A stretch of 64,000 bases of DNA from Terriglobus tenax. GTDB taxonomy: Bacteria > Acidobacteriota > Terriglobia > Terriglobales > Acidobacteriaceae. The position numbers and the translations under genes were made by a program. Below are positions 1 to 64,000 of this stretch, one piece after another (positions within the stretch are counted from its first letter, which is position 1; each line of letters begins with the position of its first letter). Location: assembly GCF_025685395.1 (NCBI RefSeq), contig NZ_JAGSYA010000004.1, forward strand, positions 1,178,001-1,242,000, written 5' to 3'. The notes below the pieces were generated by a model. It was not told the origin of the DNA. It did not search any database and saw nothing but the letters and a program-made list of their open reading frames with translations.

Positions 1-1255
1 ACGTTGGATCAAAGATCAGGAATCGCTTGCCGCTGGCCGCCGTCACGATAGCGCTCAGCCTTGTGGATTCATATCCCTTCGGAAGTTCGATGGCTGCAAT
101 CATGTGGTTACCGGCCATCGACGGCGCGTTCAGGTCAACCACTCCACGATCCGTATCCACCATCACCCACGTAGATCGAATTCCGATGCCAGCCAGCATG
201 GCTGAAAGCAGCGTTGCCTTGTCTTTGCAGTCTCCGTACTTATTCTTGAAGACCAGCGGAGCCGGATGCGGTTGGTTTCCGCCAATGCCAATCTCAATGG
301 CCACATACCGTATCTGGCTTTGCACATACTCTGAAATCGCCTGAACCTTATCGGCGAAATCCGTTTTTCCAGCAACCAACTCCTGGGCCTTGGCAGCGAT
401 CTCAGGTGTCGTCTCGTTACGTCCCTTGGCCAGCACCTCGTACCACTCGCCGATGCTCTCCCAGTTCCCCCTGGTCGCATTCGCAATCGAAGGCCCGTAG
501 TAATGGACCGACATCCGCTTCCGCTGGCCCCGCCACTCAGGAGACATCGTTACATCGCGCAGGTCCACAGGTGGCTCATCGCTGACCTCCCACAGATACT
601 TACCCTTCTCCAGGTCAACCGCGGTCGTCTCTTTCTTGCCCTTCCAGACCTCTTTGTACTCCACGCCTGGCGGCAGTTCCAGCTTCAACCGTTCTTTCAA
701 AACGGGAATCTCGCGCTGCACGCTCCAGATGTATTCGGTGTAGTACGGGCGAGCTTCCTGTTCATACTCCATCGCCACAATCGCACCGGGATCGCCGGCA
801 GGGGCTTTCCCCCCGCGATAGCGGTTGTCGGAGTAAAGCGAGAAACCGTCATAGGCCGCAACATCGCCAATCTCATTCTCTTTCAGCTCATACTCATGAG
901 CATCCGTCCCGATGCTCCAGATCTTCAGTGACCGCACCTTGGACAGACTGTCGTAATACGTCCCCATCTGCGCATAGCGGCGTCCCTGAGGCCGCAGGAT
1001 CTTGATCGCCAGCCGCTGATGCTCCACTGCGTGCAGATCTGCGCCGACCGTGTAGGTCGTCTCATCCAGCAGGACTACGGCATTGGTATTGGCAGGATAG
1101 GAGGGAACCGGTTGCTTCGCCGCTTCCTTCAACCAGTCAGGCAGCACAGGTTTCTTCTCCGCCATGGCGGAGAAGCCGAGAAGCGCCACGACGCAGGCGC
1201 ACTGAACAACCGGAACCAGAAGAGAACGAACAGAAGGAGAACGCTTAGGAAGCAC
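1..1255 (-). CDS. DUF3857 / transglutaminase-core exported protein (3' end outside window)
   Basis: The reading frame is open from the window edge to a GTG at 1255, so the C-terminus is missing. The GTG start is preceded by AAAGGG at good spacing and yields a signal peptide (basic KRSPSVR, a hydrophobic stretch, then SAMA before EKK); the next ATG at 1165 would remove it. The N-terminal 250 or so residues match the DUF3857 pattern. They are followed by a transglutaminase core in which the catalytic Cys (YGDCKDKA), His (GNHMIA) and Asp (IFDPT) are all visible. Such proteins are periplasmic in acidobacteria and Bacteroidetes; the substrate is unknown. It lies downstream of bcsC on the same strand with a 145-bp gap, so cotranscription with the cellulose operon is possible but unproven. 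Confidence 0.85.
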   Translation of the reverse strand, partial: MLPKRSPSVRSLLVPVVQCACVVALLGFSAMAEKKPVLPDWLKEAAKQPVPSYPANTNAVVLLDETTYTVGADLHAVEHQRLAIKILRPQGRRYAQMGTYYDSLSKVRSLKIWSIGTDAHEYELKENEIGDVAAYDGFSLYSDNRYRGGKAPAGDPGAIVAMEYEQEARPYYTEYIWSVQREIPVLKERLKLELPPGVEYKEVWKGKKETTAVDLEKGKYLWEVSDEPPVDLRDVTMSPEWRGQRKRMSVHYYGPSIANATRGNWESIGEWYEVLAKGRNETTPEIAAKAQELVAGKTDFADKVQAISEYVQSQIRYVAIEIGIGGNQPHPAPLVFKNKYGDCKDKATLLSAMLAGIGIRSTWVMVDTDRGVVDLNAPSMAGNHMIAAIELPKGYESTRLSAIVTAASGKRFLIFDPT

Positions 1256-1299
1256 AGCTACAAACCCTTTGCAGATCAAGCCAACGAGTGGGTTATCGC

Positions 1300-1346
1300 A
1301 TGGATCAAGCCACGGCAAGGCCGCGCTTGATCCATCCTGATTTTTT
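1300..1346 (+). terminator. Perfect 11-bp hairpin followed by T6, facing right
   Basis: Bases 1300-1310 and 1325-1335 are perfect inverted repeats (ATGGATCAAGC) with a 14-nt loop, and TTTTTT follows at 1341-1346. This is the shape of an intrinsic terminator for rightward transcription, yet both flanking genes run leftward. Read leftward the stem has no U-tract after it. It may be a folded element between bcsC and the downstream gene, or may block antisense transcription into bcsC. Confidence 0.45.
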
Positions 1347-1400
1347 ATGTAGCTGCTTTATATCGTTTGCCACGGGGAGTGGCAAGTAAATTTCGGCGGC

Positions 1401-4400
1401 TTACGGCACACGCAGCGGACGGAAGCCCTCAAACGGGAACAGGCCCGTCGGATACTCTTCGCTCGGCACCTGCGGCTTGAACAGGTAGCGGAAGAAGAAA
1501 CCGCCCGTGATGGTATTGAAGTTACTCGTATTGTTGCCGGTCAGAATGCCACCCACATACCAGTGGTCGGCAATGCGGTAGCTCATCTCGGAGTTCAGCG
1601 AGTAGTTCAGGCCCGTGCCCGTGTTCACCGGATACTCACCGCAGGTATGCGCCGCAATGGAGGGCAGCGTGCAACCCGAGTACGCTCCCGTCTGCAGCGA
1701 AACGTCCAGCGGATAGTACTTGGCGTAAGCCTCCTGGAACGTCTGAATACCGACTGCGCCGGCGATGGAGTAATGCCAGCTCGTGCCATAGTGGCCATTG
1801 AAGGTCACCGGCACCGCTCCCAGGAAGTACGCGTTCGGGCTGAAGTAGCCACCCATGCCGTACGTCATGTTGCGCTGGTTGTTGTCGTAGTGCGTTCCAT
1901 AGAAGCTGGCGCCAATATTCAGGCTGCCGTAACCGGGAATGTACTTGGCTAGCCAGTACGCACCGACTGAGCCTTCAAAGCGCTTGTTATCCAGCACGTG
2001 ATAGCCGGTCACCGACGCTCCGGACACGCTGGCATAGAAGCCCGCGCGCTCATTGCCGAAGTCCAGGCGCGCGCCGCCACCGGTCGATATCACACCGCCC
2101 CAGATGTTCCCCGCGAAGACCGGCGTCACCGACCCAGGGTCGCGCATACCGGCATAGGAGAGCTGCGTGTCCTTCACATTGTCGCGGTCGGCAAAGAACA
2201 TGACATGCCCGCCAAACGGACGCCAGCGCGCGTGACCAATCACATTGGTCACCAGGAACTCATACGGCGTAAAGCCGATCGACAACGCCGCGTTGGTCGT
2301 CACCAGCTGCACCTCGCCGCCCAGGCCAGAGGTCAGCTGCTGCGACGGAGTGTTCACCGCATTCAACGGCAGTGTGCCCAGAATCGGCACGGTGCCTTCC
2401 GTTCCCTGGTAAGAGGCGGTATCCAGCGTGCCCGCGTTCAAAAAGACAGCCTTGGGAATAATGCTCAGGCGCAGTGTCTTATTCGCCACCAGGGTCGCCT
2501 CCATCGGCGCCTCCAGGTCGAACAGCCGGTTCATACCGGAGATGCCGCTGCGATAACGCATCAGAGCCGTCGCACCCATCCACGATGAGTAGCTTGCCTC
2601 CAGCGAAGCCAGGTCCAGCTCCGTCTGCTGGCGCTCACTCATCGGTGGCCCCGGAGTCAGTGCCGCGTTGCGATCCCATCCGCCACGCAGCGGAGGAACA
2701 TTCTTCGCCACCAGCATCGGATCGCTGGGCGGATTTTGCAGCGGATATGCCGGTCCTAAATCGGGATACGGCTGGCCGCTCAGGGCCACCGGAACACCGG
2801 GGTAGAACAGCGGCGCCGACTGCGGCCCGGAGGAAACACCCTCGACTGAGCGGCTGCGCACCGTGCGGCGGCGCGGTGTTGTCGCCGTCGGACGGCGCGC
2901 CGGCTGCGGGTACTGCTGACCATAGGTCTCAGCGCCGGCGCTCTGCTGCGCCAGGTCACCACGATACTGGTAGCCGGGCTGTGTCTGCGTTGCCTGGATC
3001 GAACCGGAGGCATTGGCGCGCGACTGCGGGATCTGGCTCTGTGCCGGGTTGTATGGCTGGCCGGTGTACTGCGTCTCCGTCAACGGAGCAACATCAACCG
3101 GCTCGGGCTGAATCGGATGGCTGGAACCCACCAGTGGCTTCGGATCGGACTGGCGACGGCGTACGGATGCAGCCTGGGCCGCAGCAATATCAGGATGCGA
3201 TGAGGTCGACGGAACACGACCCGTGCGCTTCGCGTTCGGCACATACGCCGCCGTCGGAATCACATCCGTCGGCTCCTGCATCTTCGGATGGATCGGCTGC
3301 AGGTCCGAACCAAGATCGACGCGCGAGGCCTGTGCCATATAAGCCGCATTCTGCGTGATCGTGTTCTGCGGGTTATACGGGACATACGGCCCATAGGTAT
3401 CGCCGCCTGCCTGCTGCGCGGGAGGCCCGTACGCATTCATTGGTCCGGCAGAGTTCACGGCTCGCTGCGTCAGCTGGCGGATCTGCTCCCGCTGATACGC
3501 CATATAGTCATTGGAATCGACCGGGTTGCCATTGGTATCGGTCTGCGGAAATGCCGGCAGGGCGCTCTGCGCTGCCGCGGTCGATGGCGGCTGCTGTCCC
3601 AGCAGCTCATACGCCGGATTCGTCTGCGACTGCGGCACATAATCCTTCAGCCGCGTCGCTCCCTGCCGCGCCGGAACTCGCTGCTGGTAAGCAGGGTTCG
3701 TCATGTATGACGGCACCAGGTTGTTGTTCTGATAGGCCGCACCGTTGCCCTGCAACTGCACCGGCGCATTGCCGTACTGGTTCGAATAGCTGGGCAGGTA
3801 CGGCGGCGGAGCCGGAACAGCAAACTGCTGCTGTCCTGCAAGAGCGGCGCTATCGGTGCCAGGAGCCATCAGGGCGGCAAGATCCTGCGCCTGCGTCGCG
3901 TTCGGCAGACGTCCGCCGTTCTGAGACGCCATGCTCAGTTCAGCCGCAAGCTCCGCACCGGGGTCTCCCGGAGGCATCGCCTGCAGGCTCGCCTTGTAAT
4001 AATCGGCGGCGCGCCCGCTGTCTCCACGGGCCTGCTCAAACTTCGCCGCCAGAATCATCATCTGCGCGTCTTTCGGATACTGGTCCAGACCATAACGCAG
4101 CCATAACTCGGCATTCTTCGTATCGTTGGCAGCCAGGGCAGCGCCAATCGCCGCCTTGTAATCCGTCGCCGAGGCCGTGGTCATATCCTGCGACCGGAAG
4201 ATCGCAACCGCCTGCTTCGGCTGTCCAGCGCGGGCATATCCCGTGGCCAACGCGCGAATCACCGCCGGGTTATCCGGGAAGGCTTTGGCCGCTGCATTCA
4301 GGATCGCCAGACCGCGGCGAACATTGTTCGCGGCCACCGCCTGGTTGGCACGGCGCACCGCCCAGTTCGCCCAGATGGTCTGGACCGTGCGGCGCTGCTC

Positions 4401-6728
4401 CTCGCTCAGGTCGTTGCGGCTGCCAATCATCATCAACTGGCGGTACAGGCCCGAATCGTTTTGCGCGTTATATAGCAACCACGCATCCTGAATGTCGATG
4501 TCGGCCGGAGGAGTCGCGTTCTGTCTCGCATAGTGCTGCTGCACGCGCTGCAGAAAGACCATTGCCTGCTGCGGCTGCCCAAGCCCGCCATAGATACCAC
4601 CCACCGTCTGCAGATAATCCGGATCCTGCTCAAGTTGCTTGCGAATCGGCGCGGGAATCTGCTGAACCTGAGCCAGCGCCTCCTGGTCATGACCACTGGA
4701 GTGCAGCGCCGTCAGCAGACCCTTCCAGCTATCCAACCGATCCGGATTGTCCATCAGTACCTGGCGGTAAATCGCATAAGCCTGCTGGGAGTTGCCGCGC
4801 TTCATGTAAATGCTGGCCAGCTCTGTCTGCATGCCGGCCGCGGGCTTTTGCCCTGCCATGGTCGACTGCGAAACCGCCTTCTCCAGCATGTCCTGCGCCA
4901 CGTCCAGCTTGTTCTGCGTGTCGTAGATCGAAGCCACCGTGCTCACAAAGCCGGGATCGCGCAATGCCTGGTCATAGGCCGAAGGCGGCATGCTCTCCAG
5001 CGTCTGCTCGGCCAGGGCATCGTTCTTCATCGCATGCTCAACCCGGACAAGTCCCTGCCACGCAGCAACGTTCGCCGCATCCTCGCCCAGCACCTGGCGA
5101 TACAGGCCGGCGGCCTGGTCCATGTGATTGCTGGCCAGCAGCAGGCTGGCATACTGCAGCTGCGTCTCAACTTTTACGCCACGCCCATCGGCGGGAAAAG
5201 GGAGCTCGAGGGCTCCCTTCAACACACGCTGCGCATCTGCGTCCCGGCCCACGGCTGAATACGCCGAGGCCAGAGTTCGTAAGAAGTCCGGGTCTCGCAT
5301 CAGCTGCGATCGGACCCCCGCCGGCATTCGTCGCTCTGTCGCCAGCGCCATCGCGGCATTGCCCGCCTGATACTGCGCCGTAAACAGACCACGCCAGCCC
5401 GTAATTCCGGTACCGCGAAGCTTGATGTACTGCTCGTAATACGGAGCCGCGGCCTCAGGCTGCTGCGCTTTCATCAGCGTTCCAGCCAGCCCCTCCAGGG
5501 CCTCCGGGCTGCTGGGCTTCATTGCCAGCGCCGAGCGGAACTCCTTCTCGGCCGTCGTCAGATCGTTCTCGTTCAGGGCCGTTGTGCCCTCGCCCATCGT
5601 GTACCAGAAGCGCGAGGTCGACAGAGCGTTCTCAAGTCCCGCATCACGCGCGCCGTCCTGCTTGGCCTGCTCCAGGAAGCTGATCGCTCCGCCGAAGTTC
5701 GACTGCTGCATGCGGATATATCCCATGCCCGCCAGGGCACGCGCATTGTCCGGGTTCTTGCCAAGCAGCGCCTTGAAGCGCTCTTCGGCTTCGGCCAGAC
5801 GCTTGCCGTTCAGAGCGCTATAGGCGGCCTGCTCCTCCTGGCTGATCGCACGATTGGCGACAATCTCCTGCTGCTCCTCCGGAGTCATCACCGGCGCCTG
5901 GGCCGCTGCTGCGCGGGATCCCGCCCTTGTCGAAGCAGCGACACGCGCCTGCGTGCTCTTCATCGCGGCTTCCAGCGCAGGATCTTTATGCTTTGCCAGG
6001 TACGCACGAATGTCCGCCATGGCCGCAGGATTCTGTGCATCCCATGTCAGCGACTGGCGCAATGCTTCCTGCGCCGCAGGATCGTTCGGATGGCGCTCCA
6101 GGTAACGGCGGCCTTCCGGGCGTGTCGCCGGATTGTAGGTCAGGATGCGGCCCAGCGTGATCTGGTAACGCGAGTCCTGAGGATACCTGTCAATCAGCGA
6201 GCGAAGTCCGGCGATGGCATGAGGACGTCCATCCTCGGTTGCCGACTCGGTCTCGTAATACGCCAGCGCCCAGTCACCCGCCGGCGGAGTTCCGCCAAAT
6301 ACCTGGCGGTAAATATTCATGGCCTGCGCGTACTGCCCGCTCTGCGCCAGTTTGCCGGCCTGCTGCAACTGCGCAAGCTGGTTTTGCTGGGTCATCATGT
6401 TCTCGGCGCGCTCAATGCCAGGGTCGTTCGGGTTGATCGCCTTCAGGCGGTTCAGGTACATCGTCGCCTGCTGCTGGTTGCCCGCAAGCCGTGCCGCGCG
6501 CGCCAGTCCACCCAGCGCCTCGGTATTGTTCGGATCCGCCAGCAGGACCTGCTGCCAGGTCTGCGCAGCCATATCCATGCGTCCGCGCACCTCAAGCGAA
6601 TGTGCCTTGTCCAGCAGTGCCGATGTCGTCGATGAATTGCCCTGCGCATAGCCCGCAGGCACGCTCAGCATCAAGGCGCAAAGCGCCAGGCTGGCGGTCA
6701 TCGTCCGGATTGAAAGCAGTCTCTTCAT
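1401..6728 (-). CDS. bcsC: BcsC-type cellulose synthase outer-membrane subunit (TPR scaffold plus beta-barrel)
   Basis: A 1775-aa exported protein. The ATG at 6728 is chosen over an upstream in-frame GTG-type start because it begins a clean signal peptide (MKRLLSIRTMT..., cut after GYAQ). From about residue 20 to 1000 it is a run of TPR motifs. Next comes a Pro/Gln/Tyr-rich low-complexity linker of roughly 350 residues, then a C-terminal beta-barrel of about 330 residues ending in aromatic-rich strands typical of the BcsC domain. In characterised systems BcsC forms the outer-membrane exit channel for cellulose, with the TPRs spanning the periplasm. Canonical BcsC is about 1150-1300 aa, so this one is long, mostly through extra TPRs and the linker. 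It is the last gene of the bcs operon, 193 bp after bcsZ. Confidence 0.93.
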   Translation of the reverse strand: MKRLLSIRTMTASLALCALMLSVPAGYAQGNSSTTSALLDKAHSLEVRGRMDMAAQTWQQVLLADPNNTEALGGLARAARLAGNQQQATMYLNRLKAINPNDPGIERAENMMTQQNQLAQLQQAGKLAQSGQYAQAMNIYRQVFGGTPPAGDWALAYYETESATEDGRPHAIAGLRSLIDRYPQDSRYQITLGRILTYNPATRPEGRRYLERHPNDPAAQEALRQSLTWDAQNPAAMADIRAYLAKHKDPALEAAMKSTQARVAASTRAGSRAAAAQAPVMTPEEQQEIVANRAISQEEQAAYSALNGKRLAEAEERFKALLGKNPDNARALAGMGYIRMQQSNFGGAISFLEQAKQDGARDAGLENALSTSRFWYTMGEGTTALNENDLTTAEKEFRSALAMKPSSPEALEGLAGTLMKAQQPEAAAPYYEQYIKLRGTGITGWRGLFTAQYQAGNAAMALATERRMPAGVRSQLMRDPDFLRTLASAYSAVGRDADAQRVLKGALELPFPADGRGVKVETQLQYASLLLASNHMDQAAGLYRQVLGEDAANVAAWQGLVRVEHAMKNDALAEQTLESMPPSAYDQALRDPGFVSTVASIYDTQNKLDVAQDMLEKAVSQSTMAGQKPAAGMQTELASIYMKRGNSQQAYAIYRQVLMDNPDRLDSWKGLLTALHSSGHDQEALAQVQQIPAPIRKQLEQDPDYLQTVGGIYGGLGQPQQAMVFLQRVQQHYARQNATPPADIDIQDAWLLYNAQNDSGLYRQLMMIGSRNDLSEEQRRTVQTIWANWAVRRANQAVAANNVRRGLAILNAAAKAFPDNPAVIRALATGYARAGQPKQAVAIFRSQDMTTASATDYKAAIGAALAANDTKNAELWLRYGLDQYPKDAQMMILAAKFEQARGDSGRAADYYKASLQAMPPGDPGAELAAELSMASQNGGRLPNATQAQDLAALMAPGTDSAALAGQQQFAVPAPPPYLPSYSNQYGNAPVQLQGNGAAYQNNNLVPSYMTNPAYQQRVPARQGATRLKDYVPQSQTNPAYELLGQQPPSTAAAQSALPAFPQTDTNGNPVDSNDYMAYQREQIRQLTQRAVNSAGPMNAYGPPAQQAGGDTYGPYVPYNPQNTITQNAAYMAQASRVDLGSDLQPIHPKMQEPTDVIPTAAYVPNAKRTGRVPSTSSHPDIAAAQAASVRRRQSDPKPLVGSSHPIQPEPVDVAPLTETQYTGQPYNPAQSQIPQSRANASGSIQATQTQPGYQYRGDLAQQSAGAETYGQQYPQPARRPTATTPRRRTVRSRSVEGVSSGPQSAPLFYPGVPVALSGQPYPDLGPAYPLQNPPSDPMLVAKNVPPLRGGWDRNAALTPGPPMSERQQTELDLASLEASYSSWMGATALMRYRSGISGMNRLFDLEAPMEATLVANKTLRLSIIPKAVFLNAGTLDTASYQGTEGTVPILGTLPLNAVNTPSQQLTSGLGGEVQLVTTNAALSIGFTPYEFLVTNVIGHARWRPFGGHVMFFADRDNVKDTQLSYAGMRDPGSVTPVFAGNIWGGVISTGGGARLDFGNERAGFYASVSGASVTGYHVLDNKRFEGSVGAYWLAKYIPGYGSLNIGASFYGTHYDNNQRNMTYGMGGYFSPNAYFLGAVPVTFNGHYGTSWHYSIAGAVGIQTFQEAYAKYYPLDVSLQTGAYSGCTLPSIAAHTCGEYPVNTGTGLNYSLNSEMSYRIADHWYVGGILTGNNTSNFNTITGGFFFRYLFKPQVPSEEYPTGLFPFEGFRPLRVP

Positions 6729-6921
6729 CCCTACCTGCAAATCCCTATCTGCAAACCCTGAGCGGCAATTCTTTGGGTGACAACGAGTATCCCTTGGGGA
6801 GGACACTACATCGCAGCTTAGCTTACCGCTTTTCTTAGGGTTTGTCCCCGTATTTCTGCCGCTATTAACTGCGGAATCACTACTTTACAGCCGGTCTGTT
6901 CTTTCTTTCGCCCGCTGCTTG

Positions 6922-8091
6922 TTACTTCCACTTCAACTTCAACCGGCCATCTCGATCCAATCGAAAACGCTGTTCCTGCCACCCAGTGGCAAACATCGCC
7001 AGGTTCTGGTCGTAATACTCGCCACTGCGGCCATACAAACCAGTCGCAGGATCCTTCAACGCCGTCACACGGTCCATCTGCGACTTCGCCTGCTGCTTCA
7101 ATCCCACCAGTTGCAGGTACGGCGCCAGTGCCGCCGAAAACCCAACCGGGGCCTCCGTATTCAGCACCTTCCCCGAGGAGTCCACCTGCAGCGGTGGCGC
7201 CAGGTTCGTGCGCATGTAGTTCGTCATGCCGCCCAGCGGAGCCACCATCTCCCGCAGCCCCTGCGTTCCCGGATCGCTGATACCCAGCCACAGGTACACC
7301 CGGATGGCGTCATAGCTGCCCATCGGAATGCCTTCGTTCTTGCCCGTGGCAAGCTGCGCCGGCGTCAGCGATGGCCGAACACCGGTCGATCCGGCAAGCA
7401 CCCAGTCCATGGCGAACCCGCCTCCACTGCCTCGCGCCAGCATCTGCGGCAACGAGTCCAGAACCGTGCCCCACGGTCCCTGCGGCATCTCCTTGGCCAG
7501 TCGCACCAGAATAAATGGCGGCAGGTAACTTGGGTTCAGCACATAAGTCGATGGCTCCGGATGAAATCCCTGCGGTCCGGGCATAATCGACGTTCCCAGC
7601 CCAGGCACCAGCACCACTTCGCTCTGCGCAATGCGGTAGGCCATCACCGTTCCGAGCTTCGCATAGCGATCGTCCCGCCAGATGCGACCGGCCTCCAGCA
7701 GCGTGTACGCCATCCAGAGATCGGCATCGGAAGCCGGATGCTGATCCAGGACACCCCACTGGCCCTCCGGCGACTTGCCCCAGTTCCACGCCGGCAGACG
7801 CAGCGTCATATCGCCGCCCGCCAGGTTATCCTCAGTCCACTTCAACAGCTTGTCGAAACGGACACGGTCCCCGGCCACCAGCGCGAAGAACATGCCATAG
7901 GCCTGCCCTTCGCTCGTGGTGCGGTCCTCAGCACTGTGGTCGATCACACGGCCCTGCGGGTCCATGAACTTGACCGTGTACTTTTCCCACAGGTCCCATG
8001 TCTGCTCTGCGCGGCAGCCCTGGTTGAACCACACCGCCAGCGTGATCAGCAGCGCGCACGCGCTTGCCCGCCTTGTCGTTCTCCACCGCAT
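6922..8091 (-). CDS. bcsZ: BcsZ endo-1,4-beta-glucanase (GH8)
   Basis: 389 aa with an N-terminal hydrophobic signal (about residues 8-27). The GH8 signature is clear. The general acid is E61 in TTSEGQAYGM, followed by WNWGKSPEGQW and HPASDADLW (D122, D124). The predicted base is D261 in SYDAIRVYLW, matching Asp243 of the E. coli enzyme. It cleaves cellulose in the periplasm and is required for proper export in characterised bcs systems. It starts 15 bp after the bcsAB stop, so the two are surely cotranscribed. The length is slightly above the usual 350-370 aa. Confidence 0.95.
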   Translation of the reverse strand: MRWRTTRRASACALLITLAVWFNQGCRAEQTWDLWEKYTVKFMDPQGRVIDHSAEDRTTSEGQAYGMFFALVAGDRVRFDKLLKWTEDNLAGGDMTLRLPAWNWGKSPEGQWGVLDQHPASDADLWMAYTLLEAGRIWRDDRYAKLGTVMAYRIAQSEVVLVPGLGTSIMPGPQGFHPEPSTYVLNPSYLPPFILVRLAKEMPQGPWGTVLDSLPQMLARGSGGGFAMDWVLAGSTGVRPSLTPAQLATGKNEGIPMGSYDAIRVYLWLGISDPGTQGLREMVAPLGGMTNYMRTNLAPPLQVDSSGKVLNTEAPVGFSAALAPYLQLVGLKQQAKSQMDRVTALKDPATGLYGRSGEYYDQNLAMFATGWQEQRFRLDRDGRLKLKWK

Positions 8092-8106
8092 TCCACTTCG
8101 CTCGCT

Positions 8107-11100
8107 TTACTCGCCCTGCAGGCGGATTCTGGCCTTGCGGCGCAGCCATACCCGGATCAGCCCCGCCATCAGGAAGCAGAAGCCCATCACCAGGATCACG
8201 ACCGTCCAGGAGAACTGCGTGAAGAACATCTTCAGGCGAGCCCACAGGGACAGATAGCCAACATGGTAGACATAGTTGCCAATACGGTAGGACGAAAACT
8301 TGTCGCCATGCAGCACGCTGACCGACTGCGCAATATCCGACGACTGCGAGTCGCGCAGGAAGGTCTTCAGGAACTGCGGAATCACCGAATGGTCGCGCGT
8401 GGCAATCACCACCACCGAGCGGCCCGAGTTATTCGGCCACTCGATGCCCTCCATGATCGCGTCCGGCAGTCCGCCGGCCATCTGCAGCTCACCCGTCTGC
8501 ACATGGTCGCTCGAGCGCACCTTCCACCACGCGTTCTGCAGCGGTGTAAAGAACCCCTGCGTGTCCTGCACATGCAGGCCGCCACCATCGATACGCACAG
8601 GAAGATCATTCTTCAGGATGTTCAGCGCCGGCTGGTCTTCCACCGTTCCCAGAACGATGTAGTCCTTCTTGCTGTCGCGCTTCATGCCATCGGCCGTGGT
8701 GACCGTCACATCCGTAACCGGGTATCCGGTCTGCGCGCCAAAGTGCCCCATCAGCGTCAGCAGCTCTTCCACCTCGTCGGTCTGCGCATTGTCCGGCATC
8801 ACCACCGCCGTCTCTGACAGGTCCTTCATGCGCGTAAATGGATAGCCCGCGTTCGAGAACAGTTCCAGGTTCGGCAGCACCGCCCAGTGCGGAATATCGC
8901 GGATATCCAGGTATGAGCCCTTCAGAATCGCTCCCTGCAGGTTCAGGGGAGCCGTGTCCTGGCACTTGCCCTTCTTCGCAATCTGGAAGACGAACTTCAG
9001 CATGAGCGAGTTCGAGAACGGCCGCATGTTCACCACAGGCACCGGAACCGGCGTCTGCAGCACGGCGCTTGCCTTGTCCTGGTGAGGCATGGGCGTGGAG
9101 CTCACATACGCTCCGTTCATGTACACCTGCAACGTGCTTTCGTTGGCCAGCGGTACCGGGTTGTAACGGTACTCCATGTGGAATTCAAGATTCGACTTGG
9201 CCACGCAGTCGTAGCAAAGGTCCGGCGGTACGCGCATATACACGCCCAACGGGACGCTGCCGTCGCCCTGCAGCTCGGCCTGCTGCGTGATATCGCCCAG
9301 CAGCCGCAGTTGATCGGTTGGCAGCCACCGCGGAGCATCGTCCGGCTGGCTGGCCGCGGGATGCTTCACCTGCACGCTTACCTGGCTTCCCTGCCACATG
9401 CTGCGTTGCAGTGCCAGCCCCATGGCAGCCTGGACAGCGTCTTCCGGACTGTCGCCCGTCAGGATCAGCACCTTGGAATAAGGGTCGCTGGGATTGGTGC
9501 GCATGGCCACCGTTGGCCCTGTACTTCCTGTCACACTCAGCGCCGCGGGCAGCTCTCCCGCGTTCTCGCTGATGATGATCGCGTTGCCTTGTGGGATCGT
9601 GCCGTAGGAAACCGGGAAGCGTACAGGACGGTAGTCCGTCAGAATGCCGAAGTACGAAGCAACAATGCTCGCGGCCTGCAGGCCCTTCGGCGAGGGCTGG
9701 TTCAGGAACACGATCGGAATCGACGGATGCAGATTCACCGCCGCGTCATAGAACGGCAGCGGCAACAGCTTCAAATCGTCCTGCAGAGGCAGCAGGTTAC
9801 CCGCCAACTCAATGGTCGAGCTGGTGTCCACATGGCTCCACAGCGTGGAATGCGAAGGGTCCTCGCACTGCAGCGTGTAATGGCCTACAAACTCAAAGGT
9901 GATCTGATTGTCATGCACCAGCATCTCTGCCGGCATCTGCAGCGTGGCTTCCAGCAGGGCGTTGTTCTCAAACGCACGCGCGTTGCTCAGACTGTTCTGC
10001 GCTGCAACCTTCTGCTCGGGTGTCAGGTCGGCAGGCTCACCCACCGTATTCGGCGTCGTCGTTACCGGCAGCGTGGCAAACAGCGTGCCGTTCACGCTTA
10101 CCTTCAGGTGGCTGATGGCCGGCAGCAGGCCCGGCGAAAAGTGATACCGCAGGTGCATCGTCGCGGTCTTCACCACCTGGTTCTGCGGAATCGAGAAATA
10201 CGTGGAGTGGTACGCATCCACACCGCGCAGTACAACCGTATCCGGCACACCGATATCGCCGAGCGTGAAGATGTTGTCGAACTGCCCGGGAGGCACAGGA
10301 CGCGCCTGCACGCCACCATCACGCCCCGCGGCAGCCATCGCCCCCGCCTGCGCTGAGCCGCCAACCGGCGCTACTCCGCCCGCATTGGGCGAGGTCGCCG
10401 GCAACATCGGCCGCGACTGCGCCTGCATCTTGCCCGCACCGGCCAGCATCGCTGCCAGCACCAGGATGGGAGCCACGCTGGTGGCAACCTTTCCCGCCGT
10501 CTTCTTCTTCATCAGGCTCTGAACCGTCTGCTTCAACCCAAACACCGCCAGCTTCAAAATGCGCAACAGGCTTACCAGCGGCTTGTCCACTTCACGGGAT
10601 TCGCCCCATCCAAGCCACGTATCGGCGCGCGAGTACAACACCATCGTCAGCGCCTCTTCTTCTTCAATCGTCAGCGAATCAAACTGCGCACGCAGTTGCA
10701 CGCCGTCATAGGACACCACCGTCGCCGGCAGAGAAGCATCCCCATCCAGCACCGGGAACACGATCTTCACCAGGTCACCCGCATGCAGAGACGCGTTGCC
10801 CTCCACATCCATCTGCAGACCGCCACTCGAGATGTCCGCCGTCTGGCCGGAGATGATCGTGCCATCCGGAGCGATCACATCCGCGGGCACGCTCATGGTG
10901 ATACGCACCGTCTGCCGCCGCTGCTGGCTCTCCCACGCAACCGCAGTCGCAACGCCCAGGATCATGATCGAGAAGAGGGTCCAGATCACGTTCATCCAGA
11001 TCGTTCCAGGATGCGTGCCGTCATACAGACCGCCCAGGTAGTTGAACGGGAATGGCAGCGCCGGCGAGAAGTAAAAATAGCGCGGAATCGCCATCAGCAA

Positions 11101-12681
11101 CCCGATCACATTCAACACCAGCATCACAAGGAAGGGCTGCGCGATGCGGCTGTCAAAGAACCGGCGGTTCACAACGCCGCCCTTCGCCGTCACGTTGAAC
11201 GAACCCAGCTTCGGATTCACCAGCGCCATCATGGTCGGCAGAAAGATGTACGGCGCAAGTACGGTCTCGTAGATCTCGTTCCAGAACGAGTGCCGGTGCT
11301 GCCCCTGAATGCGCGAGTTCGTAATGCTCGACAGCACAAGATGCGGGAAGGCATAGGCAAGAATCGCAGCCCAGTAGCCGGGAATATTCGTATGCCCCAG
11401 TACCAGGTAGATCAGCGGAGCCGTAAGGAAGATCAAACGCGGCAGACCATACAGGAAGTGCGTCATCGCGTTGAAATAGCACAGCCGCTGCGCCGGCTTC
11501 AGTCCCTTGGCAAACAGCGGGTTGTCCGTACGCATCACCTGGATCATGCCGCGCGCCCAGCGGATACGCTGCTTCACGTGACCGCTCAAACGCTCGGTTG
11601 CAAGTCCAGCAGCCTGCGGAATGTTGATATACGCCGTGTTCCAGCCGTTGATCTGCATACGCAGAGAGGTATGCGCGTCTTCGGTCACCGTCTCCACCGC
11701 GATGCCGCCAATCTCGTCTAGTGCCTCCCGGCGCAGCACGGCGCAGCTTCCGCAGAAGAAGGTCGCATTCCAGAAGTCATTGCCGTCCTGCACAATGCCG
11801 TAGAACAGCTCGCCCTCGTTGGGAATAATGCGGAACTGGCCCAGGTTGCGCTCAAATGGATCGGGCGAATAAAAGTGGTGCGGCGTCTGCAGCATGGCCA
11901 GTTTGCGGTCACGCAGGAACCAGCCCACTGTTACCTGCAGGAAGCTGCGCGTCGGCACGTGGTCGCAATCAAAAATCGCCACCAGCGGAGCATTCAGCCG
12001 CTTCAGAGCCCGGTTGATATTGCCCGCCTTGGCATGCGCGTTGTCGTCGCGCGTCATGTAGCCGATGCCTGCCTCTTCGCAGAAGCTGCGGAACTCTTCC
12101 CGCTTGCCGTCGTCCAGGATGTAGACGTTCAGCCTGTCGGCCGGCCAGTCAATGTTCATCGCTGCCAGCGCCGTATAACGAACCACGCTCAGCGGCTCGT
12201 TGTAGGTCGGAATCAGCAGGTCGATCTCGGGCCACTCGTTCGGATCATCCGGCAAAGCCACCGGCGTGCGCCGGAGCGGCCAGATGGTCTGCAGGTAGCC
12301 CAGGAACAGGATGATGAATGCGTAGCTCTCAGCCACGCACAGCGTCAGGATGAAGAAGGCGTCCAGCGGGCCCCACTTCGTTCCGGGGTCCTGGAAGAAC
12401 TCCACCACCGTGGCGATACGCCAGTATCCATACCGGAAGGTGGAGAACATGGAGGCCAACATCAGCGTCAGCGTCACCAGGTAGCTGCGCGAGCTGCGGT
12501 CCATCCAGATCGTCACCAGCACCATCAACAGGCCAAGCACAGCCTGCTGTGGCCATGTCAGGCGCAGCATTCCCGTCGTGCCCAGAACAATCACGCCGCA
12601 CAGGATCACCACGATCCTGACCAGCTTCATCCAAAGACTGTCACCTGATTCAAACTCACGCCACGCCGAGGTGTGCGTCAT
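8107..12681 (-). CDS. bcsAB: Fused BcsA-BcsB cellulose synthase with PilZ c-di-GMP domain
   Basis: 1524 aa joining the catalytic and periplasmic subunits. Several membrane helices (about residues 22-130) precede a GT2 domain with DDG (190-192), DCD (238-240), TED (333-335) and the acceptor-site motif QRIRW (371-375). Four or more helices follow (about 400-580). A PilZ domain carries the c-di-GMP motifs RQTVR (589-593) and DISSGG (616-621). After a hydrophobic segment near residue 750 comes the BcsB part, with carbohydrate-binding and flavodoxin-like regions, ending in one membrane helix and a basic tail. UDP-glucose is polymerised and the chain passed to the periplasm when c-di-GMP binds PilZ. 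The ATG overlaps the bcsQ stop by 4 bp (ATGA), indicating translational coupling. Confidence 0.96.
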   Translation of the reverse strand: MTHTSAWREFESGDSLWMKLVRIVVILCGVIVLGTTGMLRLTWPQQAVLGLLMVLVTIWMDRSSRSYLVTLTLMLASMFSTFRYGYWRIATVVEFFQDPGTKWGPLDAFFILTLCVAESYAFIILFLGYLQTIWPLRRTPVALPDDPNEWPEIDLLIPTYNEPLSVVRYTALAAMNIDWPADRLNVYILDDGKREEFRSFCEEAGIGYMTRDDNAHAKAGNINRALKRLNAPLVAIFDCDHVPTRSFLQVTVGWFLRDRKLAMLQTPHHFYSPDPFERNLGQFRIIPNEGELFYGIVQDGNDFWNATFFCGSCAVLRREALDEIGGIAVETVTEDAHTSLRMQINGWNTAYINIPQAAGLATERLSGHVKQRIRWARGMIQVMRTDNPLFAKGLKPAQRLCYFNAMTHFLYGLPRLIFLTAPLIYLVLGHTNIPGYWAAILAYAFPHLVLSSITNSRIQGQHRHSFWNEIYETVLAPYIFLPTMMALVNPKLGSFNVTAKGGVVNRRFFDSRIAQPFLVMLVLNVIGLLMAIPRYFYFSPALPFPFNYLGGLYDGTHPGTIWMNVIWTLFSIMILGVATAVAWESQQRRQTVRITMSVPADVIAPDGTIISGQTADISSGGLQMDVEGNASLHAGDLVKIVFPVLDGDASLPATVVSYDGVQLRAQFDSLTIEEEEALTMVLYSRADTWLGWGESREVDKPLVSLLRILKLAVFGLKQTVQSLMKKKTAGKVATSVAPILVLAAMLAGAGKMQAQSRPMLPATSPNAGGVAPVGGSAQAGAMAAAGRDGGVQARPVPPGQFDNIFTLGDIGVPDTVVLRGVDAYHSTYFSIPQNQVVKTATMHLRYHFSPGLLPAISHLKVSVNGTLFATLPVTTTPNTVGEPADLTPEQKVAAQNSLSNARAFENNALLEATLQMPAEMLVHDNQITFEFVGHYTLQCEDPSHSTLWSHVDTSSTIELAGNLLPLQDDLKLLPLPFYDAAVNLHPSIPIVFLNQPSPKGLQAASIVASYFGILTDYRPVRFPVSYGTIPQGNAIIISENAGELPAALSVTGSTGPTVAMRTNPSDPYSKVLILTGDSPEDAVQAAMGLALQRSMWQGSQVSVQVKHPAASQPDDAPRWLPTDQLRLLGDITQQAELQGDGSVPLGVYMRVPPDLCYDCVAKSNLEFHMEYRYNPVPLANESTLQVYMNGAYVSSTPMPHQDKASAVLQTPVPVPVVNMRPFSNSLMLKFVFQIAKKGKCQDTAPLNLQGAILKGSYLDIRDIPHWAVLPNLELFSNAGYPFTRMKDLSETAVVMPDNAQTDEVEELLTLMGHFGAQTGYPVTDVTVTTADGMKRDSKKDYIVLGTVEDQPALNILKNDLPVRIDGGGLHVQDTQGFFTPLQNAWWKVRSSDHVQTGELQMAGGLPDAIMEGIEWPNNSGRSVVVIATRDHSVIPQFLKTFLRDSQSSDIAQSVSVLHGDKFSSYRIGNYVYHVGYLSLWARLKMFFTQFSWTVVILVMGFCFLMAGLIRVWLRRKARIRLQGE

Positions 12682-14753
12682 CGCTCAGTCCACCTTGCTC
12701 CGCGAAATCCTGCCGTCGCCGGCGCGGTCGCCGCACGCACCCACGTTGCCACATTCAAAAAGTCCTCTGAAACCGGGCTCGACGGCGCATAGTCAATCAC
12801 CGTCATTCCTTCTGCCAGCGCCTCGCTCACCGCCGGGTTGCGGCGGATCGAGAACGGCAGCAGACGGTCGCCCACCAGCTGACGCATCACCTCGCGCACA
12901 TCCAGGTGCAGCGGCAACGAAGCGTCGAACTGGTTCAGCACATAGCTTGGCCGGATCGGACGTCCGTCCGCGTCCGTAATACCGTGGAAGAACTTCTCCA
13001 CCGCCTGCAGGCTGATCACCGAGTTCATATCCGGCGCCACGGGAACCACCACCGTCGGGTTCAGCCGGGCCAGGCGGCGCAGCAGCCATCCGGAACCGGA
13101 GCTCAGGTCCACCACCATGCGATGTGCACCCTGTCCATTGCGGGCAATCTCGTCCATCACCCACTCCTGCGTTCCCTGGTCATTGCTCTTCTGGTCCAGC
13201 TCGTAGTTCACCAGGTAGATCGGCGCATCCGTGCTTCCCGGCGGCGGCGAGAAGGTCCGCACCACTCCGGGGCGCAATTCGCGCGCTCCAAAGTAGAAAG
13301 GCAGAAGGCCATGCGAGGTGGTATCCGTCAGCAGAACCTTTTCCCCCATGCTGGACAAGGCACGACCCAGCGTCGCCACCATGCTCGTCTTGCCCACGCC
13401 GCCGGCCAGCGAGAACACTACCAGCGTAGGAATGCGGTACTCCTGCTTGCGCACCGGCTGCGGCTCAACCTGCTCCTGCGTGTGATCAAACACACCCTTC
13501 AGGGCAAACCATCGCGAAGCCACACGCTCGCGCGAATGCTGCAGCGTATCAGGAACCTGCAACGGAGCCTGCTCTGGCAGAGCCGGCTGCGGACGCGCTC
13601 CACGGTCATCCCCGTACAGCCACGCCGGACGTACCGGCTGTGGCTCACGCTGCGCCGCTGGCACCACCGCGCTCTGGCGGATCGGGGCCGGACGATACAT
13701 CGGCGGCGCCGGTTCGTGCTTCTCCGGAATTGCCTCCATGCGCTCCTGCGGCTGCACATAGTTCCGCACCGGCGTCTCATGCACCGGAGGAATCATCACC
13801 TCATGCTGCTGGACAGCCGGGGGAGGCGGAATAAAGTTGCGGACCGGTTCCACGGGAGCATCCACCACGTCCAGGTGGCGGTGCAACACCGCCGGACGGT
13901 CGTCATACGGCTGCAGCGGACGCTCAGGAGCAGGGATAAAGTTGCGCGCCGGAGCCTCATAGCGCGGCTCCTCGCGATAAGCATCCATCTGCGCCGTCGG
14001 GACATCGGGATGGTATCCACGACGCGGCGGCTCCTGCGGTGCCGGCGGCTCGCCTGCGGTAAACTTCGGCTCCCGCGGTGTCACCGGGTCCACAATCGGA
14101 ACCTTCTTCATACCGGACGAGAAGCCCGGCTGCACACGCACCGCAGCCCGGATAGCCGAGCTCTGCCGCAACGCTGCTGCACGGTCTCCGGAAGAGGTAT
14201 GCGGACGGTGAATGTGATGCTCAATTTCGACATCATGTGACGGCTTGAGATACGGATCGCTGATCTCACCCGGTACCACCGGCTGAGCCTGATGGCCCTC
14301 CCAGCGCTGCTGCTGCATCTCGGCATGCGCATGCGCCTCTGCGGCCTCGCGCGCTGCACGGCGGGCAGCCGCCTCGGCAGCCGCTGCAGCTTCCGCATGG
14401 CGAGCCGCTTCCAGCCGGTCCTGCGCAGCCTTCTCAGCCTGGCGCGCGGCCTCGGCCGCAGCCGTAGCCCTCTGCGCCTCTTCGGCGTCCGCAGCCTCCT
14501 GAATCAGCCTCTGTGCAGACTCTTCCTCGCGGCGCGCGGCCTCTTCGGCATCCGCCTTGGCCTTTTCCTCGGTCTCGCGAGCCACTTCCGCCGCACGGTG
14601 CTTCATCTGAGCGCGAAACTCACGGCGCGACGCAGAAAAATCACGATACTTGGCGCCTTGCAGGTTCGCCCACGAGTACAGAACAGCGACGTCTTCCGGG
14701 GTCTCTTCAGCCGCCTTCTGCTCGCCACTCCGCTCCGGATTATTGGGATCCAT
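12678..14753 (-). CDS. bcsQ: BcsQ-type MinD/ParA ATPase with long N-terminal extension containing a BcsR-like segment
   Basis: 691 aa. The C-terminal 250 residues are a MinD/ParA-like P-loop ATPase. The Walker A is AGGVGKTS; the signature Lys of the ParA KGGxGKT motif is replaced by Ala, comparable to the Arg in E. coli BcsQ. DTTSHG and VVDLSSGSG follow. The N-terminus (about residues 20-50, EDVAVLYSWANLQG... YRDFS) resembles the short BcsR motif (aspartate, hydrophobic, Leu, then Tyr-x-Asp-x-Ser). Next comes about 110 residues of Ala/Glu/Arg-rich predicted coiled coil and about 270 residues of Pro-rich linker. BcsQ and BcsR activate and localise the synthase in Proteobacteria. Start ATG has AAGGAG upstream. 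It is the first gene of the operon. The BcsR resemblance is by eye only. Confidence 0.8.
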   Translation of the reverse strand: MDPNNPERSGEQKAAEETPEDVAVLYSWANLQGAKYRDFSASRREFRAQMKHRAAEVARETEEKAKADAEEAARREEESAQRLIQEAADAEEAQRATAAAEAARQAEKAAQDRLEAARHAEAAAAAEAAARRAAREAAEAHAHAEMQQQRWEGHQAQPVVPGEISDPYLKPSHDVEIEHHIHRPHTSSGDRAAALRQSSAIRAAVRVQPGFSSGMKKVPIVDPVTPREPKFTAGEPPAPQEPPRRGYHPDVPTAQMDAYREEPRYEAPARNFIPAPERPLQPYDDRPAVLHRHLDVVDAPVEPVRNFIPPPPAVQQHEVMIPPVHETPVRNYVQPQERMEAIPEKHEPAPPMYRPAPIRQSAVVPAAQREPQPVRPAWLYGDDRGARPQPALPEQAPLQVPDTLQHSRERVASRWFALKGVFDHTQEQVEPQPVRKQEYRIPTLVVFSLAGGVGKTSMVATLGRALSSMGEKVLLTDTTSHGLLPFYFGARELRPGVVRTFSPPPGSTDAPIYLVNYELDQKSNDQGTQEWVMDEIARNGQGAHRMVVDLSSGSGWLLRRLARLNPTVVVPVAPDMNSVISLQAVEKFFHGITDADGRPIRPSYVLNQFDASLPLHLDVREVMRQLVGDRLLPFSIRRNPAVSEALAEGMTVIDYAPSSPVSEDFLNVATWVRAATAPATAGFRGARWTER

Positions 14754-14999
14754 GCCTTCTCCTTGAGCCTTGCGTGTCGTCGAACTGGTGGTCTTACCGT
14801 CCGGAAAAACACACTCTTTTCCGCAAATTTTCCAGCTAATGCCCTGAGCGTACTGAGCTTAGGAAACCAAGTCAATGACCGGAAGGTGCTACTTAAGTGT
14901 CACAATCCACGGATGTTGGAGCAGATCCCCCTGCATCCTGCCGCTTTCACAGGCAATGCACATGCTCTCCGCCCGTTTGTGCTAACTTGGTGAAAGTGC

Positions 15000-15075
15000 G
15001 AGAGCGTAGCTCAGTTGGTAGAGCATCGCCCTTTTAAGGCGCTGGTCCTGGGTTCGAGCCCCAGCGCTCTCACCA
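15000..15075 (+). tRNA. tRNA-Lys (anticodon TTT)
   Basis: A full cloverleaf is present: acceptor GAGAGCG/CGCTCTC, D-arm GCTC...GAGC, anticodon loop CTTTTAA (TTT), T-arm CTGGG-TTCGAGC-CCCAG, discriminator A and genomically encoded CCA (15073-15075). The anticodon stem has four Watson-Crick pairs plus a T/C mismatch at its top. It stands alone between the bcs operon and the heptose operon. Confidence 0.97.
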
Positions 15076-15195
15076 CTCCTTCTTCCCTTCCTGTTAACTC
15101 CCGGCGATTCTATCCGTTCCCAGGGTTACCTTGCGAACACTCTGGTACCCACTTGGAGACGGGAATCCCCAACGCCAACGGACATGCGACCGGGC

Positions 15196-16404
15196 TTACG
15201 CCGTTGGTCGGTCTGCCGGAGCAGGAGCCGTCGCGCAAAAACGCTCCAGGAACTCCCCCGCATACTGCTTTACCAGCACATTCACCCGCTCGGCGCTCTC
15301 TGACGCCACAATCAATCCGGCATGGTGATGGTGCTTCAGCCTGTCTACAACCTCCGGCGCATCAAAGCCTGACAGGTCCGGCTCCGGCATCTTCGCCAGG
15401 CACAGTACGCTTCCCGCGTAAAGCCCCTTTTGACGGGGCAGGTCATACTTGGCGTCACGCATCGATGCCACCTCGATCCGTGCCCACTCCCGCCACAGGT
15501 TCGTTCCCGTCGAGTGTTCAATCACGTCCGAGATATAGGCTCCGCCCACGCGTGCCGCCGTTTCCAGGAAGTAAAACTCCCCATCATCTTCGGCCTTGAT
15601 AAATTCCGTGTGCGTGACGCCGCTCATCATACCCAGCGCCGGGACCAGTCCCTCGTGGATCTCCGTCAGCATACGCGCGTCCAGGCTGTCACGATGGATA
15701 GAGCGCGTCGTAAACACGCCGCCCTCATGCATCACCTTCATCGGTGGAGCTCCATACTGGTGCACCGCGCTCATCCGCACCTGCTGCTTCCAGGTCACGC
15801 CGTCCACATGGAAAACCTCACCGGGTACAAACCGCTCCAGCAGGTAATGGCTCTGCTCATCCCCCAGCTCTTCCAGAACCGGCCACAGATGCTGAGGCTG
15901 ATGAATCTTCCGTATCCCGATCGCCGAGGCGCTCGATCGCGGCTTCAGCACCCACGGCCCCGGAACGCTGGCCATGAACTCACGCAGATCGTCATAGTGC
16001 AGCACCGGGGTAAACTCCGGCACCAGCACGCCTGCCCGCTGCGCCCTCTGGCGCATCGCCAGCTTGTCGCGGAAAAACCGGGTGGTCGACTGCCCCATCC
16101 CCGGCAACCGCATATGCTCGCGGATCAGCGCTGCCGCCTCCAGGTCAAACTCATCCAGGGCCACCACTCGGTCAATCCGCCGGTGCCGCGCATGGTAGGT
16201 GACCGTGTTCAGAACCTGCTCCGGCGTCAACCGGTCCGGCATCAGCCACAGGTCAGCCAGCGCCTCCCGGGGCCACGATGCGTCTTTCAGCTTCTCCGCT
16301 GTCAGCAGCACGACATCGCAGCCCAGCGCCGCCGCTTCGCGTAAAAACGCCTTGCCCTTCTCATAGCTGCTGATGCATAGAACCGTCTGCCTGACGTCGT
16401 CCAT
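15196..16404 (-). CDS. ATP-grasp domain ligase at the end of the heptose operon
   Basis: 402 aa. The fold order suggests a biotin-carboxylase-like N-domain (VLCISSYEKGKAFL), then an ATP-grasp with WVLKPRSSASAIGIRKI (ATP-binding Lys), LLERFVPGEVFHVDGV, and the metal-binding end HTEFIKAEDDGEFYFLETAARVGG. These enzymes join a carboxylate to an amine or thiol through an acyl-phosphate. The substrate cannot be read from sequence. It begins 9 bp after the hldD stop, so it belongs to the heptose/LPS-core transcript; a role in modifying an envelope glycan or peptide is inference only. Confidence 0.8.
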   Translation of the reverse strand: MDDVRQTVLCISSYEKGKAFLREAAALGCDVVLLTAEKLKDASWPREALADLWLMPDRLTPEQVLNTVTYHARHRRIDRVVALDEFDLEAAALIREHMRLPGMGQSTTRFFRDKLAMRQRAQRAGVLVPEFTPVLHYDDLREFMASVPGPWVLKPRSSASAIGIRKIHQPQHLWPVLEELGDEQSHYLLERFVPGEVFHVDGVTWKQQVRMSAVHQYGAPPMKVMHEGGVFTTRSIHRDSLDARMLTEIHEGLVPALGMMSGVTHTEFIKAEDDGEFYFLETAARVGGAYISDVIEHSTGTNLWREWARIEVASMRDAKYDLPRQKGLYAGSVLCLAKMPEPDLSGFDAPEVVDRLKHHHHAGLIVASESAERVNVLVKQYAGEFLERFCATAPAPADRPTA

Positions 16405-16413
16405 ACGTGTGCG

Positions 16414-17397
16414 CTAAAGCTGCAGCGGCTCCTCTGCAAAGGTCTGCTTCACGCCCTCTTCCAGGTCCGTCATCGCGTCGGTGTATCCAGCCGCGCGCAG
16501 GCCCGTGACATCGGCCTCCGTAAAGTGCTGGTAGCGTCCATGCAGGTCCGCCGGGAACGGCACGAAAGTGATCTTGCCCTCGCCATGCACGGCCATCAGT
16601 GCCTTGGCCACATCCTTGAAAGTCCGCGCCTTGCCGGTTCCGGCATTCACCACGGCCTTCACGGGCTGCTTCGGGCTTTCCGGCAGCAGCCCGCCAAAGA
16701 ACATGTTGATCCGCGCAAGATCCTTCACAAAGACAAAGTCGCGCAGCTGTTCACCATCGCCATACGTCCCCGTACCCTCAAACATCCGGATTTCGCCGGT
16801 CTGCTTCAGCTGCTTGGAGAAGTGCTGCATCACGCTGGCCATGCGGCCCTTGTGGCGCTCTCGCGGGCCGTACACGTTGAAGTACCGCAGGCCCACCACC
16901 GTCGACTCGAAACTGTCCATCCGCTGGCGGACATAGTTATCAAACACCAGCTTCGAGTAGCCGTAAATGTTCAGCGGCTTCTCGTTTTCCTTGGTCGGCG
17001 TAAAGTTCTCGCTCAACCCATAGGTCGCCGCGGTCGACGCATACACCAGGGGAATCTTCCGGTCGGTAGCAAAGTGCAGCAGTTCCTTGGAGTACGTGAA
17101 GTTGTTGTCCATCATGTACTGCCCATCGTCTTCCAGCGTGTTCGAGCAGGCGCCCTGGTGCAGAATCGCCTTGATCTTCACGCTGTCCAGGTCGCCCGCA
17201 TTCAGCGCCTCGCGGAACTCGCGCTTGTCCATGTAGTCGGAGTAATCCGCTCCCCACAGGTTCAAAAACTTCGGACCGCTCCAGTTCGGCGCAGGCGCAA
17301 AGTTGTCTACCAGCAGGATGTCTTTTTCGCCAGCCCGGTTCAGTTCATGAATCAGGTTGCTTCCGATAAACCCCGCACCACCCGTGACGATAATCAA
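16414..17397 (-). CDS. hldD: ADP-L-glycero-D-manno-heptose 6-epimerase
   Basis: 327 aa. The start is set at the TTG at 17397 because GAGGAG sits 6 bp upstream and the product then begins xIIVTGGAGFIGSN, like the E. coli enzyme; farther in-frame starts (TTG 17430, GTG 17424) would add an unrelated tail. It is an extended SDR with the Rossmann glycine motif GGAGFIG and the catalytic pair YGYSK. It epimerises ADP-D-glycero-D-manno-heptose at C6, giving the L,D-heptose used in LPS inner core. It lies directly downstream of hldE, which makes its substrate. Confidence 0.95.
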   Translation of the reverse strand: MIIVTGGAGFIGSNLIHELNRAGEKDILLVDNFAPAPNWSGPKFLNLWGADYSDYMDKREFREALNAGDLDSVKIKAILHQGACSNTLEDDGQYMMDNNFTYSKELLHFATDRKIPLVYASTAATYGLSENFTPTKENEKPLNIYGYSKLVFDNYVRQRMDSFESTVVGLRYFNVYGPRERHKGRMASVMQHFSKQLKQTGEIRMFEGTGTYGDGEQLRDFVFVKDLARINMFFGGLLPESPKQPVKAVVNAGTGKARTFKDVAKALMAVHGEGKITFVPFPADLHGRYQHFTEADVTGLRAAGYTDAMTDLEEGVKQTFAEEPLQL

Positions 17398-17444
17398 TGC
17401 GCTCTCCTCTACTTTGTCTTTCACTAACAACTGACAACTGCCCT

Positions 17445-18914
17445 TCAGCAGCCGCCTGTCAGCTTCTTCACAATGTTGGTTGTCGAGAAGCCCTCGACCG
17501 TCGGCACAATCTCCACGCGGCCACCTGCGGCAAGCACGACTTCATGCCCCACCACCGTCTCCACGCGATAGTCGCCACCCTTCACCAGAACACTCGGCTT
17601 CAGCTCCTGGATCAACTCCATCGGTGTGTCCTCATCGAACAGCACCACCGCATCGACCGCGGCCAGCGCCGCCATGACATGCGCGCGCTCCTTCTCCCCG
17701 ACAATCGGTCGCGTCGGTCCCTTCAGGCGCTGCACGCTGGCATCCGTATTCATACCCACCACCAGCTTGGTGCCGAACTTGCGGCAGTCCTCCAGCAGCG
17801 TGATGTGGCCCACATGCAGCAGGTCAAAGCAGCCGTTGGTGAAAACTATCGTCTCGCCCGCGGCGCGCCACTCTTCCACACGATGCCTGATCCGCTCGCG
17901 GTCCAGTACCCGCTCATCCGAACGCAGGTTCTGGCTCGGCGTCAGCAGTTCCACCAGTTCATGCGCCGCAATCGGCACCGTGCCCACCTTGCCCACCACG
18001 ATGCCCGCCGCCAGGTTCGCCAGCTCAATGGCAGACTCAATCTTCAGCCCGCCCGCAAGGCTTGCCGCCAGCGTGGCAATTACCGTGTCGCCCGCGCCGG
18101 AGACATCAAAGACCTCGCGCGCCCGCGCCGGCGAGTGATATGTGTACCCCGGGCGAATCACGCGGATACCCTTCTCGCTCATCGTCACCGTCAGGTACTC
18201 GAATTCATGCTCCACGACCTGCTTTTCGGCCGCATGCAGCAGCTCATCCAGCTCGTGAATCGAGACACCCGTTGCCTGCGACAGCTCGCCCAGGTTCGGA
18301 CATACCGTCGTCGCACCGGAGTATTTGCCCAGGTCGCGGCTCTTCGGGTCCACCAGGATGGGAATTGCACGGTCCCGCGCCGCGCGGATCACCGCATGGC
18401 AAAGCTCCTCCGACAGAGCACCCTTGGCATAGTCGCTCAGGATCACCGCATCCGCCTGCGCCACCGACGCCACCGACGAATCAATCAGCCGCTGCATCTC
18501 TTCCGGCATCGGCTTCTTATGGCTTTCAATATCCAGCCGCAGCATCTGCTGCGTGCGCGCCACAATGCGCGTCTTGGAGATGGTCGGCAGGCTGCCGGTC
18601 ACCACTGGCGCGTGGTTCACGCCATCCTTGTCCAGCAGGGCCATCAGCTCTTCCCGCTCGCGGTCCGCACCCCAGAAACCCGCCAGCGTCGCCTTCACGC
18701 CCAGACCGGCCAGGTTCATCGCCACATTGGCCGCACCGCCTGCACGCTCATACCGCTGTGCATGGCGCAGCACCGGTACCGGCGCTTCAGGGGAAATCCG
18801 CTCCACCTCACCATGGATATAGCGGTCCAGCATGATGTCACCGACAACCAGAACGCGAAGACCGGAAAATCCGCCCTCGAGTAAGCCCAGCACTTCATGA
18901 ACCTGCGGAAGCAT
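17445..18914 (-). CDS. hldE: Bifunctional D-glycero-beta-D-manno-heptose-7-phosphate kinase / 1-phosphate adenylyltransferase
   Basis: 489 aa, the normal length. The N-terminal PfkB/ribokinase domain shows GDIMLDRYIHGEVERISPEAP, the glycine pair in AGGAANVA and the catalytic DVSGAGDTV. The C-terminal nucleotidyltransferase domain begins FTNGCFDLLHVGH, containing HxGH. It phosphorylates heptose-7-phosphate at C1 and, after GmhB acts, adenylates heptose-1-phosphate. AAGGAG precedes the ATG. gmhA and gmhB are not in this window. Confidence 0.96.
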   Translation of the reverse strand: MLPQVHEVLGLLEGGFSGLRVLVVGDIMLDRYIHGEVERISPEAPVPVLRHAQRYERAGGAANVAMNLAGLGVKATLAGFWGADREREELMALLDKDGVNHAPVVTGSLPTISKTRIVARTQQMLRLDIESHKKPMPEEMQRLIDSSVASVAQADAVILSDYAKGALSEELCHAVIRAARDRAIPILVDPKSRDLGKYSGATTVCPNLGELSQATGVSIHELDELLHAAEKQVVEHEFEYLTVTMSEKGIRVIRPGYTYHSPARAREVFDVSGAGDTVIATLAASLAGGLKIESAIELANLAAGIVVGKVGTVPIAAHELVELLTPSQNLRSDERVLDRERIRHRVEEWRAAGETIVFTNGCFDLLHVGHITLLEDCRKFGTKLVVGMNTDASVQRLKGPTRPIVGEKERAHVMAALAAVDAVVLFDEDTPMELIQELKPSVLVKGGDYRVETVVGHEVVLAAGGRVEIVPTVEGFSTTNIVKKLTGGC

Positions 18915-18979
18915 CGTCTCTCCTTCTCCCCATCATCGCATCCCGCGCAAGATCAATCATTTCCACACGAGAGCCTGTT

Positions 18980-20050
18980 CTAGGCCAAGGCAGCCCGAAC
19001 CTCGTTCATCACCTCATCCACGGTGATCGACATCAGGCACTTCTTCTTCTCCACAATGCAGGTTTCCAGGCCACAGCCCCAGCAATCCACCTTGTGATAG
19101 ACCACCCGGTGCCCCGGCCCATATGGAAACCATACCGCCGGCTTGTTACGAGCCGCGAAAATCGCTACGCACGGCGTCTGTACCGCCGCCGCCAGGTGCA
19201 TCGGCCCGGAATCATGCCCCACAAACACCTCAGCCCGCGCAAAGGCCGCCGCGCTCTCCCGCGGAGTCAGCTTGCCGCACAGGTTCACCACCGGTCCACC
19301 GCCGGCCGCGCGCCACCCATCGGCCGCAGCCTCGCTCACCGCGCTCTCTTCAGGAGCTCCCGCAAGCGCCAGCCCGTAGCCCGGATACGCCGCCCCCATC
19401 TGCGCCATCAGCCCGCGCCAGTTCTCCGGGCCCCAGTCCTTGGCCTGCACCTTGGTACCCACGCTCACCGCAATCACCTTGCGATCGCCCAGCGCCTCCA
19501 TCAGCGCACCGGCCTTGTCGATCTCTGCCGGAACCAGCTCCAGCTCCCAGCTTCCCGCCTCATCCAGGCGAGCGTCGCCCAGCGCATCGATATTCCGCGC
19601 CAGCTTTGCCGCCTCCGGCTCGTAGATGCCGTTCTCGTCCAACCGGTTCCGTTGCATGTCCTCGGTCAGAGGAAGTCCCACAATCGTCTTCACACCCGCC
19701 ACGCGAAAGAATGCGGCATCGCGTCTGGCATTCTTCACACCGCGCCCCGCGGCCAGGTACACCAGCACATCCGGGTTATAGCGGCGGATCTCCCACGCCA
19801 GCTTCGCCAGCGCCAGCGGACTGCGCGTCCCCACCGTGTAACGCATATATTCGTGGATCAGCCCTGTCGGCCCCAACACCGCCGCTGCCGCCGGAGCCTT
19901 GCTGCTCACCGGCCAGTTGGTCAGCATCCGCCGTTCCGCATTCGGAAAGGCACGTGCAATCAGGCGCAGGCTCGGCAGTGCGACGAGCGTATCCCCAAGG
20001 CTTCCCAGACGGTAAACCAGTACCCGCTTCACATCGTGATTTGGAGTCAT
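18980..20050 (-). CDS. Glycosyltransferase family 9 (heptosyltransferase-like)
   Basis: 356 aa from ATG 20050 (a GTG at 20083 is an alternative but would run into the divergent gene). It has the GT9 N-terminal motif RLGSLGDTLVALPSL and the C-terminal nucleotide-sugar motif GHDSGPMHLAAAV. GT9 enzymes transfer L,D-heptose from the ADP-sugar to lipid A-Kdo or inner core at the cytoplasmic membrane. Its position at the head of the hldE-hldD operon fits a heptosyltransferase. A C-terminal Cys cluster (C at DCWGCGLETCIVEKKKC) is notable and may bind metal. Confidence 0.88.
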   Translation of the reverse strand: MTPNHDVKRVLVYRLGSLGDTLVALPSLRLIARAFPNAERRMLTNWPVSSKAPAAAAVLGPTGLIHEYMRYTVGTRSPLALAKLAWEIRRYNPDVLVYLAAGRGVKNARRDAAFFRVAGVKTIVGLPLTEDMQRNRLDENGIYEPEAAKLARNIDALGDARLDEAGSWELELVPAEIDKAGALMEALGDRKVIAVSVGTKVQAKDWGPENWRGLMAQMGAAYPGYGLALAGAPEESAVSEAAADGWRAAGGGPVVNLCGKLTPRESAAAFARAEVFVGHDSGPMHLAAAVQTPCVAIFAARNKPAVWFPYGPGHRVVYHKVDCWGCGLETCIVEKKKCLMSITVDEVMNEVRAALA

Positions 20051-20073
20051 CGCACATAGAATATCCGCTGAGC

Positions 20074-20685
20074 ATGTCCGCACCGATACTTAACGCCTCC
20101 GCCATCGCCGCCCAACAGGATCAGCACACCCGCGACTGGCATCTGCCCGCTTCTCCGCAGGCCACACCGGCTGAGCCCTTCGCCGCCCTGCTCGCGCAAC
20201 TCCACCGCGCCAACTTTGACCTGTGGCACGAGGAAGACCGCGCCCGCGACCCCAACGCCAGCTCGGACCAGATCGCCATCACCAAGCGCGCCATCGACAT
20301 CCTGAACCAGCGCCGTAACGATGTCGTCGAACAACTGGACCGCGCCCTGCTCGACGCGCTCGCTCCGCTCGGTCTCCCCAGGCCAGAAGCCGCCCTGCAC
20401 TCCGAGACGCCCGGTCTTATCCTCGACCGGCTCTCCATCCTCGCGCTCAAGATCTTCCACACGCAGGAGCAGATTGACCGCACCGGCATCACCGCCGAGC
20501 ACCGTGCACGCAATCAGCAGCGGCTTGCCACCCTCACCGAGCAGCGGACTGACCTTGCCGGCTGCCTCGATGCTCTATGGTCCGACGTCCTCGCCGGCCA
20601 GCGCCGCTTCAAGCTCTACCGCCAGCTCAAGATGTACAACGATCCCACCCTCAATCCCGTTCTCTACACCCGCGGGAACTCGTAG
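20074..20685 (+). CDS. DUF4254 family protein
   Basis: 203 aa, soluble and mostly alpha-helical. Its pattern (HRANFDLWHEEDRARDP, ITKRAIDILNQRRND, ETPGLILDRLSIL, KMYNDPTLNP) matches the DUF4254 family, which usually sits next to LPS or glycosyltransferase genes. No catalytic motif is recognisable. It is divergent from the GT9 gene with only 23 bp between start codons, so both promoters must overlap or extend into the opposing coding sequence. A role in LPS-core assembly is suggested only by position. Confidence 0.82.
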   Translation: MSAPILNASAIAAQQDQHTRDWHLPASPQATPAEPFAALLAQLHRANFDLWHEEDRARDPNASSDQIAITKRAIDILNQRRNDVVEQLDRALLDALAPLGLPRPEAALHSETPGLILDRLSILALKIFHTQEQIDRTGITAEHRARNQQRLATLTEQRTDLAGCLDALWSDVLAGQRRFKLYRQLKMYNDPTLNPVLYTRGNS

Positions 20686-20700
20686 CTCGATGTCTCCTTC

Positions 20701-20729
20701 TTGACCTCGAGGCATATCCTGCGTATAAA
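20701..20729 (+). promoter_or_regulatory. Sigma70-type promoter for the TPR gene
   Basis: TTGACC (20701-20706) and TATAAA (20724-20729) are separated by exactly 17 bp. They lie in the gap after the DUF4254 stop, about 66 bp upstream of the TPR gene ATG at 20796. Confidence 0.65.
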
Positions 20730-20795
20730 TCACCCACGACCCCTTTCGGCGCTACCTGTTGCACGTTGACCCGCGTCTGAATCAACTGGAACCTC

Positions 20796-21353
20796 ATGGC
20801 CACAAGCAAAACCCCACCCGCGAACAACATACGCCGCATGCCTCGCACCATCGCCGCACAGCCCGCCCCCGACGCTGCACGCCAGCAGGCCCTCGAACAG
20901 TTCTCCACTGCCGTTCAGCTCATGCAGTCCGGCAAGTTCGACAAGGCTCTTGCCGCCTTCGACAAGCTGCTCCCCACCGCGCCCTTTGAGCTCGGCGACC
21001 GCATCCGTACCTTCCGTATCGCCTGCGCCAAGCAGACGGAGAAGGCGACAGCAAAGTTCGCCTCCGAGGAAGAACGCTGTGACTTCGCCGTGGTCCTGCT
21101 GAACGATGGCAATTATGCCGACGCACGCGAGCACTTTAACGAAATTCTGAAGAAAAACCCGCAAAGCGACTTCGCTCTCTATGGCCTGTCCGTACTCTCG
21201 GCCATCACCGGCGACTTCACCGCCTGCCTGGAGCACCTGACCGTCTCCATCAGCCTGAATCCGCATCGACGCATCCAGGCCCGCTCCGACTCCGACTTCC
21301 AGGACATGGCCGACGATCCGCGCTTTACAGAACTGCTCTATCCCGAGCCATAG
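20796..21353 (+). CDS. TPR-domain protein
   Basis: 185 aa without signal peptide or membrane segment. Two or three tetratricopeptide-like repeats are visible (about residues 33-70, AVQLMQSGKFDKALAAFDKLL; about 95-130, LLNDGNYADAREHFNEILKKNP; about 130-165). A conserved C-terminal tail (SDSDFQDMADDPRFTELL) follows. It is probably a small protein-interaction adaptor with unknown partners. It has its own promoter and ends at a strong shared terminator. Confidence 0.8.
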   Translation: MATSKTPPANNIRRMPRTIAAQPAPDAARQQALEQFSTAVQLMQSGKFDKALAAFDKLLPTAPFELGDRIRTFRIACAKQTEKATAKFASEEERCDFAVVLLNDGNYADAREHFNEILKKNPQSDFALYGLSVLSAITGDFTACLEHLTVSISLNPHRRIQARSDSDFQDMADDPRFTELLYPEP

Positions 21354-21364
21354 ATATTTCTCCG

Positions 21365-21413
21365 GATACGGCAGAAGAGGCGTGGCCAGTGGCCACGCCT
21401 CTTCTGCCGTATC
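21365..21413. terminator. Bidirectional terminator, perfect 24-bp inverted repeat
   Basis: Bases 21365-21388 and 21390-21413 are exact inverted repeats around a single base. They lie between the convergent TPR and response-regulator genes. The stem is GC-rich; no strong U-tract follows on either side. Confidence 0.75.
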
Positions 21414-21427
21414 CCATCTTCCTGAGA

Positions 21428-22204
21428 CTAATTCGCCGCCACAATCTCGATAGGATGCACCGCTCCCTCAGCCGCGGGAACGTCCCCATCCTGCATGTAC
21501 TTCTTCAGCAGCTGGTGATGCAGGCAGTATAACGCCAGCTCCAGGCGGTCGCTCACGCCCAGCTTGTCGTAAATCTTCCGCAGATAGTTCTTGATTACCT
21601 GCTCGGTCGTGCCAAGCTGGTAAGCAATCTCCTTGTTGCGCATGCCACGCGTAATGCAGGAGATGATCGAGATCTCCTTCGGCGACAGACGCGGCTGTAC
21701 CTTCGGGTTGGTCAGCGTCGTGGCCTGCGCCCGGTACGCCTCAATCACCCAGTTGATCGACTGGTTGTCGATCCAGGTCTCACCCGCCGCAATCTTGCGG
21801 ACACACTTCACCAGCAGATCCGGGGAGATCGACCTGGCCACCACGCCACGTACCCCACGGCGATACAGCTCCACCGTGTTGGCCTCGTCGGTTTCCACCA
21901 CCTGCACAATGATTTTTGCGTTGGGCGCGCGCTTGACCAGCTCGGGAATCGCATCAATGGTCCCGGCAATCATCTGCCCTTCCAGCAGCACAACATCGGT
22001 CGGATAACGCTGCAGCGCCTGATACAGGTTTGGCAGACTTTCTGCCTGCGCCACCACACGGATGTCGTCCTCGACCGCGAAAATCTTCCGCATCCCTACG
22101 CGGTAGATCGCCTGGGAGTCTGCCAGAATCACCCGGATGCCGCTACTCGCCCCGTGTTGTCCTTCCGCTGGATCCAGATCGTGGATCGTTTCGTTTGCAC
22201 TCAT
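21428..22204 (-). CDS. LuxR/NarL-family response regulator with degenerate receiver
   Basis: 258 aa. The N-terminal receiver domain (about residues 23-140) keeps the fold pattern (VILADSQAIYRVGMRKIF). The phospho-acceptor position is Glu (E75 in VVLLEGQM, where NarL-type receivers have Asp), the acidic pair is reduced to one Asp (D29), and the C-terminal Lys is replaced by Arg (VVARSISP). The C-terminal LuxR HTH (about 180-235: LSPKEISIISCITRGMRNKE, VIKNYLRKIYDKLGV) is intact. It therefore probably regulates independently of phosphorylation or in a constitutively on-like state. It lies 2 bp after a PilZ gene. Confidence 0.9.
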   Translation of the reverse strand: MSANETIHDLDPAEGQHGASSGIRVILADSQAIYRVGMRKIFAVEDDIRVVAQAESLPNLYQALQRYPTDVVLLEGQMIAGTIDAIPELVKRAPNAKIIVQVVETDEANTVELYRRGVRGVVARSISPDLLVKCVRKIAAGETWIDNQSINWVIEAYRAQATTLTNPKVQPRLSPKEISIISCITRGMRNKEIAYQLGTTEQVIKNYLRKIYDKLGVSDRLELALYCLHHQLLKKYMQDGDVPAAEGAVHPIEIVAAN

Positions 22205-22206
22205 AC

Positions 22207-22542
22207 TCAGCTTGCCTCAAGAGAATACTCATCAATCACTACTGCCGCTTTTTGCTCCGCTTCATACTGCTGGTGGCGGACTACCCTGCCCACACAATGA
22301 ACCTTGACGTCAGAAGTCGTTCCCATGATGGCCGAAGGCATCGCCATTGTGAATTCCACTTTGGTATCGACTGCAGGCAACCAATGGGCCACAAGCAGCA
22401 GGCCGCTGGCGGAAACATTTTCCGTCACCGCGTCCAGAGCACCTTCCGGGGTTTGCAGGGATACCTGGAGACGCAGCGGGAACCGTACGGCGGTGCGCAC
22501 CGGGTCTTTGGTCAGAGCAAAACTGGGAGGCAAGTAGGACAT
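22207..22542 (-). CDS. PilZ-domain protein
   Basis: 111 aa, a single PilZ domain. It has the c-di-GMP motifs RTAVR and NVSASG, the second being the (D/N)xSxxG site. It is cotranscribed with the degenerate response regulator (2-bp gap), suggesting a small c-di-GMP-linked regulatory unit. This window's cellulose synthase is also PilZ-controlled. Confidence 0.88.
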   Translation of the reverse strand: MSYLPPSFALTKDPVRTAVRFPLRLQVSLQTPEGALDAVTENVSASGLLLVAHWLPAVDTKVEFTMAMPSAIMGTTSDVKVHCVGRVVRHQQYEAEQKAAVVIDEYSLEAS

Positions 22543-22659
22543 TTCGCGTTACCGCCGATCGGAGCGCATTTGTGACCTTCGCCCTCTATTGGTTACTACG
22601 GTGGAGCCCAGTGTAACTCATTTGCAAATACCCCGTACCCCAATTTTTTTGACCACTTC

Positions 22660-23871
22660 TTACCATTCCGGGAAGATTCCAGCCGATCCGCCGACCCACT
22701 TCCTCTCGCGGTTCTGGTCGACCCCCATCATCGTTCCCCTCCCCATCCGCACCAGGCTGATCATCGGTTCCAGGGCTCCCTTTTCCGGCCACAGGTACAG
22801 AATCCTCACCTCGGCCTGTGTCGGCCCTTCCGGGGTTTCCACCACCGGCTCAAAACGCATCCTTCGCTGCAGCAGGAAATTCCTCCGCTCCTTCACCGGT
22901 ATCGACTGCATCTCCATCTCTCCGGGGGCAAAGCTAACTCCTTTACCTGCAAAGGAATACAGCGGCTTCAGAACCCACTGTTCCGGGTCCTCCGGCAACC
23001 GTTCCCGGCCCCGGCCCTCCATCCAGTCGTCCAGAAACACCGCCGGCGGCGCCGCCCAGTGCTCCAGATACGGCAGCGAAAACTTGCTCATGCGGAAGTA
23101 CCAGTTGGGGTGGCCGGCCCACTCCACATCCAGGTCGTCGCGGTAGTCGAAGCCCGGAGAAATGCCCTTCCGCTCCATCTCGTCCACGATGGCCCGGTTA
23201 TAAATTCGCCGCACAGGGACCTTACGCCCCCCGGTTTCATAGATCAATCCATCCCCAAACTTTTTCAACGAAGTGATATCAAGAACGCGGATCCCCAGCC
23301 GATCGGCATGCACACGGAAGTCCGGAAGCGTCTTCTGCTCCAGGGGGGTTACTTCGGTTAGTACTACCTGCTCCGGGTCATGGGGACCGACAATCTCCTG
23401 GCGCAGCAGCTCCCAGTACCCGTCCTCATCCCGCCCTCCCAGGAACCAGCCGCACCCCTCGATCTCGAACGCATCCACATACGCCTGCGACAGCACGCTC
23501 TGAAAACCGAACAGCGACGGAAAGCCCTGCATCTCCACCAGGCGGGGACTCAGCCGGCCCTCCTCACCACGCACCAGACCGAAATCAATCGCCAGAAACA
23601 GCGGCTTCCGGCTCTCTTGCGGAACCCGGTACCTCTCCGGAACGGCGGCGGCCGAATCCTGCATATAGCGCTCACTGCCAATCAGTTGCAGTGCCATCTC
23701 CTGCCCGGAACACACCATCTGCTGCAACAGCTCCGGCTCCAGAAAGCACGGCGTCTCGGCCACGCGGAACTGAAGCCGCGTCCCGGTGCGTTCTTCCAGA
23801 AGCTGCTGCAAACGCTGATACTTCTCCGGGGTAAAGCTACTGTTGAAGCGTTCGCGCCAGCCTGCCAGCAT
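22660..23871 (-). CDS. ATP-grasp-like protein of unknown substrate
   Basis: 403 aa. ATG 23871 is chosen because GGAGG lies 6 bp upstream; a TTG 15 bp earlier overlaps the ribosome site. The C-terminal half shows an ATP-grasp-like signature (EQWVLKPLYSFAGKGVSF, then a FLLQRRM segment and AEVRILYLWP). The N-terminal half has a possible carboxylate-binding region (LFLAIDFGLV, LVEMQGFPSLFGFQ). Glutathionylspermidine-synthase-like or other peptide-ligase activity is possible but not demonstrable from sequence. It has no close functional neighbour. Confidence 0.6.
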   Translation of the reverse strand: MLAGWRERFNSSFTPEKYQRLQQLLEERTGTRLQFRVAETPCFLEPELLQQMVCSGQEMALQLIGSERYMQDSAAAVPERYRVPQESRKPLFLAIDFGLVRGEEGRLSPRLVEMQGFPSLFGFQSVLSQAYVDAFEIEGCGWFLGGRDEDGYWELLRQEIVGPHDPEQVVLTEVTPLEQKTLPDFRVHADRLGIRVLDITSLKKFGDGLIYETGGRKVPVRRIYNRAIVDEMERKGISPGFDYRDDLDVEWAGHPNWYFRMSKFSLPYLEHWAAPPAVFLDDWMEGRGRERLPEDPEQWVLKPLYSFAGKGVSFAPGEMEMQSIPVKERRNFLLQRRMRFEPVVETPEGPTQAEVRILYLWPEKGALEPMISLVRMGRGTMMGVDQNRERKWVGGSAGIFPEW

Positions 23872-23887
23872 CCATTTCCTCCGCAAA

Positions 23888-23920
23888 CAGCATCGCCCCG
23901 CACATGGCGGGGCGATGCTG
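23888..23920 (-). terminator. 14-bp hairpin terminator
   Basis: Perfect inverted repeat 23888-23901 / 23907-23920 with a 5-nt loop. It sits downstream of the DUF1080 gene and just upstream of the ribosome site of the ATP-grasp-like gene. The U-tract is only three bases in the leftward direction. Confidence 0.6.
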
Positions 23921-23951
23921 CGCCTGTGAAGGCTAGCTTAGCTCGGAACGC

Positions 23952-24869
23952 TTACTTCAGTTCCTTCAGATACACGTTCTTCACCCAGTACTCGCCGGTC
24001 GACTCCACTTCAATACCCAGTTTGCCGCTCGCGCGGAAGTACTTCGGATCCAGGTCGGTGAACGAGGTCGTCAGGTGGCCATTCATGAAGATCTGCACCG
24101 TGTTGCCCTTGGCCACGATCATGAAGGTGTTCCAGTCGTCCTTCTTGAACCACTCGGTCAGCTGCGCCTTCTCGGCAACCGTCGCCGTCACCAGCGTCGG
24201 CTTACCCGGCTCAGCCAGAACCACGTGTCCGGGCGGCGAGATGATCGAGCGGCCACCCTGCTCATAGAACATGCCCGACCACATATTCGGCGCGTCGAAG
24301 TCCGCCTGCGGTCCAAACAGATCCCACTTAGCCTGCGACTCCTTGCTCGGCGGCGTTCCGGGGTTGGCGCACGCCGGCTGACGCGGCGGTCCCGCCGGAC
24401 GAGGAGGCTGGCCGGCAGCACCTGCAGCAGCGGCCGGAGGACGAGGCGCCATCTGCGGACGAGGCGGATACACCGTGCCCGTCGGCTTGGCCGACAGGTA
24501 GCTGCGGAACTGCATGCCGCCGTTCACGCGTTCCGTGCCCTTGAAGTCATACTTCAGGATGAAGTCACCCGGCTCACCACCCTGCCAGATCAGGTACACC
24601 GTACCCGTCGGATGCTCGCAGCTGGGATGAATGTAAATCGAGTCGTCCTTGACCGACCACAGGGCGGTATCGCCGTCCCATCCCTTCAGGGTCTTGCCAT
24701 CAAACAGCGGCGTAAATCCTGTGTTGTCGGCATAGTCATACGGCCCCGAACCACGGGGATTGAATCCCGGCGGTGGTCCGCCCGCCGGAGCCTGTGAGAC
24801 GGCCAACGGGGCCATCAGCATCAGCGCCGCGGCGCCAAAATGCATAGGAATCGAAAACAGCTTCTTCAT
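23952..24869 (-). CDS. DUF1080 / 3-keto-disaccharide hydrolase-like secreted protein
   Basis: 305 aa with a signal peptide (MKKLFSIPMHFGAAALML..., cut near VSQA). The concanavalin-like DUF1080 (PF06439) pattern starts FTPLFDGKTLKGWDGD and continues through FILKYDFKGTERVNGGMQFR, ending in GKLGIEVESTGEYWVKNVYLKEL. A Pro/Ala-rich insertion of about 30 residues interrupts the domain near residue 150. Family members hydrolyse 3-keto-glycosides in the periplasm. The adjacent exported oxidoreductase gene fits a sugar-oxidation pathway. GGGAGG lies 10 bp upstream of the ATG. Confidence 0.85.
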   Translation of the reverse strand: MKKLFSIPMHFGAAALMLMAPLAVSQAPAGGPPPGFNPRGSGPYDYADNTGFTPLFDGKTLKGWDGDTALWSVKDDSIYIHPSCEHPTGTVYLIWQGGEPGDFILKYDFKGTERVNGGMQFRSYLSAKPTGTVYPPRPQMAPRPPAAAAGAAGQPPRPAGPPRQPACANPGTPPSKESQAKWDLFGPQADFDAPNMWSGMFYEQGGRSIISPPGHVVLAEPGKPTLVTATVAEKAQLTEWFKKDDWNTFMIVAKGNTVQIFMNGHLTTSFTDLDPKYFRASGKLGIEVESTGEYWVKNVYLKELK

Positions 24870-25017
24870 CGGTCAATTGCCTCCCAAAACATCAAAAATG
24901 AGTCGTCTCAGCACAGCCCCTGAAACTCCCCCATCCATACCGCCACGGAATCCTACCCGAACAAACTCATCTTCGCCTAGTGCTTTCGGACAAACTGTCG
25001 TATCGACCGGCGTCGGA

Positions 25018-25048
25018 GCCGGTGCGTGCCGCAAAGACACGCACCGGC
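25018..25048 (-). terminator. 11-bp hairpin after the oxidoreductase gene
   Basis: Inverted repeat 25018-25028 / 25038-25048 with a 9-nt loop, 9 bp beyond the oxidoreductase stop. No U-tract follows leftward, so termination strength is uncertain. Confidence 0.5.
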
Positions 25049-25057
25049 CCTCACTCT

Positions 25058-26389
25058 CTACCCAAGCTGCATCTTCACCGGGTCCCAGTGAACCATCGTT
25101 CCCTTCTCTACGCTGCGATTCGCCAGCAGAGCCGCTCCCGCTGCCCGGAAACCGAAGGTCGCATCCTCCACCGGCTGACGCCGGCTGCGTACTGAGTCAA
25201 AGAAGTTCTTGAAGTGGTCATAGCTGTCCGAGTAGCCCTTCTCCGCCGCAAACTTCTGCACCGTCTGCTGTGGAGCGCCCTCCGGGTGCGTCAGCGGATA
25301 CTTCTTCCGGTACTCCGCCGTCGTCTGCTTCTGCATCGCCTCGGTAAAGGTGCCCACGGTAAAGCCCGGCTCCTTCTCATGCGGAACGCGGGTCACCGTC
25401 ACCGTCTGCCCGGCAATCTCCATCGTGCCTTCGTCTCCGGTGAACAGAAAGCCTTCGCTCTCCTCGCCGCCGTTCACAAAGTTCACCCGCAGGCTCAGGT
25501 TGAAGCCCTCCGGATAGTCAAACAGCGCCTGCAACACATCGTTGGCGTCGCGCCCGTCCTTCCAGTAGCGGATCGCGCCGGTCGCCATTGCCCGCGTCGG
25601 CCCGTTGGAACCGGTAATGAAATGCGTTCCGCTGAACAGGTGGACAAACAGATCGCCCGCGACGCCCGAGCCATAGTCGTTCCACTTGCGCCACTGGAAG
25701 AATCGCTCCGCGCTCCACGCATGCTTCGGGGCCGAGCCAAGAAAGCGCGGCCAGTCGCAGGTCTCCGGGCTGGCATCCAGGGGAACCGTATAATTCCACG
25801 CCCCAATCGACGAGTTGCGGTCCCAGCGCGCGGACACCGAGTTCAGCTTGCCAATCGCACCCGAGGCCAGCAGCTCCTTCGCCTTGGCATAGGCCACCGA
25901 GCTGACGCGCTGGCTGCCCACCTGCAGAATGCGGCCCGTCTCCTTCGCCGTCTTGATGATCTCCGGACCGTCTTCGTAAATGTGGATCATCGGCTTCTCG
26001 AGATACACATCTTTGCCCGCCTTCATGGCGTCCACCGCGGCCTGCTTGTGCCAGTGGTCGGGCGTTGCGATCAGGACAGCGTCAATGTCAGGACGCGCCA
26101 GGATCTCGCGGTAGTCGCGCGTGGTGAACAGGTCATTGCCCCACACCTCTTTGCTGTGCGCCAGGCGGCCGTCATAGCAGTCAGCCACGGCCACCAGCTT
26201 CACTCCAGGAACCTGCACGGCCCAGCGCGTGTCGCCCTGCCCCTGGCTTCCAGCGCCAATCAGCGCAAGCTGAATCGTGTCGTTTGGCGACTTGATGCGC
26301 GCCGTCTGTGCGTGCAGCGAACGCAATGTCACCGCTCCCGCGGCAGCCATGGCAGAAGAACGAAGAAACAACCGGCGATCCATTTCCAT
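25058..26389 (-). CDS. Exported Gfo/Idh/MocA-family oxidoreductase (Tat signal)
   Basis: 443 aa. The N-terminus carries a twin-arginine signal (MDRRLFLRSSAMAAAGAV) cut near LHAQ. The Rossmann NAD(P) motif is LIGAGSQGQG, and the family motif EKP (DVYLEKPMIH) is present, with a C-terminal alpha/beta domain. Secreted relatives act on sugars or glycosides, often with DUF1080 proteins, as here. Tat export implies folding with the nicotinamide cofactor before translocation. Confidence 0.9.
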   Translation of the reverse strand: MEMDRRLFLRSSAMAAAGAVTLRSLHAQTARIKSPNDTIQLALIGAGSQGQGDTRWAVQVPGVKLVAVADCYDGRLAHSKEVWGNDLFTTRDYREILARPDIDAVLIATPDHWHKQAAVDAMKAGKDVYLEKPMIHIYEDGPEIIKTAKETGRILQVGSQRVSSVAYAKAKELLASGAIGKLNSVSARWDRNSSIGAWNYTVPLDASPETCDWPRFLGSAPKHAWSAERFFQWRKWNDYGSGVAGDLFVHLFSGTHFITGSNGPTRAMATGAIRYWKDGRDANDVLQALFDYPEGFNLSLRVNFVNGGEESEGFLFTGDEGTMEIAGQTVTVTRVPHEKEPGFTVGTFTEAMQKQTTAEYRKKYPLTHPEGAPQQTVQKFAAEKGYSDSYDHFKNFFDSVRSRRQPVEDATFGFRAAGAALLANRSVEKGTMVHWDPVKMQLG

Positions 26390-26556
26390 CCAACAAACCT
26401 CACTTTTTCAAGTCCAGAAAGGTATACGAGGAACAGGCGTCAAAGAGCAACTGGCGTATGTCCTATGCTGAGCCTTTATAGTGAAGCAAAGCGCCGCAGT
26501 CGCGACGCCAGCTTCCTTGCTGTTCCCATACATTCACAAAAAAGACAGGACTCCCA

Positions 26557-26994
26557 ATGACTCGTCGCTGGTTTGCAGCCCTTGCAGGAACCGCCGTCCT
26601 TGCCCCCGTGAGCCGTGCCGCCGTCAAGGCCGGCAAGCGTATCTTCGCCGCCAACCCCAACGCCACACCCAAGCCGCCCTACTCGCCGGCCGTGGCCTAT
26701 GGCGATGTGCTGTACGTCTCGGGCAAAGCCTCCTACAACGCACCGAATCCGAAAGACATCCGTTCCTGCGTCACCTATGCCTTCGATCAGGTCGAAGCCG
26801 AGCTGAAGAACGCCGGCTCCTCCATGGACAAAGTGCTGAAGGTGCAGGTCTTCCTCCGCAACATGGACGACTACGCCGCCATGAACGAGATCTTCTCAGC
26901 GCGCTTCGCCACCAATCCACCGGCCCGCACCACCGTCGCCGCCATCATCCCGCGCGACAGTCTTGTGGAGATCGACGTCATCGCCGCGCTGTAA
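26557..26994 (+). CDS. Exported RidA/YjgF-family protein
   Basis: 145 aa. A short signal with RR and a hydrophobic stretch (MTRRWFAALAGTAVLAPVSRA) precedes a complete RidA domain: AVAYGDVLYVSGK, VTYAFDQVEAELKNAGSSMDKVLKVQVFL, then the conserved Arg (NPPARTTVAA) and Glu (VEIDVIAAL) of the active pocket. Cytosolic RidA hydrolyses reactive enamine/imine intermediates; a periplasmic version probably does a related deamination. AGGA is upstream of the ATG. It is divergent from the oxidoreductase gene. Confidence 0.85.
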   Translation: MTRRWFAALAGTAVLAPVSRAAVKAGKRIFAANPNATPKPPYSPAVAYGDVLYVSGKASYNAPNPKDIRSCVTYAFDQVEAELKNAGSSMDKVLKVQVFLRNMDDYAAMNEIFSARFATNPPARTTVAAIIPRDSLVEIDVIAAL

Positions 26995-27035
26995 CAGCCC
27001 CACGGACGGTCATTCTAACGAAGGCTTCTGCTGTT

Positions 27036-27136
27036 GCCCCATTCTTCGCGAAGCGAAGGGTGGGGTTATCTCTCAGAACGAGACGGCCTTTGCTTCTGTT
27101 TTTTCGTTGTCATCCAGAGCACAGCGAAGGATCCGC
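27036..27136. repeat. Composite intergenic repeat, copy 1
   Basis: Two parts. The first is a hairpin at 27036-27065 (GCCCCATTCTTCGC, then GAA, then the arm that pairs with two G-U pairs). The second, at 27107-27136, begins TTGTCATCC and contains AGCGAAGGATCCGC. The same arrangement recurs at 31319-31417. Such palindromic and GTCATCC-type units look like dispersed acidobacterial intergenic repeats. Confidence 0.5.
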
Positions 27137-27147
27137 TTTCGCCTTTG

Positions 27148-27438
27148 TCATTCTTGTCTTTTGTCATCCTGGAAGGAGGTGAAGACGATCTTGTCTTCCT
27201 TGTGCGCCTGCTGCACCCCTGCCATCTTCAGGTTGTCCAGAATGATTTGTACGAAGTCCTGCGCGTCGCGTATATTGCTGTCGCTCTGGCCCGGAGTCTC
27301 AATCAGTTCCTCGTTCTCATCCACGGCCAGCACGCGATGCGGGGAGAGAGTCTCGACGGTGAAGGAACCAGCCACGCGGGCCTTATTCTTTTCCTCGTAG
27401 TGCTTGTCGCTTCGTAGACTGCTTGCCGGGCGAGTCAC
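27148..27438 (-). pseudogene. Remnant of a site-specific (adenine) DNA methyltransferase gene
   Basis: A 96-codon frame whose middle (KARVAGSFTVETLSPHRVL, then DAQDFVQIILDNLKMAGVQ, then DKIVFTSF) resembles the region after the catalytic domain of large adenine DNA methyltransferases with the RVxGPFTVE motif. No catalytic motif (DPPY) or SAM site is present, and nothing matching lies on either side, so this is a fragment. It lies in a patch with other remnants next to tmRNA, consistent with decayed transferred DNA. Identification is from remembered family pattern. Confidence 0.5.
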
Positions 27439-27887
27439 TCCTCACATCGTGGCTTGAAAGAATCATTTACCTATGCCACGGAAACTACGTCTCCGCCGGT
27501 TCGAGCACGGCGACCGGCGCCTCTCGAAACGTTATCATTACCAGAACGGCGGTGTTGTCCAGCCCGCATGAGCTGAGTCAGTATAAGGATCTTAGTCTCA
27601 GCGCACATAGAGACCACAGTGGCGAAGAAGAGAGTCGCCGCAAAACGCACCGGCTTCAGTGTTGTGGCCTTTGGTCGGTAAGGCATCCTACGGCGCCAGT
27701 AACGATTGTGTAGGCGTACTGGGTCGGCAACGATCCTGGATCTAAAGCGGCACCTTCCGTATCTGTCGACGGCTGAAACGATCGTTGAAACCTCTATACC
27801 AGTATGCGAGACTGAGCAAGCAATGCATCCAGGGCAGAAAACTTAATAAGCTGCTCCCAGTGAGCAAATAACAGTAGCGGATCTGGA
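27439..27887. other. Gene-poor stretch
   Basis: No supportable gene. A 20-codon GTG frame at 27620-27682 (VAKKRVAAKRTGF...) is too short to call. GC falls toward the acyltransferase, consistent with mixed or decayed origin. Confidence 0.5.
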
Positions 27888-27920
27888 TTGAAGAAAGTCC
27901 GTCTTGCCTTCAAAATAGAC

Positions 27921-29147
27921 ATGAAAGGTTCATCTCCGACCGTGATGAGTGCTTCTAGAGAGAGTGAATCGGTGTCGCAACGCTCTCAGCTTGAGACTGC
28001 AACAATCGGGGCTTCAGCCCGGACCGCTCCGCGTTTCGAATGGCTTGATGGGCTTCGCGCCTACGCCATTATCGGGGTGATACTGGTTCACTCAGGACAG
28101 CGGGTCTGGGTAGATGGCTACGCAACCGGCGCATCCATTTGGCTGGAACGGATTTCAGAACTGGGGCAGTACGGGGTTCAGCTATTCTTCGTAATTAGCG
28201 CAATTACCGTTTTTTATACGCTTGGTCGCTTTGATTTTCGCCCCGGGGAGTTTGGCGGCTGGCTGATCAAACGCTATTTTAGAATAGCTCCGCTGTACTA
28301 CATCGCCATTGCTGGCTACCTGTTGCTTGGTCTTCTTGGAAACTTTCTTCGCTCCCACAGCCATAAGGCAGTTTTGCCAATTTTTACACCAACAGATGCA
28401 ATCGCCAACTTCCTGTTTATCCAGACTTGGGTTGAGCATGCGAATAATAATGTCGTTCCTGGCGGCTGGTCAATTGGTGTGGAGATGATGTTCTATCTCA
28501 TTGCACCTCTCTGTTGCTTCATGGTGAAACAACGCGGATGGGGTCCTTACTTCCTTTCAGTTCTTGCCGTTGCGTCTGTCGGCATAAGTCTAGTTCTGGC
28601 ACATGGAGCTATTGCCAATAACACGTATTTCTACTACTGGTTCCCGACCCAGCTTCCTGTCATTCTGTGTGGTTTAGTGTTATGCCAGATTTGCGCATCG
28701 TGGATCTTTACAGAAAAATCGAATCCGCACGGCGCAACTGTGACTGCGCAGGCCGTGAGTCCCATAGCGTTTGTTTTGGCTGCTTGTTGTGGGCCGCTGC
28801 TGCACTGGGACGATGCATTTGCACCGCTTCTTTTGGGTGTTTCGTTCTCTGGCGTTGCTATTCTCGCGCGTGGTCCGCTACGGTCAGCTGTCACCAATCG
28901 AATGGCTGTGTGGCTCGGGAGATTGAGCTACAGTATTTACATCATCCACTTTGCGGTGCTGAATTTCGTTGGTATGGTTGAATTCAAACTTCCGATTTTA
29001 AGGTCTATTCCTGACCTTCTAACCCTTGCTTTGATCATTCTCATTACCTTGGCGGTAAGTATTCCATTCGCAATACTCTTACGGAATGCTGTTGAGGAAC
29101 CAGGCATTCGGCTTGGCCGGAAGATATCGTCCGCACTCCATACATAG
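27921..29147 (+). CDS. Acyltransferase family 3 (OafA-like) membrane O-acyltransferase
   Basis: 408 aa from ATG 27921; a TTG at 27888 and an ATG at 27945 are alternatives, and no strong ribosome site decides among them. The PF01757 pattern begins RFEWLDGLRAYAIIGVILVHSGQ (catalytic-type His), followed by KRYFRIAPLYYIAIAGYLLL and about ten predicted membrane helices, ending with a short cytosolic tail. Such enzymes acylate sugars of O-antigen or other envelope glycans using acyl-CoA. Base composition is clearly lower in GC than its neighbours and it sits between a methyltransferase remnant and tmRNA, so recent transfer is likely. Confidence 0.88.
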   Translation: MKGSSPTVMSASRESESVSQRSQLETATIGASARTAPRFEWLDGLRAYAIIGVILVHSGQRVWVDGYATGASIWLERISELGQYGVQLFFVISAITVFYTLGRFDFRPGEFGGWLIKRYFRIAPLYYIAIAGYLLLGLLGNFLRSHSHKAVLPIFTPTDAIANFLFIQTWVEHANNNVVPGGWSIGVEMMFYLIAPLCCFMVKQRGWGPYFLSVLAVASVGISLVLAHGAIANNTYFYYWFPTQLPVILCGLVLCQICASWIFTEKSNPHGATVTAQAVSPIAFVLAACCGPLLHWDDAFAPLLLGVSFSGVAILARGPLRSAVTNRMAVWLGRLSYSIYIIHFAVLNFVGMVEFKLPILRSIPDLLTLALIILITLAVSIPFAILLRNAVEEPGIRLGRKISSALHT

Positions 29148-29467
29148 TCGGTGGCCGAAGGTTGCCACCGTGTGAGGCCGTTCGGGCCTCCAGGCTCTCC
29201 CTTTGCACGTGTAGACAAGACGCGGAAGGTCATCGAGTATCCATGCAATACCGTGTCGGCCTTCCGAAAACTGCGTGGGCCATGCCTCCTATATCTTGAT
29301 GGATATCGGCAATGGATGTTCTAGCCGGTTAGCTCTTCTCGCAGCAGCCTGCTTCGATCAAGCAGGCTGCGGACGAAGATCAGGCTATTAAATAGTGGAC
29401 TAACGGAACGGGCCGTGTTCTCCGACAAAATCAGGGGAGTTTTGCTATGTCACTGATCAATTAGGAA
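29148..29467. other. Intergenic stretch with hairpins between acyltransferase and tmRNA
   Basis: No gene seen. Three inverted repeats are visible: GGTGGC/GCCACC and GAGGCC/GGCCTC near 29150-29195, and an 11-bp stem with 5-nt loop at 29344-29370 (GCAGCCTGCTT arms). The last could terminate tmRNA (leftward) or the acyltransferase transcript (rightward), but neither side has a U-tract. Confidence 0.5.
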
Positions 29468-29818
29468 TGGTGGAGGCGGTGGGAGTCGAACCCACGTCCG
29501 AAATCACGGCCGGGAGAGAGCTTTCATGCTTTTTCCGATTCTATAGTCTCGTTTCGAGCGCTTAGAACGGACGAAGATACGCTCGAAACCAGCCTGTGGA
29601 TCTCGTCCACCCTGCCCAGGCGAAGCAGGGAAGACCAGACTACTGTGCGACGATCGGTACAGGCCCGTAGGCGAAGCCTGAGCGATCGGCTACTTAGTTA
29701 ATTAAGCAGCAAGCGCGAATTGAGGTTCGGCACTTATAGTTTTGTGAGCGATTACGGGTGTCCACACTCCGGCATGCCTCTCTACCGCACGCAATCCCGT
29801 CGAAACTGTGACGCCCCA
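29468..29818 (-). ncRNA. ssrA: Transfer-messenger RNA (tmRNA)
   Basis: The 3' end carries a tRNA-like T-arm (CGTGGG-TTCGACT-CCCACG type) and encoded CCA at 29468-29470. The 5' end shows GGGGCGTCAC followed by GTTTCGACGGG, the conserved tmRNA start. The resume frame reads AEPQFALAA followed by TAA, ending in the ALAA degron expected for ClpXP. Pseudoknot-like pairs lie between. Length is about 350 nt. It rescues stalled ribosomes with SmpB. The exact 5' base is uncertain by one. Confidence 0.95.
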
Positions 29819-29864
29819 CATCTCAAAGAACATGACATCGGCTCTCTAAAGAGCCTTCATGGAT

Positions 29865-29957
29865 CTACTGGCAATACCACATGCGATGATCCACGTCGCC
29901 ACGCCGGAAGATGATAAGGCCCGGCTTCAGTTCCTCTTTTCCGGTGACGAATGCCAT
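29865..29957 (-). pseudogene. Truncated integrase N-terminus
   Basis: ATG 29957 has a perfect GGAGG ribosome site, but the frame stops after 30 codons. The peptide (KPGLIIFRRGDVDHRMWYC) resembles the N-terminal arm-binding start of tyrosine recombinases of the RxDVxHRxWYC type; a TAG replaces the continuation. It lies 47 bp from the tmRNA 5' end, and tmRNA genes are classic integration targets. Identification rests on the short motif. Confidence 0.45.
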
Positions 29958-29983
29958 AATTCGCCTCCATCGTTTGACTCGTT

Positions 29984-30051
29984 CTGTGCAGATTCCGTGT
30001 AGGATTTTTTCGTAAGTGCTTGAATCTTCGTATCTGTGCAGGATTCGTACA
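29984..30051. repeat. Imperfect direct repeat upstream of the integrase remnant
   Basis: Two 19-bp units, 29984-30002 (CTGTGCAGATTCCGTGTAG) and 30033-30051 (CTGTGCAGGATTCGTACAG), share CTGTGCAG and a similar second half. They lie in an AT-rich gap between the integrase remnant and the next gene, and could be old recombinase or regulator sites. Confidence 0.35.
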
Positions 30052-30138
30052 GATAATAGCAAGAAATTATCTCGTTTATTTATATTTATTTACGTAATAG
30101 TTATCATCCTGAGCGGATCTGCTTCGGACCTTTCAACC

Positions 30139-31296
30139 ATGCGCAAGACACTCGTTCGCACCCTGAAGATCACGCTGGCCACCGCTCTCCTGCTGCTCCT
30201 CGCAGCAACAGTAACTATCCGCGTGCAGGAGTACCTCCTCTACCACCGCGCCGAACGCCTGCTCAGCGACATCCGCTCCATCGAAACCGGCAAATCCAGC
30301 TTCTCTGACGCTCAGGCATTCGTGGCTCGCTGGAAGAACTGGGGAGAAGTATCCTCTTCCTGCACGGAAAAGAAATGCGACTTTATGGTGACCCTGGGCC
30401 ATATTCTTCCTGCGCCGGAAACCCGGGCTCAGCTTGGACTGGAACTGCTCAACGCTTTGGGGAGCCACTTTCTCGGCGGTGACTACCCGACCATGGTGCG
30501 AGGAGAAATAGGCGTCTTCGATGGACATATCTGGAGCCGGGGATACGGCTTGACCATTTTCCAGAAAAGTCAGGGGCCACATTCCGCGCTCGCAATCGAA
30601 GCCAGAACCGCAGACATGCCCTTCACTGGTTTCCCCCACATGGCGGATCATCCCGAGTTTGTTTTTCTTCGCCCAGACGAGAATGAAGACTACGGGTATT
30701 TCGTCCGCTCCTGGCTGCATTACACCCCGTTTGCTGACTCAGCCACCATCTCCCGTCTGCTCGACTTCCGTCTGGAATGCATGCATAAAAGCAGCCAGTG
30801 CTCTGAAGCAAAAGACGTCATGCCAACCGCTGCCGCCTACGACCAGGACCGCCCAGCCATCTCAGGCGACCTGCTCGACTGCGTCGTTCCCCTCAATACC
30901 CGTACGCGTGGCTACGATGGCTATCTTGCCGGTACCGTCACCGCAGTCAATCAGCAATCCCAGCCAGGTGCCGCACCCAAGCTGACCATAACTATCACGC
31001 CAGATCCCATACAGCCTGTCGGCGCCCTCACCACCCAGCCATCCATTCGCTTCTCCGCTGCTGGAACGAACGACCGTTCTCTGCAGCACCTCGGTATCAC
31101 CCCAAAAACCGGCACCGGGGTCTACGTCCTGGCCGACTCGTCAGACAAGACCATCGACGAGCCAACATGGTCCTGCCGCCTCGCACCCCGTAACGAAGAA
31201 AGCCGCCGCCTTATCGAACTCGGCCGCCAACAGCATGCCCTGATGGACCGCCTTATCGCATATAGAGACACACTCGTCTTCGTCCCGGACATCTGA
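30139..31296 (+). CDS. Membrane-anchored or exported hypothetical protein
   Basis: 385 aa. ATG 30139 gives a clean N-terminal hydrophobic anchor (MRKTLVRTLKITLATALLLLLAATV); an upstream in-frame start at 30016 lies in AT-rich non-coding sequence. The remaining residues are extracytoplasmic, with an early Cys pair (SSSCTEKKC) and several later Cys (LECMHKSSQC, DCVVP, WSCRL). No domain is recognised. It stands alone between the tmRNA region and the ABC-F gene. Confidence 0.7.
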   Translation: MRKTLVRTLKITLATALLLLLAATVTIRVQEYLLYHRAERLLSDIRSIETGKSSFSDAQAFVARWKNWGEVSSSCTEKKCDFMVTLGHILPAPETRAQLGLELLNALGSHFLGGDYPTMVRGEIGVFDGHIWSRGYGLTIFQKSQGPHSALAIEARTADMPFTGFPHMADHPEFVFLRPDENEDYGYFVRSWLHYTPFADSATISRLLDFRLECMHKSSQCSEAKDVMPTAAAYDQDRPAISGDLLDCVVPLNTRTRGYDGYLAGTVTAVNQQSQPGAAPKLTITITPDPIQPVGALTTQPSIRFSAAGTNDRSLQHLGITPKTGTGVYVLADSSDKTIDEPTWSCRLAPRNEESRRLIELGRQQHALMDRLIAYRDTLVFVPDI

Positions 31297-31318
31297 ACCG
31301 GCGTCTCATCAAAGCCAG

Positions 31319-31417
31319 GTGCCCCATCCATACGCGCAGCGGATGGGTGGGAAGGACAGCCCACTACACTTAGTGAGTGTCATCCCGACCGGAGCGCAGC
31401 GCAGTGGAGGGACCTGC
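31319..31417. repeat. Composite intergenic repeat, copy 2
   Basis: A palindromic part at 31319-31352 (GTGCCCCATCC ... GGATGGGTGGG) is followed after about 26 bp by a TGTCATCC-type part at 31378-31417 containing GGAGCGCAGCGCAG. The order and spacing parallel copy 1 at 27036-27136. A partial match to the second part (TTATCATCCTGAGCGGATC) occurs at 30102-30120. Confidence 0.5.
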
Positions 31418-31472
31418 ATTTCAACCAGCCACCCATCACACCATCCAACCCCACCCGGTATCCTAGTAGTGA

Positions 31473-33287
31473 ATGCCTCCTATCCTCAACGCACGTACCA
31501 TCAGCAAAGCCTTCGGCGCGCAGCCGCTTTTTCGCGATATCTCGGTCACCGTCTCTGACGGCGACCGCATCGGCCTGATCGGCCCCAACGGTGCCGGAAA
31601 ATCGACACTGCTTGCCATTCTCGGCGGTCAGCAGGAGCCCGACTCCGGCGAGGTGGCTACCCGCAAGCGCGCCCGCACCGCGTACGTGCACCAGGAATCC
31701 AACTTCGCGCCAGGACGCACTGTCCGCCAGGTACTGGAAGACGCCATGAAGGCCGCCAATGTCTCCGACGCAGAGCACGACGGCCGCCTGCATGAGACTG
31801 TAGGCCGCGCCGACTTCCCGTCCATGGACACCGAGGCCGCATCGCTCTCGGGCGGCTGGCGCAAGCGTCTGGCCATCGCCGAGGCCACCATCACCCACCC
31901 CGACGTGCTGATGCTGGACGAGCCCACCAACCATCTCGACCTCTCCGGTATCGAGTGGCTGGAAGAGGTGCTCAAGCAGGCGCCCTACGCCGTCGTCACC
32001 ATCTCGCACGACCGCTACTTCCTCGAAAACATCGCCACCGACATCATTGAGCTCAACCGCGTCTATGCCGAAGGCCTGCTGCGCGTCCGCGGCTCCTACT
32101 CGAAGTTCCTGGAAGAGAAGCAGGCGTATCTCGCGGCGCAGTCAAAAGAGCAGGAAGCTCTGAAGAACCGCGTGAAGACCGAGATTGACTGGCTGCGCCG
32201 CGGCCCCAAGGCGCGCACCACCAAGAGCAAGGCCCGCATCGACAGCGCACATGAGCTGATCGGCAAGCTGGCCGATGTCAATTCGCGCACCACCACACGC
32301 TCCACCGACATCGACTTCACCGCCAGCGATCGAAAGACCAAGCGCCTGGTGGAACTCACCGATCTCCATTACGAGGTCGGCGGCAAGACCATCTTCAACA
32401 GCCTGAACTTTACCTTCACCGCCGGCACCCGCGTCGGACTGGTGGGTCCAAACGGCAGCGGCAAAACCACGTTGCTACGTCTGCTGCGCGACGAGATCCA
32501 GCCTACTTCCGGAGCCATCAAGCGTGCCGAGTTCCTGCGCACGGTCTACTTCTCGCAGCTGCGCGAGATCGACCCGTCGCTTACGCTGAAGGAAGCGCTC
32601 ACCCCAGACGGTGGCGACTCGGTGATCTTCAACGGCCGGCAGATCCACGTTGCCAGCTGGGCCAACCGCTTCCTGTTCACCGGTGAGCAGCTCTTCCAGC
32701 CCGTCCATCGCCTCTCCGGCGGAGAGCGCGCGCGTGTGTTGATCGCCCGGCTGATGCTGCAGCCCGCTGACCTTCTGCTGTTGGACGAGCCGACCAACGA
32801 CCTCGACATTCCGACGCTGGAGATCCTGGAAGAGTCGCTGTTGGAGTTTCCCGGGGCTCTCATCCTGGTCACGCACGACCGTTACCTGCTGGACCGGGTA
32901 TCGACGACCGTGCTGGGACTGGATGGAAAAGGGAACGCCGGCCAGTTCGCCGACTACGGCCAGTGGGAGCAGTGGCGCGACGAAAATGAGTTCGATAACG
33001 CGTCGAGAAGCGCGCAAAGTGACGCAAAAAGCGCCTCCGGAAGCACCTCCAACACGTCTTCCAAGAAGAAATTGTCTTACCTGGAGGCACGGGAGTTTGC
33101 CACCATCGAGCAGCGCGTGGACGAGGCGGATGCCATCGTCGTGGCCCTGCACGAGAAGCTGGAGGACCCAGCTGTCGCCACCAACGCGGAAGAGCTGCAG
33201 AAGACGCTGGCGGAGCTTGAGACCGCTCAGTCTCATCTGGATGGACTCTATGTCCGCTGGGCAGAATTGACCGAAAAAGCAGGCTAA
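31473..33287 (+). CDS. uup: ABC-F ATPase, Uup type
   Basis: 604 aa with no membrane segments. Two ABC domains carry Walker A motifs GPNGAGKS and GPNGSGKT, signatures LSGGWRKR and LSGGERAR, Walker B MLDEPTNHLD and LLDEPTNDLD, joined by the ABC-F linker (about residues 190-290). A C-terminal coiled-coil domain (about 525-600, KKLSYLEAREFATIEQRV) is the mark of Uup. ABC-F proteins act on ribosomes; Uup is also linked to transposon excision and branched DNA. No drug-resistance assignment is implied. Confidence 0.92.
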   Translation: MPPILNARTISKAFGAQPLFRDISVTVSDGDRIGLIGPNGAGKSTLLAILGGQQEPDSGEVATRKRARTAYVHQESNFAPGRTVRQVLEDAMKAANVSDAEHDGRLHETVGRADFPSMDTEAASLSGGWRKRLAIAEATITHPDVLMLDEPTNHLDLSGIEWLEEVLKQAPYAVVTISHDRYFLENIATDIIELNRVYAEGLLRVRGSYSKFLEEKQAYLAAQSKEQEALKNRVKTEIDWLRRGPKARTTKSKARIDSAHELIGKLADVNSRTTTRSTDIDFTASDRKTKRLVELTDLHYEVGGKTIFNSLNFTFTAGTRVGLVGPNGSGKTTLLRLLRDEIQPTSGAIKRAEFLRTVYFSQLREIDPSLTLKEALTPDGGDSVIFNGRQIHVASWANRFLFTGEQLFQPVHRLSGGERARVLIARLMLQPADLLLLDEPTNDLDIPTLEILEESLLEFPGALILVTHDRYLLDRVSTTVLGLDGKGNAGQFADYGQWEQWRDENEFDNASRSAQSDAKSASGSTSNTSSKKKLSYLEAREFATIEQRVDEADAIVVALHEKLEDPAVATNAEELQKTLAELETAQSHLDGLYVRWAELTEKAG

Positions 33288-33320
33288 ACCGGGCTGGGGC
33301 CTATGTTATTTTGGGGACAA

Positions 33321-33446
33321 ATGTACCCAAAATCTGAGTTTCATCAGAAGGCACGGCGCCTCGCCTGGCACATTCTTTTCGCTGCGCTCGTCGTAGCCGT
33401 GATGCATCACGGCTACGTCTTTGGCCAGTGGCTGCAGAAGCAGTAG
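33321..33446 (+). CDS. Small single-pass membrane peptide (41 aa)
   Basis: ATG 33321 follows GGGG at 5 bp. The peptide has a basic N-terminus (QKARRLAW), a hydrophobic stretch (HILFAALVVAVMHHGYVF) and the tail GQWLQKQ. Composition and topology suit a small inner-membrane protein. The last seven codons and stop are exactly duplicated just downstream. It begins 33 bp after the Uup stop on the same strand. No homologue is recognised; a chance frame cannot be excluded. Confidence 0.45.
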   Translation: MYPKSEFHQKARRLAWHILFAALVVAVMHHGYVFGQWLQKQ

Positions 33447-33470
33447 GGCCAGTGGCTGCAGAAGCAGTAG
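33423..33470 (+). repeat. Perfect 24-bp tandem duplication spanning a stop codon
   Basis: The unit GGCCAGTGGCTGCAGAAGCA plus GTAG occurs at 33423-33446 and again, with no change and no gap, at 33447-33470. The first copy encodes the end of the 41-aa peptide including its TAG; the second repeats the same residues and stop in the same frame. Confidence 0.9.
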
Positions 33471-33603
33471 CGTCCGCTCAGTGGAAGAGAAAAAGCCGCA
33501 CGATCTTGTGTCTTGCAGCGAACACAAGACTCTGGGAAAATGGAAACGGCGCGCAGGGTATGCACGCCGTTTCACACTTACGATTCAGATCGAAGCGTCC
33601 GTT

Positions 33604-33906
33604 TTATTCCTCGCCGCCCTCTTCGTCATCTTCTTCGACGATGTCCAGGGCGAACCTGTGCTGAAGTTTCATGCTGGCGGCGCCGAGGATGGTCCGTAAC
33701 GATCGTGCTGTACGGCCCTGTTTGCCGATCACTTTTCCTACGTCTCCGACTGCAACCCGGAGCTGAAGAACCGTTGTACCGCCATCTTCCAGGGCATCAA
33801 CGACCACATCTTCGGGCTTGTCGACCAGAGCACGTGCTATCTCCAAGACAAGGTTACGCATACTTTCCACGGGGCCAGTTGGCTCCGATTGAACTGCCTG
33901 ACTCAT
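33604..33906 (-). CDS. khpA: KhpA-type KH-domain RNA-binding protein
   Basis: 100 aa from ATG 33906, supported by AAGAGG 8 bp upstream; an internal ATG at 33861 matches the usual family start. A single KH domain has the GxxG loop in VIGKQGRTARSLRTIL, and the C-terminus is acidic (EEDDEEGGEE). KhpA binds RNA, usually with KhpB. It follows rpsP on the same strand as in many bacteria, but with a 283-bp gap. Confidence 0.9.
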   Translation of the reverse strand: MSQAVQSEPTGPVESMRNLVLEIARALVDKPEDVVVDALEDGGTTVLQLRVAVGDVGKVIGKQGRTARSLRTILGAASMKLQHRFALDIVEEDDEEGGEE

Positions 33907-34189
33907 CACACACACCTCTTGGGAGTAAAACGCTCCCGAAACCCTTCACAGTGGTTCTTGTCCCTCTATGGGATCTTTGGAACACACTGCTACTACAGAG
34001 TCCCGGCAGCGACACGAACCAACCGAGTGGGAATGACACGGCCGGCCCGCTGTTACCAGATCGCTTCCAAATGGAAGGAACTGTTGGGAGAAGTTTACGT
34101 GAGCAGGCCGCCCAACGAACAAGCGAAATGGTGCGAATGTTTTATTTTTAGGCACCGGAGGCCGTTACTTCCGGCCATCCCGAGGTAAC

Positions 34190-34444
34190 CTAGGCAGCCG
34201 CGGTTTCGGCAGCCGGAGTCTTGGCGAACAGCTTCGCCACGATCTCAGACATCTGTGCGCCCTTGCTTGTCCAGTACTCAATGCGCTCACGGTTCAGGCT
34301 CACGGAGGCAGGGTTGGTACGCGGGTTGTAGGTGCCCACAACCTCGACCGAACGGCCGTTACGGGCGCGGTCCTTTTCGATCACAACGACACGATAGTAG
34401 GGCTGCTTACGCGCGCCGAAACGCGCGAGACGAATCATCAGCAC
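34190..34444 (-). CDS. rpsP: 30S ribosomal protein S16
   Basis: 84 aa. It has the S16 pattern IRLARFGARKQPYYRVVV, then RNGRSVEVVGTYNP and ERIEYWTSKGAQMSE. GTG 34444 has GAGG at 7 bp; ATG 34438 would give the more usual MIRLAR start. The C-terminal tail is Ala-rich. S16 assembles into the 30S subunit body. rimM and trmD, common partners, are not adjacent here. Confidence 0.97.
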   Translation of the reverse strand: MLMIRLARFGARKQPYYRVVVIEKDRARNGRSVEVVGTYNPRTNPASVSLNRERIEYWTSKGAQMSEIVAKLFAKTPAAETAAA

Positions 34445-34583
34445 AGGAATTCCTCAATCTCTCTTCAATGATGTTGGGCAAGCCGGCAGTGCCGGTCGCG
34501 GGCCCACGCGGGAGCTACAGGGCATGGCCCTTCATTTCCCAACATCTAAGTATCGCCCAATTTCACGCCGCGGTGCAATGTTT

Positions 34584-35411
34584 TCAGGCAGGAAACAGGA
34601 AACGGAGGACCTCTCCAAACCGCTCCGCCCAGGCAGATTCGGCATGAACCCCGCCCTCAGCCCGCAGAAAACGCAGATTCTGGTCATTCCAGCCTTTACG
34701 CCGGAGCAGGCGGGCCATGGCGGCAGCGTTGCGCAGGTGCTTTCCACCTTCCAGCAACCCCATATCAAGCCAGATGCGCGGTCTTGGCTCAGGAGAGAGC
34801 CTTTCCACCTCGGTAAAAAGGCTGCGGCGGTCCCACCAGAGCGAGGGTGACAACGCGGCCAGCCTTCCGAAGACATCCGGATAGTGGAAACCGGTCCAAA
34901 GCGAGATAAGGCCCCCCAGCGAGGAACCGCCAAGACCGGTATGCTGCGGCCCTGCCAGGGTGCGATAGCTCTGGTCGATGAAGGGCTTCAACTCCTCCAC
35001 CAGAAGGCGAGCGTACTGCGTCCCTTCCCCGCCGCCAAGCTTTGGATCGGCCGTGGGGGTGTACTCGGCCATGCGGCGGAGGCCGGTGTTGGCGATGCCG
35101 ACCAGGATGACCGGCTCCGTTACTCCCTGCACGGTCAGCAGGTCTGAGGTGGAGTGGACGCGCCAGGTCTGGCCAGGGATGAACGAGGTACGTGGATCGA
35201 TCAGGTTCTGCCCGTCGTGCAGATAGAAGGTAGCGAACCGCCGCTCCGGCTCGTCAAAATACCGGGGCGGAAGATAGACCATCACCTCGCGGTCATCCGG
35301 AAGAAAGCTGGAGTGAAAGCCAGGGTAGCGGTGAAGGCGCGGATGGATATCGAGCGCGGCAGCCTCTTGTTCGAAATGGTTCTCCGGCTGGTACGACACA
35401 GCGATACGCAA
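34584..35411 (-). CDS. Esterase, Fes/D-family-like alpha/beta hydrolase
   Basis: 275 aa, no signal peptide. The PF00756 pattern is visible: a strand EVMVYLPPRYF, the DGQNLIDP segment, nucleophile elbow GGSSLGG, and a late His (EGGVHAESAW). Putative substrates are esters of aromatic acids, siderophores or acetylated sugars. The start is a TTG at 35411, with GTG 12 bp downstream as an alternative. It is divergent from a second esterase with 48 bp between them, so the pair probably shares a regulatory region. Confidence 0.82.
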   Translation of the reverse strand: MRIAVSYQPENHFEQEAAALDIHPRLHRYPGFHSSFLPDDREVMVYLPPRYFDEPERRFATFYLHDGQNLIDPRTSFIPGQTWRVHSTSDLLTVQGVTEPVILVGIANTGLRRMAEYTPTADPKLGGGEGTQYARLLVEELKPFIDQSYRTLAGPQHTGLGGSSLGGLISLWTGFHYPDVFGRLAALSPSLWWDRRSLFTEVERLSPEPRPRIWLDMGLLEGGKHLRNAAAMARLLRRKGWNDQNLRFLRAEGGVHAESAWAERFGEVLRFLFPA

Positions 35412-35459
35412 GGCTCCCGGTTAGGATGGCTTCAAGCCTAGCAGAGCGGGGAGGGCAGA

Positions 35460-36170
35460 ATGAATCGCGAATACCATACATGGCTGTCCCCGGCGCTTGG
35501 ACGGGAGATGGAGCTGCTGGTCTTTGGCCATGCGGGCATCCCCACCCTTGTCTTTCCCACCTCGCAGGGCCGGTTCTATGACTTTGAGAACAACGGCATG
35601 GTGCAGGCTGTGCAACGGCAGATCGACCATGGCCAGCTGCAGCTTTTCTGCGTGGACTCTGTCGATAGCGAGAGCTGGTACAACCGCGAGGCTCCGCCAC
35701 GCTGGCGCATTGGCCGCCACCTGCAGTATGAGCAGTACATCCTGAATGAGGTCACGCCGCTTGTCCGGCAGAAGAACCATGCTCCGCAACTGACGCTTGC
35801 CGGCTGCAGCTTCGGCGGCTTCCACGCAGCCAGCATGGCGCTGCGGCACCCGGAGACATTTACCGGCATGCTTTCCATCAGCGGAGCCTTTGACCTTTCG
35901 TGCCTGCTGAACGGCTACTCCGACGAGGACAGCTACCTGCTGTTTCCAACGTACTTTCTGCCCAACCTGTACGACCCCTGGTACCTGGATCGCTACCGTA
36001 AGAATGTGTACGTGCTGGCCACCGGCGTGCATGACCAGTGCTGGGACCAGAACGAGAAGCTGGCTGCCGTGATGCGGCAGAAAGGAATCCCCGTGCGGCT
36101 GGATGTATGGGGCGACAATGCGGGCCATGACTGGCCATGGTGGCGGCGCATGGCAGCCCAGTATCTTTGA
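35460..36170 (+). CDS. Esterase-family alpha/beta hydrolase
   Basis: 236 aa, cytoplasmic. Nucleophile elbow GCSFGGFHA (Ser), a following SGAFDLS, and a late His in DNAGHDWPWW complete a plausible triad with an Asp between. Related acidobacterial proteins are annotated as esterases of the S-formylglutathione-hydrolase/PF00756 group. The gene is divergent from the neighbouring esterase; whether they act together is not known. Confidence 0.82.
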   Translation: MNREYHTWLSPALGREMELLVFGHAGIPTLVFPTSQGRFYDFENNGMVQAVQRQIDHGQLQLFCVDSVDSESWYNREAPPRWRIGRHLQYEQYILNEVTPLVRQKNHAPQLTLAGCSFGGFHAASMALRHPETFTGMLSISGAFDLSCLLNGYSDEDSYLLFPTYFLPNLYDPWYLDRYRKNVYVLATGVHDQCWDQNEKLAAVMRQKGIPVRLDVWGDNAGHDWPWWRRMAAQYL

Positions 36171-36250
36171 GGGAATGAGACGCTGAATTTTGCCGCGGCA
36201 CCCACTTGCTTCATCAAGAAGGGTGCGTATGATCGTCAGGAAGCGCCTCC

Positions 36251-38266
36251 GTGATGAGCCACACCCCCCAAAGTCCGCCGTCACAACGTATGCGTTTCCT
36301 TGACCGCCTGGACCGCGCTCTGAACGGAATTACCGGCGCGGCCGAAGTCACGCAGATTGCCAGCAACCTGCTGCGCGACGAGTTGCGGGTTGCACGCTGT
36401 ATCTACGCCGAGATTGGCCAAAAGGCAGACCTCCAGGAAAGCGACAGACGGTACACTCTGCCTTCGCCTGTGCTGCGGGCGCGCGAGTTCTCTGAAACAG
36501 CCATGGCCACCCTGCGCGAGGGCTTGACCTTCGTGGTGGAGAACATGGAGACGGACGCACGTGTTGCTGCTTCCCGCGAAGCGTACCGCCAGGCCAACGT
36601 GCATGCGCTGGTGTGTGTGCCTGTACCCAAGAATCAGCCGCTGCGGGCGGCCCTGGCGGTTCACAGCCATACTCCTCGGGCATGGACGCCCCAGGAGATT
36701 GACCTGGTGGAACAGGTGGCCGTGCGTTGCTGGGAGGCTGCCTCGCACCTGGCCACGCTGGAGGAGTTGCGCGGCAGCGAAGAAAACCTGCGGCTCGCCA
36801 TGGAAGCCGGCGACTTCGGCTACTACTCCTATGAGCTTGGCGCCCCGGCGATGAAGATCTCGCAACGGTTCGCGAACATCTTCGGATATGAGCAGATTCC
36901 CGAAGACTGGAGCTTTGATCGCTGGGCCGATCATCTGCACCCGGAGGACCGGGAACGGGTGCTCACGCAGGTGCTCGCTTCAGAACCGACAGGCAGCGAC
37001 ATTGAATATGAATCGCGTGTCTTCCCTGCCGGCGTGGAGCGCGTCGAACAGAACGCGCGCTGGGTATGGCTGCGGGCCCGCTACTCCCACCGTGAAGATG
37101 GCCGCCGCTACCGCTTTGGCGTGCTTGCCGATATCACCGAGCGCAAGCAGGCCGAGGCGGCGCTGGAAGCCAGCCGGCGCGAGGTCTACCGCCAGTGGGC
37201 GGAGCTGGAGACGATCTACCAGACAGCCCCTATCGGCCTGTCGCTGTTCTCGCTGGATGACTTCCGCTACCTGCGCGTCAACGATCTGCAGAGCGGTGTG
37301 ATTGGGCTGCCGCGCGAACAGATTATCGGCCAGCCCTTTCGCGAGATTGCCGTGGGGCTATGGCCGCAGTGTGAGCCACTGATGCGCCGCGCCGCAACGG
37401 GAGAGACGATTCGCAATGTAAACCTGGAAGGCGAGTTACCGTCGCGTCCGGGGCAACACCGTTACTGGACCGTGAGCTACATGCCGGTGCGGGGCGAGGA
37501 TGGCACGGTGCGCGCCGTCGCCGCGGTGATTCTGGAGACCACCGCGCAGAAACGCGCCGAGCAGGCGCTGATCCAGAGCGAAAAGCTGGCGGCGGTGGGA
37601 AGGCTGGCAAGCTCGATCTCGCACGAGATCAACAACCCGCTGGAAGCGACAACGAACCTGCTGTACATTGCGCAGCACACCCCGGGGCTGCCGCAGGAGG
37701 CTGCCGATGCCCTGGCTCTTGCGGAGAAGGAGCTGCAACGCGTCTCACAGATTGCATCTCAGACACTACGCTTCCATCGCCAGGCCACGCGCCCCACATG
37801 GGTAACCGCGGAAGAGCTGCTGAAGCCTGTGGTTGCGCTGTACCAGGGACGCCTGACGAACTCCAACATCCGCCTGATCGAGCAGCATCGCGGAGCGCAG
37901 CCGGTGCAATGTTTTGAGAACGATATCCGCCAGGTGCTGAACAACCTGATCGGCAATGCGATTGATGCAATGAAAGGCATTGGCGGAAGAGTGATGATCG
38001 TAAGCCGCGAGGCGACCGACTGGAAGACAGGCCGCAAGGGGCTGCGCATTACGGTGATAGACAGCGGCAGCGGTATGTCAGAAGCGACGCGCAAGAATAT
38101 ATTCACGGCCTTCTACACCACCAAGGGAATCAACGGAACCGGGCTGGGGCTATGGATCTCGCGCGGTATCGTGGATAAGCATGAGGGCGAGTTGAGGTTC
38201 TACTCCAGCACACTGCAGGGCCGCAGCGGCACGGCTTTTTCCCTCTTCCTGCCGCGGTATGGATGA
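36251..38266 (+). CDS. Sensor histidine kinase (GAF-PAS-PAS-HisKA-HATPase)
   Basis: 671 aa with no membrane helix, so probably cytosolic. A GAF-like domain (about residues 20-175) is followed by a PAS_3-type domain ending in FGVLADITERKQAE, a second PAS (about 310-430), HisKA with SISHEINNPLEAT (His near 458), and HATPase with N-box NDIRQVLNNLIGNAIDAM, G1 DSGSGM and G2 GTGLGLWIS. GTG 36251 or ATG 36254 is the start; AGGA lies upstream. No response regulator is adjacent. Its stop overlaps the next start by 4 bp, linking it to the cell-wall genes downstream. Confidence 0.93.
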   Translation: MMSHTPQSPPSQRMRFLDRLDRALNGITGAAEVTQIASNLLRDELRVARCIYAEIGQKADLQESDRRYTLPSPVLRAREFSETAMATLREGLTFVVENMETDARVAASREAYRQANVHALVCVPVPKNQPLRAALAVHSHTPRAWTPQEIDLVEQVAVRCWEAASHLATLEELRGSEENLRLAMEAGDFGYYSYELGAPAMKISQRFANIFGYEQIPEDWSFDRWADHLHPEDRERVLTQVLASEPTGSDIEYESRVFPAGVERVEQNARWVWLRARYSHREDGRRYRFGVLADITERKQAEAALEASRREVYRQWAELETIYQTAPIGLSLFSLDDFRYLRVNDLQSGVIGLPREQIIGQPFREIAVGLWPQCEPLMRRAATGETIRNVNLEGELPSRPGQHRYWTVSYMPVRGEDGTVRAVAAVILETTAQKRAEQALIQSEKLAAVGRLASSISHEINNPLEATTNLLYIAQHTPGLPQEAADALALAEKELQRVSQIASQTLRFHRQATRPTWVTAEELLKPVVALYQGRLTNSNIRLIEQHRGAQPVQCFENDIRQVLNNLIGNAIDAMKGIGGRVMIVSREATDWKTGRKGLRITVIDSGSGMSEATRKNIFTAFYTTKGINGTGLGLWISRGIVDKHEGELRFYSSTLQGRSGTAFSLFLPRYG

Positions 38267-39063
38267 TGCATTTGAGGCTTGCTGTTTTTGCGATGGTTGC
38301 TGTGTTGCCCTTATCTGCGGAGACGCCGCGTGAAGCCCTGCACCATGCCGTGGCACACACGCAGGCCACGGCCGTGGTGGTGGATTTCGCTACCGGAAAG
38401 GTCATCGCGCAGGAAGGTGTAGCGCGGCGAGGTACACCGGGCTCAACCATAAAGCCCTTTGTACTGGAGTACGCCCTGCAGCATGGCCTGGTGAAGGCGG
38501 AGACGCAGGTGTACTGCCGCAGGAACCTCCGCATTGCGGGACGGGACTTTGCCTGCACGCATCCGGCAAGCCTTCCGGTCGTTGATGCGGAGACAGCGCT
38601 GGCGGAGTCGTGCAATACATGGTTTGCCGCCCTGGCGCGACGCATGCCTCCACAGGAACTTGAGCAGGCGGTTGCCGCGACCCTGCTGCCGCATGAAAGC
38701 CTTCGTTTTGCCAGCATGGATCAGCGTCAGCTTGCCGTGCTGGGAGTGTGGGGAAGCACGGCCTCTCCGCTGGAGCTGGCGCAGGCCTACCGCGCACTGG
38801 TGCAGCGCCTGCCGCAGGACAGCGTTGTGGCCCGCAGTCTGCGAGAGTCAGTGGAACATGGCATGGCGAATCCTGCAGCAACGCGCGGTGTGACGATCCT
38901 GGGTAAGACCGGAACCGCGCAGAACCCGGGTGAAAGCTGGACGCACGGATGGTTTGCCGGTGTCGTACCCGGGCGGCTGGTCATCGTGATGTATGTCCCC
39001 AGGGGCGATGGCGGAACGGCGGCGCGGCTGGCCCATGGGTTCTTTACGGAGATGGCTCGTTGA
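38263..39063 (+). CDS. Stand-alone penicillin-binding transpeptidase domain
   Basis: 266 aa with a signal peptide (MMHLRLAVFAMVAVLPLSA). All three active-site motifs are present: SxxK as STIK (S61, K64), SxN as SCN (S116-N118) and KTG (K215-G217). It is far shorter than usual PBPs and lacks a glycosyltransferase or dimerisation domain. It is either a minimal DD-transpeptidase/carboxypeptidase or a sensor-like relative. The ATG overlaps the kinase stop (ATGA) and its own stop overlaps the next TTG start. Confidence 0.87.
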   Translation: MMHLRLAVFAMVAVLPLSAETPREALHHAVAHTQATAVVVDFATGKVIAQEGVARRGTPGSTIKPFVLEYALQHGLVKAETQVYCRRNLRIAGRDFACTHPASLPVVDAETALAESCNTWFAALARRMPPQELEQAVAATLLPHESLRFASMDQRQLAVLGVWGSTASPLELAQAYRALVQRLPQDSVVARSLRESVEHGMANPAATRGVTILGKTGTAQNPGESWTHGWFAGVVPGRLVIVMYVPRGDGGTAARLAHGFFTEMAR

Positions 39064-40736
39064 GGGCCGCATGGCTGCTGGCTTTGCTGCCATCGCTTGC
39101 TCTGGCGCAAAGCGACGGCGGAGGCCGGGATGTTTCCGTCGCGATGTTTTCAACGCATGCCGTTCATGCCGTAACGCTCGCTCCGGCGGGTGAAGGCGCG
39201 TGGACGGCAAGCTGTGCGGGCTGCGCCCATAAGCCCCTGACCGTGCCAGTAACGTTTGCCAAAGGCGAGCTGTTTGCCGGAGGTCCGGTGCGCGTCAGCA
39301 ACAACGCCAACCCGAAGGACTTCCGCACCGCCACCGGACTATGGCACCTGCGCGTTACAGCGGGCGATGTGGATATCGTGTTGACGATCCCAAGCGAGCA
39401 CTACGTTGCGGCCGTGGTTGCGGGGGAAGCCTCGCCGGGAGAGAGGCCGCAGGCGCTGGAAGCGCTGGCGATTGTGGCTCGCACCTATGCGTTGAACGGA
39501 AGACACTGGAAGCCGCGTTCCGGGCACCTGCCTGCACCGCTGTGCGACAGCACGCAGTGCCAGGCGATGCGGCTGGGGCGCGTGCCCGCCGTGATTGACG
39601 CGGCTGTACGCGCCACCGCGGGCGAGACCATGTGGTTCCACGGACGCCGTGCCGAGGTCTTCTTCAGCCAGCACTGCGGCGGAACGACGGAGACAGCCGG
39701 GGCCGTGTGGCCAACGCTGCGGCGCGCGACGTATCTCAACGCGCATCCGGATAACTTCTGCCTGCGCAAGGATAAAGCCGCGTGGCACGCCGAGGTTCCG
39801 TTGACGCAGATGGAGGAAATTGCCCACACCGAGGGATGGAAGGTACCCGCGCAGATTGTGGCTGTTGAAATCATCCAGCGCAGCCCCTCGCAGCGTGCGT
39901 TAAAGCTGGCAATGGTTGGCACGGATGGCACTCGCTTCCCTGTCGCCGCAAGTTCGCTGCGGCTGGCCATTGGCCGGGCGCTTGGGTGGAACCAGGTGCG
40001 CAGCGACCTGTATGACGTGGCCGTGCGGCACGGTGCAATCGTCTTCGATGGACGCGGCCATGGCCACGGTGTTGGCCTGTGCCAGGTGGGCGCCGGCCAG
40101 ATGGCCTCCGAAGGCAAGACCGCACGGGAGATTGCCGGCTTCTACTTCACCGGTGTGAGCATCGGCATAACGCCCAGAGATGCGGGCTGGCAGCAGAACA
40201 CGGCCGGACCACTGCATACGCGCTCTGTCAACAAGGACACGACGCACGATGCGATGCTGCAGCGGGCATGGGCCGAGGCTGCAAAGCGATTTCCTTCGCA
40301 GCGCGCCATGTCGCCGGATGTCACCCTCGCTCCGTCGGTTGAGATCTTCCGACAGTTAACCTCTGCCCCGGGCTGGCTGCTGGCCACAACCCGCGGCCAG
40401 AGCATTGTGCTGCAACCCTGGTCCGTGTTGCAGGCACAGGCAGAACGTGTACTGCTGCATGAGTTCCTGCATCTGCGTGTGGAAGCCGAGGCGGGCAGCA
40501 ATGCTCCGCTGTGGCTGCGCGAGGGGATGGTGGAGTATCTCGCGGGAGATACGCAGGGCAACACGTCCATGCCGGCAGCCGCGATGGACGCGGCGCTGCG
40601 CAGTGCGTCTGACCTGAGTGCAAATCAACAGGCGCATGAGGCCGCTGGGGCTAAGGTACGATCGCTGGTGCAGCGCTACGGGTTCGCTTCAGTGCGCGGC
40701 TGGCTTGTCTCCGGCATACCGCCCGGTGTTGCCTGA
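39060..40736 (+). CDS. SpoIID-domain protein fused to a gluzincin-type metallopeptidase domain
   Basis: 558 aa from TTG 39060, which overlaps the previous TGA (TTGA) and has GGAG 9 bp upstream; it opens a signal peptide (RAAWLLALLPSLALA). The middle is a SpoIID/LytB domain with EALAIVARTYALN, SQHCGGTTETAG and RGHGHGVGLCQVGAGQMA. SpoIID is a peptidoglycan lytic transglycosylase acting on denuded glycan. The C-terminus carries a metalloprotease-like motif HEFLH (about residue 467) followed by LREGMVEYLAG, matching the HExxH plus downstream Glu of gluzincins. The last 61 bp overlap the convergent membrane-protein gene. Confidence 0.87.
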   Translation: MRAAWLLALLPSLALAQSDGGGRDVSVAMFSTHAVHAVTLAPAGEGAWTASCAGCAHKPLTVPVTFAKGELFAGGPVRVSNNANPKDFRTATGLWHLRVTAGDVDIVLTIPSEHYVAAVVAGEASPGERPQALEALAIVARTYALNGRHWKPRSGHLPAPLCDSTQCQAMRLGRVPAVIDAAVRATAGETMWFHGRRAEVFFSQHCGGTTETAGAVWPTLRRATYLNAHPDNFCLRKDKAAWHAEVPLTQMEEIAHTEGWKVPAQIVAVEIIQRSPSQRALKLAMVGTDGTRFPVAASSLRLAIGRALGWNQVRSDLYDVAVRHGAIVFDGRGHGHGVGLCQVGAGQMASEGKTAREIAGFYFTGVSIGITPRDAGWQQNTAGPLHTRSVNKDTTHDAMLQRAWAEAAKRFPSQRAMSPDVTLAPSVEIFRQLTSAPGWLLATTRGQSIVLQPWSVLQAQAERVLLHEFLHLRVEAEAGSNAPLWLREGMVEYLAGDTQGNTSMPAAAMDAALRSASDLSANQQAHEAAGAKVRSLVQRYGFASVRGWLVSGIPPGVA

Positions 40737-41434
40737 GTCTCTGCCAGCAGGGCGAGTAGGAATGAAGCGACTAGTCCGTCGAACAGCACCACGAAGAGAA
40801 GCCGGGCCACCAGGCTGAGGGCTTCCACCTTTAAGCCACGACCGGGTACCCAGCCGAGGATCCACCCGGTCACAGCACTCGCCAGCCAGGTGAGCGCAAG
40901 GAAAACGACCCACCACGTCAGGCTGAAGAGGCTGCGCAGCGCACCACGAACGCGGCCAAGGATGACCGCGAAGCTGAACACAGTGAGTACACTCACGATG
41001 ATCCAGCTGAGCGTCGACCAGAGCCAGTCCAGCATCTTGTAAATGCGGTCGAAGGTGAAGAAGTAGCGCAGGCTGCGCGGCGTTTGCGAATTCAGATAAC
41101 TGGCGCGCTGAAAATCATTGCTATGCAGCGGCTCAATCCAATGCGTTGCCAGAAGCCAGACAGCTACGGCGGCAACAATGGCAATCGAACCCGCCAGCAG
41201 ACGTTTGCGCTTGCAGGTCTGTCTTGCCACCCACAACGCAATCCATGACTGCCCGGCGCCCGCAACGGCGGCAATCAGCAGGCCGAAGACGAATGAGACG
41301 ATGACCCACAGCACGCTTGCGTCTGGAAGGCGCAGCCAGAGCAGTGCCATGAGAAAGACCACCAACGCAAGGCCGATTTGCAGAAGGAGCAGTTTCAGAG
41401 AGAAGCGGCGAAGCGCGCCGCGGAGCAGGCTCAT
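40676..41434 (-). CDS. Integral membrane protein of unknown function
   Basis: 252 aa with about six predicted membrane helices and basic loops (RQTCKRKR). No family is recognised. It overlaps the alpha-2-macroglobulin stop by 4 bp (ATGA), so it is translationally coupled to that gene, and its end overlaps the SpoIID gene by 61 bp. Its constant company with the macroglobulin suggests a role in the same envelope function. Confidence 0.7.
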   Translation of the reverse strand: MSLLRGALRRFSLKLLLLQIGLALVVFLMALLWLRLPDASVLWVIVSFVFGLLIAAVAGAGQSWIALWVARQTCKRKRLLAGSIAIVAAVAVWLLATHWIEPLHSNDFQRASYLNSQTPRSLRYFFTFDRIYKMLDWLWSTLSWIIVSVLTVFSFAVILGRVRGALRSLFSLTWWVVFLALTWLASAVTGWILGWVPGRGLKVEALSLVARLLFVVLFDGLVASFLLALLAETQATPGGMPETSQPRTEANP

Positions 41435-44400
41435 TGCGGACCTCCGGTGGATGGCTGTGGCACCTCAAGCCGCAGTGCGTCACTCGATGCAGATACGTTG
41501 GGTTGATACATGGCCTCAACGTGCGCCGGGCTGATCTGGAAGACGCCGGGGTTGACGACACGGATGAGGTAGAAGACCTCCTGCCGTCCGTTGAAGTCCG
41601 TGGAGAAGAAGACAGCGCGATCGTCACGGAACTCGCTGCGCGTGTACCACCAGTACCAGCCACCGGGCTTCTTCTCGATGGTGTAGCTATCCTCGTTCTT
41701 GATGAACTCGGTGCCCGCCGGGATAGGATCTTCCAGCATCAGGTACTTCATTGGAGCGCCGCCGATGGCCTCATGCACGGCCAGCACATCGCCCACCTGT
41801 GCTGTGCCCGAGAGCGGCACCAGCATGTAGACCACTTTGCCATCCTTCTGTACGGGCTGCAGCTTGAAGTAGTCACGCGTCAGGTTCAACGTCATGCTGC
41901 CGGACTGGTAGTCCTTCTTCTCGGTTGAGAAGTAGCGTCCGCGTGCCGACCAGTAGAGACGTCCACCGCCCTTGCGCACGATCTGCAGGTTGTTTGCGTT
42001 CGGCGCTAACTGGGCAGCATCCAGGTTCAGTGTCAGCGTGTTGTCTGTAAGCGAAGCGCCCGCCTTGAAGCTGCGCTGCGCAATGGACTTGCCGTTGAGT
42101 AGAACCTCCACCGAAGAGTCTGCGGTGAGTTCCTTCGTCGCAGCCAGATACTCGGTCAGGCCGAAGAGCGCTGTGGCGGTCTGCTCGGTGGAGTCCCACC
42201 ATCCGCCGCTGTTGCGCGCCAGCATCAGCCACTGGGCCGCGCTGGAGAGCATCGCGTCATTCGCGTCCACCTTCGCCAGCAGGCGAACGGCATAGGCCGT
42301 GGCCTCGGCGTTGTTACTGTACTCGGTGTCGAGCGTGGGAACGTAGTTGCTGCTCCAGAAGACCAGGTCGCCCTGGTGCTGCGCCTTCGACTTCAGCAGT
42401 GCGGCAAGCTCACTGGCACGCTTGTCGCCGGTGCGCAGCATTGCGAGGCCGGTCATGGCCAGCGGCTCAGGATCAAGGTCTTTGCGGCGTTCATACTGCG
42501 CGTCGAGCGCGGCCTTCAGGTCGCTCTCGTTGGCCATGGCAAGCGCATAGACCACCGAGGCTCGCAGCTCAGGCCGCATGCGCGGGTGCTGCTGCAGTTG
42601 CTGCCGCAGGTAGCTGGAGCCCATGTTCAGCATGTACCGGTGGTCCTGCGAGACCGGCGCAACCTCTGCCGCCGCGCCAAGACCGGCGACAACATAGGCC
42701 GTCATATAGATGCGGCTGTCATCTTCTTTCCACCAGCCCCAGCCGCCATCCTGATGCTGGTAGTCCTTCAGCCGCTCAAGACCCGCGTTCATCTTCGCGT
42801 GCAGGTCTTCCATGTTGATATCGGAAGAAACCTTCAGCTTGTTGAGTGTGTCCGCGACGATGACGTTTGGAAGGAAGCTCGACATCGTCTGTTCGGTGCA
42901 ACCGTAGGGATAACTGGTGAGGTAGTCGAGCGCGGAGAAGAGCGAGCCCGCGATGGTGGGACTCACGTCGATTCGCAGGGAATGCGCGGCAACATCTGTG
43001 TTCGCGGGGAAATTGATGGGGACGCTGGCAGTGTTGCCGGTCAGTACCCCGCTGGGGGCGATGCTGCGGGCCACACCGTTGGGCTGAATAGGGAAGCTGA
43101 TCTCCAGGGCGTCCGACTCGGCATCCGTAATAGCCGTGGCCGTCAGCTTCGCCATGCCCACACGCGAGGCGCGCAAACGCCACAGCGCGGTGACCTCGCC
43201 CTTACTGGGAATGGTGAGCTTCTGCTGGTTGCCGAGCACATTGTCGAGGCCCTCGACAGCAAGCGAGATGGTCGCTTCCTTCGGAACGTCAAGGTAGTTA
43301 TGCACAATGACCGGCAGCGTGAGTTCATCGCCCTTCAGAAGGAAACGAGGGCTGCCCATGCGAACGAGGACGTTCTTGCGTACCAGCACGCGGCTGATGG
43401 CCGAGCCTGCCTTCGAGTCCGTGGTGATGGCGCGCGCCGTGGCTCGCCATGTCGTCAGCGAGTCCGGGAAAGTAAGTGTGACGGTGGCATGGCCATTCGC
43501 ATCCGTATGCACGCTGGGCTGCCAGTACGCTGTGTCCGGGAAGGCCTTGCGAACACGGGGCTTGGATTCATTGCCTGGCTTCACCTGCGCCAGTTGCGGA
43601 CGGTAGCGATTGGCGCGCATGGCGAGCATGGGCGACTTCTCTCCGGCCGAGCCGCTAAAGTAATAGTCCAGGGAAGAGTCCAGCTGCGACGAGCTGTAAC
43701 GCTGTGGATAGAGCGCACGAACAATGTCGCCGTTCGAGTCCGGGTAGAGCGAGTAGATGGCCTCATCGACAACGCCCACACTGACCTCGGCGCTGACCGG
43801 CTTGCCCGCAAAGTCTCGCGTGGTGACATTGTAGGTGGCCTGCTGCTGCGGCTGGAAGACCTCCTTCGACGGCGTCACTTCCACCTGTAACTGCTGTTGC
43901 GAAGGCGGAACCTTCAGCATCCTGCTGGCCTGGTACAGCACGTTGTTCTTGATGAAGATAGCGCTGATGTTCAGGTTCGGCTGCGACTCCGGAGTGATGG
44001 GGACGTCGAAGCTGAGCGTCTTGCCTTCGCTGTGCAGCACCTGGCGGCGAACTAGCGAATCGCCTTCCACCAGCACCAGCGCATAGAAATCCGGCTGTTC
44101 GGAGATAAGGCTCAGGTGCGCGGTTTCACCGGGGGCATAGCTCTTCTTGTCGGCGACGATCTGCGTGTTCTGCGAGCTGTCTCCCCAGCTTTGTTCGCCA
44201 ACACCCATGATCCAGAGATAGGTTTCGTTCTCCGGATTGCGAGTGCCAGGCTGCACGGCAGTCGCCGTGGCCTGCAGCGTGGCGGAACTGTATGGAGGAG
44301 AGATTACCGGCAGTTGGCCGGAGGCCTGGCCGCCCGCATCCGTGGTTACATCCACGGCAGGACCAGGGGTCGTCTCCACCTTGCCACGGTCGTAATGACG

Positions 44401-46113
44401 GTAGACAAGCTGCACGTGTGTCCGGGTCGCCAGCGGACGGTTGTCGTAATCCATCGCCGTCACGCGGAAGCGGGCCGGTTCGCCCGCGCGAACCGCATAG
44501 CTGAGCGGTTCTACATTCACACGGAAGGTGCTGTAGGTGGCCAGGAAGCGGCCACGGCCGGTGATCTCGCGGTTGGCTGCGTCGGTCACGCCGGCTTCGA
44601 CAACATAGTCGTAGTCGCCATGTTTCTTCTCGTCCACCTGCGTGGGCACCTGGATCGTAAGCAGGCCATTGGCGTCCAGCTTGCCGGTTTTCTCGGCTTC
44701 TTCGTCGGCGTAGCCAACGTAGCTGTTGTCGCCGCCGTCAGACTCGCCTGGGCCATCGCTGGAGTCATCGCTCTCGCCCCACCAGTAGTGGCGCTCGTGG
44801 TAAACACGATACTTCACCTTCGCGTTGGCCACCGGCTCGCCAAAGAAGTAGCGGGAGTCAATGGTGACCGGCATGGTGGCGCCCTGCAGAACGCGGCGTT
44901 GCCCGGCGGTGACGGTCACACGATACTCCGGCTTGCGATACTCCTCCACGTGGAAGCTGCCGAAGACCTGGCTGGGGGCGTCCCCCACGCGGATGTTGTA
45001 GTAGCCAAGCGCGGCATCGCGGGGAAGATCCATCTCACCGGCTACGGTTCCTGTCGCCGACACGGGCATCTGCTTGTCGAAGATGACCTTGTCGGTGGCG
45101 TCGGAGATGGTGACATGCAGGTTGCCGGGCTTCGGCGGAGTAAGCACGTTCCCCGCGTGTTCCCGCACAATCGCCTTCCAGTGAACGGTATGCGTGGGGC
45201 GGTAAACCGGACGCTCGGTGTAGACATAGCCAACGTATTTGCTCTCCCAGGTGTTGCTCAGCGTCCATGTTCCGGGGGTGGAGACAGCAATTGCCTTGTC
45301 CTTTGCACCGACCACCCAGAAAGCGTCTTCATGCGCTTTGTCCGCCGTAATAGGCAGTAGAGCCATACCGCTTGCATCCGTCGTCGCCGAGGCCGCCGCC
45401 TTCTGTCCGAAGCCTGCATCGACCTTCACGCCTTCCATCGGCTGGCCGGAGATGCGGTCGGTCGCATACGCCAGCACCTGGCCGTTGCTGGTGCGTGTGA
45501 CCAGCGCCATGGGCGTAACCGTCACCAGCGTGTAGGCCTTCAGATGGCCGTCGGTGGCCTCCAGCAGGTACAGCCCCGCGTCCAGCTTCTGTTCGATGGG
45601 AAGATCGTTGTTATCCGAAACGTAGGTGGCGGGCACGACCTGCCGCCAACGCGCGACAAGCTGTCGCTGGTTCAGGATGGGAATCTGGGCGAACTCGGCT
45701 TCGCTGACAATGCGGCTGCTTTTCGAAAGCGCTGTCTGTTTGGCCCGGATGGAATGACGTGCCTGGCGCGAGAACTGGCGCCGGAAGAAGAAACGAATGC
45801 TCTCCCACAGCTGCTGCTTCCAGTCATGGAATCGTTCCAGCCATGTGCGCTCGTCGATGTACTCCGGGCCGTAGCTGCCGATGTTGCCGGAGCTGAAGGA
45901 GTGCAGCTCGCGCAGGTTTTCGACAAACTTTACAGGGTCCTGGATGCGATAGACGCGGAATTCGAGTGATTCCACATCGTGCGTGTACAGGTGGATGGCG
46001 GGCTTTTCCCCCGGAGCAAAGGTCTTACTGGTGCTCAGGTTGAAACTCTGCGCGTGGGCGCAGACAGAGGCGGCGAGGAACAGGAAAAAGAGAGCGAGGG
46101 GGCGCGGTCTCAT
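41431..46113 (-). CDS. Bacterial alpha-2-macroglobulin-family protein
   Basis: 1560 aa from ATG 46113 (an upstream GTG-type start at 46140 would blur the signal peptide [17 protein letters not shown]). MG domains lead into a bait-like region, then the thioester motif GCTEQ (Cys about residue 1072) within a terpenoid-toroid domain, and a C-terminal receptor-like domain. Bacterial macroglobulins trap proteases in the periplasm; no lipobox is seen, so this one is probably soluble or otherwise anchored. It is coupled to the DUF1175 gene upstream and a membrane protein downstream, resembling the E. coli yfaS-yfaT pairing. Confidence 0.92.
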
Positions 46114-47102
46114 TGAGGGTCCTCTCGGAGGATAGACCAACGATACACTCCAAGGAAGTTGGTATTGTATGAAACCGGTCTCCAGCGGGGATCAGGGTGA
46201 TTAAGCAGGTCGTCCAGCGCAACGCGACGCATCTCACCCGGCCCCGCTCCGATGGGGCCGGTATGGTAGACCGCCCAGTCATGAGCCTCGCCGGTCACAA
46301 TCATGGAATGGTAGGGCGAGTTCTGTTCCAGTTGGCGGTAGAAGAGAAGGTCACCCTCCCGGGCGGCATGGATATCCCGCGAGACGAAGAAGGTGTTTCG
46401 CTGCCACAGCGTCTTTGCATCGGCAAACTGGGCAAAGCTTTCGTTCGCCGGATCGCCGGCGGTATAGCCGCCCTCGCGCACGCGGAAGAGGTTGGCCCCC
46501 AGCGGGGTGAGCGGGTACACATACTGGCTGACCGAGGAGGACGGCAAGGCGACCTCCATGGGCAGCGTCGCCAGCCATGCCTCGTTATGCGCATGCAGAG
46601 CTCCACGGTAGCACCAGCGCAGCAGCGCGGCACAGTCGTTGATCTCTGCCGGTAGCTTCGCCGGGGGCGTAGCAGCGGCGATATCCGCAAGCGCGGAGAA
46701 CCACCGCCGGAAGGCGGCACGGTCTGCTGAACGATGCAGCCGAAGGTACTCCGGCGTTCCATCTCCGAAGCGGTCCGAGGAGTCCGGTGTGAAGTCGAGT
46801 ACGGCGCTGGCGTGGCTGGAGCCATCACTTACCTGCAACGTATGACGGCCGGGCAGCACGGGCGACTGTACCAGCACGCTGCCATCCGTCAGCACGCGTG
46901 CGGCAAGCCCGCCAAGGCGAAGCTCACCGGATCCTTTCCCTTGCAGCAGAGCCGCGCGATGTTCCCCGCCGTCGGCAGGCAGAGTGTGCTGCACCTGCTG
47001 CAGGCGGATGTGCGGGCGCGGCCAGGCACGCCATGCAATGGCCCCCGCCATAAGAAGCGCGGCAACCAGAAGAAGAAGTCGGCCCTGCAATGCTCGGCTC
47101 AC
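46110..47102 (-). CDS. DUF1175 (YfaT-like) exported protein
   Basis: 330 aa from GTG 47102, which opens the hydrophobic anchor ([19 protein letters not shown]); a longer start at 47210 would overlap the TonB-receptor gene. The DUF1175 region includes [31 protein letters not shown] and [20 protein letters not shown]. The Cys and His are arranged as in NlpC/P60-like cysteine hydrolases, an inference. It overlaps the macroglobulin start by 4 bp, the same pairing as yfaT-yfaS. Confidence 0.85.
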
Positions 47103-47145
47103 GTGAGCCAGAGGATAGCAGGGCCGGGTTTGTGGATTCGTTTCG

Positions 47146-50004
47146 TTAGAAGCTAAGGCGCGCCGCCAATTGGATGCTGCGCGGATCGCCCACTCCGTTC
47201 GCCGAACCAAAGGTGGCGCTCGGCGTGGAGGGATAAGCTCCTGTGCCCCAGGTGCCGTTGGGAATCACGTCATTGCGGTGGTTCAGCAGGTTGAAGGCCT
47301 CGGCCATGCCCTGCAGCTTGACACGGTCACTTAAGGCAATCGTCCGGCTGAGGCGGGCGTTCAGGTTGAAGAAGTCAAAGCCGATGCCCGTGTTGCGGCC
47401 TAATACAGCTCCGGCAAAGCCCTGCGTGCAGGGGTTGGTCGTTGCCAGAGTGTAGCCTGCGACGCATGGCCTTTGCGTGGTCTGCTGCCGGGTCTGTCCG
47501 CCGGTAACAACATTGAACGGCAGCCGGGAGTAGTACTGCAGAATGCCTCCGAATTGCCAGCCATGCGTCACGTGCCCCATCACTGTGCTGGTGTGGGCCG
47601 TGGGGGTGTGTGCGTTGAAGTCGAAGACCATGCGGTGACGCTGGTCGTCGTCGGAGCGGCCACGGTCCACCTTAAGGTCAAAGTTATTGATCGGCGCGGA
47701 GAAGAAAAACTCGCCCACGTTGTTGATCGCCTTGGACCACGTGTACGACACACGCGCAGAGGCCCAGGAAGTGGGCCGCTGTACCAGCGAGACGGCCAGG
47801 CCGTCGTAATACGAATCAAACAGCGAATCGTAGGCACGCACGTTGCCGCGCGTGGCATCCGGCCGCGTGCCGTTGGCGTTGATGTTGCGATTGATGGACG
47901 ACAGCAGGTGCAGACCGCGCGTGTGCTGATAGCTGATGCCCAGCGTGGTGGCGCGGGCAAGCTGCTGCTCCACACCAAGGTTTACCTGCTCAGAATAGGC
48001 ATTCTGAATATTGCGGTTCATCAGGGAGTAGCTGATCAGCGCCGCGGGATTGGGTGTGGTGGAGACGTTGGGGAAAGACGGTGCTCCTACATCTCCCGGC
48101 ACATAGGTGTACTGCAGCAGCCTGCCCTGCACGGGGTCCTGCGTGTTATTGGCTGAAAGCAGAGCATTGGCCAGAGCGCGCATGGGAACACGGTCATAGA
48201 ACAGTCCAAAGCTGCCACGCACCACCGTACGATGATTGGCAAAGGGAGACCACGCAAAGCCGACGCGCGGAGAAACATTGTTGGTATCCGTGTTGATCGT
48301 CTTCAGGAACTGAAGGTCGTAACGCAGACCTGCGTTGATGGTCAGCGCGGATGTCAGCTTCCATTCATCCTGCACATAGAAGCCGATGTTCGGGTTGTTC
48401 TGCGTGATGGCGGGCGTGCCGAAGTTCTGCGCGTAGCTGGCGTACCCGGTGGTGCTATTGAGAAACGCCGACAGCGACGGGAAGGTGTAGTTCCCCGCGA
48501 TGGACTGCGGGAAGGTAATGGTGTCGCGATTGAACAGGAAGTCCACACCGGTCTTCACGGTGTGCGCACCGCGCTGCATCACCAAGTTGTCCACCACCTC
48601 ATACAGGTAGTTCAGCCGCGCCGTGGGCGACGAGGAGAAGCGGCCAAAGCTGGCGACGCCGCTGATGGTAATGGCCGGGCTGTTCTGCGTGTTTGAGGGA
48701 GCGTTCAGGCTGTCGTAGGTGAACTGCCCGCGCGTCTCATTGAAGGTACGCGGCGACAGCGTGGCCACGTTGCTGACCGCCACCGTGTGGTTGGTGTCAC
48801 GCACCGCCGTCGCGTAACTGACATCCGCCAGGGCGCCGGCACCGCGGGCATTCACACTGTTCAGGCCGTAGTAGCTGTAGCGCAGCGAAAACTGGTCGCG
48901 GTCGCTGAAGCGGTGATCGCCACGGATAAAAGCGTTGTCCGTATGCACGGTGGTGGGATAGAGCGTCGTAGCACTATTGCCGACCGACAAGCGAGGCCCC
49001 GTGAAACCGAGCGTATTCAGCCGTGAGTTGATCGCGGCGGCATTTGCCGGAGTGATGGTCACGATGCCGTTGGTATTCAGGCGACGCCCCTCATAGTTGC
49101 CGAACAGGAAGGTGCGATCGCGACGGACAGGTCCGCCGAGGCTGGCGCCATACTGGCCCTGCGTCAGCGGCAGCTTATTCCGTGAGAGTGCGTTCATGGC
49201 GTTCAGGCGCTGGTTACGCAGAAAGCCATACGCGGTTCCGTGCAGATTGTTGGCACCACTGCGCGTAACGATGTTGAAATAGCCACCCATCGCCCGGCCA
49301 AACTCAGCCTGACCGCCGGAAGTAACCACCTGGAACTCCTGCACCACATCCATGCCGTAGGAGTTACCTGCGAGGCCCGCTGCATCGTCGTTGGCCGAAA
49401 GACCATCCACGACAAAGCTGTTGGAAAAATTACGCTGGCTGTTGATGGAGTAGCCCTGGCCAATGACCGGCGAGGTCTCGGCAAAGGTCTGCGTGCTGGC
49501 GGTGTTGGTGGGGCTTACACCGGGTGTCAGAAGCGCAAGGTCAAGATAGTTGCGTCCGCTGTAGGGCAGTTCGGTGATCTCGGCCTGATGGACCGTCTCC
49601 GAGATCTGGCTGCGGTTGGCTTCGAGAGGAACGAGATCTTCATCGACCACATCGACCGTAACGCCCGCGCCTGCAAGCGAGACTTTGAGCGTGAGGTCGA
49701 AGGCCGAACCCACGCCGAGCTGCACCTTCACGCTGCCAGCCTGAAAGCCGCTGGGCTGCGTTGTAAAGATGTATTCGCCGATGGGCAGAAACGGCAGGCG
49801 AAAGCGCCCGCGGTCATCAGTGGTAACGGCGTAAGACTGGTTGGTCGCAACGGAACGAGCTGTAACAGCGGTGTGCGCAATCAGCGCACCCGAGGGGTCG
49901 AGCACGCGGCCGGTCACAGAGGCGCTGGTCAGCGTCTCCTGCGCGTACATGACTGAGCCGGCAAACAGGGACAGGGCGGCAAGGGCCGCTCTCCGGGTAA
50001 ACAT
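47146..50004 (-). CDS. TonB-dependent receptor with carboxypeptidase-regulatory-like N-domain
   Basis: 952 aa. ATG 50004 is fixed by GGAGG at 6 bp and opens a signal peptide ([18 protein letters not shown]). An N-terminal beta-sandwich domain ([19 protein letters not shown]...) is followed by a plug ([11 protein letters not shown] region) and a large beta-barrel ending in [11 protein letters not shown]. This is the Oar/acidobacterial receptor type. The ligand is not readable; the small secreted metal-site protein upstream hints at a metal. It is the second gene after that protein, 93 bp apart. Confidence 0.9.
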
Positions 50005-50097
50005 TTCTTCCTCCATACGGGATAGGGCTGCAGCACGGCACGCCATCGAAAAAACGACAGCGGCAACAATGCAGCAAACGAACTTGAAACCGTTGGC

Positions 50098-50541
50098 TTA
50101 GGAGTGAAGAAAGACGGGAGGTCCACGCTCTGTGTCGTCGAGCGTATGCAGCGCGGCCTGCTGGGCAGGCGGACGCACATAGACGTGGTCATACGTGGCG
50201 CGAACCGGTGGCAGACTGGCAAAGAATGGCAGCGACGCCGTGGGCTGCGCCGGGGCATCCATGGATGCCGGGCAGTAAGGGCACTTCTCTACCGGGGTTG
50301 TGACATGCGGATGATTCGGTTCCGGGTCCTGCGCCATCCCCAGCCTGGCCATGGCACCACCCATCATCGCTGTTCCCATGAAGCAGCGATGCTTGCCGTG
50401 CCTGCGGCAGCAGGGCGGCAGATGCGCGTCATCATCCTGCACCGCCGCAAGCAGAGGTGTGGCGAGCGGCAGGCCGATGGCCAGCAGCAACAGGATGGAG
50501 AAGAGCTTCCGCAATACACCGATTGCAACACCGTGGAGCAT
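50098..50541 (-). CDS. Small secreted His/Cys-rich protein beside the TonB receptor
   Basis: 147 aa from ATG 50541. A signal or anchor (VLRKLFSILLLLAIGLPLATPLLA) is followed by DDDAHLPPCCRRHGKHRC, a Met stretch (MGTAMMGGAMARLGM) and CPYC. This mix of Cys, His and Met looks like a copper or heme site, reminiscent of DUF2946-type proteins found with copper receptors. It probably works with the receptor downstream. No confident family. Confidence 0.6.
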   Translation of the reverse strand: MLHGVAIGVLRKLFSILLLLAIGLPLATPLLAAVQDDDAHLPPCCRRHGKHRCFMGTAMMGGAMARLGMAQDPEPNHPHVTTPVEKCPYCPASMDAPAQPTASLPFFASLPPVRATYDHVYVRPPAQQAALHTLDDTERGPPVFLHS

Positions 50542-50583
50542 GGAGCGCAAGCGGTTATCGAAGAAACAGTGCGGTATTCGCCG

Positions 50584-53500
50584 CTACGCCGTCACCTTTG
50601 CCGGAACGGAAGGAAGCTGCGGCTGCAGCCGCTCCAGCTCACGCAGTGCTGGCTTGCTCAACGGACGCTCATGCAACAGCAACTCCGCCGCGCGCACCTT
50701 GGCGTTGGAATGGAACCACTGCTGGAAGACGTTGTCGCACAGCAGATTAGTGACCGCCAGCAGGCACATGCCCTGGTGGTGTGCCATCCAGCTGCGCACC
50801 AGCTCGGGCTCGCCTGCCTGGCGATAGTCCGCCGCCTCGTAGAAACCGTAGTCGCCGATCCATCCCATCTGTGCCATCAGGCGCAGGTTGGCGATGGCGT
50901 CCTGCCGGATGAAGGGCAGGGTGAGGAAGGTGGAGTAGGGTGAGATGACCGGGCCATCTTCCGCGCCATACTTCAGCGCCAGCGCCGGAATGCCCCATGC
51001 CTGGTACTGGTAGCGGCCATCCGGATCGCGCGTCGCCATGCCGCTCTCAGAGATACCCCACGGCATTCCCTTCACGTGCTGCTGCTGCACCGCGATGGCG
51101 GACTCCATGGAACGCGTGATCAACGTGTCCGGGTAGTGCCGCATCCACAGCGCGGGCATCAGGTACTCGAACATGGTGCCGGTCCACGATAGCAATGCGG
51201 CGCGGCCGTTCACAATGACATGCGTACGGCCAAGACGGAACCATGCCTGCTGCGGAATGTCTCCCTTGGCGATGGCCAGGAAGGTGGCGATACGCGCCTC
51301 GGAGGCGACCAGGTCATAGCAGGCCGGGAAGAGTTCCTTGCCCGCGCCATCGTAGCCGATGGAAAGCAACTGCCGCTGCGGCTCCAGCATGAAGTCAAAC
51401 CGCATAGCGTTGGCGTGCCAACTGCTCAGGTTCGCGATGTGCTGCACCTCATGCACCAGGGCGCCAAGCGACTCCATGGTGCCCGGAAGAAGCACACGCA
51501 GCTCAATGGCCAGCTCACGCTCCGGACCGGTCGCGGCATTGGCCAGGTGCGCCAGCCGCTCATCGAGTGCATGCACATAGTCCACGGCGTTCTGCAGCGT
51601 GGGCACCACCTCATTCTCCGGGTCCGCAAAGACGGTCAGGTGAAAGAGAGAGCCAAAGCGCGGCAACAGCCACGGCAGATACCGTTCGACATAGGCAAGC
51701 AGATGCTGCCGGCGGCGTTCTGCTTCCTGCAGAACCCACTCGTTCTGCGCTTCAATCGGAGGCATATCCATCAGCCACTGGATGCTTTCGCGAAGCGCTG
51801 CGACAGAACGCGAGGCCGCAAAGCCCTCATGCCCCATCATCTTGCGAATGGCCGAAAATTTCGTCTGAGCGAGCAGAGGCTGCTTCAGCGTGTCCAGCGC
51901 GCCACCGTTCAGCGCATAGAAGCTTGCAGCCAGGTTGCCGCTGTCGACGGAAGAAATGGTGAACGGCGGGATAGGCCGCAGCGTGGGAATATCGATCCAG
52001 TTGTAGATGTGGCCATTGACTTTTTCGAGCTTGTCATAGGTGGCCAGGGTTCCCAGCGTGGCGCGGGTAAACTCCGGCAACGTGACAAAGCCGAGCTGCA
52101 GCGCGGCCTGCCGTGCGTTGAGCAGCATGCCCAGATTCGTGGGAGACAGCGTGAGCGTCTGATGCAGGTTCGCTTCGGTCACGTTATCCGGGATCAGCCA
52201 CTGGTTGCGCTCGTCGCCAAACTCGGCGTAATACCGCCATGTGAGCAGCGCCTGCCGCTCCAGGAAGCTGCGCTCGTCGGTCGCCAGCGGAGCGTCCAGC
52301 TTGCGCGGTGGAGAGTTCAGCCAGCCTGTAATGGCCGAGGTCAGCGCCCATAGCAACAGGATGGGGCCAGCCGCAAACAGGTCAGGCCAATGATGCAGAA
52401 CGATGATGATGCCGATGGCAATAGCCAGAATCGGAGAAGCCTGCAAATACTGGTCCAGCGAGCTTCGCGTGCGCGTGGCTTCAGCCTGCGCGGCCGTCTC
52501 CCACTCCAGTAGCTTGCGGCCAGTCATCAGGCTGCGTACCAACGAGCGCACAATGGCGTCAATCGACAGCAGCGCATGGTGCGGCAGGAAGGCAAGGTTC
52601 AGCAGGTGGAAGCCGAGCGACGACCAGAAGCCGCGAAAGCTTTCCAGCACAGCCTCGCCACTGCGGCGGGCAAGCGCACGGCCAAGATTGAAAGCAAGCT
52701 GCACGAAGACCGGGAAGAGCAGCAGGGTCAGCGTGACAAAGGTCCAGTACCGCGCCCCGCCGGGAAGGAAGAGCCAGCCGCATACCAGAAGGATGAAGGT
52801 GATGGGTTCCACCAGGCTGCGGCGCAGGTTATCGAAGATCTTCCACTGCGAGATCATGCTGATGGGGTTTTCAACCGTCTTGCCCGACTCATCCGGAACA
52901 CGGCTGGAAAGCCAGCGCAGGATCTGCCAGTCGCCACGAACCCAGCGATGCTTGCGGCGGGTGTGCGCGGAATAGTGCGACGGGTAGTCGTCGATGACCT
53001 CGATGTCCGTCACCAGACCGGCGCGCACATACGCACCTTCAATCAGGTCGTGCGAGAGCAGCGTGTTGCGGGGGAAGCGGCGATCCAGCACCTGGTGCAG
53101 TACCGACACCTCATAAATCCCCTTGCCGGTGAAGATGCCTTCGCCGAAAAGATCCTGGTACACATCGCTGACCGCGCGCGTGTAGATGTCAAACCCTGTC
53201 TCACCCGAGTAGAGCGCCGCAAGGCGGGAGCGCGATGCGGAAGAAACGCTTACGCCGACACGCGGCTGAAGAATACCGTACCCCTTGGTAACAATGCGGC
53301 GGCGAGGATCGATGATGGCCTGGTTGAGCGGATGCGCCATGGTGCCGATCATGCGTGCCGCGGTGTTGCGCGGAAGCTGCGTGTCGGAGTCCAGCGTGAT
53401 GATGTACCGCACCTGCTTCAGAACGTTGACCGGGCCGGCCTTGACGGGAAATCCGTCGAACTCTCCGCGCAGGTACTTGTTCAGGTCCAGCAGCTTGCCG

Positions 53501-55041
53501 CGCTTGCGCTCCCAACCCATCCATACACCCTGGCGAGCGTTGAAAACCCTATGACGATGCAGCAGGAGAAAGCTTCCGCCATTCTCCTTTCCATACCGCG
53601 CATTCAACTGGTCCGTCATACGTACGGCCAGGTCCACCAGCTCGTTGCGGTCTTCGGTGCGCGGGCGCGTATCGGAATCGGGAAGATCGGTCAGCAGGCC
53701 GAAATGCAGATTGGGATCGGTGTTGGAAAGGTAGCGCGCCTCCAGTTCATCGAACAGGTCAATCACCTGCTCTTCGCTCAGCAGCAGCGTGGGCACGCAC
53801 ACCAGCGTGGCAGCCTCCACAGGGATGCCCTTGGTGAAGTCAAGCTTGGGCAGGGCGCGCGGACGCAGAAAAGCCGTGACCGAGTTATTGACCAGGTCGC
53901 TGGCTCCCTGGGTTGCCGGCAGCAGCGCCAGCAGCAACGTACCCATCAGCGGCAGGAACGCATGATGTGGCACCAGGGGAATAATGAAGGCCGCAATCGA
54001 GACGACCGAGACGATAAAGATGCTGAGGATGTAGGCGTCTTCACGGTGCGCGGCAAGCACGCTGCGCGCGCGGTCACCGGCAGTCGGATGATAGCCGATG
54101 CGATGTTCAAGTTCCGGGAATCCCTCTTCAAACAGGTAATAGCCAACATGCGCAATGCGACGCGCAAGGCGCGGGTCCGCGGGCGGGTTGATCTCCGCCT
54201 GGCGTGCAAGATCGACAGCGATATGCGCCACCTGCACCTCGTTGCAGTCAGACCGCGCGGCAAGCGTGGCGACACGTTCCAGGTAGCCGGAGCGCGTCTC
54301 TTCGTCCATGGCCGGGAAGATACCGTTCGGGTCGCGCGCCAGCACGGGATAAAACGCAACCAGCTCCGGTGTCAGCTTCGACCACTCGTACTGCTGCAGA
54401 CGTCGCAGCGAATGCAGGGCCGCGGAGAAGGGAGACTCTTCAATCGACGGCATCTCGCCGGCAAAAGCCTCTTCGGCGCGGTCCAGAATAAACTCCACCT
54501 CCGCCAGCCGCAGGAAGAAAGACAATGCGATGATTTCGCGCAGACGCATGGCTTCATCGGACTGAACAGCAGACACGAAGACGACCAGGGACTCCGGCGA
54601 CCAGATGCCCCCAGCCGCGTCAAGATATGTCTCGGCCACGCGCATCACGCGGGGCAATGCAACATCTCCAGGGAGAGCGACACGCGGCAGCTCACGCGTA
54701 TTCTTCTTGCCGCTTTCGGCTTCCATCAGGACGCCGCGCAGCATCCGCGAACTCTCCAGCAGCTCCAGCGGAGGCGTCAACTGGCGCAGGTCGACCACCG
54801 CTTCGCAGCGCCGCAATACCTCGCTCAAGCGCGCCGTGATCTTTTCAAGGCGTAATCCCAGCTCATCCGGCGCTTTTGCGTCGCGCCTCAACGGGCGCCA
54901 TGTTGCAGTAAGCTCCTGCGCACGCTGGCGCAGCACATCCTCACTGACGGAAGGCTTCTCCGGCAGACCTTCTGTCTCAAAGACAGGAGCGGTCAGTGGC
55001 AAATGCTCGAGTTCCGTATGGCCCTGAACTTCAGTCATCAT
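50584..55041 (-). CDS. Cyclic beta-1,2-glucan synthase-like protein (GT84 plus glycoamylase domain)
   Basis: 1485 aa. An N-terminal cytosolic region is followed by helices near residues 334-385 and a GT84-like synthase domain (about 400-740) with TLDSDTQLPRNTA, HDLIEGAYVRAG and RRKHRWVRGDW. Further helices lie near 744-785 and 867-903, then a glycoamylase (PF10091) domain (about 1200-1460) with NLSSWHANAM and SWMAHHQGMCLLAV. In Brucella/Rhizobium Cgs (about 2800 aa) a GH94 phosphorylase domain that sets chain length follows; here the protein ends right after the glycoamylase part. It follows an ABC exporter by 14 bp. Confidence 0.88.
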   Translation of the reverse strand: MMTEVQGHTELEHLPLTAPVFETEGLPEKPSVSEDVLRQRAQELTATWRPLRRDAKAPDELGLRLEKITARLSEVLRRCEAVVDLRQLTPPLELLESSRMLRGVLMEAESGKKNTRELPRVALPGDVALPRVMRVAETYLDAAGGIWSPESLVVFVSAVQSDEAMRLREIIALSFFLRLAEVEFILDRAEEAFAGEMPSIEESPFSAALHSLRRLQQYEWSKLTPELVAFYPVLARDPNGIFPAMDEETRSGYLERVATLAARSDCNEVQVAHIAVDLARQAEINPPADPRLARRIAHVGYYLFEEGFPELEHRIGYHPTAGDRARSVLAAHREDAYILSIFIVSVVSIAAFIIPLVPHHAFLPLMGTLLLALLPATQGASDLVNNSVTAFLRPRALPKLDFTKGIPVEAATLVCVPTLLLSEEQVIDLFDELEARYLSNTDPNLHFGLLTDLPDSDTRPRTEDRNELVDLAVRMTDQLNARYGKENGGSFLLLHRHRVFNARQGVWMGWERKRGKLLDLNKYLRGEFDGFPVKAGPVNVLKQVRYIITLDSDTQLPRNTAARMIGTMAHPLNQAIIDPRRRIVTKGYGILQPRVGVSVSSASRSRLAALYSGETGFDIYTRAVSDVYQDLFGEGIFTGKGIYEVSVLHQVLDRRFPRNTLLSHDLIEGAYVRAGLVTDIEVIDDYPSHYSAHTRRKHRWVRGDWQILRWLSSRVPDESGKTVENPISMISQWKIFDNLRRSLVEPITFILLVCGWLFLPGGARYWTFVTLTLLLFPVFVQLAFNLGRALARRSGEAVLESFRGFWSSLGFHLLNLAFLPHHALLSIDAIVRSLVRSLMTGRKLLEWETAAQAEATRTRSSLDQYLQASPILAIAIGIIIVLHHWPDLFAAGPILLLWALTSAITGWLNSPPRKLDAPLATDERSFLERQALLTWRYYAEFGDERNQWLIPDNVTEANLHQTLTLSPTNLGMLLNARQAALQLGFVTLPEFTRATLGTLATYDKLEKVNGHIYNWIDIPTLRPIPPFTISSVDSGNLAASFYALNGGALDTLKQPLLAQTKFSAIRKMMGHEGFAASRSVAALRESIQWLMDMPPIEAQNEWVLQEAERRRQHLLAYVERYLPWLLPRFGSLFHLTVFADPENEVVPTLQNAVDYVHALDERLAHLANAATGPERELAIELRVLLPGTMESLGALVHEVQHIANLSSWHANAMRFDFMLEPQRQLLSIGYDGAGKELFPACYDLVASEARIATFLAIAKGDIPQQAWFRLGRTHVIVNGRAALLSWTGTMFEYLMPALWMRHYPDTLITRSMESAIAVQQQHVKGMPWGISESGMATRDPDGRYQYQAWGIPALALKYGAEDGPVISPYSTFLTLPFIRQDAIANLRLMAQMGWIGDYGFYEAADYRQAGEPELVRSWMAHHQGMCLLAVTNLLCDNVFQQWFHSNAKVRAAELLLHERPLSKPALRELERLQPQLPSVPAKVTA

Positions 55042-55055
55042 CCTTCTTTCAATCC

Positions 55056-56873
55056 CTAGCGGTAGCTTGCGGCCTGCATCTCAAACATCTCAGCGTAGAG
55101 ACCTCCGGCCTCCATCAGTTTCTGGTGATTGCCCTCTTCGATCAGGCGGCCGCCGCTCAGCACCACAATGCGGTCGGCCATGCGGACGGTGGAGAAGCGG
55201 TGCGAGATCAGAAGCGCCATCTTGCCCTGTGTCAGTTCCGCGAAACGCTCAAAGACCTCAAGCTCGCTGCGTGCATCCAGCGCCGCCGTCGGCTCATCGA
55301 GGATCAGCAGCTGGGCATCGCGCAGATACGCACGCGCCAGTGCAATGCGCTGCCATTCGCCGCCGGAAAGCTCAACACCGCCCTCGAAGCGACGACCCAG
55401 AATCTGGTCATAGCCATGCTCCAGCTTGGCAACGACCGAGTCCGCAAGGCTCTTGTTCGCGGCGTACTCAATCTCACCCTGCTGCAGCTCACGGTCCACG
55501 CGGCCTACGCCGATGTTCTCACGCGCTGTCATCTCATAGCGCATGAAGTCCTGGAAGATGACACCAATCTCGTGGTGCAGCTCTTCCAGCTTGTACTCGC
55601 GCAGGTCGCGGCCATCCAGCAGAATCTGCCCTTCGGTCGGATCGTAGAGACGTGTGATCAGCTTGACGATGGTCGTCTTGCCCTGCCCGTTCTCGCCAAT
55701 CAGCGCTACCCGTTCCCCAGGGCTCAGCGTGAAGGTAAAGTTCTTCAGCACCGTGCGATTGGTGCCCGGATAGGTGAACGAAACGTTGCGGAACTCGAAG
55801 CCGGTGCGGATAGGCCGCGGAGCCGGCAGGCCCTTGGGGTCGGAGCGAACCGTCGGCTCCATCTTGAAGAACTCGATCAGGTCCGTAAGGAACAGCGCCT
55901 GGTCCGCGATACCGGAGGCAGTGGAGAAGACCTGCTGCAGGTTTGAGTTTGCCTGCTGGATCGACGCCGTAAGGAAGGTGAAATAGCCGATCGAGTAATC
56001 ACCGTGGATCGTCCGCCAGATAACGTAGACATACGCTCCGTAGTAACCCAGGGTGCTGACAATATTCAAAAGACCACCCACTACCAGCTTCTTCCGCGCA
56101 AAGGCCGTGTCTTCCACGTAGATGCCGCGTGCCAGCACATCAAACTTCTTCGTGAAGTACTGGCTCAGTCCAAAGAGCTTGATCTCTTTGGCGCCATCGC
56201 GGCTGCCTGCCACCTGCCGCAGATAATCCATCTGCCGCTTGGCGGGTGTCTGGCGGAAGTTCTTCGCGTAGCCCAGGAAGGCAAAGTGCGTTTCGCCTAG
56301 GAACGACGGCAAAACACCCACCAGCATCAGCAGAACCAGCCACGGCGAAGCCAGCACCAGTGCGGCGGAAAAGACAATGGTCGTGATGACCTGCTGCAAC
56401 AGGCGGCCCATCTGCTGGATCATCACCAGCCGGTCGGTGGCCTGCACGCGGGCACGCTCCAGCCGGTCATAGAAGATGGGATTTTCATAGGTGGTCAGGT
56501 CAAGCCGCGCGGCCTGCTCCATCACCTTTACGGAAGCGTAATGGGTATAGCTGTTAGCCAGTAGCGCATCGCTGTAATCGATGGCACGCATCATCAGGCC
56601 GAGCAGCACATTGATGCCAATCTCAGCTGCAACCAGATGCCAGAAGCGGGCTTCCAGCGGCTTGCCGCGCAGCGAATCGGCAATGTCATTGATGATGTAC
56701 TGCACCACCTTCGCGGCGGCAAACGGCAGAACAGCCACGATCAGGCGAAGGAACACGCCCCATAGGACAGCCGCACGGCTGGACTTCCACATGATGCCGA
56801 GCACCAGCGGAACATTGCGCAATGCCGTGACGCGTTCGCGCCAGGGATTCTGGTTGGTGGTCGTCTCGCTCAT
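55056..56873 (-). CDS. ABC exporter (fused TMD-NBD), candidate glucan exporter
   Basis: 605 aa from ATG 56873 (MSETTTNQNPW); an upstream in-frame extension to 57185 has poor coding character. Six helices in an exporter TMD (about residues 25-320) are followed by an ABC domain with Walker A GENGQGKTT, signature LSGGEWQR and Walker B LLILDEPTAALD. It heads a two-gene operon with the glucan-synthase-like gene, the same functional pair as NdvA/ChvA with NdvB/ChvB, so glucan export is the likely role. Family-level similarity alone would not separate it from other ABCB-type exporters. Confidence 0.85.
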   Translation of the reverse strand: MSETTTNQNPWRERVTALRNVPLVLGIMWKSSRAAVLWGVFLRLIVAVLPFAAAKVVQYIINDIADSLRGKPLEARFWHLVAAEIGINVLLGLMMRAIDYSDALLANSYTHYASVKVMEQAARLDLTTYENPIFYDRLERARVQATDRLVMIQQMGRLLQQVITTIVFSAALVLASPWLVLLMLVGVLPSFLGETHFAFLGYAKNFRQTPAKRQMDYLRQVAGSRDGAKEIKLFGLSQYFTKKFDVLARGIYVEDTAFARKKLVVGGLLNIVSTLGYYGAYVYVIWRTIHGDYSIGYFTFLTASIQQANSNLQQVFSTASGIADQALFLTDLIEFFKMEPTVRSDPKGLPAPRPIRTGFEFRNVSFTYPGTNRTVLKNFTFTLSPGERVALIGENGQGKTTIVKLITRLYDPTEGQILLDGRDLREYKLEELHHEIGVIFQDFMRYEMTARENIGVGRVDRELQQGEIEYAANKSLADSVVAKLEHGYDQILGRRFEGGVELSGGEWQRIALARAYLRDAQLLILDEPTAALDARSELEVFERFAELTQGKMALLISHRFSTVRMADRIVVLSGGRLIEEGNHQKLMEAGGLYAEMFEMQAASYR

Positions 56874-57187
56874 CCACACTCGATCCGGGGTTAAAACTGC
56901 AATCAAAACAATAGGCGGACGCGGAAGACCACACACGCCACACGGGGACCTTCTCTTTAGGATGCACAGACTTGCCAGAGAGGTTGTGCACCCCGGAGGT
57001 CTCTGAATTTGCAGGTGTCCGTAGTGCAGGATGCTCCAACAGGGCAACTGGTCGCACCGCAAAAATACGATCGGAACTCTTCCGCTGCTTTGTTTCTCGT
57101 TTCGCGCAGGCGCTATGAAGTCGTAGCCGGAAGGATCTGCCACGGGATGACAAACAAAGGAGGGAACGCTCCGGGCGTGGCGCAAAA
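56874..57187. other. Divergent intergenic region between the ABC exporter and the Ro60 locus
   Basis: No gene is supported. It must hold the leftward promoter of the exporter operon. GAGGTTGTGCACC and GGAGGTCTC segments are present but no clear promoter pair is read. Confidence 0.4.
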
Positions 57188-57229
57188 TCTAACTTATTTC
57201 ACTTATTTTTACTTGCAATAAGAGTTAGA
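57188..57229 (+). promoter_or_regulatory. AT-rich dyad at the head of the Ro60 locus
   Basis: TCTAACTTATT (57188-57198) is mirrored by AATAAGAGTTAGA (57217-57229), an imperfect dyad with two extra bases, in an AT-rich gap unlike its GC-rich surroundings. TTGCAA at 57213-57218 could be a -35 element, but the matching -10 is poor. It is probably an operator or promoter for the rightward Ro60 transcript. Confidence 0.35.
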
Positions 57230-57273
57230 CCTGTGGCATTCTCACTCAGTAGTTAGCCCAGAGGATGACTCCC

Positions 57274-57384
57274 ATGTTGCACCTGATCCAACTCGACACG
57301 CAGAGCACGCCGTATCCACGGCTGGCGAATGTGTGCGTGCAGGCAGGCGACTGGTTTACGGGCCTCGACTTCTCTTTCGCCTAA
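57274..57384 (+). CDS. Possible 36-aa leader peptide of the Ro60 locus
   Basis: ATG 57274 has AGAGG 9 bp upstream (ATG 57265 is directly adjacent to it and less likely). It encodes a 36-aa peptide, MLHLIQLDTQSTPYPRLANV and onward, ending DFSFA. No family. It precedes the tRNA-like array and could simply be a chance frame or a translated leader. Confidence 0.3.
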   Translation: MLHLIQLDTQSTPYPRLANVCVQAGDWFTGLDFSFA

Positions 57385-57462
57385 GCACTCCGGCTCATCT
57401 GGGCGGCCGGATCACAGGCTAAGATCCTCAGCACACAATCGTTCTCACGCTCTTTCTGTATC

Positions 57463-57538
57463 GCTTCGGTGGCGCAGCCTCCGGATACTTCGACTGTCAC
57501 TCGATCCTATGTGGCCGGAGCACCTCTTCCCCGAAGCA
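57463..57538 (+). ncRNA. tRNA-like unit 1: acceptor stem and Asp-type anticodon arm
   Basis: Outer stem GCTTCGG (57463-57469) pairs perfectly with CCGAAGC (57531-57537), with A at the discriminator position: 76 nt, tRNA length. An anticodon-like arm TCGA-CTGTCAC-TCGA has the canonical loop of tRNA-Asp (GTC). The D side (GCGCAGCCTCC) and the T side lack normal arms, and no TTC T-loop is present, so it could not be a standard tRNA. Confidence 0.5.
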
Positions 57539-57567
57539 GTATAGAAAGCACCGCGCCAGTGGTGCAG

Positions 57568-57632
57568 TTCAGGGATACTTCATCGGTTGAATCTCCTTCA
57601 GGAGTAGCGGTTCGAATCCGCAAGCCCCTGAG
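57568..57632 (+). ncRNA. tRNA-like unit 2: D- and T-arms with a mini-hairpin in place of the anticodon arm
   Basis: Outer stem TTCAGGG (57568-57574) pairs with CCCTGAG (57626-57632; first pair U-G). Inside are a D-like hairpin TTCA-TCGGT-TGAA with GG in the loop, a four-base loop hairpin CTCC-TTCA-GGAG, and the T-arm GCGG-TTCGAAT-CCGC. A short hairpin where the anticodon arm should be is what is described for the tRNA-like module of the Ro60-bound Y RNA YrlA. Confidence 0.5.
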
Positions 57633-57641
57633 CGATCTCTT

Positions 57642-57713
57642 CCCTGGCACGTGTGGGAATGGGAGTACGGCAGGCAGTAGCGCAGGTTCGGGTTCCTTCT
57701 TCCACCGCCAGGG
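57642..57713 (+). ncRNA. tRNA-like unit 3: 7-bp outer stem with T-loop-like hairpin
   Basis: CCCTGGC (57642-57648) pairs perfectly with GCCAGGG (57707-57713), 72 nt apart end to end. Inside, GTGG(G)AA near 57653 pairs with TTCCAC near 57700 through one bulge, and AGG-TTCGGGTT-CCT forms a T-arm-like hairpin. A UUCG hairpin (57738-57753) lies just downstream. Confidence 0.4.
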
Positions 57714-57795
57714 CGGGGATAACCAGGAGGCCCGCCGCACGGATTCGTCCGTGTTAACAGATACCCGCGCCGTTTGTTCTCTGCCTGCCATGCTC

Positions 57796-57876
57796 CCGGC
57801 TTTACGGTGGCGATGAGATGGGTTCCTTCGGAACAGCGCGTCACAGGTTCGAATCCTGTCACGGCCCAAAAGCCGG
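57796..57876 (+). ncRNA. tRNA-like unit 4: 8-bp outer stem, perfect T-arm, mini-hairpin
   Basis: CCGGCTTT (57796-57803) pairs perfectly with AAAGCCGG (57869-57876). Inside are a five-pair mini-hairpin GTTCC-TTC-GGAAC (57822-57834) and a full T-arm ACAGG-TTCGAAT-CCTGT (57843-57859). As in unit 2, the mini-hairpin precedes the T-arm. The 3' strand of the outer stem overlaps the start of an adjoining 5' half-tRNA (GCCGGTGTAGCTC... with perfect D-arm), so alternative pairings are possible. Confidence 0.45.
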
Positions 57877-57982
57877 TGTAGCTCAGATGGAAGAGCGGCT
57901 GTCATATATACCTGTCTCGAATTATTCCCCGTGGAGTTACCTCCCACTTACTCACCGCGGATAACTTCCGCTTTAGAAAGTG

Positions 57983-58306
57983 ATGTCTATGAGCTCGACG
58001 ATTACCATTCGCAACGCGACGCCCAAGGGCAACCAGTCGCTGTGCGATACCTGCTCCTCTGCGCACATCCAGACCGGATTTGCGGACAGCGAGCGTCTTG
58101 TGCGCTGCATGGAAAGCTGGAGTGCGCCCTTTGAGGTGCCATTCCCCGTGCGCGATTGCAGCAACTACAGCAACCGGACACTGCCTGACCTTACGAAGAT
58201 GGAAAAAATCGCGTGGGAGCTGAACTTCCGCCGTTCCACCCACCCGCTTGGCTTCACCACGAAGGCAGTATTTTCGCCGCCCAAACCTGAGGAGGACGAC
58301 GACTAA
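57983..58306 (+). CDS. Small four-cysteine protein of the Ro60 locus
   Basis: 107 aa from ATG 57983 (ATG 57989 also possible); GAAAG lies just upstream. Cys residues C21 and C24 (CDTC), C42 and C59, plus H28, are spaced as in a small zinc-binding site. The C-terminus is Pro-rich and acidic (PPKPEEDDD). No family is recognised. It lies between the tRNA-like array and the TROVE gene, 97 bp before the latter, and is probably cotranscribed. A role as an RNA- or Ro60-binding partner is inference. Confidence 0.6.
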   Translation: MSMSSTITIRNATPKGNQSLCDTCSSAHIQTGFADSERLVRCMESWSAPFEVPFPVRDCSNYSNRTLPDLTKMEKIAWELNFRRSTHPLGFTTKAVFSPPKPEEDDD

Positions 58307-58403
58307 GTCGATCCCTTTGTGGGCGGCCAACGATAGCGCCGCCCTTGTTCCTCCGGGCTGGCAGCGCTTGCTCCCTGGCCCGGAGAAACAAGGAGGTGCC
58401 GTC

Positions 58404-59753
58404 ATGGCACAACTGAACATCCTGAAATTGAGCGGATTCATCCGCCGCACGCTGCCGCTGAGCGCTCCGCGCACGTATGAGGGGGCGCCGGCCGCAACTC
58501 TTACTCCGGAGCAGGCTTTGCGCCGCTCAGTCATGGCCTGCATGCTGTGGGAGGAAACCTTCTACGAGCAGGGCGAGAGCGCAGCCGCACGCATCGCCGC
58601 GCTGGTTCCGCAGGTGAAGGCAAACACGGTCGCCGCGCTTGCCGTAGAGGCGCGCGAGCGTATGAAGCTGCGCCATGTTCCACTGCTGCTGGTGCGTGAG
58701 ATGGCGCGTTATCCGTCACATCGCGCCCTGGTAGCCGAGACGCTGGAGCGCGTGATCCAGCGTGCGGACGAGTTGAGCGAGTTCGTCGCCATTTACTGGA
58801 AGGACGGGCGCCGTCCGCTGTCGGCACAGGTGAAGAAGGGGCTGGCTGCTGCGTTCGTGAAGTTCGACGGCTATGCGCTGGCCAAGTATGACCGCGCGAA
58901 GACGGTGCGTCTGCGTGACGTGCTCTTTCTATCGCATGCGAAGCCGCGTACGGCGGAACAGGCCGCGCTGTGGAAGCAGCTGATCGATGGTGAACTGCCG
59001 ACGCCGGCGACGTGGGAGGTCCGTATCTCCGCAGCTGGAGCGGATGCGGAGAGCAAGCGTGAGGCGTGGTCTTCGCTTCTGCTGGAGAAGCGTCTGGGTG
59101 CGCTGGCACTGCTGCGCAACCTGCGGAACCTGGAGCAGGCAGGTGTGGAGCGTGGTCTGATTGCGGAGTCACTGGCTGCAATGAAGACCGAGCGTGTGCT
59201 TCCCTTCCGCTTCCTGGCTGCGGCGCGTCATGCTCCGCAGTGGGAGCCGGGGCTGGAGTCGGCCATGTTCCAGAGCATTGCCGGTGCTGAGCGGCTGAAG
59301 GGCCGGACCGTCATGCTGGTGGACGTCTCCGGTTCGATGGATGCCGCGATGAGCGTCCGTTCGCAGATGCTGCGGCTGGATGCAGCCTGCGGTCTGGCCG
59401 TGCTGCTGCGCGAGCTGGCGGATGAGGTAGTGGTGTACACCTTCTCCTCCGGCCTGGTGAAGGTACCGCCGCGCCGTGGCTTTGCTCTGCGCGATGCCAT
59501 CGTTCACAGCCAGCCGCACCAGAGCACGATGCTGGGCTTCGCTCTGGAACGGCTGCGGGAGCGCTATGACCGGCTGATCGTGATCACCGACGAACAGTCG
59601 CACGACCATGTACCTGAACCCGCGGGCAAGGGGTACATGATCAATGTCGCCAGCTACCACAATGGCGTTGGCTATGGTGCATGGACGCACATCGACGGCT
59701 TCTCGGAGTCGATCGTCGAGTACATCCGCTCATCAGAGGCCGTGATGCCATAG
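58404..59753 (+). CDS. Ro60-family TROVE-domain RNA-binding protein
   Basis: 449 aa. ATG 58404 has a perfect AAGGAGG at 7 bp. The first 290 residues are the helical-repeat TROVE ring, including RLRDVLFLSHAKP and other repeat signatures. The C-terminal von Willebrand A domain has an intact MIDAS, DVSGSMD (D307, S309, S311), a later Thr (STMLGF) and TDEQSHD. In known Ro60, misfolded RNAs thread the ring and Y RNAs bind its outer face and regulate access. The neighbouring tRNA-like array fits a Y-RNA role. Deinococcus Rsr and Salmonella Rsr are the characterised bacterial relatives. No rtcB or PNPase gene is in the window. Confidence 0.95.
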   Translation: MAQLNILKLSGFIRRTLPLSAPRTYEGAPAATLTPEQALRRSVMACMLWEETFYEQGESAAARIAALVPQVKANTVAALAVEARERMKLRHVPLLLVREMARYPSHRALVAETLERVIQRADELSEFVAIYWKDGRRPLSAQVKKGLAAAFVKFDGYALAKYDRAKTVRLRDVLFLSHAKPRTAEQAALWKQLIDGELPTPATWEVRISAAGADAESKREAWSSLLLEKRLGALALLRNLRNLEQAGVERGLIAESLAAMKTERVLPFRFLAAARHAPQWEPGLESAMFQSIAGAERLKGRTVMLVDVSGSMDAAMSVRSQMLRLDAACGLAVLLRELADEVVVYTFSSGLVKVPPRRGFALRDAIVHSQPHQSTMLGFALERLRERYDRLIVITDEQSHDHVPEPAGKGYMINVASYHNGVGYGAWTHIDGFSESIVEYIRSSEAVMP

Positions 59754-59757
59754 AACA

Positions 59758-59790
59758 CCGGGGAGTGCCGCCAAGCGGGGCACTCCCCGG
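59758..59790. terminator. 12-bp hairpin terminator between convergent genes
   Basis: CCGGGGAGTGCC (59758-59769) and GGCACTCCCCGG (59779-59790) form a perfect stem, followed by TTTATC. It lies between the TROVE stop and the converging OmpA-like stop. Confidence 0.75.
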
Positions 59791-59791
59791 T

Positions 59792-60472
59792 TTATCGCGC
59801 TACTCTTCGGGGCTGCGGCTTCACTTTCTTTTCATCCACAGGAACCGCACCGGCGGAGGTATCAAGAGCCGCTCCTGCGGGCAGCACATACATCTGCACC
59901 ACGGGCCGGTCTCCAGGCTGCTGCATGACAAGAATGCGGGCGGAATCAATCCCCTTGTCTTCGACCAGATAGGCCTTCGCATTCACGGCACGCTGCGATG
60001 CCAACTGGCTTCCCTTGATGCCGGGCAGGTTGACGACCCCGGTTATGACGAGCCGGAAGCTGGCCTCGCGTGCGAGGCTGAGCGCGGCCTCGTCGAGGCA
60101 GGCCAGCGCCTCATTGCCCACCCGGACCGGGCGCTTCTTGTCCCGGTCAAACGGAAGGGTGCATAAGGGCCGCGACGCAGGAGGAGGAGACGGCGGAGCG
60201 CTGACCGCGAGATACACCTTCTCCGGAACGGATTTTCCGGCGCAGAATGCCTGCACAAGAATCTGTCCTGGCGGGCTGCCTGCGCTGTCGAGCACAGCCT
60301 GAGCTCCGGAAGAGCTAATATTTCCGGAAGTTGTAGTCCATGCCTGAACTGGGTTACAAGTACATACAATCTGCACACGATCCCCCGGAAACAGCGTTGT
60401 TTGCGTCGCAAAACACGCACTATTCCCCTGCATAGGAGCTGCCGTCATGAGCATTAACAAGGCTGCTAACAC
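59792..60472 (-). CDS. OmpA-like C-terminal domain protein
   Basis: 226 aa from GTG 60472, which has GGAGG 4-5 bp upstream and gives a short hydrophobic N-terminus (MLAALLMLMTAA); starts at ATG 60448 or 60433 would shorten or remove it. The C-terminal 110 residues resemble an OmpA peptidoglycan-binding domain (LPFDRDKKRPV, LDEAALSLAREA, SQRAVNAKAYLVEDKGID, RI). A Pro-rich linker precedes it. The start codon lies 25 bp inside the divergent neighbouring gene. Confidence 0.7.
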   Translation of the reverse strand: MLAALLMLMTAAPMQGNSACFATQTTLFPGDRVQIVCTCNPVQAWTTTSGNISSSGAQAVLDSAGSPPGQILVQAFCAGKSVPEKVYLAVSAPPSPPPASRPLCTLPFDRDKKRPVRVGNEALACLDEAALSLAREASFRLVITGVVNLPGIKGSQLASQRAVNAKAYLVEDKGIDSARILVMQQPGDRPVVQMYVLPAGAALDTSAGAVPVDEKKVKPQPRRVAR

Positions 60473-61727
60473 TCCGCCTCCGTCTCGCCGTCTCCGGTCG
60501 TCATCTCTGGCTGTATTGTTGCTGCTGCTTTATCTCCTGCCCGCAGCGGTATGTCAAGCGGTTACGCCTGAGGCGAAAACAAAGCCTGATGAGTGCAGGC
60601 TCGTCCTGGCGCATCCAGGAACGACTGTTTTCGGGCAGCCCGCGCTGGAGAAGCTGCTGACCGACGATCATGCCGACGGATTCTTTCGCGATGCAATCTT
60701 CTATCGCTGCACCCTTACATCCAGCCCCGCACTAAATCTGGAGCATGCCAGCTTCGTCAATGTACAGGCTCCGTCGATTCTTTTTGCGCCAGATACCAAC
60801 CTGAAGAATGCGGTTTTCACGGACTCCAACCTCCGGGGTGCGACGTTCAACTTTGTGACGCTGAAAGGCGCCCGGTTTACCGGAAGCAGAATGGACCTGG
60901 AAGGTGCATCCTTTGAGGCCGCAGACCTCACTGAGGCGATCATCGATGGAGCCGACCTGAAAGATGCCGACTTTATCGCCGCCCGTATGATACGCGTGGA
61001 ATTTCACCCATCCAAGCTGCCGGATATCCAGAACATGGCAGGTGCGATTAATCTTCAAACGCTGGGTGGCCACCGCGGCTTTGACGCGTTGCAGAACCTG
61101 AAGGAAGCCTTCCGGTCACAGCATTTTGACAGCAAAATGCGCGACGTCGGGTTTGCGCTGCAACGAGCCTATCAGCGTTACTACAGCTACCAGTGCCGCA
61201 CCGGCTTGCAGATTGAGCAACAGAAATTTACGGACTATCCGCTTCCCCGGCGGGTCAACGCCTGCTTCCTGTTCGGCGTGCGTGCGATTGCCCTGGATGC
61301 GACATCGCAGTTCGGCAGACGCCCGTGGCGCCCTATCGGCCTTGTCTTTCTGTTGGGAACTGTCTGGTGGGTCGTGCTGTGCGGATGGCTTCCATCGGCA
61401 CAAAAGGGCGTCATGTTCAGTTTCAAAACGCTGGCCGGCGCAACACGCACGGTTCCTTTGCGGCTCATCATCCGGCGCAGCTATGCGTCAGGCCGACGTC
61501 TGCCCGGCAACATGAAATACGCCATGGCACTGGTGGTTGCAGCCATCTTCAATATGCCATTTCAGCAGATTGAGGTCAGCAAGTGGCTTCGCATGGTCAG
61601 CCGTCGCGAGTATGAGTTCCAGACGCGCGGCAGCATACGCACATTTTTAGGAATCCTCACACTCCTGTCGTTCTACCTGTTTACGCTATGGGCACTCAAC
61701 TTCCTGACCGGAGCTTTAACCGGCTGA
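60447..61727 (+). CDS. Pentapeptide-repeat protein with C-terminal membrane helices
   Basis: 426 aa. ATG 60447 has AGGAG 8 bp upstream. A signal or anchor (about residues 19-37) is followed by pentapeptide repeats (about 100-170: A-x-L/F pattern such as LKNAVF, LRGATF, LKGARF, LEGASF, LTEAII, LKDADF). A helical region follows, then two or three membrane helices (PIGLVFLLGTVWWVVLC; ILTLLSFYLFTLWALNFL). Function is unknown; pentapeptide solenoids serve as protein-interaction scaffolds. It overlaps the divergent OmpA-like start by 26 bp. Confidence 0.82.
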   Translation: MSINKAANTPPPSRRLRSSSLAVLLLLLYLLPAAVCQAVTPEAKTKPDECRLVLAHPGTTVFGQPALEKLLTDDHADGFFRDAIFYRCTLTSSPALNLEHASFVNVQAPSILFAPDTNLKNAVFTDSNLRGATFNFVTLKGARFTGSRMDLEGASFEAADLTEAIIDGADLKDADFIAARMIRVEFHPSKLPDIQNMAGAINLQTLGGHRGFDALQNLKEAFRSQHFDSKMRDVGFALQRAYQRYYSYQCRTGLQIEQQKFTDYPLPRRVNACFLFGVRAIALDATSQFGRRPWRPIGLVFLLGTVWWVVLCGWLPSAQKGVMFSFKTLAGATRTVPLRLIIRRSYASGRRLPGNMKYAMALVVAAIFNMPFQQIEVSKWLRMVSRREYEFQTRGSIRTFLGILTLLSFYLFTLWALNFLTGALTG

Positions 61728-61789
61728 GCCCCACGGCGGCAGGGGTATCGTGAAGGGAGAGTCTTCAACCCCACAGGAGGCCCCTACTT

Positions 61790-62794
61790 GTGAAGACGAT
61801 CGGCGTTCTCTTCGGCATGGAAAACACCTTCCCCGGCGCGCTGGTGGAAAACATCAACGCGCGCGGCCTGGACGGCATCCGGGCGGAGTTTGTACAGACC
61901 GGCGGTGTGGAGATGGCCTCTCCTTCTGGCTACGACGTGATCGTCGACCGCATCTCGCACGATGTGCCGTTTTATCGCAGCTACCTGAAGAACGCCGCGC
62001 TCAACGGAACGGTGGTCATCAACAATCCCTTCTGGTGGTCGGCCGACGATAAGTTCTTCAACTATGCTTTGGCCGCCAAACTGGGTGTCGCCGTCCCACG
62101 CACGGTGTTGCTGCCCAGCAAGGAGCTGCCGCCCAATACGACGGAACGATCCATGCGCAACCTGGAGTATCCGCTCGACTGGGACGCGGTCTTCAGCTAC
62201 GTCGGTTTCCCGGCCTTCTTTAAACCGCATGACGGCGGCGGATGGCGGGATGTGCATCACGTTCACAACGCGGAAGAGTTTTTCCACGCCTACGATCAGA
62301 CACGGGACCTGTGCATGGTGCTGCAGGAAGCGGTGCACTTCAAGGAGTACTTTCGCTGCTATGTTGTCGGCCAGCAGAAGGTCCACATCATGCCCTATGA
62401 CCCTCGGCGGCCGCACCACGAGCGCTATATGCAGGACGGGCCGCCGGTTTCGAAAGCATTGCTCAAACGCGTGGAGAAAGATGCCATCACGTTATGCAAA
62501 GCGCTTGGCTATGACCTGAACACGGTGGAGTTCGCCTGCGAGAACGGCGTACCGTATGCCATCGATTTCATGAACCCTGCGCCGGACGCTGACCTGCACT
62601 CGGTGGGCAAAGCAAACTTCGACTGGATTGTGAACGCCGTTGCTGACCTGGCCATTGCAAAATGCAAGACGGGCAAAAAGCCGTCAGAATGGAAGTGGGA
62701 CGCAATGCTGGGAGCACTTCCCGCGGCCAGGCCGGCGACGAAGGCTCCGGCGAAGAAGGCAGTGAAGAAAGCTGCGGTCCCAAAGAAAGGTTGA
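61790..62794 (+). CDS. ATP-grasp-domain protein (RimK-like)
   Basis: 334 aa from GTG 61790 with AGGAGG 9 bp upstream. An N-terminal pre-ATP-grasp domain (IGVLFGMENTFPGALVE) precedes the ATP-grasp with AFFKPHDGGGW and HFKEYFRCYVVG, ending in FACENGVPYAIDFMNPAPDAD, where the metal-binding Glu/Asn normally sit. A Lys/Ala tail (APAKKAVKKAAVPKKG) could bind nucleic acid or a carrier. It is followed at 3 bp by a DUF6572 gene and then a YbdK-like ligase, an arrangement suggesting a small-peptide or amide-forming pathway. Confidence 0.8.
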   Translation: MKTIGVLFGMENTFPGALVENINARGLDGIRAEFVQTGGVEMASPSGYDVIVDRISHDVPFYRSYLKNAALNGTVVINNPFWWSADDKFFNYALAAKLGVAVPRTVLLPSKELPPNTTERSMRNLEYPLDWDAVFSYVGFPAFFKPHDGGGWRDVHHVHNAEEFFHAYDQTRDLCMVLQEAVHFKEYFRCYVVGQQKVHIMPYDPRRPHHERYMQDGPPVSKALLKRVEKDAITLCKALGYDLNTVEFACENGVPYAIDFMNPAPDADLHSVGKANFDWIVNAVADLAIAKCKTGKKPSEWKWDAMLGALPAARPATKAPAKKAVKKAAVPKKG

Positions 62795-62797
62795 AGC

Positions 62798-63130
62798 ATG
62801 GCAGTCGATGAACCCAACAAGGTAGATCAGGTCTCCGTTACCGAGGACGGCGCTTACGTCCTCACCATCAAGGACCACTGGGACTGGGTGGTGGACTTTG
62901 ACCATGTACAGGTACTGGAAGACAAGCTGAACGCGTACCTGGGCTTTATTGAAAGCGGCGAGATGGCCGAGCACTATCCTGCCTCGCAGCAGCTGCCGAC
63001 GGAGATCGACATCCATTTTGAGTTTGCCCCCAGCGAGCTCGGCCTGCAGTTTCTTGAAGCCGCAAAGCAGACGATTGAAAGCGGCGGCTACAAGCTCACC
63101 TGGAACATCGCCACGCAGGCCAACGCTTAA
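62798..63130 (+). CDS. DUF6572 family protein
   Basis: 110 aa, soluble. The pattern AVDEPNKVDQV, then TIKDHWDWVVDFDHVQVL, then KLNAYLGFIESGE matches the DUF6572 family as remembered. Function is unknown. It lies 3 bp after the ATP-grasp gene and 49 bp before the YbdK-type gene, so the three probably form one transcript. Confidence 0.72.
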   Translation: MAVDEPNKVDQVSVTEDGAYVLTIKDHWDWVVDFDHVQVLEDKLNAYLGFIESGEMAEHYPASQQLPTEIDIHFEFAPSELGLQFLEAAKQTIESGGYKLTWNIATQANA

Positions 63131-63179
63131 CGCGATTTACTGACAACTATTTTGCGGGCTGCTACCTTCAAACTCATAC

Positions 63180-64000
63180 ATGCGTCCATCGTTCACGCTT
63201 GGCATTGAAGAGGAGTACCAGACCGTCGATCCCGAGACACGGGACCTGCGATCGCATATCGCCACCGAGATGCTGGCAAAGGGCCGCATGCGCCTGGAAG
63301 AGCGTGTGAAGGCCGAGATGCACCAGTCGGTCGTCGAGGTGGGAACACGCGTCTGCCGCAATATCGAAGACGCCCGCGAAGACCTGTACGACCTGCGCCG
63401 CAACATGATCCGCCTGGCCGAGGAGCACGGCCTGCTGCTGGTGGCCGGCGCAACCCATCCCTTCGCCGACTGGCGCACGCAGGAGATCTATCCGGACGAC
63501 CGCTACCATCGCGTGGTCGCTGACCTGCAGCTGGTGGCACGCGCCAACCTGATCTTCGGCCTGCACGTTCACATCGGCATTGAGGATCGCGAGGCGGCCA
63601 TCCGCATCATGAACTCGATGCGGTACTTTCTGCCGCACATCCTGGCGCTGAGCACCAACTCGCCCTTCTGGCTTGGCATGGAGACCGGCTACAAGAGCTA
63701 TCGCGCCAAGGTCTTTGAGAACTTTCCGCGGACAAACCTGCCGGACAGCTTCGCCAGTTATTCGGAGTTTGAAAACTACGTCAACCTGCTGATCAAGACC
63801 AACACCATCGACAATGCGAAGAAAATCTGGTGGGACATCCGTCCGCACCCGTTCTTCAACACGGTAGAGGTTCGCATCTGCGATATTCCCCTGAGAGCAG
63901 AGGAATCAATCGCTATCGCAGCTCTGATCCAGGCCACGGCGGCAAAACTCTACAAACTGCACGAGGCCAACGTGGATTTTCGCCAGTACAGTCGCGCCCT
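63180..64000 (+). CDS. YbdK-type glutamate--cysteine-ligase-like carboxylate-amine ligase (3' end outside window)
   Basis: The first 273 residues are inside the window. GCS2 family motifs are clear: TLGIEEEYQTVDP (metal Glu), EVGTRVC, HPFADW, FGLHVHIGI and VEVRICDIPLR. YbdK-like proteins have weak glutamate-cysteine ligase activity or unknown amide-forming roles. Only the N-terminal part can be described. It is the third gene of the ATP-grasp/DUF6572 cluster. Confidence 0.9.
   Translation, partial: MRPSFTLGIEEEYQTVDPETRDLRSHIATEMLAKGRMRLEERVKAEMHQSVVEVGTRVCRNIEDAREDLYDLRRNMIRLAEEHGLLLVAGATHPFADWRTQEIYPDDRYHRVVADLQLVARANLIFGLHVHIGIEDREAAIRIMNSMRYFLPHILALSTNSPFWLGMETGYKSYRAKVFENFPRTNLPDSFASYSEFENYVNLLIKTNTIDNAKKIWWDIRPHPFFNTVEVRICDIPLRAEESIAIAALIQATAAKLYKLHEANVDFRQYSRA

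Follow-up and report, generated by a model that had tools for sequence, protein, structure and literature searches.

The window analysed here is a stretch of 64,000 nucleotides from the soil bacterium Terriglobus tenax, and the feature under study occupies positions 57188–59790 of its plus strand (Table 1). Its largest gene encodes a genuine Ro60/TROVE protein on the same strand as the RNA units described below, as had been inferred from the sequence alone. The protein matches PF05731 (E = 7.8e-11; 42.2 bits against a cut-off of 23), its predicted model has a pLDDT of 84.5 and the best 13 PDB fold matches are all TROVE/Ro60 entries. The vWA_Ro60 family (PF25045) scored 20.6 bits, under its cut-off of 27.7, and no NCBIfam model matched; the DxSxS metal site of the vWA domain is present, with D307, S309 and S311 invariant across 17 aligned proteins, and we take this to be the MIDAS motif. 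The closest fold and family matches are phage Ro60 proteins (Thermus phage phiLo, PDB 9l5y and 9kop) and PHROG 850, with a further fold match to 2nvo.

Table 1. Positions of the features at the Ro60 locus within the window.
Feature	Position	Strand	Description or basis
Imperfect AT-rich dyad	57193..57222	.	9-nt arms, 89% complementary; upstream of small ORF
Small ORF, 36 aa	57274..57384	+	5' end of array
Extended outer stem of U1, 9 further pairs	57453..57547	+	Minimum-energy and centroid folds of whole stretch
Unit 1 (U1)	57463..57537	+	Basal stem and anticodon-arm mimic CGA-CTGTCAC-TCG; triplet GTC at 57496–57498
Unit 2 (U2)	57555..57648	+	Basal stem, hairpin and T-arm (TTCGAAT from 57611)
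Unit 3 (U3)	57669..57789	+	Basal stem and several hairpins; comparison, folding, covariation
Unit 4 (U4)	57799..57937	+	YrlA-like; T-arm, acceptor hairpin and D-arm in permuted order
107-aa protein, four invariant Cys, acidic tail	57983..58306	+	Alignment A1 of 21 sequences
Ro60/TROVE protein, 449 aa	58404..59753	+	PF05731, fold matches
Likely terminator, 13-bp perfect hairpin, weak T-tract	59757..59791	+	Inverted-repeat search

The minor elements proposed by the sequence-only reading fared unevenly. The ORF for a possible 36-residue peptide was found, its product matched by tblastn only at its own locus among the loci searched; in 11 of 23 other loci an ATG-initiated ORF of 30–34 residues begins 134–174 nt ahead of the first unit, a count made without a chance control, and by eye an internal in-frame ATG would yield one in five further loci. 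The AT-rich dyad is present but weaker than claimed, its arms being imperfect. The terminator rests on its perfect inverted repeat, but only a short T-run lies 3' of the stem and the terminator scan did not list the hairpin. No sigma-70-type promoter was found in 57000–59900. The four neighbouring genes scanned, between 55059 and 62791, encode an ABC transporter, a pentapeptide protein and two proteins with sub-cut-off matches only (OmpA-like and ATP-grasp-like); no rtcBA was met among them, and no nuclease gene was identified there. The four-cysteine protein, also anticipated, has its cysteines at positions 21, 24, 42 and 59 and gave only weak sub-cut-off matches in Pfam and NCBIfam and none in PHROGs. 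Matches to CAMP_factor (Pfam, E = 0.085), zf-CCCH (Pfam, E = 0.11) and a carboxypeptidase (NCBIfam), all far under cut-off, and to the YcgN cysteine cluster (NCBIfam, E = 0.014, 15.5 bits against 250) were not shared and were set aside as chance. No solved structure of a relative was found and, since the predicted model reached a pLDDT of only 45.9, we claim no fold for it. The gene was not found by tblastn beside 15 viral, phage and plasmid loci (L126–L140).

Upstream of the Ro60 gene and on its coding strand lie four tandem units, separated by gaps of only 17, 20 and 9 nt and closed by stems, much as the tRNA-sized units had been described. One basal stem, resembling the Ro60-binding stem of Y RNAs, is common to all four, and the inserts differ. 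This stem is conserved and covarying, with an unpaired U and an internal loop; its likeness to the vertebrate Y RNA stem (a 7-bp helix with a bulged C and a 3-nt bulge, according to excerpts of PMC4726728) was judged by eye, without binding data. The tRNA parts that had been pointed out are all there: an Asp-type loop, CTGTCAC, at 57494–57500 in U1, flanked by CGA and TCG; a TTCGAAT T-arm in U2 and another, from 57848, in U4; and the D-arm GCTC...GAGC, also in U4. The four units are not equally tRNA-like, however. The permuted T-arm, acceptor hairpin and D-arm of YrlA were found together in U4 only, U2 having the T-arm alone and U1 and U3 none of the three, so that the earlier description of the units as tRNA mimics holds for the YrlA-like U4, the anticodon arm of U1 and the T-arm of U2 but not for U3, whose insert has no evident tRNA likeness. 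Different faces of a tRNA is thus a description that does not cover every unit, and there are no data on partners of the inserts. ARAGORN listed only a tRNA-Lys and a tmRNA in the window and no tRNA at the array. Against Rfam, U4 aligned over the whole YrlA model at 33.8 bits (E = 9.6e-5), under the gathering threshold of 69, and U1–U3 gave no YrlA match up to E = 5 and matched no family; mir-557 and three other Rfam matches were treated as chance.

Folded alone, each of the four units formed the shared stem. An excess of stability over shuffled sequence, also part of the original proposal, proved only modest: z was −1.33, −1.82, −3.59 and −1.43 for U1, U2, U3 and U4, and −2.18 for the array as a whole. 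When the 576-nt stretch was folded whole, the centroid left U2 alone unclosed, and the minimum-energy fold closed U1 and U3 only; the breaking of the U2 stem in both folds, and of U4 in one, speaks against the explanation that we favour below. The minimum-energy fold of U1 by itself does not form the small anticodon hairpin in exactly the proposed register; this hairpin rests on comparison, and the case as a whole likewise draws its weight from comparison and not from energy.

We therefore turned to relatives of the locus. A finder combining a motif with a stem, run upstream of 33 Ro60 genes including that of the window, returned 98 units on the Ro60 strand; the same loci gave 1 unit when reversed and 2 when reverse-complemented. 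Four of the 98 were judged false by eye, and four of the 33 loci yielded no unit (L031, L033, L040 and L048). In the later count of unit order, seven finder units were named as false by eye, of which four fell in the loci counted at its threshold (L023 −3469, L042 −416, L044 −3724 and L106 −3078). One unit, at −896 in L027, is two merged units; L015 (G055) lacks upstream sequence; L028, L012 and L147 represent a single contig, which entered the counts once. With stem A anchored by sequence alone, 313 of 370 cells were paired, compared with 238.6 ± 6.6 when partners were swapped, and all five positions were paired in 51 of 74 units (mean 11.8, maximum 22, in 2000 shuffles). Covariation among relatives, which the sequence-only reading had anticipated, exceeded shuffled controls in all four unit types tested: 0.487 against 0.177 for the U1 type, 0.356 against 0.160 for the permuted-tRNA type, 0.336 against 0.151 for the YrlA type and 0.409 against 0.174 for the U3 type. 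These scores were reached by none of 500 shuffles, and slid controls gave 0.04–0.13. Covariance modelling that excluded the window's own sequence detected U4 (model R2; 67.0 bits, E = 3.5e-15), U3 (33.9 bits, 8.6e-7) and U1 (29.0 bits, 1.5e-5); U2 was detected by a model of U1-type units that included the window's U1 (23.5 bits, 4.9e-4). The anticodon-arm register is kept in 29 of 96 units, as against 1–9 at twelve other offsets, and C32 and U33 each occur in 24 of the 29. We had also tried to call whole permuted tRNAs by running ARAGORN on rotated units. Shuffling the upstream part still gave calls, 23 of 30 units being called tRNA in 20/20 controls and the other seven in 18, 11, 9, 5, 0, 0 and 0, and this non-discriminating test was replaced by the fixed-register test and the covariation counts.

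Arrays of 2–8 units lie next to close homologues of Ro60 in Bradyrhizobium, on a Deinococcus plasmid and in several phages, and arrays occur in other acidobacteria too; among phage homologues of 52–58% identity, arrays were present in the four records examined (L134, L135, L136 and L139). Units come and go and are variably spaced between relatives. The order recurs: of the 26 loci that have three units or more, 19 begin with the mini unit. This count took in only loci where a unit was found and left out Bradyrhizobium and viral loci; L031, L033 and L048, which lack units, are treated as misses here. In some loci wide gaps, or the four-cysteine gene, separate the units, and in L042 and L026 array and four-cysteine gene lie 2–4 kb from trove. 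ARAGORN and Rfam label a few units in relatives tRNA; no YrlA match reached the Rfam cut-off in 7 related loci, where two units were called tRNA (L135:3819-3886 and L107:6311-6368).

To follow the mini unit across 101 relatives we used model R1, counting as Ro60-negative those in which the window's protein found no counterpart at E = 0.001. R1 matched 10 of 11 Ro60-positive relatives (G057 being the exception) and 1 of 90 Ro60-negative ones; seven of the ten had supplied training units, and without them the contrast is 3/4 against 1/90 (p = 1.2e-4). In G047, unit-like matches lie on another contig, of which the 11 kb examined gave no TROVE match. A loose pattern search of the same 101 relatives was rejected: it matched 71, and a backward control matched in many as well (not tallied). 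It fails to match the window's own four units; by eye, matches within 2 kb on one contig occurred in G015, G033, G041, G046 and G049, all Ro60-positive. Model R2 matches ordinary tRNAs in 393 of 396 genomes of the phylum and so cannot test co-occurrence. The TROVE family search matched 23 of these 396 genomes and misses G137 and G475, in both of which a vWA_Ro60 protein lies beside an R2 match. Beside distant TROVE genes the finder returned no credible unit in the 13 loci scored (L111–L125 minus two without a BLAST match), only one chance-looking match (L124). R2 gave full-length YrlA-like matches in 11 of the 15 loci L111–L125, the exceptions being L120, L121, L122 and L124; L116 has three such matches in tandem, and some of the matches lie elsewhere than upstream of the gene. 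R1 at E up to 0.01 gave a single weak match in these 15 loci (L118, 23.0 bits); the scan of L104–L140 with both models took in 35 of 37 loci, omitting L131 and L133. The mini units are mostly exclusive to the window's Ro60 subfamily, whereas multi-unit loci are not, because R2 matches in the distant loci.

In 17 aligned loci, one of the units forms an entire tRNA in circular permutation, anticodon arm included. Among the 128 columns of their alignment that have few gaps, anticodon columns 37 and 36 rank first and second in variability. The triplet differs in all ten pairs of units that are otherwise more than 85% identical (pairs that share members from 11 loci; no tree was used), with 19/30 triplet positions differing compared with 88/563 other unpaired positions and 11/39 in the acceptor loop. 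Within single loci, U1 and the permuted-tRNA unit carry different triplets in 13 of 13 cases.

Comparison of sequences supports a reading of the unit types as putative separate Y-RNA-type units, each with its own closed basal stem and compensatory changes. Of the original alternative, either a series of Y RNAs that mimic tRNA or a single concatenated RNA, what stands is several independent Y-RNA-type units with their own covarying stems and variable presence and spacing, but not all of them are YrlA-like or tRNA-like. The data suggest a Ro60 equipped with a set of tRNA look-alikes instead of one. The explanation that we favour on balance, in the absence of transcription or binding data, is a Ro60 operon whose 5' part encodes four tandem Y RNAs with different inserts. 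Besides the folds of the whole stretch, the modest stability of single units, the lack of a sigma-70-type promoter, the overlap of R1-positive genomes with its training set, the four loci without a unit and the absence of an R1 match in G057 count against it. Its components differ in strength. That each unit binds the Ro60 ring through its basal stem and is stabilised by it is very likely, although inferred without binding data. We also think it probable, again without transcription data, that a single transcript, beginning 5' of the small ORF, is processed into individual Y RNAs; the cleavage sites may be extended outer stems like the one around U1. More tentative, with doubt slightly outweighing belief, is the inference by analogy with YrlA and DrY, which couple Ro60 to PNPase, that the inserts would be adaptors showing different tRNA faces and coupling Ro60 to different tRNA-binding or tRNA-processing proteins; the outcome would be a family of Ro60 particles in place of one. 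The four-cysteine protein, whose gene belongs to the operon, may associate with one of the proposed particles, for which there is no supporting test.

A decayed tRNA cluster with chance structure would account for the tRNA-like T-arms, D-arm and anticodon loop and for the few relatives' units called tRNA by ARAGORN and Rfam, but it is hardly tenable: ARAGORN finds no tRNA here, and compensatory change, permuted arms and a shared basal stem are unexpected of pseudogenes and already contradict it. The position of the units on the coding strand, between the small ORF and the genes, would fit a structured 5' UTR that lets Ro60 attach to its own mRNA and control the four-cysteine and trove genes, free Y RNAs being beside the point. 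We give this little credence, since such a leader has no need of tandem units with complete permuted tRNAs and since the arrays 2–4 kb from trove in L042 and L026, and the matches of G047 on a contig without TROVE in the part examined, sit poorly with action in cis. Equally improbable is one long uncut non-coding RNA serving as a scaffold for several Ro60 rings; the short gaps and the recurring order with the mini unit first agree with it, but elsewhere wide gaps or the four-cysteine gene divide the units and, to our knowledge, known Y RNAs act as single small RNAs.

Harder to dismiss, though still unlikely, is a decoy role in which the units soak up enzymes that cut or modify tRNA. The anticodon-loop mimics, with their changing triplets, would titrate anticodon nucleases, and Ro60 would keep the decoys stable or hand cut ones on for repair or decay; for phages it would amount to counter-defence. 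The variability of columns 37 and 36, the triplet differences in every close pair and the arrays in several phages all point this way, and in the extracts of PMC7790460 its authors suggest that the tRNA-like domain of YrlA may competitively inhibit an anticodon nuclease. In the same study, however, YrlA was not cut by that nuclease; loop positions may vary for lack of constraint, the 13/13 within-locus difference is weak because random triplets would nearly always differ, and the neighbours scanned include no identified nuclease gene. A bolder synthesis, which we consider improbable, is that some Ro60 systems of bacteria and phages use a Y RNA repertoire that splits tRNA into displayed parts (anticodon arm, T-arm, core and whole permuted tRNA), the triplets diversifying between close relatives and making the array a fast-evolving set of baits for tRNA-cutting or tRNA-handling enzymes in phage–host conflict.

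The role of bacterial Y RNAs is an open question, for which an array with a constant docking stem and a changing insert offers a natural experiment: the constancy of the one and variability of the other would show which part faces Ro60 and which faces a partner, and the array would supply ready baits for finding partners. The phage copies bring the system within reach of short infection experiments, and they suggest that a wrong name has been given to some phage 'tRNA genes' next to Ro60, which would be Y RNAs. Accounts of Y RNAs, in the excerpts available, describe one or two RNAs per species. No published account of such arrays was among the matches listed; key Y RNA papers were not covered, and we claim no priority.

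The proposed tandem Y RNAs resemble several known systems in part. YrlA of Salmonella and Mycobacterium (RF02553) shares with U4 the basal stem, the permuted order of its T, acceptor and D arms and the proximity to a Ro60 gene, but U4 falls short of the family's gathering score and U1–U3 are not YrlA. As described in the excerpted PMC8394870, the basal stem of YrlA binds Rsr and its tRNA-like domain, which has D, T and acceptor arms only, binds PNPase, whereas relatives of the window's locus include the 17 permuted tRNAs with an anticodon arm; these, together with the anticodon-arm mimics, would extend the known mimicry of YrlA. RYPER of Deinococcus radiodurans (Rsr, Y RNA and PNPase) likewise combines a Ro60 protein with an RNA that docks by its lower stem (PMC4726728, in extract), and the window's protein matches 2nvo in fold, but there one Y RNA tethers one nuclease, in contrast to the four unlike inserts here. 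The Salmonella rsr-yrlBA-rtcBA repair operon, as far as the extracts of PMC7790460 describe it, also has Ro60 in an operon with more than one Y RNA; the window's locus differs in lacking rtcBA among the neighbours scanned, in its larger and more diverse set of units and in its four-cysteine protein. In Listeria phage CKA15, three highly transcribed regions lie near a putative Rsr gene and the authors suggest at least one of them as a Y RNA, the available portion of PMC12282133 giving no structure. Phage Ro60 proteins are the nearest fold and family matches of the window's protein, and phage homologues have arrays in the four records examined; the window's locus differs in lying on a bacterial contig of 3 Mb and in including a four-cysteine gene.

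The TROVE protein encoded in the window is Ro60. It matches PF05731 above the family cut-off, its AlphaFold2 model has a pLDDT of 84.5, and in a fold comparison of that model the best 13 PDB matches were all TROVE/Ro60 structures, with 9kop and the Ro60 of Thermus phage phiLo at the top and the human and D. radiodurans proteins among them. To judge from its sequence, this Ro60 is near the phage type: it matches PHROG 850 (E 3e-50) and is 52–58% identical to proteins of Brevundimonas, Xanthomonas and Caulobacter phages. In named genomes, the protein found 24 loci, comprising 20 acidobacterial loci (Terriglobia MAGs and Granulicella included) and 4 in Bradyrhizobium.

The elements that the sequence-only reading had placed upstream of this gene, namely tRNA-sized stem-closed units, a small peptide ORF and a four-cysteine protein, were all located with it on the + strand. 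A scan of the locus for promoters found none. Small ORFs of 30–36 aa head many arrays, the window's included (also L018, L034, L036, L045–L047, L104, L105 and L107–L109). The peptides of several relatives have a MRRSPE-like stretch in common, which is absent from the window's peptide; inspection by eye suggests possible base pairing between the ribosome-binding site and a CCTACGC further downstream at some of these loci, and shows a TTGNAA-N18-CAYTCT pattern 5′ of the small ORF that is shared between loci. Elsewhere the window carries a tmRNA (29468–29818) and a tRNA-Lys (15000–15075).

Features of the Ro60 locus in the window
Feature	Position	Strand
Small ORF, 36 aa	57274-57384	+
Stem-closed RNA unit U1	57463-57537	+
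Stem-closed RNA unit U2	57555-57648	+
Stem-closed RNA unit U3	57669-57789	+
Stem-closed RNA unit U4	57799-57937	+
Four-Cys protein, 107 aa	57983-58306	+
TROVE protein, 449 aa	58404-59753	+
Hairpin, 13 bp	59757-59791	+

Reading the upstream regions of relatives yielded a shared unit architecture. On the 5′ side stand stem A, T, GG, a YGNAG-like stretch, stem B and TACTTC; on the 3′ side stem B′, a TCGCTTGTTCC-like stretch and stem A′. A finder script requiring both sequence elements and both stems, run over the 5 kb or less that precedes each of 33 TROVE genes, including that of the window, returned 98 units on the true strand, of which 4 look false, against 1 in reversed sequence and 2 in the reverse complement; no unit was found at four of the 33 loci (L031, L033, L040 and L048). 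Since the finder itself selects for pairing, stem A was retested with anchors chosen by sequence alone. Here 313 of 370 cells paired, compared with 238.6 ± 6.6 when partners were swapped between units, and all five positions paired in 51 of 74 units (maximum 22 in 2000 swaps).

The sequence-only reading had named covariation in relatives as a test, and it was found: the covariation score exceeded that of all 500 shuffles in each of the four unit types so scored, namely U1-type (23 sequences), permuted-tRNA (17), YrlA-type (13) and U3-type (16). Sliding the partner by 1–3 columns lowered the score in these alignments from 0.34–0.49 to 0.04–0.13. A separate measure, the number of pair types, was reached by 1 of 500 shuffles in the YrlA-type alignment, and 17 U2-type units showed both-sided changes at 11 of 16 predicted pairs. 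Because the finder picked the units (a few ends were adjusted manually), these counts are biased towards the basal stem; the finder placed no requirement on the inner helices, namely the anticodon, T, acceptor and U3 hairpins. The excess folding stability that had also been named as a test was present, but only mildly so, energies being somewhat better than those of shuffled sequence; in folds of the whole stretch U2 failed to close on itself, as did U4 in the minimum-energy fold. Two covariance models were searched against the 64-kb window. R2, trained on 17 permuted-tRNA units from which the window was excluded, recovered U4 (67.0 bits), U3 (33.9) and U1 (29.0) with E-values of 3.5e-15 to 1.5e-5; R1, built from U1-type (mini) units, scored U1, its own training member, at 56.4 bits and U2 at 23.5. 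The E-values of both models are rough, according to the tool.

The inserts carried on this stem are different pieces of a tRNA. The proposal that the array holds several tRNA mimics stands for U1 (anticodon arm), U2 (T-arm) and U4 (YrlA core) but not for U3, for which no nameable likeness was found. Where an anticodon arm would stand, U1-type inserts have a hairpin of 3 bp whose 7-nt loop usually reads CUNNNAA or CUNNNAC. Across 96 units of all types, this register pairs in 29, against 1–9 at twelve other offsets and 11.3 ± 2.8 (at most 20) with arms swapped; C32 and U33 are each present in 24 of the 29, and for four of the 29 units the match to the register looks accidental. In U1-type alignments 88.4% of cells keep the three anticodon-arm pairs, two of which show changes on both sides. 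U2-type inserts consist of a T-arm and a hairpin, and the window's YrlA-like U4 has a T-arm, an acceptor hairpin and a D-arm. At 17 loci one unit, frequently the final one ahead of the four-Cys gene, adds an anticodon arm; read circularly, it is therefore a complete tRNA opened between the D-arm and the anticodon arm. By eye only, a unit 3′ of the four-Cys gene at L036, L043, L108 and other loci resembles a tRNA opened within the D-loop. U3-type inserts form a conserved multi-hairpin with covariation; the window's own U3 is short and divergent for its type. An ARAGORN rotation test of the units failed its control and was discarded.

Of the acidobacterial loci, 36 combine a close TROVE gene with at least part of their upstream sequence (33 plus the unitless L031, L033 and L048), and several of these are cut by contig ends. 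At least three units are present in 26 of the 36 and six in three; the mini unit stands first in 19 of the 26. The finder counted 4, 3, 2 and 0 units at the Bradyrhizobium loci L037–L040, respectively. For viruses and plasmids, non-overlapping R1 and R2 matches were combined by eye: eight in Caulobacter phage CcrColossus (L136), six and five in Brevundimonas phages (L134 and L139), five in a Xanthomonas phage (L135), two to five in viral contigs L126–L130 and L132, and two on a Deinococcus gobiensis plasmid (L138). A Microcystis phage (Ro60 44% identical) has two, both downstream, and a crAss-like phage (Ro60 40% identical) gave no full-length R1 or R2 match. Full-length YrlA-like matches occur at 11 of 15 loci with distant TROVE genes (L111–L125), up to three per locus. 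Annotated tRNA-Ser (L134:4769–4843), tRNA-Thr (L135:3819–3886) and tRNA-Gln (L136:4131–4198) fall within Y-RNA-type units upstream of phage Ro60, so these public annotations are probably wrong. Permuted tmRNAs (RF04321) lie downstream of Ro60 in both Brevundimonas phages (L134:8345–8690 and L139:8752–9007), and Acido-Lenti-1 RNA occurs near the array in L022 (3276–3322 and 7155–7201), one match above and one just below cut-off.

TROVE is present in 11 of 101 relatives. R1 matched 10 of these 11 and, at 27.7 bits, one of the remaining 90 (Fisher p = 6e-12; leaving out the seven genomes that contributed to R1 gives 1.2e-4). The four-Cys family occurs in 8 of the 11, with weak matches in 3 of the 90 (E 2.9e-7 to 1.6e-4); these counts are informative only as rarity elsewhere, because all eight supplied rows of the searched alignment. 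The protein has an acidic tail and four cysteines invariant in 21 sequences; no known family or solved relative was found for it, and structure prediction gave no usable model. Not every such unit adjoins Ro60, since genome G047 has unit-like matches (L141:5308–6429) on a contig that showed no TROVE match over the 11 kb inspected, and in another acidobacterial genome two YrlA-like units (L144:5264–5545) directly precede an RtcB gene (5663–6703; PF01139, E 7e-117). A TROVE family search, known to miss some members, found no match in the latter genome.

Comparison of aligned units alone suggests that the anticodon triplet of permuted-tRNA units varies fast. Columns 37 and 36 of that alignment rank first and second of 128 in variability and column 38 eleventh, and the triplet's neighbours C32, U33 and A37 are well conserved. 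In all ten unit pairs more than 85% identical elsewhere the triplet differs, at 19 of 30 positions compared with 88 of 563 other unpaired positions (acceptor loop, 11 of 39; junction after the D-arm, 20 of 85); the pairs have members in common (11 loci), and the comparison was made without a tree. Within a locus, the triplets of the U1 and permuted-tRNA units always differ (13 of 13 loci, with a gap in one triplet), which is nearly expected from chance alone.

The comparisons show a docking-like stem held by selection in every unit, around inserts that vary, and they show this arrangement to be tied to Ro60. In YrlA, as described in a review (PMC8394870), the basal stem docks to Rsr and the tRNA-like domain to PNPase, and tRNA enzymes modify the RNA. 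The simplest extension of that picture, for which there is no transcription evidence, is that the array would supply Ro60 with several exchangeable adaptors. Its chief rival, that the array acts as a decoy, would explain the changing triplets better than adaptors do, and no data in this analysis separate the two.

The literature listed, as far as its accessible parts go, holds no description of such arrays, and key Y RNA papers lie outside that scope. Novelty seems to lie in how many and how diverse the units are, in the anticodon-arm mimics and in the complete permuted tRNAs, with priority unsettled. In Salmonella, Y RNAs share an operon with Ro60 and the repair enzymes RtcBA (PMC7790460); the locus in the window is a variant of Y RNAs beside Ro60.
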